From Burkholderiaceae bacterium (lineage in GTDB: Bacteria; Pseudomonadota; Gammaproteobacteria; Burkholderiales; Burkholderiaceae_E): 42,688 nucleotides of DNA. The notes beneath the pieces are model-generated. The model was not told where the DNA came from and ran no database searches. It was given only the letters and a program-made list of their open reading frames with translations. Position 1 is the first letter of the stretch, and each line of letters starts with the position of its first letter. A program made the translations under genes and the position numbers. The DNA lies in assembly GCA_023384005.1 (NCBI GenBank), contig JAHDXY010000008.1, forward strand, positions 1 through 42,688, written 5' to 3'. Positions 1-42,688 of this stretch are shown one piece after another.

Positions 1-686
1 GGCAGGATCGAATCGCGCGCCGACGCGCCCATCGCGTCTGGCAGCGCGGCGGCATACGCGTGCAGCACGGTCGAGCGGTGCGAGTACAGCGCTCCCTTTG
101 GGTTGCCGGTAGTACCCGAGGTGTAGCACAGCGCGACGGCGGAGCGCTCGTCGAAGTCGGGCCAGTGATAACCGTCCTCGCCGCGCGCGAGCAGCGTCTC
201 GTAGCCGAGCAGCTTCGAGCTCGCCGCCGGATTCTTCATTGCCGGCTCGGCGCCCTCGTCGCACAGCGCCACCCATTGCCTGACCTGCGGGCACTTGTCC
301 GCGATCGCCTCGACGATCGGCGCGAAAGTCGTGTCGAAGGCGAGGTGCGTGTCGCCCGCGTGGTTGACGATCCAGGCGATCTGCTCGGGGTGAAGCCTCG
401 GGTTGATCGTGTGGATCACCGCGCCCATGCCGCCGACCCCGTAGTACAACTCCATGTGCCGGTAGCCGTTCCACGCCAGCGTCGCGATCCGGTCGCCCGC
501 CTGCACGCCCGATCGCGTGAGCGCATCGGCCAGCCGCGCCGCGCGTTCGTGGCAGTCGGCCCAGGTGTAGCGGTGGATGTCGCCCTCGACGCGCCGCGAC
601 ACGATCTCGGTGTCGCCGTGGTGGCGTTTGGCGTGCTGCAGGATCGACGAGATCAGCAGCGGCATGTCCATCATCAGGCCTTGCAT
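1..686 (-). CDS. Acyl-CoA synthetase (AMP-binding), N-terminal part, cut by the window edge
   Basis: This gene is absent from the ORF track; I read it by translating the complement. It begins MQGLMMDMPLL and stays open to base 1, giving about 228 codons. The protein would activate a carboxylic acid to its acyl-CoA through an acyl-adenylate. The adenylate-forming P-loop motif YTSGTTGNPKG is visible near residue 190, followed by ALYSHRSTV. The C-terminal half, with the hinge and catalytic lysine, lies outside the window. The opening residues and the VSRRVEGD segment resemble the long-chain or 3-methylthiopropionyl-CoA ligase group (DmdB-like), so the substrate is uncertain. The ATG follows a GGAGA ribosome site. 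The gene diverges from selO across about 165 bases. Confidence 0.88.
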   Translation of the reverse strand, partial: MQGLMMDMPLLISSILQHAKRHHGDTEIVSRRVEGDIHRYTWADCHERAARLADALTRSGVQAGDRIATLAWNGYRHMELYYGVGGMGAVIHTINPRLHPEQIAWIVNHAGDTHLAFDTTFAPIVEAIADKCPQVRQWVALCDEGAEPAMKNPAASSKLLGYETLLARGEDGYHWPDFDERSAVALCYTSGTTGNPKGALYSHRSTVLHAYAAALPDAMGASARDSIL

Positions 687-851
687 CGTTCAGTTCTCCG
701 CACCGGGAAGCGAAGCCAGTGGTGTACCCCGCGCAGCGCGGATGCGTCAAGCGCGCCCGCCGCGACCGGGTGTCGCGCGATCCCCCGTCGCCGGTGGCTT
801 GCGCACACCCCCGGGGCGTCAGGGTCATTGGCGCACGCCTAGAATTGGGCG

Positions 852-2408
852 ATGGACGACACCTTGAAGCCTCGCGCCCCGGTCGCGGCACTCGCAGGCT
901 TGCGCTGGGCGAACCGATTCGCGCGGCTCGATCCGGCGTTCTTCACCCGGCTCGACCCGACGCCGCTGCGCGACCCGTACCTGGTCGCGGCCGACGAATC
1001 GGCCGCGGCGCTGATCGGACTGTCGCCCGAAGCACTCGCGCACCCAGACTTCGCGCGTTTCGTTTGCGGGAACCTGCTTGCACCAGGATGCGAGCCGCTT
1101 GCCAGCGTCTATTCAGGACACCAGTTCGGCGCGTGGGCTGGTCAACTGGGCGACGGACGCGCGATCCTGCTGGGCGACGCAGTGGGGCCCGACGGACGTC
1201 CCTGGGAGCTCCAACTGAAGGGGTCGGGCCTGACGCCCTACTCGCGCATGGGCGACGGCCGCGCGGTGTTGCGCTCTTCGATTCGCGAGTTTCTCTGTTC
1301 GGAGGCGATGCACGCGCTGGGCATTCCGAGCACGCGCGCGCTGGCGGTGGCCGGATCGGACGAAGCGGTGTTTCGCGAAACGATGGAGACTTCGGCGGTG
1401 GTCGCGAGGATGTCGCCGAGCTTCCTGCGCTTTGGCCACTTCGAGCACTTCTACTACGCGGGGCAGCACGCACGGCTCGAGTCGCTCGCAGATCACCTGA
1501 TCGACTGGCATTTCCCCGAGCTGCGCGACGCGAAGGACCGCTACGCCGGCCTGCTCGAACTCGTCTGCGCGCGCACCGCGGAGCTGATCGCGCAATGGCA
1601 GTGCGTGGGCTTCTGCCACGGGGTGATGAACACCGACAACATGTCGATGCTCGGGCTGACGATCGACTACGGCCCTTTCGGTTTCATCGACGGGTTCGAC
1701 GCGAATCACGTCTGCAACCACTCCGATACTGGCGGGCGCTATGCCTACTCGATGCAGCCCGGCGTCGCCGAGTGGAACCTGTACTGCCTCGCGCAGGCGA
1801 TGATGCCGCTGCTCGACTCTCAGGATCAGGCGCAGGCCATCCTCGCCGGGTATCGCCCGGGCTTCTCGCGCGCGCTAGGCGCGGGCCTGCGCGGCAAGCT
1901 CGGGCTGCGCGACGAGCGCCCCGATGACGAAGCGTTGTTCGATTCGCTGTTCTCGATCCTGCATCGGGGGCGTGTCGACTTCACGCGCTTCTTCCGCTTC
2001 CTGTCGCGGGTTCGCAGCGCCGACGCCGGCGGCGACAGCGGGTGCCGCGACCTGTTCGCGGATCGGGCGCAGTTCGATTCCTGGGTCGCAGGCTATCGCG
2101 AGCGGCTCCAGAGCGAGGGCGCCGACGACGCCGATCGTGCCGCGAGGATGAACGCGGTCAATCCGAAGTTCGTCTTGCGCAATTACCTCGCCGAGACGGC
2201 GATCCGCGCGGCGCGTGGCGACGACGAATCGCAGCGCCTGCGCGCCGCGCCGGGCGCCGGGAGGGTTCGCGAGGCGGGCGAGTTCGAGGAGGTGCGGCGC
2301 CTCGCAGCGGTGCTCTCACGACCCTACGACGAGCAGCCCGAGCACGAGTCCTATGCGGCCGCGCCGCCCGACTGGGCGTGCGCCCTGGAGGTGAGTTGCT
2401 CTTCCTGA
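852..2408 (+). CDS. selO: Protein adenylyltransferase SelO (YdiU/UPF0061 family)
   Basis: SelO is a pseudokinase-fold enzyme that transfers AMP from ATP onto Ser, Thr or Tyr of target proteins and is linked to redox stress. The 518-residue product has the expected length. It shows family signatures in order: SVYSGHQFG, the lysine-containing [12 protein letters not shown] segment, [16 protein letters not shown], and the catalytic and metal region [11 protein letters not shown] followed by DYGPFGFID. It ends in VSCSS, the C-terminal cysteine position that is selenocysteine in animal SelO; here it is an ordinary Cys codon. The ribosome site before ATG 852 is weak. The gene stands alone and converges on the small ORF at 2459-2584. 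Confidence 0.95.
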
Positions 2409-2458
2409 TCCCGGCGGGCGCGTGCCGGCGGGAATCGATGGCGTGCCGTGCTTGCTGC

Positions 2459-2584
2459 TTACTTCTTGACTTTCTCGAGCATGCGAAAGACGTAGCTGGG
2501 CGAACCCTTGAACATGCGCTTGAGCATCTTGGGCAGGCAGCGGCGTTCCAGCGTGTTGCGACGGTTGCGGTTGCGTTCGGCCAT
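2459..2584 (-). CDS. Small basic protein of unknown function (41 aa)
   Basis: A 41-codon ORF begins MAERNRNRRN and ends LEKVKK before a TAA stop. The ORF track shows it only as the tail of a 326-residue shadow frame (2459-3439). I start it at ATG 2584 because GGAGAG lies seven to eight bases upstream and because the upstream frame runs antisense through yciB and bolA. The peptide is very basic, with about a third Arg and Lys, and has no membrane segment. I do not recognise the family. It diverges from yciB and converges with selO. Nucleic-acid or ribosome association would fit its charge, but that is speculation. Confidence 0.6.
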   Translation of the reverse strand: MAERNRNRRNTLERRCLPKMLKRMFKGSPSYVFRMLEKVKK

Positions 2585-2689
2585 GAAGGACTCTCCGGTG
2601 TCGAAATTCGGTGACTGCACAGGCAGTCCAACCGGGAAGTGTAACCGTTTCCACGCCGAAACGCTCGGACGCCGGGTTAAACTGCGCCG

Positions 2690-3286
2690 ATGAAGTTCCT
2701 CTTCGACATGCTGCCGGTGATCCTGTTCTTCGTCGCCTACAAGGCGGCCGACATCTTCGTCGCCACCGGCGTCGCGATCGTCGCCAGCATCGCGCAGATC
2801 GTCTGGCTGCGCCTGCGCGGCCGGGTGATCGAGAACATGCAGTGGGTGAGCCTGGGGATCATCGTCGTGTTCGGCGGCATGACGCTGCTGTTGCACGACG
2901 AAACCTTCATCAAGTGGAAACCCACCGTTCTCTACGCGCTGTTCGCCGTGGCGCTCTTCGTCGGGCGCTACCTGATGAAGCGCAACCTGATCGAGGCGAT
3001 GATGGGCAAGCAGATCGCGCTGCCCGCCCCCGTGTGGGAGAAGCTGAACATCGCCTGGATCGGTTTCTTCCTGCTCCAGGGCGTGCTGAACATCTTCGTC
3101 GCTTACAGCTTTTCCACCGACGTCTGGGTGAATTTCAAGCTGTTCGGTTCGCTCGGCCTCACGCTCGTGTTCGTCGTGCTCCAGGCGCTGTACTTCAGCC
3201 GCCACATCGAGGAAGAGCCTGAAGCCGCCGCTCCCGCCGTCGTCCCTGCCCCGCCCAAGCAATCCGCAGATGCGCCCAACGATTGA
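2690..3286 (+). CDS. yciB: Inner membrane-spanning protein YciB (septation protein A)
   Basis: YciB is an inner-membrane protein involved in envelope integrity and cell division. The 198-residue product matches the usual length. It opens with MKFLFDMLPVILFFVAYK and carries about five hydrophobic segments, including a region near residues 50-70, the LYALFAVALFVGRYL segment, and a C-terminal LTLVFVVLQALYF helix. A short acidic and proline-rich tail follows. The last 17 bases overlap the start of the bolA-like gene, so the two are probably translated together. The yciB-bolA-ppiC order is familiar from beta-proteobacteria. Confidence 0.95.
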   Translation: MKFLFDMLPVILFFVAYKAADIFVATGVAIVASIAQIVWLRLRGRVIENMQWVSLGIIVVFGGMTLLLHDETFIKWKPTVLYALFAVALFVGRYLMKRNLIEAMMGKQIALPAPVWEKLNIAWIGFFLLQGVLNIFVAYSFSTDVWVNFKLFGSLGLTLVFVVLQALYFSRHIEEEPEAAAPAVVPAPPKQSADAPND

Positions 3287-3536
3287 GCAGATCGGCGCCC
3301 GGCTCGCCGCGGCGTTTCCCGGCTCGGAGTTCGAGGTGATCGACGAGAGCCACCTGCACGCGGGCCACGCCGGGGCGCGGGGCGGCGCGGGGCACTTCCG
3401 TGTGCGTATCGCCTCGCGACGCTTCGACGGCCTGGCCACGCTGGCGCGTCATCGCCTCGTGTATGATTCCGTGCGCGACTGGATGCCCGACCGGATTCAC
3501 GCGCTGTCGATCGACGCGCGGCTGCCCGGTCGCTGA
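3270..3536 (+). CDS. BolA family protein
   Basis: An 88-residue BolA-fold protein. BolA proteins work with monothiol glutaredoxins in iron-sulfur trafficking, and some act as regulators in stress. The family pattern is visible: an N-terminal helix (IEQIGARLAAAF), a core VIDESHLHAGHAG, where the histidine-containing loop is typical of BolA, then FRVRIASRRFDGL and LVYDSVRDWM and a final HALSIDARLP strand. The start overlaps yciB by 17 bases. Which BolA subgroup it belongs to cannot be decided by eye. Confidence 0.92.
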   Translation: MRPTIEQIGARLAAAFPGSEFEVIDESHLHAGHAGARGGAGHFRVRIASRRFDGLATLARHRLVYDSVRDWMPDRIHALSIDARLPGR

Positions 3537-3621
3537 GTTCTCCGGCGCGCGGACCCGCCCGATTCCCGCGCGCGCGAACCGCGCCGCTGCGGCCCTGGAC
3601 TCACCCTAGAGGACCCGATTC

Positions 3622-4407
3622 ATGACCCGATTCGCCCCCCGCGCAGTTGCCCTCGCGCTCGCCCTCGCATTCGCCGCCTCTGGTGCGGCGTGGGCGCAAA
3701 ACGCCGCAATGGTCAACAACAAGGCGATCCCGAAGGCGCGCGTCGACGAGTTCGTGCAGGCGCTGGTCTCGCAGGGCCGCCCCGACACGCCCGAATTGCG
3801 CGCGGCGGTTCGCGAGGAACTGATCGCTCGCGAGATCTTCACCCAGGAAGCCGAACGCAAGGGCCTCGCGCGCAGCGCCGACGTGCAGCGTCAGCTCGAC
3901 AACGCGCGCCAGCAGATCATGATCCAGGCGCTGATCCGCGACTACATGAAGGCCAATCCGATCAAGGACGACGAGGTCAAGGCCGAGTATGACAAGCTCG
4001 CCAAGCAATCGGCCGACAAGGAATACAAGGCGCGCCACATCCTGGTCGAGAAGGAGGACCAGGCCAAACAGATCATCGAGCAGCTGAAGAAGGGCGCGAA
4101 GTTCGAGGAACTCGCCAAGCAGTCGAAGGATCCGGGTTCGGCGGCCAACGGTGGCGACCTCGACTGGAATGCCTCCGGGACCTTCGTCAAGCCGTTCTCC
4201 GACGCGATGACCCAGCTGGAAAAGGGCAAGTTCACCGAAACGCCGGTGCAGACGCAGTTCGGCTGGCACGTGATTCGCCTCGACGACCTGCGCGAGACCA
4301 AGGCTCCGCCGATCGACCAGGTTCGCCCGCAGATCCAGCAGGAACTCGAGCGCCGCCGCGTGCAGGCGCTGCAGCAGGAACTGCGCGCCAAGGCCAAGGT
4401 CCAGTAG
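3622..4407 (+). CDS. Parvulin-type peptidylprolyl isomerase, periplasmic (PpiC/SurA-like)
   Basis: The product is 261 residues. A signal peptide (MTRFAPRAVALALALAF, cleavage near AWA-QN) sends it to the periplasm. An N-terminal helical SurA_N-like part (about 25-120) precedes one parvulin rotamase domain (about 128-225), marked by YKARHILVEKEDQA, the FEELAKQSKDPGSAANGGDLDW block and the closing FGWHVIRLDD. It is expected to isomerise X-Pro bonds in exported proteins and assist outer-membrane protein folding. It lies 85 bases after bolA in the same direction. Its stop codon lies inside the hairpin at 4401-4426. Confidence 0.94.
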   Translation: MTRFAPRAVALALALAFAASGAAWAQNAAMVNNKAIPKARVDEFVQALVSQGRPDTPELRAAVREELIAREIFTQEAERKGLARSADVQRQLDNARQQIMIQALIRDYMKANPIKDDEVKAEYDKLAKQSADKEYKARHILVEKEDQAKQIIEQLKKGAKFEELAKQSKDPGSAANGGDLDWNASGTFVKPFSDAMTQLEKGKFTETPVQTQFGWHVIRLDDLRETKAPPIDQVRPQIQQELERRRVQALQQELRAKAKVQ

Positions 4408-4426
4408 CGAGCAAAGCTCGCACTGG
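4401..4426. terminator. Hairpin at the end of the ppiC-like gene, between convergent genes
   Basis: CCAGT-A-GCGAGC, loop AAA, GCTCGC-ACTGG forms an 11-pair stem with a single bulged A. It contains the TAG stop of the isomerase and ends just before the stop of the convergent beta-propeller gene. There is no T-run on either side, so termination is plausible but not proven. Confidence 0.55.
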
Positions 4427-4431
4427 CGGCT

Positions 4432-5565
4432 TCACTTGCCGGCGGCTCTCCAGTCGCGGAACACGTCCAGGTCGAATCCGTCCGGGTAGAACAGGTAGCC
4501 GGGGCGATGACCGGGCGTATCGGTCACGCCGTACTGCCAGGTGATTTTCTTCGTGACACGGTCGATCACGATCACCCGATGGCGAAGGTCGTCGGCGACA
4601 AGAATGTCACCGGTGCCCGGCAACTCGCGCGCCAAAGACGGATGGTCCAGCATTCCCTCGCCCGACTTCACGTCGTACTGCCACAGCACGCGGCGCGTGA
4701 CCGGATCGAAGATCACCACGCGCCCTGGTTTCCAGAAATCGGCGACGATCACGTTGCGCCCGTCCACGGTCGGAAAGGCGTCCGACGGATAACGAACGTT
4801 GGGCGCCTTCACGCTCCAGACGACCTTGCCTTCGCGCGTGATCCGGGTGATCCAGGCGTCGCGGATCTCTGACACGAGAATGTCGCCGTTGTCCAAGGGC
4901 GTGGCGCCATTGGGGTAGGCGAGCCGCTCCGGCGGCGCATGCCGGCAATCGCCCGGCTTGCCCCACTGCGTGGTGATCTCGCTCGTTTTCGGGTCGATGA
5001 TCAGCACGCGGCAGTTGCGGATGTCGGCGGTAAGAAAACTGCCGTCCGCGAGCAGGTGCGCGTCGTCGGGGAAGTTGAGATAGCCCGGTTTCGAACCCTT
5101 CTTCTCTGGAACGCCGTAGGTCCAGGTGATCTCGCGCTTCTCGTAGTCGACGATGTGCACGTCGTAGTTGTCCTCCTCGCTCACGGCGAGGCGCTTGCCA
5201 TCTTCGGAGAAGTTCACGTCCTCGTTGCCGCTATAGATCGTGAGGTTCGGCGTCGGGAATTCCCAGACGATCCGTTTGTCTGGCGTCACCTCGATCAGCC
5301 GGTTGTTGCGCCGGTCTGCGATCACGATCGGATACGGCAGCGGCTTGCCCCAGCTCGGCACCGGCGCCTTGCGATTGCCGGTGATCGGTGGAATCGGCGG
5401 CAGCACCACCCCGCTCGAGACGACGCCCGCCCCTTTGGGATCGTCGAGCTTCGCGCCGACAAGGTCGGCAGGCGGAGACGACCGAGCCGCTGCGCTAGCG
5501 ACGATCAGCACGAGCGCGATCATCGCGCGGCGCATTGCCTGAAACAGACCGGTATCTTGGCGCAT
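4432..5565 (-). CDS. Exported beta-propeller protein, arylsulfotransferase/PQQ-propeller-like
   Basis: The 377-codon product has a signal peptide that could start at Met1 or, more typically, at MRRAMIALVL (Met11). The mature part is a series of beta-propeller blades. Six copies of a strand ending in a Trp-aromatic pattern are visible: RIVWEFPTP, EITWTYGVP, EITTQWGKP, KVVWSVKAP, RVLWQYDVK and KITWQYGVT. Between them lie blade motifs such as VIADRRNNRLIEV and ILVSEIRDAWITRI. Such folds occur in NHL, PQQ-propeller and ASST-type proteins. I see no clear ASST catalytic histidine arrangement, so enzyme activity is not claimed. It converges with the ppiC-like gene and lies downstream of the palindrome at 5611-5633. 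Confidence 0.8.
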   Translation of the reverse strand: MRQDTGLFQAMRRAMIALVLIVASAAARSSPPADLVGAKLDDPKGAGVVSSGVVLPPIPPITGNRKAPVPSWGKPLPYPIVIADRRNNRLIEVTPDKRIVWEFPTPNLTIYSGNEDVNFSEDGKRLAVSEEDNYDVHIVDYEKREITWTYGVPEKKGSKPGYLNFPDDAHLLADGSFLTADIRNCRVLIIDPKTSEITTQWGKPGDCRHAPPERLAYPNGATPLDNGDILVSEIRDAWITRITREGKVVWSVKAPNVRYPSDAFPTVDGRNVIVADFWKPGRVVIFDPVTRRVLWQYDVKSGEGMLDHPSLARELPGTGDILVADDLRHRVIVIDRVTKKITWQYGVTDTPGHRPGYLFYPDGFDLDVFRDWRAAGK

Positions 5566-5610
5566 CCGATCAGGCTAGCCTCGCCGCGCTGCCGAACCTT
5601 GACGGCGGGC

Positions 5611-5633
5611 AACGATTTGTCTGGAAAATCGTT
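5611..5633. promoter_or_regulatory. Perfect 8-bp inverted repeat AACGATTT-N7-AAATCGTT
   Basis: The repeat is AT-rich against a GC-rich background. It lies about 46 bases upstream of the beta-propeller start and 44 bases past the end of the M81 gene. It could be a terminator of the M81 transcript or an operator of the propeller gene. No clear T-run follows on the minus strand, which slightly favours an operator or a structured leader. Confidence 0.45.
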
Positions 5634-5676
5634 TCTCGCGGACGCCGCCTGGGCGCAGCCCGGGCGCCGTCGCGGG

Positions 5677-7168
5677 TCAGTCCAGGTCGAGCGGGAACAC
5701 CGGCCGGCGCACCTTGTTGTAGCTGAGCTTGCGCAGGTCGTCCGAGGTCAGCCCTGCACCGGCGTCGACCACCAGCACCTCGCTGGAAATCGGGCCGAAA
5801 GCCGCGTGAAAGTGCTGCGCGGACTTCACCGCGACCACCGCCTGCGCGGCAGGGTCGATTCCGGCGTGGAGGAAGAACTGCCGGTCGAGCGCCTGGAATC
5901 GCCGACTGGCGAGCACGACGCGAACGTTGCCGATCGCGAGCACCGCGCTCGGCCCCATCTCGATCGAGATGCCCTTGCCCCTCGGCCCGTCGTAGATCAG
6001 GCGGCCGTCGGTGAGCCGCTCGACCCGCCCGGTGACAGCGAGTGGCGCGCCGAGTGCGGGGTCGATCTTTCCGCCCAGCTCGGCGCTCAGCGTCGCGCCC
6101 ACGCCGGCGTGGTGGCACTGCGACGCCACGTGCGGGTCGAACATTGTCGCGAACACCGTGCCCGGGATGTCGGCTTCGATCAGCGCCCCAAGCAATCCGG
6201 TGGCATCGCCGTAGCCCCCGCCCCCCGGGTTGTCGGCGAAATCGGCGATCACCGTGGGTTTCGCGCCAGGCGCGCGACGCGCGATCCGCCGCATCGCCTG
6301 CCCGATATCGATCGTCTGCACCGTCTGCTGGTGGCGTCGCTGCCACATCGCATCGACCAGATCGGCCGCGATCTCACGCAACGCCGGCGCGTCCCCGTCG
6401 CTGACGATTACGGCACTCGGACCACACTGCTCGATGTCGGCGCGCGAGAACCCGGCGTTGATGCTGATCGACAGAATCGCCGGGTTGGCCGCCTTCGCTC
6501 GCGCGGCGAGGTCGAGCACTTCGAGCATCGGTCCGGGCGCGGTCGTGCGGCCGTGGTCGAGCGCGAAGATCATCGCGCCGCGGGCGACGCAAGTGTGCGG
6601 CCTGATCTCGCCGGCCATCGCACGCGCGAGCAGGTCGGCGGCCTCGGTCCCGACCTCGTACAGATCGACGTGCGGATAGGTCCGATACGAAACCAGGATG
6701 TCGGCCAGCCGGGCCATCTCGTCGGTGACGTTCGCGTGCAGGTCGAGCGTCGCGGCGATCGGAACCCCGGGTCCGAGGACTTCGCGCAGTGCGCCGAGCA
6801 CGGCGCCCTCGCCGTCGTCGTGGTGTTCGGCGACCATTGCTCCGTGCAGGTTCAGAAGCACGCCGTCGAAAGGGCCCTCGTCGCGCGCCGCCGCGACGAT
6901 TTCGCCGCAGATCGTGCGGAAAGCCTCGTCGCTCACCGGGCCCGATGGCGTCGCGTCGGCCACGATTGGCGTCGCGAGTTCCCATCCGTGGCGCCGCGCG
7001 GCGTCAAGGAACGAACGCGCCGACTTCGGTTCGGGTATCGGCCAGGCGCGCCGCCACCTGCGGTCCGCGAAAGAGCGCGCGAGCACGATAGGCCGCCAGG
7101 TCGGCCAGCTGGCGGGAGAACGTGTTGGTCTCGTGCTTGAAGCCGGCTACGAGTACGCGCTTGCCCAT
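5677..7168 (-). pseudogene. M81 family metallopeptidase (MlrC-like), interrupted by a frameshift
   Basis: MlrC-type proteins are zinc metallopeptidases named after microcystin degradation, and most have unknown substrates. The ORF track gives 5677-7086 with an N-terminus (MLARSFADRR) unlike the family. From ATG 7168 another frame reads MGKRVLVAGFKHETNTFS and on to ADTRTEVGAF, which is the proper family start, but it hits a stop soon after. Joining it to LDAARRHGWEL in the second frame restores a full-length protein of about 495 residues. The break lies at a GTTC duplication (7009-7016), where four extra bases shift the frame. Downstream motifs are intact: LNLHGAMVAEH, the metal region LDLHANVTDE and YPHVDLYE, and ADNPGGGGYGD. 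It is either a recent null allele or a sequencing error. It follows tadA by 51 bases. Confidence 0.88.
7009..7016. repeat. 4-bp tandem duplication (GAAC)2 that breaks the M81 gene
   Basis: The plus strand reads AAGGAACGAACGCGC; the coding strand reads GCGTTCGTTCCTTGAC. Removing one GTTC gives GCG TTC CTT GAC (A-F-L-D) and joins the two frames exactly where the family sequence is continuous (EVGAF-LDAA). Confidence 0.85.
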
Positions 7169-7219
7169 TGTGTTCACCCCGAGGGTTGCAAAGAGGCCGA
7201 AGATGCCGGCACCACGGTT

Positions 7220-8207
<988 letters not shown>

Positions 8208-8242
8208 TGTGAGTTTCTCCAGCAGGGGTTCTCTCGCCTTGC

Positions 8243-9865
8243 TCAGGCCAGCGTGAATGGGCATTCGATCATGTCGAAGGGGTCGTACTTCAGACCCCGC
8301 GCAAGGCGGATGACGCCGATCACCTCGCCCGCCGTTGCGTACACCTTGACCGCGTCGATGATCGCCGGCATCAGGTTGAAGCGGTCGCCCTTTCGTGCAT
8401 CCGTGTGCAGGCGGCGCAGGCTCGCTTCGATCGCCGCCGTGTCGCGTGTCTTCTTCCACTGCGCCATCCTGCGCGCGATCTCGCCCGGCTCTGCCGCGTG
8501 GAGCTCCTGCACCGGAACCTCGAACAACTCGTCCTGCTGCGCGATCGCCAGGTGGTTGACGCCCACGACCAGGCGCTCTTTGCTGTTCATCTCCCGGAAC
8601 TTGATGTTCGCCTCTTCCCTGAGCATCGACTCGATGTGCCCCTGCTCGATCGCCGCGACCAGACCGCCTAGCGAGTCGATCTCCTCGAGGATGCGGTAGG
8701 CCGCAGCCTCGACCTCGTTGGTGAGGCTCTCGACGAAGTACGACCCGGCGAGCGGATCGGTCACGTCGGCGACGCCCGATTCGACCGCGACGATGTGCTG
8801 GGTGTTCAGCGACATGCGTGCCGCGAGCGCAGAGGGCTCGGCGTAGGCATTGTCCAGCGTCGCGTTGTCGATCGCGGTGCAGCCGACCATCGCGCCGGCG
8901 AGCGTCTGGATCGCGCAGCGCGCGACGTTGTTTAGCGGCTGCTGGTAGGTCATCGTGCGCCCGGAGGTGTGCACGGCGATCAGCAGCTGGCAGGACTTCT
9001 CCTTCTTCGCGCCGAACTGCTCCTTCGCCATCCGCGCCCACATTCGGCGCAGCGCGCGCACCTTGGCGATCTCCTCGAAGAAGCGCGACCCGATGCTCAC
9101 GAGCTGGTACGGAACGCGCATCGCGTCGTCGAAGTCCAGTCCGCGTTCGTTGATCAGCCGTGCGCAGATCTCCTTGAGCATCGAAAGCTCGACCGCTAGC
9201 GCCTGCGCGTTGTTGCCGCCCGATTCCTGGAAGTGCTGGCCGACCAGGCCGCTGCGCATGCGGATGCCGTTGCGCACCACGTACTCCGCGGCGTCGAGAA
9301 AGAGCTTCATGTTCAGGTCGAAAGGCTGCACGTCGGTCTGGCCGAAGGCGTTGCCGAACGGCGATTCGGTGACGCTGCCGTGGACTTCGCGGGGATCGAT
9401 TCCGCGCTTCTCGGCCAGCGCCACCACATAGGCCAGGCGAAGCGTCGATGGCGCGCAACAGCCGAGCAGCGTGATCGACTGTCCGGTCAGCGGGATGTCC
9501 TGCATCAGTTCCTCGAACTCGAGCAAGGAGCTGCCAGGCCAGCCGAGGATGCCGTTTTCGTGGCGCGCCAGCGGATGATCGGCATCGATGCACGACGAGG
9601 AAACCCGGTCGTGGATCACGCACATGCCGCCGGTCTGACCCATCTCGCGGTATTTCTTCAGGGCCTTGTTGGCATCGCTCGACGTGCCCAGTCCGGCGGT
9701 CATCCTTCTGGTCCACATCCGGTTGCGGTAGCCGTTCTCGTGGTAACCCCGGGTGTAGGGAAAGCGCCCCGGATCGCCGATGTCGCGTTCGTAGTCCAGC
9801 CCCGCTATGTCGCCCGGGCCGTAGACCGGCTTGATCTGGTAGCCGTAGTCGGTAGCGCGTTTCAT
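8243..9865 (-). CDS. Acyl-CoA mutase large subunit, divergent (methylmalonyl-CoA mutase superfamily)
   Basis: The 540-residue TIM-barrel subunit would, with the B12 subunit, move a group between adjacent carbons of an acyl-CoA by a radical mechanism. Superfamily marks are clear: YTRGYHENGYRNRMWT, QTGG, TYQQPLNNVARCAIQ, SLNTQHIVAVESGVADVTDPL GSY and NLMPAIIDAVK. Several substrate-side motifs differ from methylmalonyl-CoA mutase by hand alignment. The usual FDLPTQxGYDSDHP loop reads IHDRVSSSCIDADHP; the PSMR segment whose arginine holds the methylmalonyl carboxylate aligns with LNMK; SGYHxxEAG reads VGQHFQESGG, keeping the histidine. So the substrate is probably not methylmalonyl-CoA. The start overlaps the stop of the PaaK-like gene by four bases. 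No MeaB-type chaperone gene is nearby. Confidence 0.88.
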   Translation of the reverse strand: MKRATDYGYQIKPVYGPGDIAGLDYERDIGDPGRFPYTRGYHENGYRNRMWTRRMTAGLGTSSDANKALKKYREMGQTGGMCVIHDRVSSSCIDADHPLARHENGILGWPGSSLLEFEELMQDIPLTGQSITLLGCCAPSTLRLAYVVALAEKRGIDPREVHGSVTESPFGNAFGQTDVQPFDLNMKLFLDAAEYVVRNGIRMRSGLVGQHFQESGGNNAQALAVELSMLKEICARLINERGLDFDDAMRVPYQLVSIGSRFFEEIAKVRALRRMWARMAKEQFGAKKEKSCQLLIAVHTSGRTMTYQQPLNNVARCAIQTLAGAMVGCTAIDNATLDNAYAEPSALAARMSLNTQHIVAVESGVADVTDPLAGSYFVESLTNEVEAAAYRILEEIDSLGGLVAAIEQGHIESMLREEANIKFREMNSKERLVVGVNHLAIAQQDELFEVPVQELHAAEPGEIARRMAQWKKTRDTAAIEASLRRLHTDARKGDRFNLMPAIIDAVKVYATAGEVIGVIRLARGLKYDPFDMIECPFTLA

Positions 9866-11184
9866 GACTTGTCCCTGAGAAGGACGCGCTGCGCCTTCGC
9901 TTCATAGCGCGGCAGCGAACCCTGTGGATGACACTCGACCGGAACCCTCAGGCCCAGCCGGCTCGAAAGACCGCGCGCGACCGCCGCGGCCAGCCCCTCG
10001 CGATCGGCGTCGTAGGCCGACTCGCACTCGATCGCGACCACCATCGAATTCGGCGAGCCGTCGACGGTGTCGACGTAGATCTGCCAGGCCTCCTTGATCG
10101 TGCCTGCGACACCGACGATGACATCCTCGACCTGCGACGGAAAGACCAGTACGCCGCGCACCTTGAGCATGTCGTCCGAGCGACCGATGATGCGACCGAG
10201 GGTCGGCATGCCGTGACGGCCGCATTCGCAGTCAAAGGGGCGATTCGACAGCCGCACCAGGTCGCGGGTTCTCCAGCGCACGACCGGCGAGGCCTCCTTG
10301 TCCAGCGTGGTGACCACGATCTCCCCGACCTCGCCGGGCCCGACCGGAGCGAGCGTGACCGGGTCGAGGATCTCGGTGAGTACCGTGTCCTCGTTGATCA
10401 GGTGCATCTCGTCGCGGGCGTGGCTGTGAGGACAGGTCGCGCCCACGTTCGGTCCGCCCGACTCGGTGGTGCCGTAGACGTTGTAGGCGCTGAAACCCTC
10501 GGGCATCTCGCTTTCGAGCTGCTCGCGAAAGGCGCGTGACACGGACTGCCCGCCGATGATCACGCGGCGAATCGCCCAGTCCTTCTTTGGATCGATGCCC
10601 TGGTCCCGGGCCACCCGCAACAGATGCGCCAGGAACAGCGGCGAGAGCGTCGCCGCATCCCAGGCCAGATCGCGCAACCACTGGACCACAAGTTCGCTGC
10701 GCCCCGGGCCGATCGGGAAACAGGTCGCCCCCAGCTTCTCCAGGCCAAGGTCGTGCGAGGGGCCGCCTAGCCACAGCCCGTATCCGAAGCCCTGATAGAC
10801 CCTGTCGCCGGGGCGAATGCCGATGCAATGCAGCTGTCGCGCCACCTGGACCGCGAGCAACTGGTTCAGGTCCCTATGCGTGAACCCGAACAGCACCGGC
10901 AGGCCCGTCGTTCCGGAGGTGGAGAAGAAGCGGCTGACGCGGGACACGTCGACCGTGAGCATCGGGTAGGGGTAGCGCGCCCTCAGGTCCGACTTCTCGA
11001 GTGTCGGCATGCTGACCAGCCCGTCGGCCGCCGCCAGGTCCCGCGGGTGCATCCCGGCCTTGGCAAAATGCTGGCACCACTCGGGCGACGCCGCCAGACG
11101 CTCGCCCAGCGCGGCCAGTTTGCGCGCCTGCAGCGCCTTCATGTCGTCGCGGTCCAGCGTTTCGATCTCGGGGTGCAGCATCAT
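9862..11184 (-). CDS. Phenylacetate-CoA ligase family enzyme (PaaK-like)
   Basis: The 440-residue adenylate-forming ligase is of the PaaK type, expected to make an acyl-CoA from an aryl or other carboxylate, ATP and CoA. Motifs include FFSTSGTTGLPVLFGFTHRD (ATP loop), YGTTESGGPN (adenine-binding motif), RTRDLVRL, a small Cys cluster CECGRHGM, and IIGRSDDMLKVRGVLVFPSQVE in the C-terminal domain. It overlaps the mutase start by four bases (ATGA), so product and mutase substrate are probably linked. It lies 51 bases after the TetR gene. The actual acid is unknown. Confidence 0.9.
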   Translation of the reverse strand: MMLHPEIETLDRDDMKALQARKLAALGERLAASPEWCQHFAKAGMHPRDLAAADGLVSMPTLEKSDLRARYPYPMLTVDVSRVSRFFSTSGTTGLPVLFGFTHRDLNQLLAVQVARQLHCIGIRPGDRVYQGFGYGLWLGGPSHDLGLEKLGATCFPIGPGRSELVVQWLRDLAWDAATLSPLFLAHLLRVARDQGIDPKKDWAIRRVIIGGQSVSRAFREQLESEMPEGFSAYNVYGTTESGGPNVGATCPHSHARDEMHLINEDTVLTEILDPVTLAPVGPGEVGEIVVTTLDKEASPVVRWRTRDLVRLSNRPFDCECGRHGMPTLGRIIGRSDDMLKVRGVLVFPSQVEDVIVGVAGTIKEAWQIYVDTVDGSPNSMVVAIECESAYDADREGLAAAVARGLSSRLGLRVPVECHPQGSLPRYEAKAQRVLLRDKS

Positions 11185-11235
11185 CTTCTTTCGACTCCCG
11201 GCAAAGCCGTCACCGCGTGGCAGGCGGCTCGTCGT

Positions 11236-11823
11236 TCAGGCGGGCTGCGCGCTGGCCACGATGCCGCGCAGGTAGATTCGCTTCACGTGCTCGATCAGCG
11301 CGTCACAACCGACCGGGCCTTTCGGGTCGTACCAGTTGTTCAGGCCGTTGACGATCGACAGCAGCGAGAACGCCGCGACGCTCGGATCGAGACGCGCGAG
11401 TTCGCCGCTGTCCATCCCGCGCGCGAGCACGCCGCGCAGCGCGTCGAGGTAGCGCCGCTCGAGGCGGACGATCTTACTGCGACGAGGCGCCGACAGGCGC
11501 GTCATCTCGAGGTTCAATACGGTGAGCCGCTCGGGATGCGCGTGGAAGAACCTGACGTGGGCCTCGATGACGGCCGATAACTGCCGTTGCGGATTGGCGT
11601 CTCCGGCGACGGCCTGCTCGACGTCGTCGAGGATGGCGGCGACGGATTCGGCGCAAATCGCTTCGAGCAGGTCCTCCTTGCCGCGCACGTGGTAGTAGAG
11701 GCCGGCCTTGGTGAAACCCGCTGCCGCGGCCAGCTCGTTCACGCTGGTCGCGGCGTAACCCTTGCGCGAGAAAAGCCGTGCGGCGGCGTCGAGCATCTGC
11801 TCCCTTCTCGGGTCGCGCGCCAT
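11236..11823 (-). CDS. TetR/AcrR family transcriptional regulator
   Basis: The 195-residue regulator begins MARDPRREQMLDAAARLFSRKGY. The N-terminal helix-turn-helix is clear (TSVNELAAAAGFTKAGLYYHVRGKEDLL, about 26-54), followed by an all-helical ligand-binding domain. I start at ATG 11823 with an upstream GAGG; the track frame to 12315 is antisense to the acyl-CoA synthetase. A perfect palindrome lies 22 bases upstream of the ATG, so autoregulation of a tetR-paaK-mutase-B12 operon is likely. An acyl-CoA or free-acid ligand is plausible from context. Confidence 0.92.
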   Translation of the reverse strand: MARDPRREQMLDAAARLFSRKGYAATSVNELAAAAGFTKAGLYYHVRGKEDLLEAICAESVAAILDDVEQAVAGDANPQRQLSAVIEAHVRFFHAHPERLTVLNLEMTRLSAPRRSKIVRLERRYLDALRGVLARGMDSGELARLDPSVAAFSLLSIVNGLNNWYDPKGPVGCDALIEHVKRIYLRGIVASAQPA

Positions 11824-11844
11824 CTCGTCGACCTCTTCAAAGTT

Positions 11845-11856
11845 GACCGATCGGTC
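11845..11856. promoter_or_regulatory. Perfect 12-bp palindrome GACCGATCGGTC, probable TetR operator
   Basis: It lies in TTGACCGATCGGTCTACTAAT, 22 bases before the tetR start codon, within the likely promoter or 5' leader. GACCG-type palindromes of this form are common for TetR regulators of acyl-CoA metabolism (recalled, not checked). Confidence 0.65.
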
Positions 11857-11898
11857 TACTAATCTAGGCGATCGTCCAAGCGCTGTCAACCGGCGCGC

Positions 11899-11948
11899 GC
11901 GACACCGGCGCGCTGCGACCGACGCGTTGCGACACCGGCGCGTTGCGA
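11899..11948. repeat. Two copies of a 20-bp direct repeat, 30 bp apart
   Basis: GCGACACCGGCGCGYTGCGA occurs at 11899-11918 and 11929-11948, with 19 of 20 bases identical. The copies sit between the tetR operator and the last codon of the acyl-CoA synthetase. The role is unknown; slippage or a short tandem duplication is the simplest origin. Confidence 0.7.
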
Positions 11949-13484
<1,536 letters not shown>

Positions 13485-13513
13485 CGCAGGTCGTCCCGAA
13501 GCCGCGGGTCCCG

Positions 13514-15499
13514 CTACCAGCCCGGCGGACGCGAGACGGTGATGTGCGGGGCGACCTCCTCTTCGGTCGGCACCCAGTCGGGAACGATCAGCTTGCCGAG
13601 CGGATGCACCTGGTGCGCGCCGGTGCCTTCGGGAAACCCCTTCTTCGACAGCCTGGCGCGCAGCTTCTTGGTCGCCTCGTGGTCGATCCGGTAGTCGCAG
13701 GCCTCGGCATCGACGACGTCGATCACGACCCCGTAGTAGTCGCGCGCCGCCTCGGCGCTCAACCACTCGTCCATGACGTCGACCCGCACCAGTTCGGGCT
13801 CGCGTTCGAGCGGATTGCCGAATCCTCCCCCCCCGGCGGACGAGTAGAAGATGCGGTCGCCCGCCTTCAGTTCGATGCCGGTCGCGTACATCCCGGCGTT
13901 GAGCTCGCGCTTCGTGCCCTTGTTGATGATCAGCATCGAGCCGCCGCCGTTCAGCCCACCCGCGAAGCCGAAGGGCGTGAACTTCTCGCGATCGCCGTGG
14001 ATCGTCATCGTGACGTCTGTGAGCACGGTCATCTCGCGCACGAGCCCGAAGCCGCCGCGGCGCAGGCCGTGCCCGCAGCTGTCCATGCGCGCCTCGTAGG
14101 CGTTGAACACCACCGGGAACCAGCGCTCCTCGAGCTCCTGCGGGATCGTTCGCGCGTTGCAAAAGCGCATGAAGATCAGCGACTTGCCGTCCTTGAATGT
14201 CCGCGCGTTCTCGCCGCCGACCGCGTAGGTGTACTGAACGAAGGGCTTCTTGGTGCGCGGATTGAAGCCGCCCATGCAAAGGTTGGTCAGGCTGACCGAC
14301 GCGGGGTAGACGCGCCACGGCTGCACCTTGCCCATCGGCCCTGCCAGGCAGGCGATCGTGACCGCTTCGACCTTGTCGAATGCGCCCGAGCAGTAGCCGG
14401 TGGTCGGCGTCGGAAACTCGACGTGCACGCAGGTGCCCGGCTTGGACTTGACCTCGAGGTTGCGGATGATTCCGTGGTTGAGCGGAAACAGCTGCGGAAA
14501 GCAGATCATGAAACCGAGATAGTTCCCGCCGATCAGAACCGCGCGGCTGCCGCCCCAGGACGCCCGCGGTTGCGGGTCCGAGTCGGTCCAGTCGAACGAC
14601 AGGCTCGTGCCCTTCTTCGTCAGCTTGCAGTGCACGCGAATCGGAGGCTTTCCTTCCGCCATCACGTCCTGGTCGCCGAAGTCCTCGAACTCCCACTCGC
14701 CATCGGGCAACTCGGCGAGTTCGGCCAGCATCAGGCGCTCGCTGTAGTTGAACTGCTCCTCGAAGGCCAGTGCCAGCGTCTTCCTGCCGTATCGCTGGCA
14801 CAGCTCCTTCACCCGGCGATCGATCAGTCGCGAGGCCTCGAACTGCGCGCGCAGATCGGCGCGGCGCTCGACCGCGCCACGGATATTGATCTCGATCAGG
14901 CTGAACAGTTCCTCGTTCAGCTCGTCGTTCACGAACAGCCGGATCGGCGGGATGCGGATGCCCTCGGCGTAGCACGAGGTGGCCTCGGGGTTGAACGTCC
15001 CGGGCATCGGCCCGCCCATGTCGGCCCAATGGATCACCGTGCAGGCGAACGCGACGATCTCCGCGCCGAAGAAGATCGGGCGGATCATGCGCACGTCGTT
15101 GACGTGGCTCCCGGTGCGATACGGGTCGCTGAACAGATAGGTATCCCCGGGACGCATCGTGTCCATCGGGATGTCCTTCATCAGCTCCTGCACCGACGGC
15201 TCGAACGACGCGTAGTGCGCGGCCGCGTCGGTGTGGCCGTGCGCGACGAGCCGACCGTCGGGCGTGAGCAGGGCGTTGGAACGATCGCGTCCCATGCCGA
15301 TCACCGGATGGTAGGCGATTCGTTCGATCGTGTTCGAGGCCTCGTAGCAGGCGGCGACGAACGCGTTGCGCATCACCTCGAAGGTGATCAGGTCGAGCTT
15401 CATTCCGGCGGCGTGGCCCTTGCCCTTCGTGCCCTTGCCTTTCACGCTCGTGCCCTTGCCTTTCGCACCCTTGATCCCGGCTCTTTTCGTGCTTGCCAT
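13514..15499 (-). CDS. Hydantoinase B/oxoprolinase family subunit (HyuB-like)
   Basis: HyuB proteins pair with HyuA in ATP-dependent hydantoin or oxoproline hydrolysis, or in acetone/acetophenone carboxylation. The core starts at MKLDLITFEVMRNAF (Met33) and shows GMGRDRSNALLTPDGRLVAHG, FSDPYRTGSHVNDVR, IHWADMGG, GYCSGAFDKVEA and the glycine-rich YSSAGGGGFGNPLERE. Upstream of the core is a Lys/Gly-rich leader with KGKGT-like repeats (residues 9-29), which is unusual. The start at 15499 has an upstream GGAGAG, so the leader may be translated. It follows hyuA by ten bases. Part of this gene (13671-13730) recurs at 29109-29168. Confidence 0.92.
   Translation of the reverse strand: MASTKRAGIKGAKGKGTSVKGKGTKGKGHAAGMKLDLITFEVMRNAFVAACYEASNTIERIAYHPVIGMGRDRSNALLTPDGRLVAHGHTDAAAHYASFEPSVQELMKDIPMDTMRPGDTYLFSDPYRTGSHVNDVRMIRPIFFGAEIVAFACTVIHWADMGGPMPGTFNPEATSCYAEGIRIPPIRLFVNDELNEELFSLIEINIRGAVERRADLRAQFEASRLIDRRVKELCQRYGRKTLALAFEEQFNYSERLMLAELAELPDGEWEFEDFGDQDVMAEGKPPIRVHCKLTKKGTSLSFDWTDSDPQPRASWGGSRAVLIGGNYLGFMICFPQLFPLNHGIIRNLEVKSKPGTCVHVEFPTPTTGYCSGAFDKVEAVTIACLAGPMGKVQPWRVYPASVSLTNLCMGGFNPRTKKPFVQYTYAVGGENARTFKDGKSLIFMRFCNARTIPQELEERWFPVVFNAYEARMDSCGHGLRRGGFGLVREMTVLTDVTMTIHGDREKFTPFGFAGGLNGGGSMLIINKGTKRELNAGMYATGIELKAGDRIFYSSAGGGGFGNPLEREPELVRVDVMDEWLSAEAARDYYGVVIDVVDAEACDYRIDHEATKKLRARLSKKGFPEGTGAHQVHPLGKLIVPDWVPTEEEVAPHITVSRPPGW
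15413..15475 (-). repeat. Lys/Gly-rich coding repeat in the HyuB leader
   Basis: The coding strand encodes KGKGT-SVKGKGTKGKG from repeated AAAGGCAAGGGC-like units. It looks like a low-complexity expansion in front of the conserved domain. Such basic tails can be disordered or bind polyanions, but no function is shown. Confidence 0.6.
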
Positions 15500-15509
15500 G
15501 ATGCTCTCC

Positions 15510-17567
15510 TCAGCGGTCGACTTTGATGACCAGGTTGCCGTAGGCGTCGACCACGCAGCGTGTACGCGGCGGCATCACGGTGGTGGTGTCGGGCTGCTCG
15601 ATGATCGCAGGTCCCTTGAATCGCGCGCCAGGCGACAGCTTGCCGCGTTCGTAGATGTCGGTCAGCACGAAACCCGCGTCCTTGAACCACACCATGCGCC
15701 GGGGTTTGCGCGCGTCCTTGAGGGCGGACTTCGTGCGCAGCTCGTGCAGGTTCGGCTTCGGGATGTCGCCAAAGGCGATCACACGCAGGTTGACCACCTC
15801 GACCGGAGAGTACCCGGGCGGAAGCGTGTAGCCGTAGGCGCTTTGCATGTCGCGCGTGAAGCTCGCGGTGATTCCCTCGAGATCGCGGATCCGGCCCTTG
15901 GGCACGTCGACCGTGAAGAAGCGGCTTTGCGAGAAGTACTTGACGTCGGCCTTGCGTTCGATGCGGATCTTCGCGCGCGGCACGCCGTCGCGCCGAAGCA
16001 CGGCGACCGCGTTTGCGACCAGCTCGTCGAACTGGCGATTCAGCTCGCCGTAGTCCATTTCGTCGTCGGTCTTGTGGATGGCGCGGGTGAACTCGTGCTT
16101 CATGTCCACGCGCGTAGCGCCGAACGCCGACGCGTAACCGGGAAGGGGTGGAACGACGACGGTGGTCGAGCCGATCTCGCGCGCCAGGTCGCAGGCGTAC
16201 AACGCGCCGCCGCCGCCGTAGGGAACGATCGCGAAGTCGCGCGGATCCCAGCCGCGGCTCACGGTCTGGATGCGCATCGCCATCATCAGGTTGGCCAGTG
16301 CGACCAGGTACATGTTCGACGCGGCAGTGGCCGCGTCCCACCCGTAGCGGCTGCCGATCTTCGACTCGAGCGCCTTGTGCGAGAGCGTACCGTCGACCGT
16401 CATCTCCCCGCCCAGGAAGTACCCGGGGTCGATCCGCCCGAGGACGATCTGGCAGTCAGTGTTCGTTGCCTCCTGCCCCCCCTGTCCGTAGCAGGCCGGA
16501 CCGGGCACGGCTCCGGTGCTCTGCGGGCCAACGTTGAGGATTCCGCCCTTGTCGACCCAGCCGATCGATCCGCCGCCGGAACCGATGTAGACGGTGTCGA
16601 CCGAGGGCAGGCAGCAGGGCACGTTCCAGAGGATCTTCCACTCGTGCGTGATCGCGGGCTGGCCCTTGTAGATCATCGAAACGTTGTTGGTGGTTCCGCC
16701 GGTTTCGAAGGCGATCACGTTGTCGAAGCCGGCGAGGCCCCCGATGTACCCGGCCATGCCGACCGCGCCCGATACCGGCGACGAGTGGAAGGTCTTGGCC
16801 GGGAACTTCACCGCCTCGTCCATGCTGATCACCCCGCCGCCCGAGGTGGTGACGAGGATCGGGCCTTCGTAGTTCCAGTCCGTCTTCAGGCGCCGCGACA
16901 GCCCGCCGAGGTAGTTCTTCAGGATCGGGGAGATGTAGGCGTTGAGCACGGTCGTGCAGGTGCGCTCGAACTCGAGCATCTGCGGCAGCACTTCGTGCGA
17001 GAGCGTGACGTCGAGCTCGGGCACCTCCTCGCGCAGGATCTCGCGCGAGCGTTGCTCGTGCGCCGGGTTCATGAAGCTGTCGATGTAGACCACCGCGACC
17101 GATTCGATTCCGCGCTTGCGGCACTTGCGCGCCGCGGTGCGAACGTCTTCCTCGCTCATCGGCGTGAGCACTTCGCCGTAGGGGCTGACGCGTTCGCGCA
17201 CCGGCAGCACGTTGCGGCGCGGAACGATCAGCTCGGGCGGGTCCCAGTCCAGCTCGAAAGCCGAGATCCGCTCGGCGCGACCGCCACCGAGGACGTCGCG
17301 GAACCCCTCGGTGGTGATCAGCGCGGTCTTGACTCCCTTGCGCTCGAGGATTGCATTGGTCGAGACGGTCGCGCCGTGGCGAAACGACATCACCTCCTCG
17401 CCCGCGATGCCCGCGCGCCTGAGGCCGTCGATGACGCCGTCGAAGTAGGTCGGCGGCGTGGACGGCACCTTGCCCAGGCGCTGCTCGCCCGTTTCGAGAT
17501 TGATGCCGATCACGTCGGTGAACGTGCCGCCGATGTCGGTGCCTACGATCCAGTTTCGTTTCGTCAT
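15510..17567 (-). CDS. Hydantoinase A/oxoprolinase family subunit (HyuA-like)
   Basis: The 685-residue product has the ASKHA-type ATP-binding architecture of HyuA. The N-terminal phosphate loop is normal (GTDIGGTFTDVIGI, residues 9-22), then RHGATVSTNAILERKG and LPQMLEFERTCTTVLNAYI. GAGGGSI-like (GSGGGSIGWVD) and GPACYGQGG segments are present. The second domain motif, DMGGTSTDV in most relatives, reads ETGGTTNNV (about residue 287), which replaces acidic residues near the nucleotide or metal. Acetone and acetophenone carboxylase subunits are also in this superfamily, so a carboxylase role is possible. It lies between the binding protein and hyuB in one operon. Confidence 0.92.
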   Translation of the reverse strand: MTKRNWIVGTDIGGTFTDVIGINLETGEQRLGKVPSTPPTYFDGVIDGLRRAGIAGEEVMSFRHGATVSTNAILERKGVKTALITTEGFRDVLGGGRAERISAFELDWDPPELIVPRRNVLPVRERVSPYGEVLTPMSEEDVRTAARKCRKRGIESVAVVYIDSFMNPAHEQRSREILREEVPELDVTLSHEVLPQMLEFERTCTTVLNAYISPILKNYLGGLSRRLKTDWNYEGPILVTTSGGGVISMDEAVKFPAKTFHSSPVSGAVGMAGYIGGLAGFDNVIAFETGGTTNNVSMIYKGQPAITHEWKILWNVPCCLPSVDTVYIGSGGGSIGWVDKGGILNVGPQSTGAVPGPACYGQGGQEATNTDCQIVLGRIDPGYFLGGEMTVDGTLSHKALESKIGSRYGWDAATAASNMYLVALANLMMAMRIQTVSRGWDPRDFAIVPYGGGGALYACDLAREIGSTTVVVPPLPGYASAFGATRVDMKHEFTRAIHKTDDEMDYGELNRQFDELVANAVAVLRRDGVPRAKIRIERKADVKYFSQSRFFTVDVPKGRIRDLEGITASFTRDMQSAYGYTLPPGYSPVEVVNLRVIAFGDIPKPNLHELRTKSALKDARKPRRMVWFKDAGFVLTDIYERGKLSPGARFKGPAIIEQPDTTTVMPPRTRCVVDAYGNLVIKVDR

Positions 17568-17609
17568 TTCCCCGTCCTTCCCGTGTCTCTCGCGCTCGTG
17601 CCCGAACCC

Positions 17610-18533
17610 TTACTTCTTCGGCGGCATGTAGTCGGCCGCGTTCTCCTTGGTGGCAAGGATGTGCTTGATGAATACCTGGTCCTTCGGGCGGTTGCCCTTG
17701 AGCCAGCCGTCCATCACGTCCATTCCCATGCGCCCCCAGACCATCGGGCTGAGCACGATCGTGAGGTCGATTTCTCCCTTGGTCACCGCGGCGAGCGCCG
17801 GAGGAATTCCGTTGAGGCCGGTGATCAGGATCGAGCTCTTCTTGCCCGCCGCCGCGACCGCCTGCGCCGCGCCCAGCGCGAGTTCGTCGTTGCCGGCGTA
17901 GATGACGCGCACGTCAGGGTGCGCCACCAGCAAGTCCTCGGCCTGCTTGAGCCCCTGCTCGCGCGTGAGCGCGACCTGGTGCTGGAAGACGATCGGCATG
18001 TCCTTGTGCTTGGCGATCTCGGACTTGAAGCCGGCGGCGAGATCCTCGAACACGTTCGCGCCGGCCGGGCCCGCGATCATTCCGACCTTTCCCTTGCCGC
18101 CGGCTGCGCCGGCTGCCCACCCGGCGATATCGCGGCCGATCTGAACCGAATCCATCGCGACGAACAGCGACTGGTATGGCGACTTGGCACCGCGCGCGAG
18201 CGAGATGATCGGGATCTTTGCCTTGTGCGCCGCCTCGTAGGCAGCACCGGTGGCTACCGCGTCGATTGGCGAGATCAGGATCCCGTCGACCTTTTGTGCG
18301 ACCAGATCCATCACGCCGTTGACCTGCCGGCTCACGTCCTCGTTAGCGGTGACGACGCGAACTTCCCAGCCGAGCTCCTTGGCGCGTGCCTCTACACCGG
18401 CCCGCATGACGATGTAAAACGGATTCGTATCGGAGGCGAGCGCAAGCCCGACGACCTTCTTCTGCGCATGAACAGGCGCCACGCCAAGCATCAGCGTGAG
18501 CGCGCCCGCAAGGACGACCGCAATTCGTTTCAT
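17610..18533 (-). CDS. ABC transporter substrate-binding protein, RbsB type
   Basis: The 307-residue periplasmic binding protein has a signal peptide (MKRIAVVLAGALTLML, cleavage after VHA-Q). The fold is the sugar-binding type 1 family seen in RbsB: TNPFYIVMRAGVEARAKELGW, DGILISPIDA, IPIISLARGA, GKVGMIAGPAG and VRVIYAGNDELALGA. It delivers a small ligand to the membrane permease. Members bind sugars, polyols, autoinducer-2 and other ligands, so a non-sugar substrate is possible given the hyu and acyl-CoA genes downstream. It lies 122 bases after the permease gene; that gap holds a hairpin. Confidence 0.93.
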   Translation of the reverse strand: MKRIAVVLAGALTLMLGVAPVHAQKKVVGLALASDTNPFYIVMRAGVEARAKELGWEVRVVTANEDVSRQVNGVMDLVAQKVDGILISPIDAVATGAAYEAAHKAKIPIISLARGAKSPYQSLFVAMDSVQIGRDIAGWAAGAAGGKGKVGMIAGPAGANVFEDLAAGFKSEIAKHKDMPIVFQHQVALTREQGLKQAEDLLVAHPDVRVIYAGNDELALGAAQAVAAAGKKSSILITGLNGIPPALAAVTKGEIDLTIVLSPMVWGRMGMDVMDGWLKGNRPKDQVFIKHILATKENAADYMPPKK

Positions 18534-18575
18534 GGCTCTCTCCTTCGTTTCCGGGATCGTTGGTTGGATCGCGAA

Positions 18576-18598
18576 CGGGCCTTCGTCGCAACGGCCCG
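18576..18598. promoter_or_regulatory. Intercistronic hairpin CGGGCC-N11-GGCCCG
   Basis: A perfect 6-bp inverted repeat lies in the 122-base gap between permease and binding-protein genes. Such structures between permease and binding-protein genes often stabilise mRNA ends and adjust expression ratio; that role is inferred. Confidence 0.4.
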
Positions 18599-18655
18599 CT
18601 TCACGCTGACTTCACTTCGCTACCCTCTTTCAGCTTCCTTCTCACTGCCGCCTGC

Positions 18656-19624
18656 TCATCGCCTTCGCGTCTTCAGCTGATCGGCGGCGGCCGCGGCGAT
18701 GATCACCAGGCCGATCGCGATGCGCTGCCAGTACGAATGCACGTTCAACAGGTTCAGGCTGTTGGCCAGAACCACCATGATGAACACGCCGATCATCGAT
18801 CTGTGCAGTTTTCCCTCGCCGCCGCGAAGCGACGCGCCCCCAAGGACGACCGCGGCGATCGCGGTCAGTTCGTAGAACTCCCCGGCGGTCGGCTGGCCCG
18901 ACTGCAGCCTCGCGGCGAGCATCACGCCGGCGACTCCGGCCAGCGTTCCGCACCACGTGTAGGCCGACGCGGTGACGCGTTCGACGTCGATTCCGGCGAG
19001 AAAGGCTGCCTCGCGGTTGCCGCCGGTGGCGAACACGCGTTTGCCATAGGCGGTCAGGTGCAGCAGCCACCAGAACACCGCGAACAGCACGACCGGAAGC
19101 CACACGAGCAGGTGAACGCCAAGCAGCCTGCCGCGGCCGAACTCGATGAACGCGTCCGGCAAGCCCGAGTCGCCGACGATCGGCCGGCCGTCGGTGATCA
19201 GCAGCACGATGCCGCGCACGACCACCATCGTGCCCAGGGTCGTGATGAAAGGGTTGACCCGCAGCCTCGCGATGATCAGTCCGTTCACCCAGCCGACCAC
19301 GGCGCCGACGGCGATTCCCGCCGCCACGCCGAGGCTCCAGTGCGACTCCAGCATCACCCAGGCGGCAACCGTGCCGGAAAGCGCGACCGTGGAACCGACA
19401 GAGAGATCGAAACCGCCCGAGATCACGACGAAGGTCATCCCCATCGCGATCACCGCCATCACGCAGGCCTGAAGAAGGATGTTGTTCAGGTTGATCGGCG
19501 AGAGGAAACGGTCCGACAGCAAGGCCGTGACCACGCAAACCGTGACCAGCGCGAGCAGCGGAACCTGATCGCGCAATGCGCGCAGCACCGGATTGGACGC
19601 TTGCGTCGCGTGCCCCATCGTCAT
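18656..19624 (-). CDS. ABC transporter permease, RbsC type
   Basis: The 322-residue polytopic inner-membrane permease belongs to the ribose/branched-chain family (BPD_transp_2). Typical segments are FLSPINLNNILLQACVMAVIAMGMTFVVISGGFDLSVGS, then RLRVNPFITTLGTMVVVRGI, GGNREAAFLAGIDVERV (coupling loop facing the ATPase) and IAAVVLGGASLRGGEG. It forms the translocation path with the ATPase 19621-21102, overlapping it by four bases (ATGA), so the two are translationally coupled. Met3 is an alternative start. Confidence 0.95.
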   Translation of the reverse strand: MTMGHATQASNPVLRALRDQVPLLALVTVCVVTALLSDRFLSPINLNNILLQACVMAVIAMGMTFVVISGGFDLSVGSTVALSGTVAAWVMLESHWSLGVAAGIAVGAVVGWVNGLIIARLRVNPFITTLGTMVVVRGIVLLITDGRPIVGDSGLPDAFIEFGRGRLLGVHLLVWLPVVLFAVFWWLLHLTAYGKRVFATGGNREAAFLAGIDVERVTASAYTWCGTLAGVAGVMLAARLQSGQPTAGEFYELTAIAAVVLGGASLRGGEGKLHRSMIGVFIMVVLANSLNLLNVHSYWQRIAIGLVIIAAAAADQLKTRRR

Positions 19625-21102
19625 CCCGCCAGTGCGGCGCGCAACGCGCCTTCGCTGTACTGCGGCGAACCACGCGTCAGGCGCGCGACGATCTCGCCCG
19701 AGCGCATCGCGACCACGGTGTCGCTCATGTGCATCACCTCGGCCATCGACGAGGAGGCGAACAGGATCGCGCCGCCGCCTTCGACGAAATCGCGCATCAG
19801 GTGGTGGATTCGCGCCTTGGCGCCGACGTCGATGCCCTGGGTCGGTTCGTCGAGCAGCAGCGTGTCGACGTGACCGACCAGCCAGCGCGCGAAGATGACT
19901 TTTTGCTGGTTGCCGCCCGAGAGCTGGTTCACCGGCAGCGACGGATCGCGCGGCCGGATGTCGAGCGACTCCATCATCTGCCCGACCAGCCGATCGATCT
20001 GCGCGACATCGAGCCCGAACGCGCTCGAGAGCTTTTCGAGGTTGGGAAGTGCGATGTTGTCGCGCACCGACAAGCCCATCACGAGCCCCAGGCGGCGCTC
20101 CTCCGGTACCAGGCCGACGCCGGCGGCGATCGCCTGCGCGGGGCGCGAAAACCTGTGCGCCTCACCGCGCAGCGTGACCGTGACCGGTGTTGTCGCGGCA
20201 CCGAACACCCGCCGCAGCACCGCGCTGGTTCCGCTACCCAGCAAGCCCGCCAGTCCGCTCAGCTCGCCGCGGCGAACGGCGATCCCGCCCGCTTCGGCGC
20301 CGGTGTCCAGGTGCACCGGTCCGAAGCTCGATTCGTGCGGGCGTCGAAGCTCGTCCAGGTCGCGGCCGGTCATCCAGCGGATCAGGTGCTCGGCCTCGAA
20401 CTCACCCCTGCGACAGGTGGCGACAACGCACCCGTCGCGCAGGACCGTGCAACGGTCGGCCAGCGCGACGACTTCGTCGAGGCGGTGCGAGACGTAGATG
20501 ATTCCGACCCCGCGCTTCTTCAGTGCGGCGATCACCGCGAACAGGCGCTCGGCCTCGCGCGTCTCGAGCGACGCGGTCGGCTCGTCGAGCACCAGCACTC
20601 GAGCCTCGTGCATCAGCGCGCGCGCGATCGCGACGAGCTGGCGTTCGGCGAAGGACATCGCGTCGACGCGCGTGTCGAGATCGCGGTGGAAGTCGAGTTG
20701 CGCCAGGAGCCCGGCGGCGCGCCGGCGCATCGCGCGCGCATCCAGCACCGGCAGCACGCCGATTAGGCGCTTTTGCGGCCACGCGCCAAGGGTCACGTTC
20801 TCGGCGACGCTGGCCGAAGGGACCAGCTGCATCTCCTGGGGGATGACCACGATCCCGGCTTCGCGCGCCTCGCGCGGTCCGCGAAAGCGCACCTCGCGGC
20901 CGTCGAGCCGGATGTCGCCGGCATCGCGCGCCGTGATTCCGCCGAGGATCCTGATCAGCGTCGACTTGCCGGCGCCGTTCTCGCCGACGAGCGAGTGCAC
21001 TTCCCCGGCGCCCAGAGCGAAGTCGACCGCGTCCAGCGCCTGCGTCGCCGCGAAACGCTTGCACAAGCCTTCGATGACGAGCAGGGGATCTCCCGCCGCC
21101 AC
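19621..21102 (-). CDS. ABC transporter ATPase with two nucleotide-binding domains, RbsA type
   Basis: The 493-residue fused tandem ATPase energises the RbsC-like permease. The first domain has a good Walker A (GENGAGKST, 40-48) and Walker B (VLVLDEPTAS), but its signature is MSFAERQ instead of LSxGQxQ. The second domain has a degenerate Walker A (GLLGSGTSAVLRR) and a normal LSGGNQQK signature with LLLDEPTQGIDVGAK. This unequal arrangement is typical for the family, where one composite site does most hydrolysis. The start is GTG 21102, with GGGAGAG upstream. It is the first gene of the operon, 124 bases from the predicted transcription start. Confidence 0.94.
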   Translation of the reverse strand: MAAGDPLLVIEGLCKRFAATQALDAVDFALGAGEVHSLVGENGAGKSTLIRILGGITARDAGDIRLDGREVRFRGPREAREAGIVVIPQEMQLVPSASVAENVTLGAWPQKRLIGVLPVLDARAMRRRAAGLLAQLDFHRDLDTRVDAMSFAERQLVAIARALMHEARVLVLDEPTASLETREAERLFAVIAALKKRGVGIIYVSHRLDEVVALADRCTVLRDGCVVATCRRGEFEAEHLIRWMTGRDLDELRRPHESSFGPVHLDTGAEAGGIAVRRGELSGLAGLLGSGTSAVLRRVFGAATTPVTVTLRGEAHRFSRPAQAIAAGVGLVPEERRLGLVMGLSVRDNIALPNLEKLSSAFGLDVAQIDRLVGQMMESLDIRPRDPSLPVNQLSGGNQQKVIFARWLVGHVDTLLLDEPTQGIDVGAKARIHHLMRDFVEGGGAILFASSSMAEVMHMSDTVVAMRSGEIVARLTRGSPQYSEGALRAALAG

Positions 21103-21200
21103 GATGCTCTCCCAGTTCTGCGGCCCTCCCCGTGCTCTTCGACGGCGCGGGTAGCGACGTGATCGAGAACTCCGATCGGATCGACGCCCTTGTTGCGGGA

Positions 21201-21263
21201 TTGCCGCTGGCCTCCTTGTGCTCTATAAATGAATTATATTCACTGATTGCATCGAGCAGTCAA
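21201..21263. promoter_or_regulatory. Overlapping divergent promoters with palindromic operator (21230-21242)
   Basis: On the plus strand TTGCCG (21201-21206), 17 bases, TATAAA (21224-21229) points to tetR. On the minus strand TTGACT (21263-21258), 19 bases, TATAAT (21238-21233) points to the importer-hyu operon. The perfect inverted repeat TGAAT-TAT-ATTCA covers the minus -10 and the plus start region. A repressor bound there would block both directions. This is the most AT-rich stretch in the surrounding several kilobases. Confidence 0.7.
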
Positions 21264-21320
21264 CAGCCAAGAGCACAGCCAAGAGCAGGAATCGGCTCCC
21301 GGATCTCGGCGAGGTAGACG

Positions 21321-21917
21321 ATGGCGCAGGTAAAGAAGGCGCAAGTGCGCGAAGCGATCCTGCGCAGCGCCAACGAGCTCTTCACCGAGAAGGACTACGC
21401 CAGCACGACGCTGGCCGACATCGCGCGCCACGCGGGCGTCACGATGTCGAACATCTACAACTACTTCGACTCCAAACTCGGGATCCTGTTCGCCGTCTAC
21501 GAGCCCTGGCTCGACGCGCGCCTCGAACGGCTCGCCGCGGAAGCCGCGCTGTTCGCCACGCCCAGAGAGGGACTGCGGCACGTCGTCCTCGCGGTGCTGC
21601 GCGACATCCCGTCGGAGAACCGCAACTTCGCGCTCAACCTGCTGCAGGCGATAGCGACGCGACAGGCCGACGAGTCGTACTCGCGCAACCTGTTGCGCCG
21701 ATCCGAAGCCAGCGTGTCGGCGATCCTCGCCGCGATCCTCCCGCCCGAGCGGCGCGTGATTCTCGACGACGACCTGCTCTCGCACCTGCTGTTCATGGCC
21801 TTCGATGGCTTCGCGCTGAACTACCGGCTGGTCGGCCCGTCGCGCCGGGTCGAGCGCCTGGCCGAGCTGCTGTGCGACCTGATCCTGGCCGATTCCCACT
21901 CGCCGCGAGAAACGTAG
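21321..21917 (+). CDS. TetR family regulator, probable controller of the ABC-hyu operon
   Basis: The 198-residue TetR protein has an N-terminal DNA-binding domain with STTLADIARHAGVTMSNIYNYFDSKLGIL (about residues 28-56). The remainder is helical and ends around AELLCDLILADSH. It is divergent from rbsA-like 21102 across 218 bases that hold the palindrome at 21230-21242. Position and operator suggest a repressor of the importer, HyuA/HyuB and acyl-CoA synthetase genes and of itself, relieved by the imported compound or an acyl-CoA derived from it. A 12-bp tandem repeat (CAGCCAAGAGCA) lies in its leader. Confidence 0.92.
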   Translation: MAQVKKAQVREAILRSANELFTEKDYASTTLADIARHAGVTMSNIYNYFDSKLGILFAVYEPWLDARLERLAAEAALFATPREGLRHVVLAVLRDIPSENRNFALNLLQAIATRQADESYSRNLLRRSEASVSAILAAILPPERRVILDDDLLSHLLFMAFDGFALNYRLVGPSRRVERLAELLCDLILADSHSPRET

Positions 21918-21962
21918 ATCTGACCGAAGGCGCCCGCCAGCGTCATCGACTATGCTGTGCGC

Positions 21963-22994
21963 ATGAGCGGCCTACCTCCCGAAATGCGAGCCATCTGGTT
22001 CGAGCGCGTCGGCCCCGCGCACCAGGTGCTGCAGTCGGGCACGTTGCCGACGCCGACCGCCGAAGCGGGCCAGGTGCTGGTTCGCGTCGCCGTCTCGGGC
22101 GTGAACCCGCACGACACGAAGAAGCGCTCGGGCTGGACCGGGCGGGCACTGTCCGCGGCCCGCGTCGTGCCGCACGCCGATGGCGCAGGCGTGGTCGCCG
22201 CGGTCGGCGCGGGCGTGCCGGCGTCGCGCCTCGGTGAACGGGTCTGGTTCTTTCGCGCCGACATCGCGCGACCGGGCGGCGGCAGCGCCGCCGAGTTCGC
22301 CACGGTGGCCGCGGCGCACGCGATCGCGTTGCCCGAGGGGGTCGATTTCGCCACCGGCGCGGCGCTGGGCGTGCCCGGGTTGACCGCCTACGAAACCGTT
22401 TTCTCCGACGGACCGGTCAGCGGACAGACCGTCCTGGTCCACGGCGGAGCCGGCGCGGTCGGCGGCTACGCGATCCAGCTGGCCAACTGGAACGGAGCGC
22501 GGGTGATCGCCACGGTGAGTTCACCCGAGAAGGCCCGACATGCACTGGCGCGCGGCGCCCTCGCCGCGATCGACTATCGCCGCGAGGATGTAGCGGCGCG
22601 GGTGATGGAGCTGACCGGCGGGGCCGGCGTCGAGCGGATCGTCGAGGTCGATCTGGGAGCGAACCTCGCCGTCGACGTCGCGACGATCAGGCCCCACGGC
22701 GTGATCGCCTCGTATTCGTCGACCCGGGTGCGCGAGCCGGTTCTGCCCTACTACGAGCTCGCGCCGAAGGGCGTCGTGCTGCGCTTCGTCCAGGGAATGA
22801 TCCTGTCCGAAGCGACGCGAGCGGCGGGCGCGCGCCTGCTCAACGTCCTGATCGCGCGCTCGATCCTGATCCACCCGCCGCTGCACCGCTTCCCTCTGGA
22901 GCGAACAGCCGATGCCCACGAGGCGCTCGAGCGCGGGGCGTCTCCGGGCAAGGTGCTGGTCGATGTCGCCGGTTTGGACTCGGCTCGGGCCTGA
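21963..22994 (+). CDS. NADPH:quinone reductase-like zinc-independent alcohol dehydrogenase (MDR family)
   Basis: The product is a medium-chain dehydrogenase/reductase of the quinone oxidoreductase branch. The N-terminal GroES-like domain has EAGQVLVRVAVSGVNPHDTKKRSG; the Rossmann domain has the nucleotide loop VHGGAGAVGGYAIQLA and ending KVLVDVAG. The structural zinc cysteines of alcohol dehydrogenases are absent, as in quinone reductases. The track starts at GTG 21957; ATG 21963 and ATG 21984 (MRAIWFERVG, the usual family start) are alternatives, and none has a strong ribosome site. It lies 45 bases past tetR and may share its transcript. The substrate is unknown. Confidence 0.88.
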   Translation: MSGLPPEMRAIWFERVGPAHQVLQSGTLPTPTAEAGQVLVRVAVSGVNPHDTKKRSGWTGRALSAARVVPHADGAGVVAAVGAGVPASRLGERVWFFRADIARPGGGSAAEFATVAAAHAIALPEGVDFATGAALGVPGLTAYETVFSDGPVSGQTVLVHGGAGAVGGYAIQLANWNGARVIATVSSPEKARHALARGALAAIDYRREDVAARVMELTGGAGVERIVEVDLGANLAVDVATIRPHGVIASYSSTRVREPVLPYYELAPKGVVLRFVQGMILSEATRAAGARLLNVLIARSILIHPPLHRFPLERTADAHEALERGASPGKVLVDVAGLDSARA

Positions 22995-23097
22995 TCTGCC
23001 GGGTCCGTAGTCAACGCCCGAGCGGCTGGCGCCTCGGCTCACTCCTCGGATGGGTCCTCGGATGGCTCGGATCGCCCGTTCGTCGCGCTGTGTGAGC

Positions 23098-23121
23098 AGG
23101 CCTGGCGGCCGAGCGGCCTGA
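23098..23121. terminator. Hairpin CAGGCC-N12-GGCCTG between the dehydrogenase and the binding-protein gene
   Basis: A perfect 6-bp stem lies about 100 bases after the dehydrogenase stop and 80 bases before the next start. There is no T-run. It marks a likely transcript boundary, with low certainty. Confidence 0.3.
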
Positions 23122-23201
23122 CAGACGCGGATTCCCCTCAAGTTCGCGCGGCGACCTGCCGATACGGGCCTAACGAAAGCGAACCGACAGGTGCCATCGT
23201 C

Positions 23202-24542
23202 ATGACGTTGTCCAAACCGCAACGCCGCTACAGGCGCGACCTTCTCAAGAGCACTGGCCGCGCGGCGCTGGCGCTCGGCGTCGGCGCCGCCGCGCCCAGA
23301 TGGGCCGGCGCCGCCCCCAAGACGCTCAAGATCCTGCAGTGGAACCACTTCGTGCCGGAGTACGACAAGTGGTTCAACGAAACCTATGTCAAGGAATGGG
23401 GGGAGAAGAACGACACCAGGGTGATCGTCGACAACGTTCCGATGACCAACATCAACAACGTCGCGGCAAGCGAGATCGAAGCGAGGCGCGGCCATGATCT
23501 GGTGATGTTCCTGCTGCCGCCGTCGTCCCTCGAGGATCATGTCGTCGACCTGCGCGAAGTGCATGAGGAATGCGCGCGCCGCTACGGCAGACCGCTCGAC
23601 CTCGCCACCAAGAGCACCTACAACCCAAGAACGCGCAAGTACTACGGCTTCTCCGACAGCTATGTGCCCGATCCCGTGAACTACCGCAAGGATCTGTGGG
23701 ATGACGTGGGGGTCGTCCCCAATACCTGGGAAGACATTCGTACCGGAGCTCGCCTGATCAAGAAGAAGCACGGAGTTCCGGCCGGTTTCGGACTGGCGCC
23801 TGAACTGGACACCAATGTTGCGCTGCGCTCGCTGATGGCAACGTTTGGCTCTTCCGAACAGGACGCCGAGGGCCGTCTGGTGCTCAAGTCGCCCGAAACG
23901 CTCGAGACGCTCAAGTTCGTCAAGGCGCTGTACAAGGAGGCGATGACCGAAGAGGTCTTTTCGTGGGATGCGTCGTCGAACAATCGCCTGATGCTCGCGG
24001 GTCGCGGGTCCGTGACGCTCAATGCGATTTCCATCACCCGGACCGGCGAGAACCAGAAGATTCCGATCACCGACCGGATCTGGCTGTCCAAGGCTGCGAG
24101 AGGCCCGGTGCGCCAGGTCGGTCTGCAGCACCTGCTCGACGTCTACACGATCTGGAATTTCGCCGATAACATCGACGGCGCCAAGAAGTTCCTGATCGAC
24201 TTCGTCGGCAACAGCCGCAAGGTGTTCCAGGCCAGCCAGTTCTACAACTTCCCCTGCTACCCGCAGACCGTGCCGGACCTGCAGTCGCTCATCTCAAGCG
24301 ATCCGAAGGGCGTTCCGGCGGACAAGTACAAGGTGTTCCAGGACGTCACCAACTGGACTATCAATCTGGGATATCCCGGCTACGCCAATGCCGCGACCGA
24401 TGAGATCTACAACAGCTGGCTGATTTCGACGATGTTCGCGAAGTGCGCTTCGGGCAAGTTGAGTCCCGAGGCCGCGCTGGACGAGGCCAATGCCATGGCC
24501 AGAGAGGTCTTCCGGAAGTGGCAGGCCAGGGGCAAGGTCTAG
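23202..24542 (+). CDS. Extracellular solute-binding protein (family 1-like), Tat-type signal
   Basis: The 446-residue periplasmic binding protein has an N-terminus with a twin-arginine-like RRDLLKS (11-17) and a hydrophobic, Ala-rich stretch ending at WAGA-AP, so export by Tat is likely. The mature part reads like a family 1 solute receptor: LKILQWNHFVPEYDKWF, VPNTWEDIRTGARLIKK, YGFSDSYVPDPVNYRKDLWDDVGV. These usually serve carbohydrate importers, but no permease or ATPase gene is adjacent. Instead a second binding protein and a hybrid histidine kinase follow. It may present ligand to the kinase rather than to a transporter. Confidence 0.88.
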   Translation: MTLSKPQRRYRRDLLKSTGRAALALGVGAAAPRWAGAAPKTLKILQWNHFVPEYDKWFNETYVKEWGEKNDTRVIVDNVPMTNINNVAASEIEARRGHDLVMFLLPPSSLEDHVVDLREVHEECARRYGRPLDLATKSTYNPRTRKYYGFSDSYVPDPVNYRKDLWDDVGVVPNTWEDIRTGARLIKKKHGVPAGFGLAPELDTNVALRSLMATFGSSEQDAEGRLVLKSPETLETLKFVKALYKEAMTEEVFSWDASSNNRLMLAGRGSVTLNAISITRTGENQKIPITDRIWLSKAARGPVRQVGLQHLLDVYTIWNFADNIDGAKKFLIDFVGNSRKVFQASQFYNFPCYPQTVPDLQSLISSDPKGVPADKYKVFQDVTNWTINLGYPGYANAATDEIYNSWLISTMFAKCASGKLSPEAALDEANAMAREVFRKWQARGKV

Positions 24543-24657
24543 TTCCGGGCCGCCCGCCCGCGGGAATGCCTGGCGCGAGCCGGCCCACGACCGCGATGCG
24601 GCCACGCTGCCGTGGTTTTCGTTGCCCGCTTCGTGGTTACTGTGAAGGAGTCGGTTC

Positions 24658-25767
24658 ATGACTGTTCGACGTCGTTTCCTGGCCCAGATGATCGCCGCCG
24701 GTGCGAGCACTCTGGCCCATGGCGCCGGCGTTGGCGCTGGCGCGCAAAAGCGGATCTTCGTCGTCAGCAGCTACGACCGGGACTACATCTGGTCCCAGTC
24801 GACGCAACAGGGCCTGGTCGCCGCACTGGTCAAGCACCGATATCTGGACACGGCCGAACAGGGTGATGTCCTGACCCGCACCGATCGGGTCGAGAGTTCG
24901 AAGGCCGTGATCCAGAAGATGTGGATGGATACCAAGCGGGCGAACAGCCAGGCCAACATCGCCGCGGCCACCCTGAGGATCATGCACGCGCTGCGCGACT
25001 TCGGTCCGGATCTGGTGATGCTCGGGGACGACAACGCCGCGAACTACATCGGCAACCAGCTGCTCGACGGCGCGATCCCGGTGGTGTTCTGGGGCATCAA
25101 CGGCCTGCCGCTCAAGTACGGGCTGGTCGACAGCATGGACCAGCCAGGCCACAACGTCACCGGCGTGTGGCAGCAGGGCTACTTCCGCGAAAGCCTGGAG
25201 CTGCTGCAAAAGCTGGTGCCCTCGGCCAGGACCTTCGCGATCCTGGCGTGCGACAGTGAAACATCGCGGCCCTGGGTCAAGCAGATCCAGATTCTGGCGC
25301 GCGAGGGCCGGTTGCCGCAGCAATTGCGTGCAACGGTGATGACGAATTCCTTCGAGGAGTTCAAGAGCCGATCGCTCGAGCTTGCAAAGAATGTCGACGC
25401 CTTCTTCGTGCTGAACCACGACACGATGAAGAACGCCCAGGGCCGGCATGTCGACGTGCTGGTTGTCGGCAGGTGGTACCTGGAGAACATCCGCAAGCCC
25501 GAAGCGACGACCGAGGATCAGTTCGTTCTGGAGGGCATGCTCGCGACGGCGAATGACTATGGCTACAACCAGAGCTACCTGGCCTTCGAAATGGCGCACG
25601 AGATCCTCGATCGGGGCTTGAACCCGGGCGACATGCGCCCGCGAACACCGGCGAGAGGCCCGCTGATGGTCAATGCCCTGCGCGCGCAGGCGCTCGGCAT
25701 CCGTCTGAGCGACGAGATGCGCAAGTCCGTGCAGATGGTTCATGCGGCGGTCGCATTGAAGAAGTGA
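24658..25767 (+). CDS. ABC-type substrate-binding protein (PF04392-like), possible sensor partner
   Basis: The 369-residue exported protein is preceded by a strong AAGGAG site. Its signal (MTVRRRFLAQMIAAGAS) carries a Tat-like RRRFLAQ. The mature part begins KRIFVVSSYDRDYIWSQSTQQG, a pattern of the ABC_sub_bind group that often occurs beside or fused to signalling proteins. VMLGDDNAANYIG, VVFWGINGLP and VTGVWQQGYF follow. Its stop overlaps the GTG start of the histidine kinase gene by four bases, so the two are made together. The ligand cannot be predicted. Confidence 0.85.
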   Translation: MTVRRRFLAQMIAAGASTLAHGAGVGAGAQKRIFVVSSYDRDYIWSQSTQQGLVAALVKHRYLDTAEQGDVLTRTDRVESSKAVIQKMWMDTKRANSQANIAAATLRIMHALRDFGPDLVMLGDDNAANYIGNQLLDGAIPVVFWGINGLPLKYGLVDSMDQPGHNVTGVWQQGYFRESLELLQKLVPSARTFAILACDSETSRPWVKQIQILAREGRLPQQLRATVMTNSFEEFKSRSLELAKNVDAFFVLNHDTMKNAQGRHVDVLVVGRWYLENIRKPEATTEDQFVLEGMLATANDYGYNQSYLAFEMAHEILDRGLNPGDMRPRTPARGPLMVNALRAQALGIRLSDEMRKSVQMVHAAVALKK

Positions 25768-28700
25768 GCAAGCCGATGGACGCGAACGCGAACCGGGGTA
25801 TCTCCATTTTCGTTCGCATCCTGATCGTCTTCATGTCGGTCAACATCGCCACGAGCGCGGTGTTGATCATCATCGCCTATATGTTCAGCGCTGGCTCGAT
25901 CGATCAGCGCACCAGGGAAAGCGTTTCGCAGCAGGTTCTCGCCATACGCGACAACTTCGAGACCAACTACAGCTCGATACTGCGCAACACCACGCGCTCA
26001 CTGCTGAACTCGCCAACGCTGCAGGACTACCTGTTGACGCCGGAGGCCGAGAAGCTGATCGTGGTCCAGAAGGTGGAACGCCTGCTGGCCCACGCGATGA
26101 AAAACGCGTCGACCCTTCGCGACATGAGGTTTGCCGATGCCGCGGGCAATGTCGCGATCAGCGTCTTGGGTGGCCGGCGCCGAAGTGAGTCTCTGATGCT
26201 GACAGGTCCAAGAGCGTCACCGCACAACGCCGCCGGATCGCTGGCGCTCGCCGCGTCGGGCAAGCTGTTCCGCGAGCTTGCGGCCACGCCGATGCTGCTG
26301 ACATCGGGAAACATGGAGTGGTTCATCCCTCCCAGCGAGATCGCGATCGAAGGCCCGTTCCTCGATGAAGACGGCAGCTATTCGCTGGTGGCCGGGATAG
26401 CCAAGCTCGATCTCGAGGCGCGATCGTTTGGCGGTGTGCTGCTTGTGCGCCAATCGCTCGACGAGTTCTTCACCTACTTGCAGGGAGTGAAGTTCTTCAA
26501 GGAAAACCCGGTGTGGGTATTCGACGCGAACGGCCGCGTCCTGCAAAGACCGGAAAACGCATCGGTGTCGTTCGACCCTGCTGGCCGACTGCCCGCGGAG
26601 TTTCAGGCCAACGTGAAGCTGCTCGATGTCCAGGAGGGTTTGCTGGCGGTCCAGGACCTGTCGATCACGCCGGGCAAGGTCTTCCTGCGAATCGCGGTCG
26701 GCATCCCGACATCGCTCCTGATGAAGGATTTCGCCCCGGTCATCAACTTCTTCTCAGCCATTCTGGTGGTGTCGCTGATCGTGGTGGCACTGGTGGCACT
26801 GTATGTGTCGCGCTACCTGTCTAGGCCGATTGCGGAATTGTCGTCGGCGGTCGCCCGTTTTGCGGGTGGCGACTTCTCGACCCACGTCAGTATCAAGACT
26901 ACCGGCGAAGTGCGCACGCTGGTCGAGAGCTTCAACCGGATGACCGGCCAACTGCGCGAAACGATCGCCGCGCGCGATTCGAACATGAAGACACTGGTGG
27001 ACGAAGTTGCCGAGCGCAAACGCGCGGAGCAGGAGTTGTCGATCCAGGCGCACGAACTGCGCGACGCCAGGGTGCTGGCCGAGGAAGCCAGCCGGGCGAA
27101 ATCGCAGTTTCTCGCGAACATGAGCCACGAGATCCGAACACCAATGAATGGCGTGCTGGGGATGACCGAACTCTTGCTGGGTACCCCGTTGAACGATACC
27201 CAGGATCGCTACGCGAAGAACATCCGCAACTCGGCATTCGCCCTGCTCAACATCATCAACGACATTCTTGATTTCTCGAAGATCGAAGCCGGCAAGATGG
27301 AGCTCGACGAGAGTGACTTCGAACTGCGCGACGTGGTCGAAGAGGTTTCGGAAATGGCCTCCAGCCGGGCGCACGCCAAAGGCCTGGAGTTGATTCTTTG
27401 GATCGATGACCGGGTGCCGTCGCAGGTTCTGGGCGACGCCGGGCGGCTGCGCCAGGTGCTGACCAACCTGGTCGACAACGCGGTCAAGTTCACCGAGCAA
27501 GGCGAAGTGGTGATTTCGGTGCGACCTGCGCCGGACGACCGATCGACGGATGCGAACGACGCACCGCTCGTGCATGAAGTGGAGTTCGAGATCACGGACA
27601 CCGGCATCGGCATCACCGAGCAAGCCCGGCAACGCTTGTTCACCCCTTTCACCCAGGCCGACGGCTCCACCACCCGGCGCTTCGGCGGCACGGGTCTCGG
27701 TCTTGCCATCTCACGCCAGCTGGTCACCATGATGGGCGGCAACATCGACGTGCAAAGCGTGCCGGAAGGCGGATCGCGATTCTGGTTCAGTGCCCGATTC
27801 CGATCCTCGAGTGCGCCTGTCGTGGACCGCGATGATCGCGAAGGCCTGCACGGTCTGTCGGTGCTGATCGTCGAGGACAACCTGACCAATGGCGAGATCC
27901 TGGTGCAGCACGCCAATGCCTGGAAGATGAAGCCCACGCTGGTGCACGATGCCCGGCAAGCGCTCGAATTGCTGGGACGGGCCGACAAGCCAGGCCAGCT
28001 GTTCGACCTGGCGCTGGTCGACTGGAAGTTGCCCGGGATGAATGGCATCGAACTGGCGCGAGCGGTGCGGTCTGCCCTCGGACAGGCTGCGCCGCCCATG
28101 ATCCTGCTGACCTCGATAACGGCGTCGACCGTTGCGCAGACCGCGCGCGACGCCGGCTTCGCCGCCTGCCTGAACAAGCCGCTGCGTCGCCAGGACCTGT
28201 TCCGATCGATCGCGCGCGTGACGGGCAAGACGTCGGCGGCATCACTGCCCGCCAATGACGCGCCGGCAGGCGATGCCGCAGTGCCTGCCAGTGCGGCGCG
28301 CGTGCTGCTCGTCGAAGACAACGTGACCAATCAGGCCATCTGTGCGGCCATGCTCAGCGCGCTGGGACTGAACTCGGATATCGCCAACGATGGTGCGGAG
28401 GCGGTGGCGAAGTTCGAATCCGGGCGCTACGACCTGATCCTCATGGACTGCCAGATGCCCGTGATGGATGGTTTCGCCGCCACCGCCGAGATCCGCTCGC
28501 GCGAGGCAGGCTCGGCTGCGCCCAGAACGCCGATCGTCGCGCTGACTGCCAATGCCATGCAAGGTGACCGCGAACGCTGCCTGGCCGCCGGTATGGACGA
28601 CTACCTGACCAAGCCCTATACCGTGCCCGGGTTGCGGTCCATGTTGTCGCGGCGGTTGGTGGTTGCGCCGGGTGCCGTGCCGGTCCGTGGCGCGTCGGAG

Positions 28701-29096
28701 TGCCCTGCATCGGCGTCACCTGATCCGGTGCGCGCGGAACCTTCCGCGATCAACCCGTCGGTGCTGCAAACGCTGCGCGAACTCGACGAGGCCGGAGGCG
28801 CTGGTCTCGCGCGCAAAGTCTTCGGCATGTTCTTGCAGGCGGCGCCGCAGGGGCTGAACCAGGCACGCGCCGCGATCGACGCGGATGATGCCGCTGCGCT
28901 GAGCCGAACAGCGCACGCGCTGAAGTCGAGCGCCGCGAACGTCGGCGCCGAAGCCTTGTCGGCATGCTATCGCGAGCTGGAGCTGCTGGCACGTGAAGGC
29001 CGAATGGACGAAGCGCGTGTCAACTTCGAGCGCACCTGCATAGCAAGTGCGCGCGCCGTGGCACAGCTGCGAGACCTCCAGAAAGACCTACAATAA
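25764..29096 (+). CDS. Hybrid sensor histidine kinase with two receiver domains and Hpt
   Basis: The 1110-residue membrane kinase has a transmembrane helix near 14-42, a periplasmic sensor of about 290 residues, a second helix near 332-352, HAMP (about 353-405), and HisKA with the phospho-site H455 in NMSHEIRTPMNG. HATPase follows with N, G1 (DTGIGI, about 612) and G2 (GTGLGL, about 642) boxes. Receiver 1 begins about 697 with acceptor D753 (LVDWKLPGMNG); receiver 2 has D895 (LMDCQMPVMDG); the C-terminal Hpt domain has H1051 (TAHALKSSAANVG). This is a complete His-Asp-His relay of BarA/EvgS style. No response regulator with an output domain is nearby. GTG 25764 overlaps the upstream gene; ATG 25776 is an alternative start. 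Confidence 0.95.
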   Translation: MSKPMDANANRGISIFVRILIVFMSVNIATSAVLIIIAYMFSAGSIDQRTRESVSQQVLAIRDNFETNYSSILRNTTRSLLNSPTLQDYLLTPEAEKLIVVQKVERLLAHAMKNASTLRDMRFADAAGNVAISVLGGRRRSESLMLTGPRASPHNAAGSLALAASGKLFRELAATPMLLTSGNMEWFIPPSEIAIEGPFLDEDGSYSLVAGIAKLDLEARSFGGVLLVRQSLDEFFTYLQGVKFFKENPVWVFDANGRVLQRPENASVSFDPAGRLPAEFQANVKLLDVQEGLLAVQDLSITPGKVFLRIAVGIPTSLLMKDFAPVINFFSAILVVSLIVVALVALYVSRYLSRPIAELSSAVARFAGGDFSTHVSIKTTGEVRTLVESFNRMTGQLRETIAARDSNMKTLVDEVAERKRAEQELSIQAHELRDARVLAEEASRAKSQFLANMSHEIRTPMNGVLGMTELLLGTPLNDTQDRYAKNIRNSAFALLNIINDILDFSKIEAGKMELDESDFELRDVVEEVSEMASSRAHAKGLELILWIDDRVPSQVLGDAGRLRQVLTNLVDNAVKFTEQGEVVISVRPAPDDRSTDANDAPLVHEVEFEITDTGIGITEQARQRLFTPFTQADGSTTRRFGGTGLGLAISRQLVTMMGGNIDVQSVPEGGSRFWFSARFRSSSAPVVDRDDREGLHGLSVLIVEDNLTNGEILVQHANAWKMKPTLVHDARQALELLGRADKPGQLFDLALVDWKLPGMNGIELARAVRSALGQAAPPMILLTSITASTVAQTARDAGFAACLNKPLRRQDLFRSIARVTGKTSAASLPANDAPAGDAAVPASAARVLLVEDNVTNQAICAAMLSALGLNSDIANDGAEAVAKFESGRYDLILMDCQMPVMDGFAATAEIRSREAGSAAPRTPIVALTANAMQGDRERCLAAGMDDYLTKPYTVPGLRSMLSRRLVVAPGAVPVRGASECPASASPDPVRAEPSAINPSVLQTLRELDEAGGAGLARKVFGMFLQAAPQGLNQARAAIDADDAAALSRTAHALKSSAANVGAEALSACYRELELLAREGRMDEARVNFERTCIASARAVAQLRDLQKDLQ

Positions 29097-29357
29097 CCTC
29101 AGCCTATCGTCGCCTCGTGGTCGATCCGGTAGTCGCAGACCTCGGCATCGACGACGTCGATCACGACCGGTTTGCATGGCTTTGCGCCCATCGTTGACGG
29201 CCGGGCCGTCCGCGGTGTCGCAATGGGCGCTCGCACGGCGGGGAATCAGAACGCACTTGCCCGGACCTGACCAGCCATGGACAGGTCAACAACTTACGCC
29301 CGGCCTGCCAGAACTCGATTCCTGGGATCGTAGCGTAGCGACCTCTCGCTCTTTCCT
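29097..29357. other. Intergenic stretch with hyuB remnant and a hairpin
   Basis: Between kinase and DUF488 genes (convergent). It holds the 60-bp hyuB copy, then about 90 bases with no recognised feature, and an inverted repeat GACCTG-N12-CAGGTC at 29264-29287 that could end either transcript. I see no gene in it. Confidence 0.5.
29109..29168. repeat. 60-bp near-identical copy of an internal hyuB segment
   Basis: Matches 13671-13730 in the same orientation at 59 of 60 bases (13701 g against 29139 a). On the minus strand it encodes VVIDVVDAEVCDYRIDHEA, where hyuB has A for V. Neighbouring bases do not match. It lies 12 bases after the kinase stop. Confidence 0.9.
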
Positions 29358-30101
29358 TTAGCGATTGTCGAAATGAACAGGGCCTGTCGCATCCGACGGC
29401 GGATACGTGATTGCCGTGCCGTTGACCCTGGCAAAAGGAGTCAGCGTATGTGTCCGGCTTTGGGTCTGGCTGATGATCTCTTCGACCCGCAGACCACGAA
29501 CCAGCAAGGCGTCCGCAATGAGCGAGCGATGACAGCGCCACGGCACGGCCTCGGCACACATCAGCGCCACTCTTTCCTGCTTTGCCAGCGTCACAAGCGA
29601 TGCCAGGTGCGAGGCAAATTCTGCGGATTGCATGTAGTCGGCATAACCGCGGAATGAGGCGTTTCGCCAGCCGCGATTCGGGGACTCCGGGTCTGCGCGG
29701 CGGAATCCCCCCAATGCTGCCTCGTGCGTATAGACGATGCCCGCGCTCGCGAGCGCATCCGCAAGGGTGTCGCGGTTGAATTGCGGGTTGTGGCGGGAAC
29801 GCGGCACCGTACGCACGTCGATGAGGTGCCTCACCCGATGGGCGGAAAGCAGCGCGATGAACATGTCGAGAGGCCGCGTCGAGTGACCCACCGTCAATAC
29901 AACAACGGGATGAGCGTCCTGCTTCAATGCGTGGGCGGACTTCCTGAGCGCATCCCGGGCATCTGACTCCGTTGGCGATCCGATGCCGGGGGTTGCCTGG
30001 CCGGCAGGCGCCGCACCGCCTTCGTTCTCCCAGCGCTCGATCGCACGCTGGTAGGTCGTCCTGTCCGGCAAGAAGAATCCCTGGTGCGCTGGACTCGCCA
30101 T
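29358..30101 (-). CDS. DUF488 family protein
   Basis: The 247-residue product has a DUF488 domain that starts near residue 68 with LTVGHSTRPLDMFIALL. DVRTVPRSRHNPQFN, YTHEAALGGFRR and LMCAEAVPWRCHRSLIAD follow, the last being the Cys-His motif usual for the family. Its function is unknown. About 65 residues precede the domain (FLPDRTTYQRAIERWENEGG); they resemble short uncharacterised proteins and may be an extra module. A TTG or GTG start just before the domain is possible, but ATG 30101 overlaps the sdhB stop by one base (TAATG), suggesting coupled translation. The link to succinate dehydrogenase genes is unusual. Confidence 0.85.
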   Translation of the reverse strand: MASPAHQGFFLPDRTTYQRAIERWENEGGAAPAGQATPGIGSPTESDARDALRKSAHALKQDAHPVVVLTVGHSTRPLDMFIALLSAHRVRHLIDVRTVPRSRHNPQFNRDTLADALASAGIVYTHEAALGGFRRADPESPNRGWRNASFRGYADYMQSAEFASHLASLVTLAKQERVALMCAEAVPWRCHRSLIADALLVRGLRVEEIISQTQSRTHTLTPFARVNGTAITYPPSDATGPVHFDNR

Positions 30102-30796
30102 TACAACGACTGCTTGACCATCATGAGCCTGATTTTCTCGATCGCACGGGACGGCGCCAAGTCCTTCGGGCAGACCTCGGTGCAGTTCATGATCGTGCGG
30201 CAGCGGAATAACCTGTAAGGATCGTTCAGATCCTCCAGTCGAGCGTGCGTGGCTCGATCCCGACTGTCAACGATAAAGCGATACGCCTGCAACAACCCGG
30301 CTGGCCCGACGAATCGATCCGGATTCCACCATGACGAAGGGCACTGACTCGTGCAACACCTGCACAGGATGCACTCGTACAGGCCATCGAGCTTCTCGCG
30401 GTTCTCCGGCGATTGCAGGCGCTCCTTCTCTGGCTTCGGGTCACTGTTGACCAGATACGGTTTGATCGAATGATAGTGCTGGAAGAACTGCGTCATATCG
30501 ACCACGAGATCGCGAATGACCGGGAAACCAGGCAAGGGTCGCAACTCGACAGGCTCCCTCAATTCCGCCACCGGGGTAATGCAAGCCAGTCCGTTTCGCC
30601 CGTTTATGTTCATCGCGTCGGAGCCGCAGACACCTTCGCGGCAGGATTTCCTGAAGGTGAGCGAGTCATCCTGAATTCTGAGACGCATCATCACATCCAG
30701 CAGCATCCGGTCGGCAGGCCCCAGTTCGATCTCGAAATTCTGCATGTACGGTTTCTTGTCATGTTCCGGATTGAAGCGAAATATCGACAGTCTCAT
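30101..30796 (-). CDS. sdhB: Succinate dehydrogenase iron-sulfur subunit SdhB
   Basis: The 231-residue electron-transfer subunit of complex II starts at ATG 30796 (MRLSIFRFNPEHDKK) after GGAG; the track's earlier start (30841) adds 15 atypical residues. The [2Fe-2S] motif CREGVCGSDAMNINGRNGLAC is present. The [4Fe-4S] site CILCRCCTSQCPS and the [3Fe-4S] cysteines in CRTIMNCTEVCPKDL are also present. The protein appears intact. It follows sdhD after 54 bases, where sdhA would normally stand, so the flavoprotein partner must come from elsewhere if the product is functional. Confidence 0.95.
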   Translation of the reverse strand: MRLSIFRFNPEHDKKPYMQNFEIELGPADRMLLDVMMRLRIQDDSLTFRKSCREGVCGSDAMNINGRNGLACITPVAELREPVELRPLPGFPVIRDLVVDMTQFFQHYHSIKPYLVNSDPKPEKERLQSPENREKLDGLYECILCRCCTSQCPSSWWNPDRFVGPAGLLQAYRFIVDSRDRATHARLEDLNDPYRLFRCRTIMNCTEVCPKDLAPSRAIEKIRLMMVKQSL

Positions 30797-30850
30797 CGCG
30801 ATCTCCGAAGATCTACCTTGGATCCGCAACGCTGCGCCCACGCATGCGTC

Positions 30851-31189
30851 CTAGCCACGGCCTGTCAACAAGATCCGCCCCACCCATGCCGAGATAGCCA
30901 ACAGGCCGAAGCCGAGCAACGTGAGCGTGGCAATCCGCAAGGCAACCGGTCGAACATAGTCCATGACCACATCCCGTATGCCTACCCAGGCATGCATCGA
31001 CAATGCGGCAAGAAAGACAAAGGTGGCGACGCTGACTCCGGGACTCATGATCCAACCTTGCCAAGCCAGGTAGGAATGCGGCGGATCGAAAAGAAAATGA
31101 AACAGCACGAAGACAATGAACAGAAGCATCCAAACTGCGCTGATGCGCTGAACCAGCCAGGCACGCAATCCCGTGACCGACTTCTTCAT
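30851..31189 (-). CDS. sdhD: Succinate dehydrogenase membrane anchor SdhD
   Basis: The 112-residue anchor has three hydrophobic helices (about 17-36, 54-75, 87-108). HAWVGIRDVVMDY carries the histidine and the Asp-Tyr pair used for heme b and quinone binding in the family. The N-terminus KKSVTGLRAWLVQRISAVWM is typical. It overlaps sdhC by four bases and precedes sdhB directly. Confidence 0.94.
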   Translation of the reverse strand: MKKSVTGLRAWLVQRISAVWMLLFIVFVLFHFLFDPPHSYLAWQGWIMSPGVSVATFVFLAALSMHAWVGIRDVVMDYVRPVALRIATLTLLGFGLLAISAWVGRILLTGRG

Positions 31190-31578
31190 AGCAAGGCACC
31201 GGCTGCCAACAGCGCCACGACGAGCCCAGTGAGGTTCACCATCCAGGCACTGCGGCGGGCGGCAGGCAATTGCGAACCGATGTCGATGTCACTCAGCATA
31301 TGCCGTATCCCCGCAAGCAGATGATGCGCCAGCGCCCATACCGAAGCGATCGCCGCAATCCGGAAGGCCAGATTGTCGAACCAGCCAGTTACCTCGGCGT
31401 AGGCTTGGGGCCCCTGCAATGAACGATCGAGGAGATAGACGCTCAATGGAATACCCAGTGCCAGAAGGACGCCTGTTATCCGGTGCATGATCGACGTGAA
31501 TGCGCCTACCGGCATCTGGATGCGATACAGATTCAGGAATACCGGCCTTCGTGTTCTTGCTCGCTCTATATCATTCAT
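31186..31578 (-). CDS. sdhC: Succinate dehydrogenase cytochrome b556 subunit SdhC
   Basis: The 130-residue membrane subunit has RPVFLNLYRIQMPVGAFTSIMHRITGV in the quinone-site region, and HHLLAGIRHMLSD, whose histidines include the heme b ligand. Three transmembrane helices are visible. It is the first gene of the sdhC-sdhD-sdhB-DUF488 run; ATG 31578 has no strong ribosome site. The codon use and upstream DNA are less GC-rich than the flanks, hinting at a different origin. Confidence 0.94.
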   Translation of the reverse strand: MNDIERARTRRPVFLNLYRIQMPVGAFTSIMHRITGVLLALGIPLSVYLLDRSLQGPQAYAEVTGWFDNLAFRIAAIASVWALAHHLLAGIRHMLSDIDIGSQLPAARRSAWMVNLTGLVVALLAAGALL

Positions 31579-32017
31579 ATGCGTTTGTGCGGACGTAGCA
31601 GCCGCGACGATGAGTCGAGATCATTCATTCGGCAGTTTCGCGACTTGACCTGAACAAGTCAGTGCGCAGCGAACGGCGACTGATGGGCTGGCGGTACTTG
31701 CGGTCAACTGCGAGGGAAGCACAATGTTGTCATGATTGAACCAGTGATAACGATAGCACTGATAGCACTGATAGCATGATCGAACTGGTTGCGAAAGCGT
31801 GTCACCATGGACCGTCGGCCACCATCACCGGACGGAGCAGAACCTGCGCAAGAGCAATCGCGTTTGCACGGCGCGCGCTCGTAATATTCGTGGAGGATGT
31901 GTCAGCTCAGTCCTGGCATTTGCCGGGCTCGCGGAAACGGAGCCGATGTCAGCCAATCGAATCGACACCTCAGGGCATCTTTTCGAAGTTCGAAGCAAGT
32001 GAATCAAGGGGCAATAC
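31579..32017. other. Divergent intergenic region between sdhC and lemA
   Basis: These 439 bases hold no convincing gene. The small track ORFs here (31776-32021 and others) lack ribosome sites and recognisable sequence. The region is relatively AT-rich, includes the 9-bp tandem repeat at 31752-31777, and must contain promoters for both sdhC (minus) and lemA (plus), which I could not place with confidence. Confidence 0.6.
31752..31777. repeat. 9-bp tandem repeat GATAGCACT, nearly three copies
   Basis: GATAGCACT GATAGCACT GATAGCATG, preceded by a related GATAACGATAGC. A short microsatellite-like array upstream of two divergent genes; copy-number variation could change promoter spacing. Confidence 0.75.
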
Positions 32018-32614
32018 ATGAGCACCACACTGATTGTCGTTCTGGTCGTCGTCGCACTGGCGGCCTTTTTCGTGATCGGGATCTTCAACAAGCTGGTCAT
32101 GCTGAGAAATCGTTACAAGAACGCCTTTGCCCAGATCGAAGTGCAGCTCAAGCGCCGCTATGACCTGATCCCCAACCTGGTCGAGACCGCCAAGGGATAC
32201 ATCAAACACGAACGCGAAACGCTCGAGTCGGTCGTCAAGGCGCGTAACGAGGCGTCCGGCATGTTGTCCAGCGCCGCGGCGGCGCCCGGCGATGCTGCCG
32301 CCATGGAGGGTCTGGTCGGCGCGGAAGGAAGGCTGGCTGGCGCCCTGCTGAACATGAGGATGGTGATGGAGGCCTATCCTGAGCTCAAAGCCAACCAGAA
32401 CATGATGCAACTGAGCGAGGAACTCACGTCGACCGAGAACAAGGTCTCGTTCTCGCGCCAGGCATTCAACGACCAGGTGATGGCCTACAACACCTACAAG
32501 CAGTCGTTCCCTCCGGTTGTTTTCGCGCCCATGTTTGGCCACGCACAGGACGCGGCGTTGCTGGAGTTCGCCGACAGCGCCGCGATCCAGTCAGCGCCGA
32601 AGGTGTCGTTCTGA
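32018..32614 (+). CDS. LemA family protein
   Basis: The 198-residue product has a single N-terminal membrane helix (about 4-24) and then the LemA helical domain: [75 protein letters not shown]. LemA proteins are membrane-tethered and commonly encoded beside M48 proteases, as here; their exact role is unclear. It lies 28 bases before the protease gene, so they form an operon. Confidence 0.94.
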
Positions 32615-32642
32615 CTGAAGCGCGCGATCTGGCGGGCGATCG

Positions 32643-34604
32643 ATGAACTTCTTCGAGTCGCAGGAACGTGCGCGCAGGCACACGACCTTGCTGATCGTCC
32701 TGTTCGGTTTCGCCGTGATGGCCTTGATCGTCTTGACCAACATGCTGACGCTGGTGGTGTTCGGCTTTGTCAACAGCCAGCAAACGCGTGACGGTCAGAC
32801 ATTTTTCGCGCAGATGGACTGGAAGATGTTTGCCACCGTTGGCGCGGGCGTCAGCGTCGTGGTGCTTGTCGGCAGCCTGTACAAGATGATCGCCTTGTCT
32901 GGCGGTGGCAAGGTTGTCGCCGAGTCTCTCGGCGGGCAGCTGATTCCCCGCAATACCGGGGAACCCGATCAGCGCAAGCTGCTCAATGTCGTCGACGAAA
33001 TGGCAATAGCGTCGGGAACGCCGGCGCCACCGGTCTATCTGCTGGCAAACGAGCCGGGCATCAACGCCTTCGCGGCGGGGTTCTCACCTCGAGACGCGGT
33101 ACTCGGAATCACCCAGGGGGCGATCGAGCAGCTGAGCCGTGATCAGCTCCAGGGCGTCATCGCCCACGAGTTCAGTCACATATTCAATGGCGACATGCGG
33201 CTCAATATCCGCCTGATGGGCGCTTTGAACGGCATCCTGATCCTGGGCATTCTGGGCTACTACCTGATGCGCTCGACGTCGTTCTCGGGCCGCCGGCGCG
33301 GCAACGACAACAGTGGGGCCGCAATACTTGCGCTGGGGATCGGGCTGATGGCGATCGGCTTCGCCGGTACTTTCTTCGGCGGTCTGATCAAGGCTGCGGT
33401 CAGCCGGCAGCGGGAATACCTGGCTGACGCATCGGCGGTCCAGTTCACCCGCAACCCGGGAGGAATCGCAGGCGCGTTGAAGCGGATTGGCGGGCTGAAG
33501 TCGGGCTCCATCGTGCGCAACCCGGGCGCACCTGAAATCAGTCACGCTTTTTTCGCCCAGGGCGTCAGGGGTTTCACGCAGTGGCTGTCGTCCACCCATC
33601 CACCGCTTTCCAGTCGCATCCTGCGGATCGATCCGCACTGGGATGGCAAGTTCGACGTCACTGAAGCGCCACCACCAGCCGCAGGTCAACCGACGGTCGA
33701 CGAGCCATTGGCCGCGCGACGCCCTGACATGGCCCGAAACATGGCGGCTGTCGCGGCAGGTGCGGCGGCGGCCGAAGCAGTCGCAGTGATCGATCGCATC
33801 GGTCAACCGACGCAGGAGTCGGTCCTGTACGCCCGGTGGTTGCTGTCCGACCTGCCCGCGGCGATTCGAGAAGCGGCGCGTGAACCCTATGGCGCGCGCG
33901 CCCTGATCTATTGTCTGCTGCTCGACAAGGGGGCAGTGCTGCGCGAACGACAATTCGCGCTGTTGCGGGGCCGCGCCGACAAGGACGTATACGCGTTGAC
34001 GATCGGCTTGATGCCGCAGGTGGATGCGCTGGAACTGGAATTCCGGCTGCCGATCATCGACATCGCCATTCCTGCGCTCAAGCAGCTCTCTGGCGGCCAG
34101 TACCAGATGTTCAAGGAGAACCTGGTGGCGCTCGCCAACATGGACGCCAGCGTTGAGCTGTTCGAATGGTCGTTGCAGAAGATCGTGTTCAGCCATCTGG
34201 ACGGGCACTTCCGCAAACCGGCATTGGCTGCGGCGCGTCATGCGGATCCCGGACAACTCACGCAGGAGTTCGGATTGGTCTTGTCGCTGATGGCGCACGC
34301 CGGCGCGACCGAGCAAAGCAGCGCCCGGAGCGCGTTCGATGCCTGCGCGCAAGCGCTGGCTGCAACGGGGCTTGTGTTGTTGGCGAAGGACCAGATCAGG
34401 ATCGCGGACCTGGACCAAGCCCTGGGCAAGCTGGATCAGCTGGCGCCCTCAGCCAAATCACGCTTGCTGAGGGCGTGTGTCATCAGCACCTGGCACGATC
34501 AGAGAGCCACCCCGGCGGAGGTGGAGTTGTTGCGCGCATTCGCCAGTGTTCTTGATTGCCCGATGCCGCCGGGGATAGCGCCGGGAGCCCGACGTGCCGC
34601 CTGA
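32643..34604 (+). CDS. M48 family membrane metalloprotease (HtpX-like) with long C-terminal extension
   Basis: The 653-residue product has two N-terminal membrane helices (about 16-42 and 64-84), then the catalytic zinc motif HEFSH (175-179) and the third ligand region REYLAD (about 258). Further helices lie between them. Typical HtpX ends near 290 residues. Here about 300 residues follow, helical and soluble-looking (AARRPDMARNMAAVAAG, LPAAIREAAREPYGARALIYCLLLD, SLQKIVFSHLDGHFRKPALA), seen in the M48 proteins that accompany LemA. It probably degrades damaged membrane proteins. It converges with the pirin gene. Confidence 0.93.
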   Translation: MNFFESQERARRHTTLLIVLFGFAVMALIVLTNMLTLVVFGFVNSQQTRDGQTFFAQMDWKMFATVGAGVSVVVLVGSLYKMIALSGGGKVVAESLGGQLIPRNTGEPDQRKLLNVVDEMAIASGTPAPPVYLLANEPGINAFAAGFSPRDAVLGITQGAIEQLSRDQLQGVIAHEFSHIFNGDMRLNIRLMGALNGILILGILGYYLMRSTSFSGRRRGNDNSGAAILALGIGLMAIGFAGTFFGGLIKAAVSRQREYLADASAVQFTRNPGGIAGALKRIGGLKSGSIVRNPGAPEISHAFFAQGVRGFTQWLSSTHPPLSSRILRIDPHWDGKFDVTEAPPPAAGQPTVDEPLAARRPDMARNMAAVAAGAAAAEAVAVIDRIGQPTQESVLYARWLLSDLPAAIREAAREPYGARALIYCLLLDKGAVLRERQFALLRGRADKDVYALTIGLMPQVDALELEFRLPIIDIAIPALKQLSGGQYQMFKENLVALANMDASVELFEWSLQKIVFSHLDGHFRKPALAAARHADPGQLTQEFGLVLSLMAHAGATEQSSARSAFDACAQALAATGLVLLAKDQIRIADLDQALGKLDQLAPSAKSRLLRACVISTWHDQRATPAEVELLRAFASVLDCPMPPGIAPGARRAA

Positions 34605-34665
34605 TGCCCCCCAAGGCCTTGGCGCGGTCCGCCGCGTGGCCTTTGGTCGCGTCCTGTGTACAGCC

Positions 34666-35388
34666 TCATGACATCTGCGGCACTTCCTGCGGGCGCAGGT
34701 CGAACACCAGCACTTCGGCGTTCTTGCCGGCGGCGAGCTGCAGCATCTGCGGGTTGCGCAAGCGCACACCGTCACCGGCTTGCAGCTTCACGCCGTCGAG
34801 TTCGACGCTGCCCCGGGCGACATGCACGTAGGCGTGGCGGTTCTTGTCCAGCGTCAGCGTGGCGCCTTCGTCGCCGTCGAACAGGCCGGCGTAGACCTGG
34901 GCGTCCTGCCGGATGCGCAGCGAGCCGTCACGACCATCGGGCGAGATGATCAGGCGCAGGCGCCCACGCTTGTCCGCGTCGCTGAAGCGCTGTTGCTGAT
35001 AGGCCGGCGCGCCGCCGGCGTGGTCCGGCACGATCCAGATCTGCAGGAAGTGCACCGGCTGATCCTCGGAACCATTGAACTCGCTGTGGGTGACGCCGCT
35101 GCCGGCGCTCATCAGTTGCACGTCACCGGGTCTGATCACCGAACCCGTTCCCATGCTGTCGCTGTGCGCCAGGGCGCCTTCCAGCACGTAGGAGAAAATC
35201 TCCATGTCGCGGTGGGGGTGCGTGCCGAAACCCTGGCCCGGCGTCACCCGATCCTCATTGATCACGCGCAGATCGGAGAAGCCGATCTGGCTGGGGTCGA
35301 TGTAGCCGGCGAACGAAAAGGTGTGCCGCGAGCTCAGCCAGCCGTGCTCGGCCGCGCCGCGATCAGAAGCCTTTCGTACTTGCATCAT
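34666..35388 (-). CDS. Pirin family protein (bicupin)
   Basis: The 240-residue pirin starts at ATG 35388 with GGAGAAAC upstream; the track frame to 35742 runs antisense into the next gene. The metal site is visible in the first cupin: H57 and H59 in THPHRDMEIFSYV, then SGVTHSEFN. Bacterial pirins include quercetin dioxygenases, which oxidise flavonols or quinone-like compounds. It follows the glutathionyl-hydroquinone reductase gene after 128 bases on the same strand and fits a quinone/electrophile response. Confidence 0.93.
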   Translation of the reverse strand: MMQVRKASDRGAAEHGWLSSRHTFSFAGYIDPSQIGFSDLRVINEDRVTPGQGFGTHPHRDMEIFSYVLEGALAHSDSMGTGSVIRPGDVQLMSAGSGVTHSEFNGSEDQPVHFLQIWIVPDHAGGAPAYQQQRFSDADKRGRLRLIISPDGRDGSLRIRQDAQVYAGLFDGDEGATLTLDKNRHAYVHVARGSVELDGVKLQAGDGVRLRNPQMLQLAAGKNAEVLVFDLRPQEVPQMS

Positions 35389-35516
35389 GTGTTTCTCCTC
35401 GTTGATGGGCCGGCCGGAGGCACGCTGCCGTTTCACTATTGATTCCTTGTCTGATTCCGCGCTGGCGGGTTCCTGGGTCGGCGGCCTGCCACGCTGGAGA
35501 GCGAGCATCATCCTTT

Positions 35517-36512
35517 TCACTGGCGGATCTGCCCTGGCGAGTTTCCCCGGCTGTGCGGCGCCGCGAAATCGATCACCGGCCCGAGCGGCACGATCCGGTT
35601 CGGATTGATCGTCGGGTGGCTCCGGTAGTAGTGGTGCTTGATGTGTTCGAAGTTCAGCGTGGCGGCCACGCCGGGGCACTGGTAGAGCTCGCGCGTGTAT
35701 TCCCACAGGACGGGATAGTCGACCAGGCGCCGCAGGTTGCACTTGAAGTGCCCGTGGTACACGGCGTCGAAACGCACCAGCGTCGTGAACAGCCGCCAGT
35801 CGGCCTCGGTGAGGCGATCGCCCAACAGGTAGCGCTGCCTCGAGAGCTTCGACTCCAGTTCATCGAGCGCGTCGAACACCGCCGCCACCTCGCGCTCGTA
35901 CACCGGCTGCTCGGTCGCGAAGCCGGCTTTGTAGACGCCGTTGTTCACAGCGTCGTAGACGCGCGCGTTGATCGCGTCGATCGCGGGCAGCAGCGCTGCC
36001 GGGGCGTAGTCGCCTGCCCTCGCGCCGATGCCGTCGAAGGCCGAGTTGAACATGCGGATGATCTCGGACGACTCGTTGCTGACGATCGTGTCGCGCTCCA
36101 GGTCCCAGAGCACCGGTACCGTCACCCGGCCGCTGTAGTCGGCCCGGGCGCGCTGGTAGACCTGGTACAGGTAGTCGGCCTCGCCCACCGGGTCGGCAAC
36201 CACGCCGGGGGCGGCGGCGAACGACCAGCCGTTTTCGGCCATGTACGGATTGACGACCGACACGTCGATCATCCCTTCCAACCCCTTGAGCGCGCGCAGG
36301 ATCAGGGTGCGGTGCGCCCAGGGACAGGCGAGCGACACGTACAGGTGATAGCGTCCGGCTTCCGCCGCGAAGCCGCCTTCGCCACTCGGCCCCGCGCTGC
36401 CGTCCGGCGTCACCCAGTTGCGAAACGGCGCATCGCCGCGCACGAAACGCCCGCCCGTGGATGCGGTGTCATACCACTCGTCCACCCATTTCCCGTCGAC
36501 CAGCAATCCCAT
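35517..36512 (-). CDS. yqjG: Glutathionyl-hydroquinone reductase (YqjG/ECM4 family)
   Basis: The 331-residue Xi-class glutathione transferase reduces glutathionyl-hydroquinones with glutathione. ATG 36512 follows a perfect AGGAGG. The active-site cysteine is C63 in ACPWAHRTL, with downstream SNESSEIIRMFN (glutathione site), LTEADWRLFTTLVRFDAVY and HPTINPNRIVPLGP. The longer track frame is antisense to the LysR gene and was discarded. It is divergent from lysR; the shared region holds the 18-bp inverted repeat at 36591-36608, so induction by quinones through that LysR protein is likely. Confidence 0.95.
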   Translation of the reverse strand: MGLLVDGKWVDEWYDTASTGGRFVRGDAPFRNWVTPDGSAGPSGEGGFAAEAGRYHLYVSLACPWAHRTLILRALKGLEGMIDVSVVNPYMAENGWSFAAAPGVVADPVGEADYLYQVYQRARADYSGRVTVPVLWDLERDTIVSNESSEIIRMFNSAFDGIGARAGDYAPAALLPAIDAINARVYDAVNNGVYKAGFATEQPVYEREVAAVFDALDELESKLSRQRYLLGDRLTEADWRLFTTLVRFDAVYHGHFKCNLRRLVDYPVLWEYTRELYQCPGVAATLNFEHIKHHYYRSHPTINPNRIVPLGPVIDFAAPHSRGNSPGQIRQ

Positions 36513-36590
36513 GGCTGTTTTCCTCCTGGATCTTTGATAGACAATAGGCGGTGAACGCTGCGAGCGCCAGACCGGCGCGATCAAACAGGG

Positions 36591-36608
36591 CGTTCCATTG
36601 GTGGAACG
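36591..36608. promoter_or_regulatory. 18-bp inverted repeat CGTTCCA-TTGG-TGGAACG, probable LysR operator
   Basis: Perfect 7-bp arms immediately before the lysR ribosome site, in the divergent yqjG-lysR region. It contains the T-N11-A pattern of LysR sites and matches a second site at 38226-38243. It would suit autoregulation and control of yqjG. Confidence 0.72.
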
Positions 36609-36617
36609 AGGGTACGC

Positions 36618-37529
36618 ATGGGCACGCAGGACCTTAACGACCTCTACTACTTCGTGCAGATCGTCGAGCATGGCGGCTTCGCATCCGCGGGCCGTGCGCT
36701 GGGCGTCCCGAAGTCCAAGCTCAGCCGGCGCCTGGCGCTGCTCGAACAACGGCTCGGCGTTCGCCTGCTGCAGCGATCGACGCGCCGCTTCTCGGTGACC
36801 GAGATCGGGCAGGATTACTATGAACGCTGCAAGGCGATGCTCGTCGAAGCGGAATCCGCACAGGAAGTGATCGAGCGCAAGCGCTCCGAGCCGCGCGGCA
36901 TCGTCCGGCTCTCCTGCCCCGTGACCCTGGTCGAGGCCCAGGTCGGCCAGATGGTGGCGGACTTCATGGCCCGGCACCCGCACGTCGATGTCCACCTCGA
37001 TGCAACGAACCGCCGTGTCGACGTCATCGGCGAGGCAATCGACATCGCGATCCGGGTGCGCCCGCCGCCCCTGGAGGACAGCGACCTGGTGCTGCGCGTC
37101 CTGTCCGAGCGGGCGCAGCGGCTCGTCGCCAGTCCGGCGCTGCTCGAGCGCCACGGCATTCCTGGCCGGCCGGAAGACCTGCCGGGCATGCCGAGCATGG
37201 CCCTTGGTCCGCCGCAGCAGGACCAGGCCTGGCAGCTCTACGCAAGCGATGGCACCGCCATCACCGTGCACCACCAACCCCGCCTCGTGACCGGGAACAT
37301 GAGCGCGCTGCGGGTTGCTGCGCTCGCCGGCATCGGCGTGGTGCAGTTGCCCGGGATGGTGGTAGGCGAAGACCTCGGGCGCGGCGACCTTGCCTGGGTC
37401 CTGCCGTCCTGGTCACCGAAGCGCGAGATCGTGCATGCGGTGTTTCCGTCGCGCCGCGGCCTGCTGCCATCGGTGCGCTCGCTTCTCGATCACTTGGCCG
37501 AACGCTTCGAGGCGCTCGGCCAGGATTGA
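36618..37529 (+). CDS. LysR family transcriptional regulator
   Basis: The 303-residue regulator has an N-terminal winged helix-turn-helix with DLNDLYYFVQIVEHGGFASAGRALGVPKSKLSRRLALLEQRLG (about 5-48), then a linker helix and a periplasmic-binding-like effector domain. The sequence is close in style to LysR proteins that control quinone and diazaborine-type stress genes (PKSKLSRR, LLQRSTRRFSVTEIGQ). It is divergent from yqjG and converges with wrbA (12 bases between stops). The start ATG 36618 follows GAGGG. Likely effector: a quinone or other electrophile (inferred). Confidence 0.94.
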   Translation: MGTQDLNDLYYFVQIVEHGGFASAGRALGVPKSKLSRRLALLEQRLGVRLLQRSTRRFSVTEIGQDYYERCKAMLVEAESAQEVIERKRSEPRGIVRLSCPVTLVEAQVGQMVADFMARHPHVDVHLDATNRRVDVIGEAIDIAIRVRPPPLEDSDLVLRVLSERAQRLVASPALLERHGIPGRPEDLPGMPSMALGPPQQDQAWQLYASDGTAITVHHQPRLVTGNMSALRVAALAGIGVVQLPGMVVGEDLGRGDLAWVLPSWSPKREIVHAVFPSRRGLLPSVRSLLDHLAERFEALGQD

Positions 37530-37541
37530 AGCCGCGGCGGA

Positions 37542-38141
37542 TCAGCCGAACAGCTTGTTGGCCGTCTCGGCGATCAGCTTGCCCTGGAAGCGGGCGCCGC
37601 CGAGCTCGATCTCGGAGGGCTGGCGCGAGCCGTCACCGCCGGCGATGGTGGTCGCACCATAGGGACTGCCGCCGACGATCTCGTCCAGGGTCATCTGTCC
37701 CTGGAAGCTGTAGGGCAGACCCACCGTGATCAGACCGAAGTGCATCAGGTTGGTCAGGATCGAGAAGAGGGTCGTCTCCTGGCCGCCGTGCTGCGTGGCG
37801 GTCGAGGTAAACGCGCCGCCCACCTTGCCGTTGAGCGCGCCGCGCGCCCACAGCCCGCCCGCCTGGTCGAGGAAATTGGCCATCTGCGAGGTCATCCGCC
37901 CGAAGCGGGTGCCGGTGCCGACGACGATGGCGTCGTATTCCACCAGATCGTCGATCTTCGCGACCGGTGCCGCCTGGTCGAGCTTGTAGTGCGAAGCCTT
38001 GGCGACCTCGGCGGGAACCAGTTCGGGGACACGCTTGATGTCGACCGTCGCGCCCGCTTCACGCGCGCCTTCGGCAACCGCTTCGGCCATTTTTTCGATG
38101 TGGCCGTACGAGGAGTAGTAAAGAACCAGAACCCGTGCCAT
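37542..38141 (-). CDS. wrbA: NAD(P)H:quinone oxidoreductase WrbA
   Basis: The 199-residue flavodoxin-like FMN enzyme carries out two-electron reduction of quinones, avoiding semiquinone radicals. ATG 38141 follows GGAGG. Motifs include [21 protein letters not shown] (FMN phosphate loop), [24 protein letters not shown], and [13 protein letters not shown] near the flavin ring. The longer track frame to 39233 is antisense to the LuxR gene. It is divergent from that gene; the intervening 213 bases contain the second LysR-like site. Confidence 0.96.
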
Positions 38142-38225
38142 TGCTTGTTCCTCCATAATGATTCGTCTTGCTCCAAGCTTAGCGGCAGGACGAATCCAGG
38201 ACCAGATGCCGATTTTCTGATTCAA

Positions 38226-38243
38226 CGTTCTATTCACAGAACG
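38226..38243. promoter_or_regulatory. 18-bp inverted repeat CGTTCT-ATTCAC-AGAACG, second probable LysR operator
   Basis: Perfect 6-bp arms about 85 bases upstream of wrbA. Same length and layout as the site at 36591-36608 (both CGTTCYATT then GAACG), which ties wrbA to the yqjG-lysR promoter region. Confidence 0.72.
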
Positions 38244-38354
38244 ACACCAGAAAAGCCCGACTTCCTCGGCGGCGGGCCCGGGGTAACTTCTTGTCGACCG
38301 AGCGCCGATGCAGTAGGCTCGGCGCAGCCCCGCGGCTCCCGGCGGGACCAGGCG

Positions 38355-40979
38355 ATGATGCCTCCATCGTTTCCACTCCAGGCCAAGTTGCGGCCACCGC
38401 GGCTGCGAGCCAACCTGCTGGACCGCGCGGCCCTGGCCTCGGCGGTAGCGCAGGCGCTGGTCGGCAAACGGGTCGTCGCCTTCGTCGCCCCGGCCGGCTG
38501 CGGCAAGACGGTGGCGTTGGGGCAGGGCCTGGCCGCACTGCCGCCCGGCTTTGCCGTGTCGTGGCTGTCGCTCGAACCGGGCGATGACCTCGAGCGGATA
38601 CTCAGCTGCCTGACGGCCGCGCTCGAGCCGCTGGACCCGCCGTGGCGTCAGGCGCCCGAAGCGATCGTGGCCATGGCCGGGGCCGGGGTCGCGGGGCGGC
38701 GCGATGCGGCCAGCGCCCTGGCAGCTGCCTTGCTCGGCTGCGAGCAAGACCAGGGCGTGATCGTACTCGACGACCTGCATCACGTCGTCGACCCGACTGC
38801 GCTGGAATGGCTGACGGCATGGGTGCGATGGCTGCCGCAGGGGTGGTCGCTCGCCTTGACCAGCCGCAGCCAACCCGCGCTGCCGCTGGCGCGATGGCGC
38901 GCTGCCGGCGAACTGGCCGAGTTCCGGGCCGCCGATCTCGCGCTGCGTCGTGCCGAGGTGGCCACGCTCGTGGGCCTGGATCCATCCAACCCCGCCGTGT
39001 CGGCATTGTGGGCGCGCACACAGGGTTGGCCGGCCGGAATCGGCCTGAGTCTGGCCCATGGCCTGGTCGATGGGCGCCCGGCGCTGCAGCCGCACGTCGA
39101 CGCCTATGTCAACGAGGAGATCCTCGGCGCGCTGCCGCCGACGATGGTTCGCTTTTTGCTGCGGACCTCGATCCTGCCCGAGCTGACGTCCGCGCGAGCC
39201 GCCGTCGTCAGCGGCGATCCGCAGGCCGGGCAATGGCTGGCGGAGACCGAGAGACGTGGCCTGCTGGGGACGCCGCTGGATGGTGACGAGCCGGCGCTAC
39301 GTCTGCACGACCTGCTGCGTGACTGGTTGCAGTCGCGCCTGCGCGGTCTCCACCCGCAGGAGCTGCCCGAACTGTTCCGTCGCGCGGCGCAGACCGAGAC
39401 CGACCCGCTGCGCGAAGTCGCCTGGTGGCAGCAGGCCGGCGACTGGCCGGCGGCCGAGCGCGCGCTGGCCAGGCATGCGCCGGCCCTGCTGAACGCCTTC
39501 GCCCTGACCGCGCTTGCGCGGCTGCTGGAAGCCTTTCCACCGCAGCGTCGTCTGGCATCCCCGTCGCTGGCGATGGTGCAGGGGCAGCTCGCGGCGCAGC
39601 GCTACGAGTGGCAGACGATGCAGCACGCCCTGCACCGCACGGCCGAGGGTTTCGAGCGCGAGGGTGACCTCGAGCGCTCGCTGCAGGCGCGCGCGCTGGA
39701 GGTCGTGGGCTTGCTGGCAGGCGGCCAGGTTGAGTTGGCGATGCAGCGGCAGGGCTCGATCCGATCGTGCGGAACCGAGGCGACCACGCGCGCGCTGCTG
39801 GCGCTGATGCGCTGCTGGTTCAGCGGTGCGACCGGGCCCGCCGACGGCCCCGGACGGCAGCTCGACGCCATGACCGACGAGTTGCTCACCGCACCGACGC
39901 CCAGCGTCTGGGCGAGCTGCATTCCGAGCTACATCTTCATCGGCCGCCCGGGAGTGCACGCGGCGTTGCGGCGCTGGGCCGACGCGGCCGCCGAACTCCC
40001 CGGCGAGCGCTCGGCCGCCCTGACCGCGCAAATCGCGCTCGTGACCGGCTGGCACCGGTTGTGGGGCGGTGAACGCGAAGCAGCACGAACCTGTTCCGAA
40101 GCGCTCGACGCCGAGCTGCGGTGGCAGGGCCGGCCGCGTGGGCTGGATCTGGCGGCGCTGTCCCTGCACACCGCGCTGGCGATGGCCGGCGACGACGCCG
40201 CCGAAGCCAACGACCAGCTGGACCAGATGATCGTTGCCGCCGCGGGCGATGCGCAGCGGCGCGACACCTGGCGCGCCGTGTTTGTCTTCGTCGCGTTGCA
40301 GCACGCCGCGCTGACCGGGCAGCCGCGGCGGGTGCTGTCGCTCGCCGACGACCTCGCCGCCGCGCCGACGGCGCGCGAATGGCAGCTGATGCGCGACGCT
40401 CGGTTGGCCGCCGCGGGCTGGGTCGCGTTCGGCCAGGGTGACTTCACCGCGGCGAGTGAGCGACTGTCGGCTGCGCTGCCTGGGTTGATCGAGCATGACC
40501 TCGTCGGCATCGCCCACCTGGCCCGCATCGGCCTCGTGCTGGCGCTGCTGCGGCGCGGCCATCCGCGCCAGGCGGGGGCGCAGCTGCTGCGCGCCTGGGA
40601 GGCGACCGGCGAGGGCCTAGAGCCCGGGCCCTGGCAGCTGGCCGGGCCACAGACCCTGGCCGAACTGGCCGAGGCCGACTGGGGCGGCGCCGGACACGAG
40701 CGCATCGTGCAGACGCTCGGACGCTGGCGGATGCCGTGCCAGCCGGCGCCGGGCCCGCACGGCGCCGTCAGGGATGCGGCGCGGCTGTCCACGCTCAGCG
40801 CCCGCGAGACCGAGGTGCTGGCGCGGCTCGCGGCCGGGGAGAGCAACAAGCTGATCGCGCGCGCCCTGGCGCTGAGCCCGCACACGGTCAAGCGCCACGT
40901 CGCCAACATCCTCGACAAGCTGGGCGTGGACTCCCGCGGGCGGGCCGCGGCCCTGTACCACGGGCACGCCGACCCCTGA
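38355..40979 (+). CDS. Large ATP-binding LuxR family regulator (MalT/LAL-like)
   Basis: The 874-residue STAND-type regulator starts at ATG 38355 (a second ATG follows at once); the track frame from 37740 is antisense to wrbA upstream. The N-terminal NTPase has a Walker A APAGCGKT (45-52) and Walker B-like [14 protein letters not shown] long helical, TPR-like middle follows ([33 protein letters not shown]), as in MalT. The C-terminal helix-turn-helix is [45 protein letters not shown]. Such proteins oligomerise with ATP and an inducer to activate promoters. Targets are unknown; it lies between wrbA and a cytochrome c locus. Confidence 0.93.
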
Positions 40980-40994
40980 CGGCGCGCAACGGCA

Positions 40995-41029
40995 ACGGGC
41001 CATCCGCGCGCCGCCGGGGCGTGGCCCGT
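40995..41029 (+). terminator. Stem-loop ACGGGCCA-N19-TGGCCCGT after the LuxR gene
   Basis: A perfect 8-bp stem begins 15 bases after the stop of the LuxR-type gene. No T-run follows, but the position suits a terminator. A second hairpin, GGCAGCC-ATCCC-GGCTGCC (41096-41114), lies just before the next ribosome site. Confidence 0.5.
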
Positions 41030-41132
41030 CGCAGCAGCAGCGATGGCCCGAATGGGCGATGTGCGATCGGCGACGCTTCGCGATCCTTGGTCGTCGGCAG
41101 CCATCCCGGCTGCCCCCACCGGAAGGATCACC

Positions 41133-41441
41133 ATGCACTACCCTGCCTCCGCCGCGATCGTCGCCGCCCTGGCCGCCTGCCCTTTCTGGGCGCTGGCCGC
41201 CGACGTCGCACCCGCCGCCATCGAAATGAAGGCCGACGACGCCGATCCAGTGCGCGCCTCCTTCGCGCGCATGCTGCAGCACGAACCCACGCGCCACGCC
41301 GTGCCGCCGCCTGCCGGGCCGCGCGATCCGCTGGTCGACGCAATGGTGCGGCCGCTGCGGGGCTCGGACCCGGTCACGGTGGCGGCGAGCATGCCAGCCG
41401 TCGTGGCGGACAAGCCCGGTCGAGGCGGCCGGCAGCCATGA
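41133..41441 (+). CDS. Small exported protein of unknown function, upstream of a diheme cytochrome
   Basis: The 102-residue product begins at ATG 41133 after GGAAGGATC; the track start at 41043 adds 30 unlikely residues. A signal peptide (MHYPASAAIVAALAACPFWALAADV) is clear. The mature part is short, proline- and arginine-rich and disordered-looking, with RDPLVDAMVRPLRGSDPV. It has no cofactor motif. I do not recognise it. The stop overlaps the cytochrome start (ATGA), so co-translation and a shared role in the same periplasmic redox unit are plausible. Confidence 0.7.
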   Translation: MHYPASAAIVAALAACPFWALAADVAPAAIEMKADDADPVRASFARMLQHEPTRHAVPPPAGPRDPLVDAMVRPLRGSDPVTVAASMPAVVADKPGRGGRQP

Positions 41442-42346
41442 AGCCCTGGCTGCGAACGACCGGCGTCGCCCTCCTGAGCGCAGGCGTGCTGCTGGGGGCG
41501 GCCGCCGCAACCCTCGACTGGGGAGCTCAGGCTCGTTCGAAACGGCGCATCGAGGTCAACCTTCGGCCGCTGCCTGATGCGGTCGGCGAGCCCTCGCCGG
41601 AGCGCGGTCGCTACCTCTTCGTCACGCGCGGCTGCGCCGGTTGCCACGGCAACCAGGGCGGAGGGCGCCCGGTCGTCGACGACGGCCAGGGCATGCGCGT
41701 CGTCGCGCCGACGATCGCACCGGGACCGGGCAGCAGCGTCGCCGGGTACGCGGCGGCCGATTGGGACCGCGTGATCCGCCATGGCATCAAGCCGGACGGC
41801 ACGCCGGTGCTGATCATGCCGAGCGAGGACACCGCCCGCCTGACCGATGCCGACCTGCGCTCGCTCGTGCGCCACCTCGGCACATTGCCGCCGGCGGCGC
41901 GGCCGGTCGCGGCGGAGGTGCGGCTGCCGTTCCCGGTGTGCATCGCCTACGCGCTGGGCCTGATGCCCGATGCCGCTGCGCGCATCGACCACGCCGCGCC
42001 TGCTCCGGCACCGGTCGACGATGGCGTCAGCATCGAACACGGCCGCTACGTGGCTGACCTGTGCCGTGGCTGCCACGGCGAGCATTTGTCCGGCGGCCGC
42101 GTGCCGTCGGGCCCGCCGGACTGGCCGCCGGCGGCCAACCTCACGCCGGGGCCGGACGGCTTGCTGCCACGCTACGCCTCGCTGGACGACTTCCGCCGGT
42201 TGATGCGCCAGGGCCGGCGGCCGGACGGCAGCGCGATCGGCGCCGCCATGCCGATCGGATCGCTCGGCGCGCTGAACGACACCGATCTCGCCGCGCTCCA
42301 CCTGTACCTGCGCAGCCTCGCGCCGCGGGCGTCCGGCGGGGGCTGA
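41438..42346 (+). CDS. Diheme c-type cytochrome, membrane-anchored or exported
   Basis: The 302-residue product has an N-terminal hydrophobic segment (about 7-25) that is a signal or anchor. Two c-type heme sites are present: C66-AG-C69-H70 and C209-RG-C212-H213. Each is followed by a class I cytochrome domain with a candidate distal methionine (VLIMPSED near 127 and GAAMPIGSL near 269). Arrangement and length resemble diheme subunits that take electrons from periplasmic dehydrogenases, but no dehydrogenase gene is in the window. I chose ATG 41438 because it overlaps the upstream stop; the track frame from 40736 runs through the LuxR gene. Confidence 0.9.
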   Translation: MKPWLRTTGVALLSAGVLLGAAAATLDWGAQARSKRRIEVNLRPLPDAVGEPSPERGRYLFVTRGCAGCHGNQGGGRPVVDDGQGMRVVAPTIAPGPGSSVAGYAAADWDRVIRHGIKPDGTPVLIMPSEDTARLTDADLRSLVRHLGTLPPAARPVAAEVRLPFPVCIAYALGLMPDAAARIDHAAPAPAPVDDGVSIEHGRYVADLCRGCHGEHLSGGRVPSGPPDWPPAANLTPGPDGLLPRYASLDDFRRLMRQGRRPDGSAIGAAMPIGSLGALNDTDLAALHLYLRSLAPRASGGG

Positions 42347-42605
42347 GCGCGGCCGTTCCGCGCGGCACATCCCGATCTCACGACCGAGCGCCAGAGCATG
42401 ATCGCGGCGCAATATTTTCCGCAGGCTAGTGCGCGCCAGCTGAGCGTGCGCCGCTGCCTCGTCGAGTACATCGTTCAAGACGTGCGGCTGGCGACCAACT
42501 CGGCCAAGCACAAGCCCCCGGAGTTCCAGTTGCTCGTCAGCAATGCCGAAAGGCACGGGGACGATATCTGGGCGCAGTCGCCGCTTCCCAGCCGCCGGTT
42601 GACGA
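42347..42605. other. Stretch without a supported gene near the right edge
   Basis: The track ORF 42398-42679 (MIAAQYFPQASARQ) has no clear ribosome site and no recognised motif, and its end overlaps the probable minus-strand gene below. I see no terminator or repeat of note. A short hypothetical protein cannot be excluded. Confidence 0.4.
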
Positions 42606-42688
42606 TCACGCCTCGCGGGGTCGACTCAAGCCATAGGCCCGCGCGATCCGTTCGGCAATCTCGCCGACGCTGCTGTTGATCTTGAGCG
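42606..42688 (-). CDS. C-terminal end of a gene entering from beyond the window
   Basis: The minus strand reads LKINSSVGEIAERIARAYGL then SRPREA and TGA, 26 codons visible. The helical, amphipathic character and GC3-rich codons look like the tail of a real protein. Nothing more can be said about its family from this fragment. Confidence 0.45.
   Translation of the reverse strand, partial: LKINSSVGEIAERIARAYGLSRPREA

Follow-up and report, generated by a model that had tools for sequence, protein, structure and literature searches.

A divergent clade of B12-dependent acyl-CoA mutases associated with anaerobic aromatic-ring degraders

B12-dependent acyl-CoA mutases act by homolysis of adenosylcobalamin (AdoCbl), hydrogen abstraction and a 1,2-shift; to our knowledge only a handful of specificities have been found among them, and in the described substrates the groups are small or a second carboxylate is present. 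The carboxylate clamp of MCM consists of Tyr89 (in the motif RQYAGFS) and Arg207 (in VRNTY, 12 residues upstream of the PSMR segment), with residues numbered here as in P. shermanii MCM; Tyr89 and His244 are backed by the titles of mutant structures in the PDB and the other numbers were counted from motifs. Arg207 is kept in MCM (9/9) and IaaG (5/5), whose substrates have a second carboxylate, and is absent from HCM (Gln in 8/8) and from the PCM group (Asn or Leu), whose substrates do not. HCM (HcmAB of Aquincola and Methylibium PM1) is a two-subunit enzyme encoded together with MeaB and a PaaK-family ligase (PDB 6hdw). The PCM-group locus of Xanthobacter Py2 codes for a TetR regulator, a B12 subunit, a mutase, MeaB, a PaaK-type ligase, an AMP ligase and a branched-chain ABC transporter, and its Xaut_5043/5044 we take to be pivalyl-CoA mutase (PCM). 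PaaK-plus-mutase gene sets are thus already known from both the PCM-group and the HCM loci. An aryl-CoA mutase is known as well, the phenylsuccinyl/benzylmalonyl-CoA mutase IaaGH of anaerobic indoleacetate degradation in Aromatoleum (PMC8360864).

The locus described here lies within the window, a 42,688-nucleotide stretch of DNA from a Burkholderiaceae bacterium (contig JAHDXY010000008.1), and comprises four minus-strand genes in the order tetR, PaaK-type ligase, mutase large subunit, B12-binding small subunit. The first gene of the operon (11236–11823, with its ATG at 11823) codes for a TetR-family regulator (TetR_C_24; PF00440/PF17932) and is followed by those for a 440-residue PaaK-type CoA ligase (9862–11184), the 540-residue large subunit (8243–9865) and a 139-residue small subunit with a GTG start (7788–8207). 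The end of the ligase gene and the beginning of the mutase gene share four bases (ATGA, 9862–9865), as the initial annotation had it. The large subunit scores 412 bits against PF01642 (cut-off 22) and 340 bits against TIGR00641, passing this mutase subfamily model, and the small subunit scores 84 bits against PF02310 and 108 bits against TIGR00640 with an intact DxHxxG motif (LDSHTTG). The mutase scaffold and catalytic histidine reported in that annotation are indeed there: His211 in the motif GQHFQES (codon 9235–9233) corresponds to MCM His244 and is kept in all 22 members of the clade described below, so that the pair belongs to the B12 mutase superfamily. The MCM equivalog model NF006944 is missed by a wide margin (279.5 bits, cut-off 876), as is the IcmF model (105 bits, cut-off 1500), and the large subunit is a separate chain with no G-protein fusion. 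Its closest solved relative by sequence is HCM 4r3u (273 bits), and the best fold matches of its AlphaFold (AF2) model, a mediocre one (pLDDT 74, with residues 25–58 and 334–369 below 50) from which no pocket geometry was drawn, are HCM 4r3u and MCM.

A scan of 84,980 species genomes returned 20 full-length orthologues, each in a separate genome and 67–86% identical to the window enzyme, after which the next match falls to 36%. Their hosts are Beta-, Alpha- and Deltaproteobacteria/Syntrophorhabdus MAGs. The window's own genome contains a paralogue on another contig (C151; 74% identical), and among 250 genomes of the same order no further orthologue was found beyond these two copies, so the clade is rare and patchily distributed. 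In a maximum-likelihood tree the 22 proteins form a clade with 100/100 support whose stem measures 2.1 changes per site, and MCM, HCM, the PCM group and IaaG are each recovered separately from it; a second tree to which IcmF was added agrees, and sets the clade apart from IcmF also. Together the trees cover these five groups of mutases; the loss of Arg207 described below argues against an ECM identity. The phylogeny called for in the initial annotation thus places the window enzyme on what appears to be an undescribed branch of the B12 acyl-CoA mutases, outside the MCM, HCM, PCM, IcmF and IaaG clades. A mutase encoded on a Paraburkholderia plasmid (L057, 14001–15584) branches at the base of the clade, although it has lost the catalytic histidine and its long branch may make this placement false. 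The same histidine is replaced (by Asp, Thr or Gly) in L057 and in two further long-branched sequences, L060 (69–1667, contig C449 of the window's genome) and L072 (6289–8010), which possibly have other chemistry or are alignment artefacts.

The altered motifs first reported for the open reading frame (TRGYHENGY, IHDRVSSSCIDADHP and DLNMK) are present, and the claim that positions contacting the substrate are changed holds throughout the clade. Invariant in all 22 members are Thr for Tyr89 (Thr56 of the window enzyme; codon 9700–9698), Ile for Ala116, Arg for Leu119, Glu for Asn198, Gln for Tyr243, Tyr for Ser285, His for Gln330, Arg for Trp334, Ala for Asn366 and Asn for Glu370, the last of these found only in this clade within the alignment. 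Arg207 is lost in 22/22, with Gln beside a one-residue deletion (or Gly in an alternative register), and the positions of Gln197 and Arg283 are hydrophobic or Thr. In the window enzyme the pocket is lined by Thr56, I84, H85, R87, Q176, Q210, H299, R303, A335 and N339. The initial annotation had singled out the change from PSMR to LNMK as the loss of the carboxylate holder; PSMR was the wrong segment and is rejected as a determinant of specificity, since human MCM itself has PSMK there, but the clamp formed by Tyr89 and Arg207 is indeed gone. MCM shares with the window enzyme the fold, the catalytic His244 and scaffold motifs such as FTRG, whereas the two are only 30% identical and Tyr89, Arg207, Gln197, His328, Gln330, Asn366 and Glu370 of MCM are all replaced. 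Because the same changes recur in 20 orthologues from separate genomes and in the paralogue, the divergence is not due to chance, and the residue columns suggest an acyl pocket that is rebuilt, opened at position 89 and free of the second-carboxylate clamp. Since loss of Arg207 tracks monocarboxylic substrates among the clades of known chemistry, these enzymes most likely take a monocarboxylic acyl-CoA as their substrate, although the newly acquired arginines R87 and R303 could hold a carboxylate in another way.

Two of the changes, additional to those of the initial annotation, fall at residues 366 and 370, which in MCM are presumably contacts to the adenosyl ribose, and they may entail altered or even weak activity. 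Replacement of the adenosyl ribose contacts N366, E370 and Q330, together with the long stem (2.1 substitutions/site), would also fit a degenerate enzyme that has lost mutase activity, its divergence reflecting relaxed constraint rather than a new specificity. We give this reading very little credence, as members of the clade are 67–97% identical to one another across three proteobacterial groups and the replaced residues are invariant in 22/22, which argues for strong constraint; the ligase, often MeaB and the B12 subunit are also retained, the small-subunit partners that adjoin the large subunit in orthologous loci being 52–74% identical.

HCM is the best sequence and structural match among the solved mutases, and it resembles the window enzyme in its two subunits, their similar length, the catalytic histidine and a Gln in place of Arg207, and in a locus that carries a PaaK-family ligase. 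A mutase of this type acting on an aryl hydroxy acid could interconvert 2-hydroxy-2-arylpropionyl-CoA and 3-hydroxy-3-arylpropionyl-CoA, or act on tropate- or phenyllactate-type acids, with the polar side chains H85, R87, H299 and R303 available to hold the hydroxyl group, and the MeaB gene of the HCM locus has counterparts at several loci of the clade. Nonetheless the two enzymes are only 33% identical and in separate clades, with Thr at the position of HCM Ile90, and Asp117, which binds the hydroxyl group in HCM, is Ile in 22/22, so that a 2-hydroxyacyl-CoA mutase is distinctly unlikely.

The ligase was likewise compared with the enzymes at known mutase loci. It reaches 272 bits against the PaaK equivalog TIGR02155 (cut-off 646), and thus belongs to the PaaK-like fold family without qualifying as PaaK itself; its best PDB match is the phenylacetate-CoA ligase 2y4o (233 bits). 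It is kept at 60–80% identity in 14 of the 20 orthologous loci, and the window-type ligases form a clade separate from the ligases of the HCM and PCM-group loci. The suggestion in the initial annotation that a PaaK-type ligase points to an aryl substrate proved weak, and the ligase is rejected as proof of one, since PaaK-family ligases are encoded at the HCM and PCM-group loci too. The PCM group itself has a Gln at Tyr243, no Arg207 and an aliphatic residue at 116, all in common with the window clade, and the Xanthobacter Py2 locus has the same gene kit. The main rival to an aryl substrate is therefore a mutase of pivalyl or isobutyryl type, in which an aliphatic branched-chain or alicyclic acid (one with a quaternary carbon, for example) is activated by the ligase, the mutase renders it accessible to β-oxidation, and the aromatic link merely reflects an anaerobic lifestyle. 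We consider this unlikely, though it is the alternative that weighs most. The window enzyme falls outside the clade of Xaut_5043, the two groups forming separate 100/100 clades with 31% identity and Leu rather than Thr at position 89 in PCM, and a PCM-clade mutase is encoded separately in the same genome (contig C500).

IaaGH resembles the enzyme proposed here in being a B12 mutase that acts on an aryl CoA ester in anaerobic aromatic catabolism (PMC8360864). Hydantoinase genes lie upstream of the window operon, hydantoinase B (15499–13514) at 3.6 kb from the mutase and hydantoinase A at 17567–15510, and could be likened to IaaC and IaaE, which would make the mutase an arylsuccinyl-CoA/benzylmalonyl-CoA enzyme of the indoleacetate or a similar dicarboxylate pathway. 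This is very improbable. IaaG keeps Tyr89 and Arg207 for the second carboxylate and forms its own 100/100 clade; the window hydantoinases A and B share just 35% and 25% identity with IaaC and IaaE, and their place next to the mutase is not conserved at other loci; and none of the hydantoinase, decarboxylating dehydrogenase and Mo-hydroxylase genes of the iaa operon is conserved with the window mutase. Searches for hydantoinase B adjoining a mutase moreover located a real iaa operon in the window's own genome (contig C382, with the other end of iaaG on C100) and in four other genomes, and IaaGH is rejected as the identity of the window enzyme. The claim of a new mutase specificity therefore has to be narrowed: the undescribed clade and its anaerobic benzoyl-CoA context stand, whereas mutases acting on aryl CoA esters have a precedent in IaaGH (PMC8360864).

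The hydantoinase genes, the AMP-dependent ligase gene directly upstream of the mutase operon (about 13484 to 11949) and the genes of a sugar-type ABC transporter (21102–17610), all on the minus strand, are not conserved beside the orthologues and are rejected as parts of the mutase system; together (11949–21102) they look like a separate lactam- or hydantoin-type catabolic operon. The genome as a whole is rich in mutases (contigs C382, C100, C500, C93, C449, C151 and C405/C104), with IaaG on two contigs, the PCM-group protein of C500, a type found on C93, the C151 paralogue, the divergent C449 protein and probable IcmF fragments. The C93 protein (L061, 8102–9637) forms with L035 and L049 a mutase clade that has no characterised member in the tree, is encoded beside an AMP ligase, and differs both in the RQYAGF motif, where SH takes the place of RQ, and at Tyr243, which is Gly.

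Two gene arrangements are present among members of the clade. In the first (type A), shared by the window and 14 other loci, the genes for the two subunits are accompanied by a PaaK-type ligase gene and usually a tetR gene, which adjoins the mutase at most of the orthologous loci; in seven, meaB is found next to these genes or among them. In the second (type B; contig C151 of the window's genome and L023–L025) the genes code for the large and small subunits, MeaB, a branched-chain-type ABC transporter, a FadD11-like AMP ligase, a phytoene-desaturase-type FAD enzyme, a TetR regulator and acyl-CoA dehydrogenases. All four type B contigs carry, together with the clade member, a four-subunit benzoyl-CoA-reductase-like set, enoyl-CoA hydratases and Oah. 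Oah and Had score above the curated cut-offs and the ring reductase subunits and dienoyl-CoA hydratase below them, so that the type B reductase may have a specificity of its own. This benzoyl-CoA-reductase-like enzyme (L059/L063 = C151; L087–L089), below all curated cut-offs and presumably with an aromatic or alicyclic substrate, is conserved together with the type B mutase and the FAD oxidoreductase of phytoene-desaturase type. The FadD11-type ligase and the cyclohexanecarboxyl-CoA-dehydrogenase-like enzymes of these paralogous clusters also fit the aliphatic or alicyclic acids of a pivalyl-type pathway. At one locus (L027) a second, different mutase (15246–17617; small then large subunit, with a TetR gene) lies 6 kb from the orthologue, and between the two are genes for an NADH:flavin oxidoreductase, a luciferase-like monooxygenase and an enoyl-CoA hydratase.

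Ahead of tetR in the window a promoter-like sequence, TTGACA-N17-TAGATT (11861–11889, minus strand), matches the consensus, and just downstream of it is an exact palindrome, GACCGATCGGTC (11845–11856), that constitutes a putative operator. In five Rhodocyclales loci (L015, L016, L017, L020 and L021), where a divergent meaB separates the ligase from the mutase, the motif TTGACCGNNCGGTC occurs twice with 0–1 mismatch, once upstream of each of these two genes. The site is found with at most two mismatches in 12 of 41 upstream regions, compared with 1.0 expected from mononucleotide shuffles, the loci being related to one another. This common motif suggests that a single regulator very likely controls both ligase and mutase, tying the two to one pathway.

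The window holds no gene of the benzoyl-CoA pathway, and the link to it comes from co-occurrence in genomes and from the contig of the paralogue. Matches to PF06050 (subunits of benzoyl-CoA reductase/2-hydroxyacyl-CoA dehydratase) are present in 18 of the 20 orthologue-bearing genomes and absent from the other two, compared with 20 of 399 genomes of the window's order (Fisher p about 2e-19). Oah (TIGR03200), a hydrolase of the same pathway, scores above cut-off in 18/20 versus 10/397 with the window's own genome excluded (p about 1.5e-22) and in 19/21 versus 11/398 with it included; these p-values are indicative, as the sampled genomes lack phylogenetic independence and orthologues from several classes are set against a background of one order, but the size of the enrichment is not in doubt. 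The clade is confined almost entirely to anaerobic aromatic-ring degraders, and so strong an enrichment of Oah and benzoyl-CoA reductase speaks against a pivalyl-type substrate. Most genomes of the order that have the pathway lack a mutase of this kind, which suggests that it serves an accessory substrate.

We put at about one in two the probability that these genes form a catabolic operon whose mutase acts on a monocarboxylic and probably aryl acyl-CoA and so feeds benzoyl-CoA. In such an operon the TetR repressor would sense the substrate or its CoA ester, and the PaaK-type ligase would join a monocarboxylic acid to CoA as its thioester. AdoCbl homolysis and hydrogen abstraction in the mutase, with His211 placed as His244 is in MCM, would then allow the CO-SCoA group to shift to the neighbouring carbon and yield the isomer, most likely an aryl-acyl-CoA that would be β-oxidised to benzoyl-CoA and enter the anaerobic benzoyl-CoA pathway. 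A pocket open at position 89, the missing carboxylate clamp, the association with the benzoyl-CoA pathway and a ligase resembling phenylacetate ligase together make an aryl-acyl-CoA the best candidate substrate. The simplest fit, offered as a conjecture that we would not favour over its negation, is conversion of 2-arylpropionyl-CoA to 3-arylpropionyl-CoA or the reverse. In the literature within our reach, subscription papers being mostly outside its scope, we found nothing usable on an anaerobic 2-phenylpropionate mutase or on a mutase of this kind.

The substrate of the clade is probably an aromatic acid that is isomerised by no known enzyme of this type. Somewhat tentatively, these could be the first B12 mutases to act on a neutral aryl-acyl-CoA (such as 2-arylpropionyl-CoA to 3-arylpropionyl-CoA), giving branched aromatic acids a hitherto unknown route into the anaerobic benzoyl-CoA pathway. 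A clade in which Tyr89, Arg207, Asn366 and Glu370 are all replaced provides a test of which residues the radical chemistry needs. An aryl ester substrate, if confirmed, would explain how branched aromatic acids are degraded anaerobically and would offer a catalyst for arylpropionate isomerisation.
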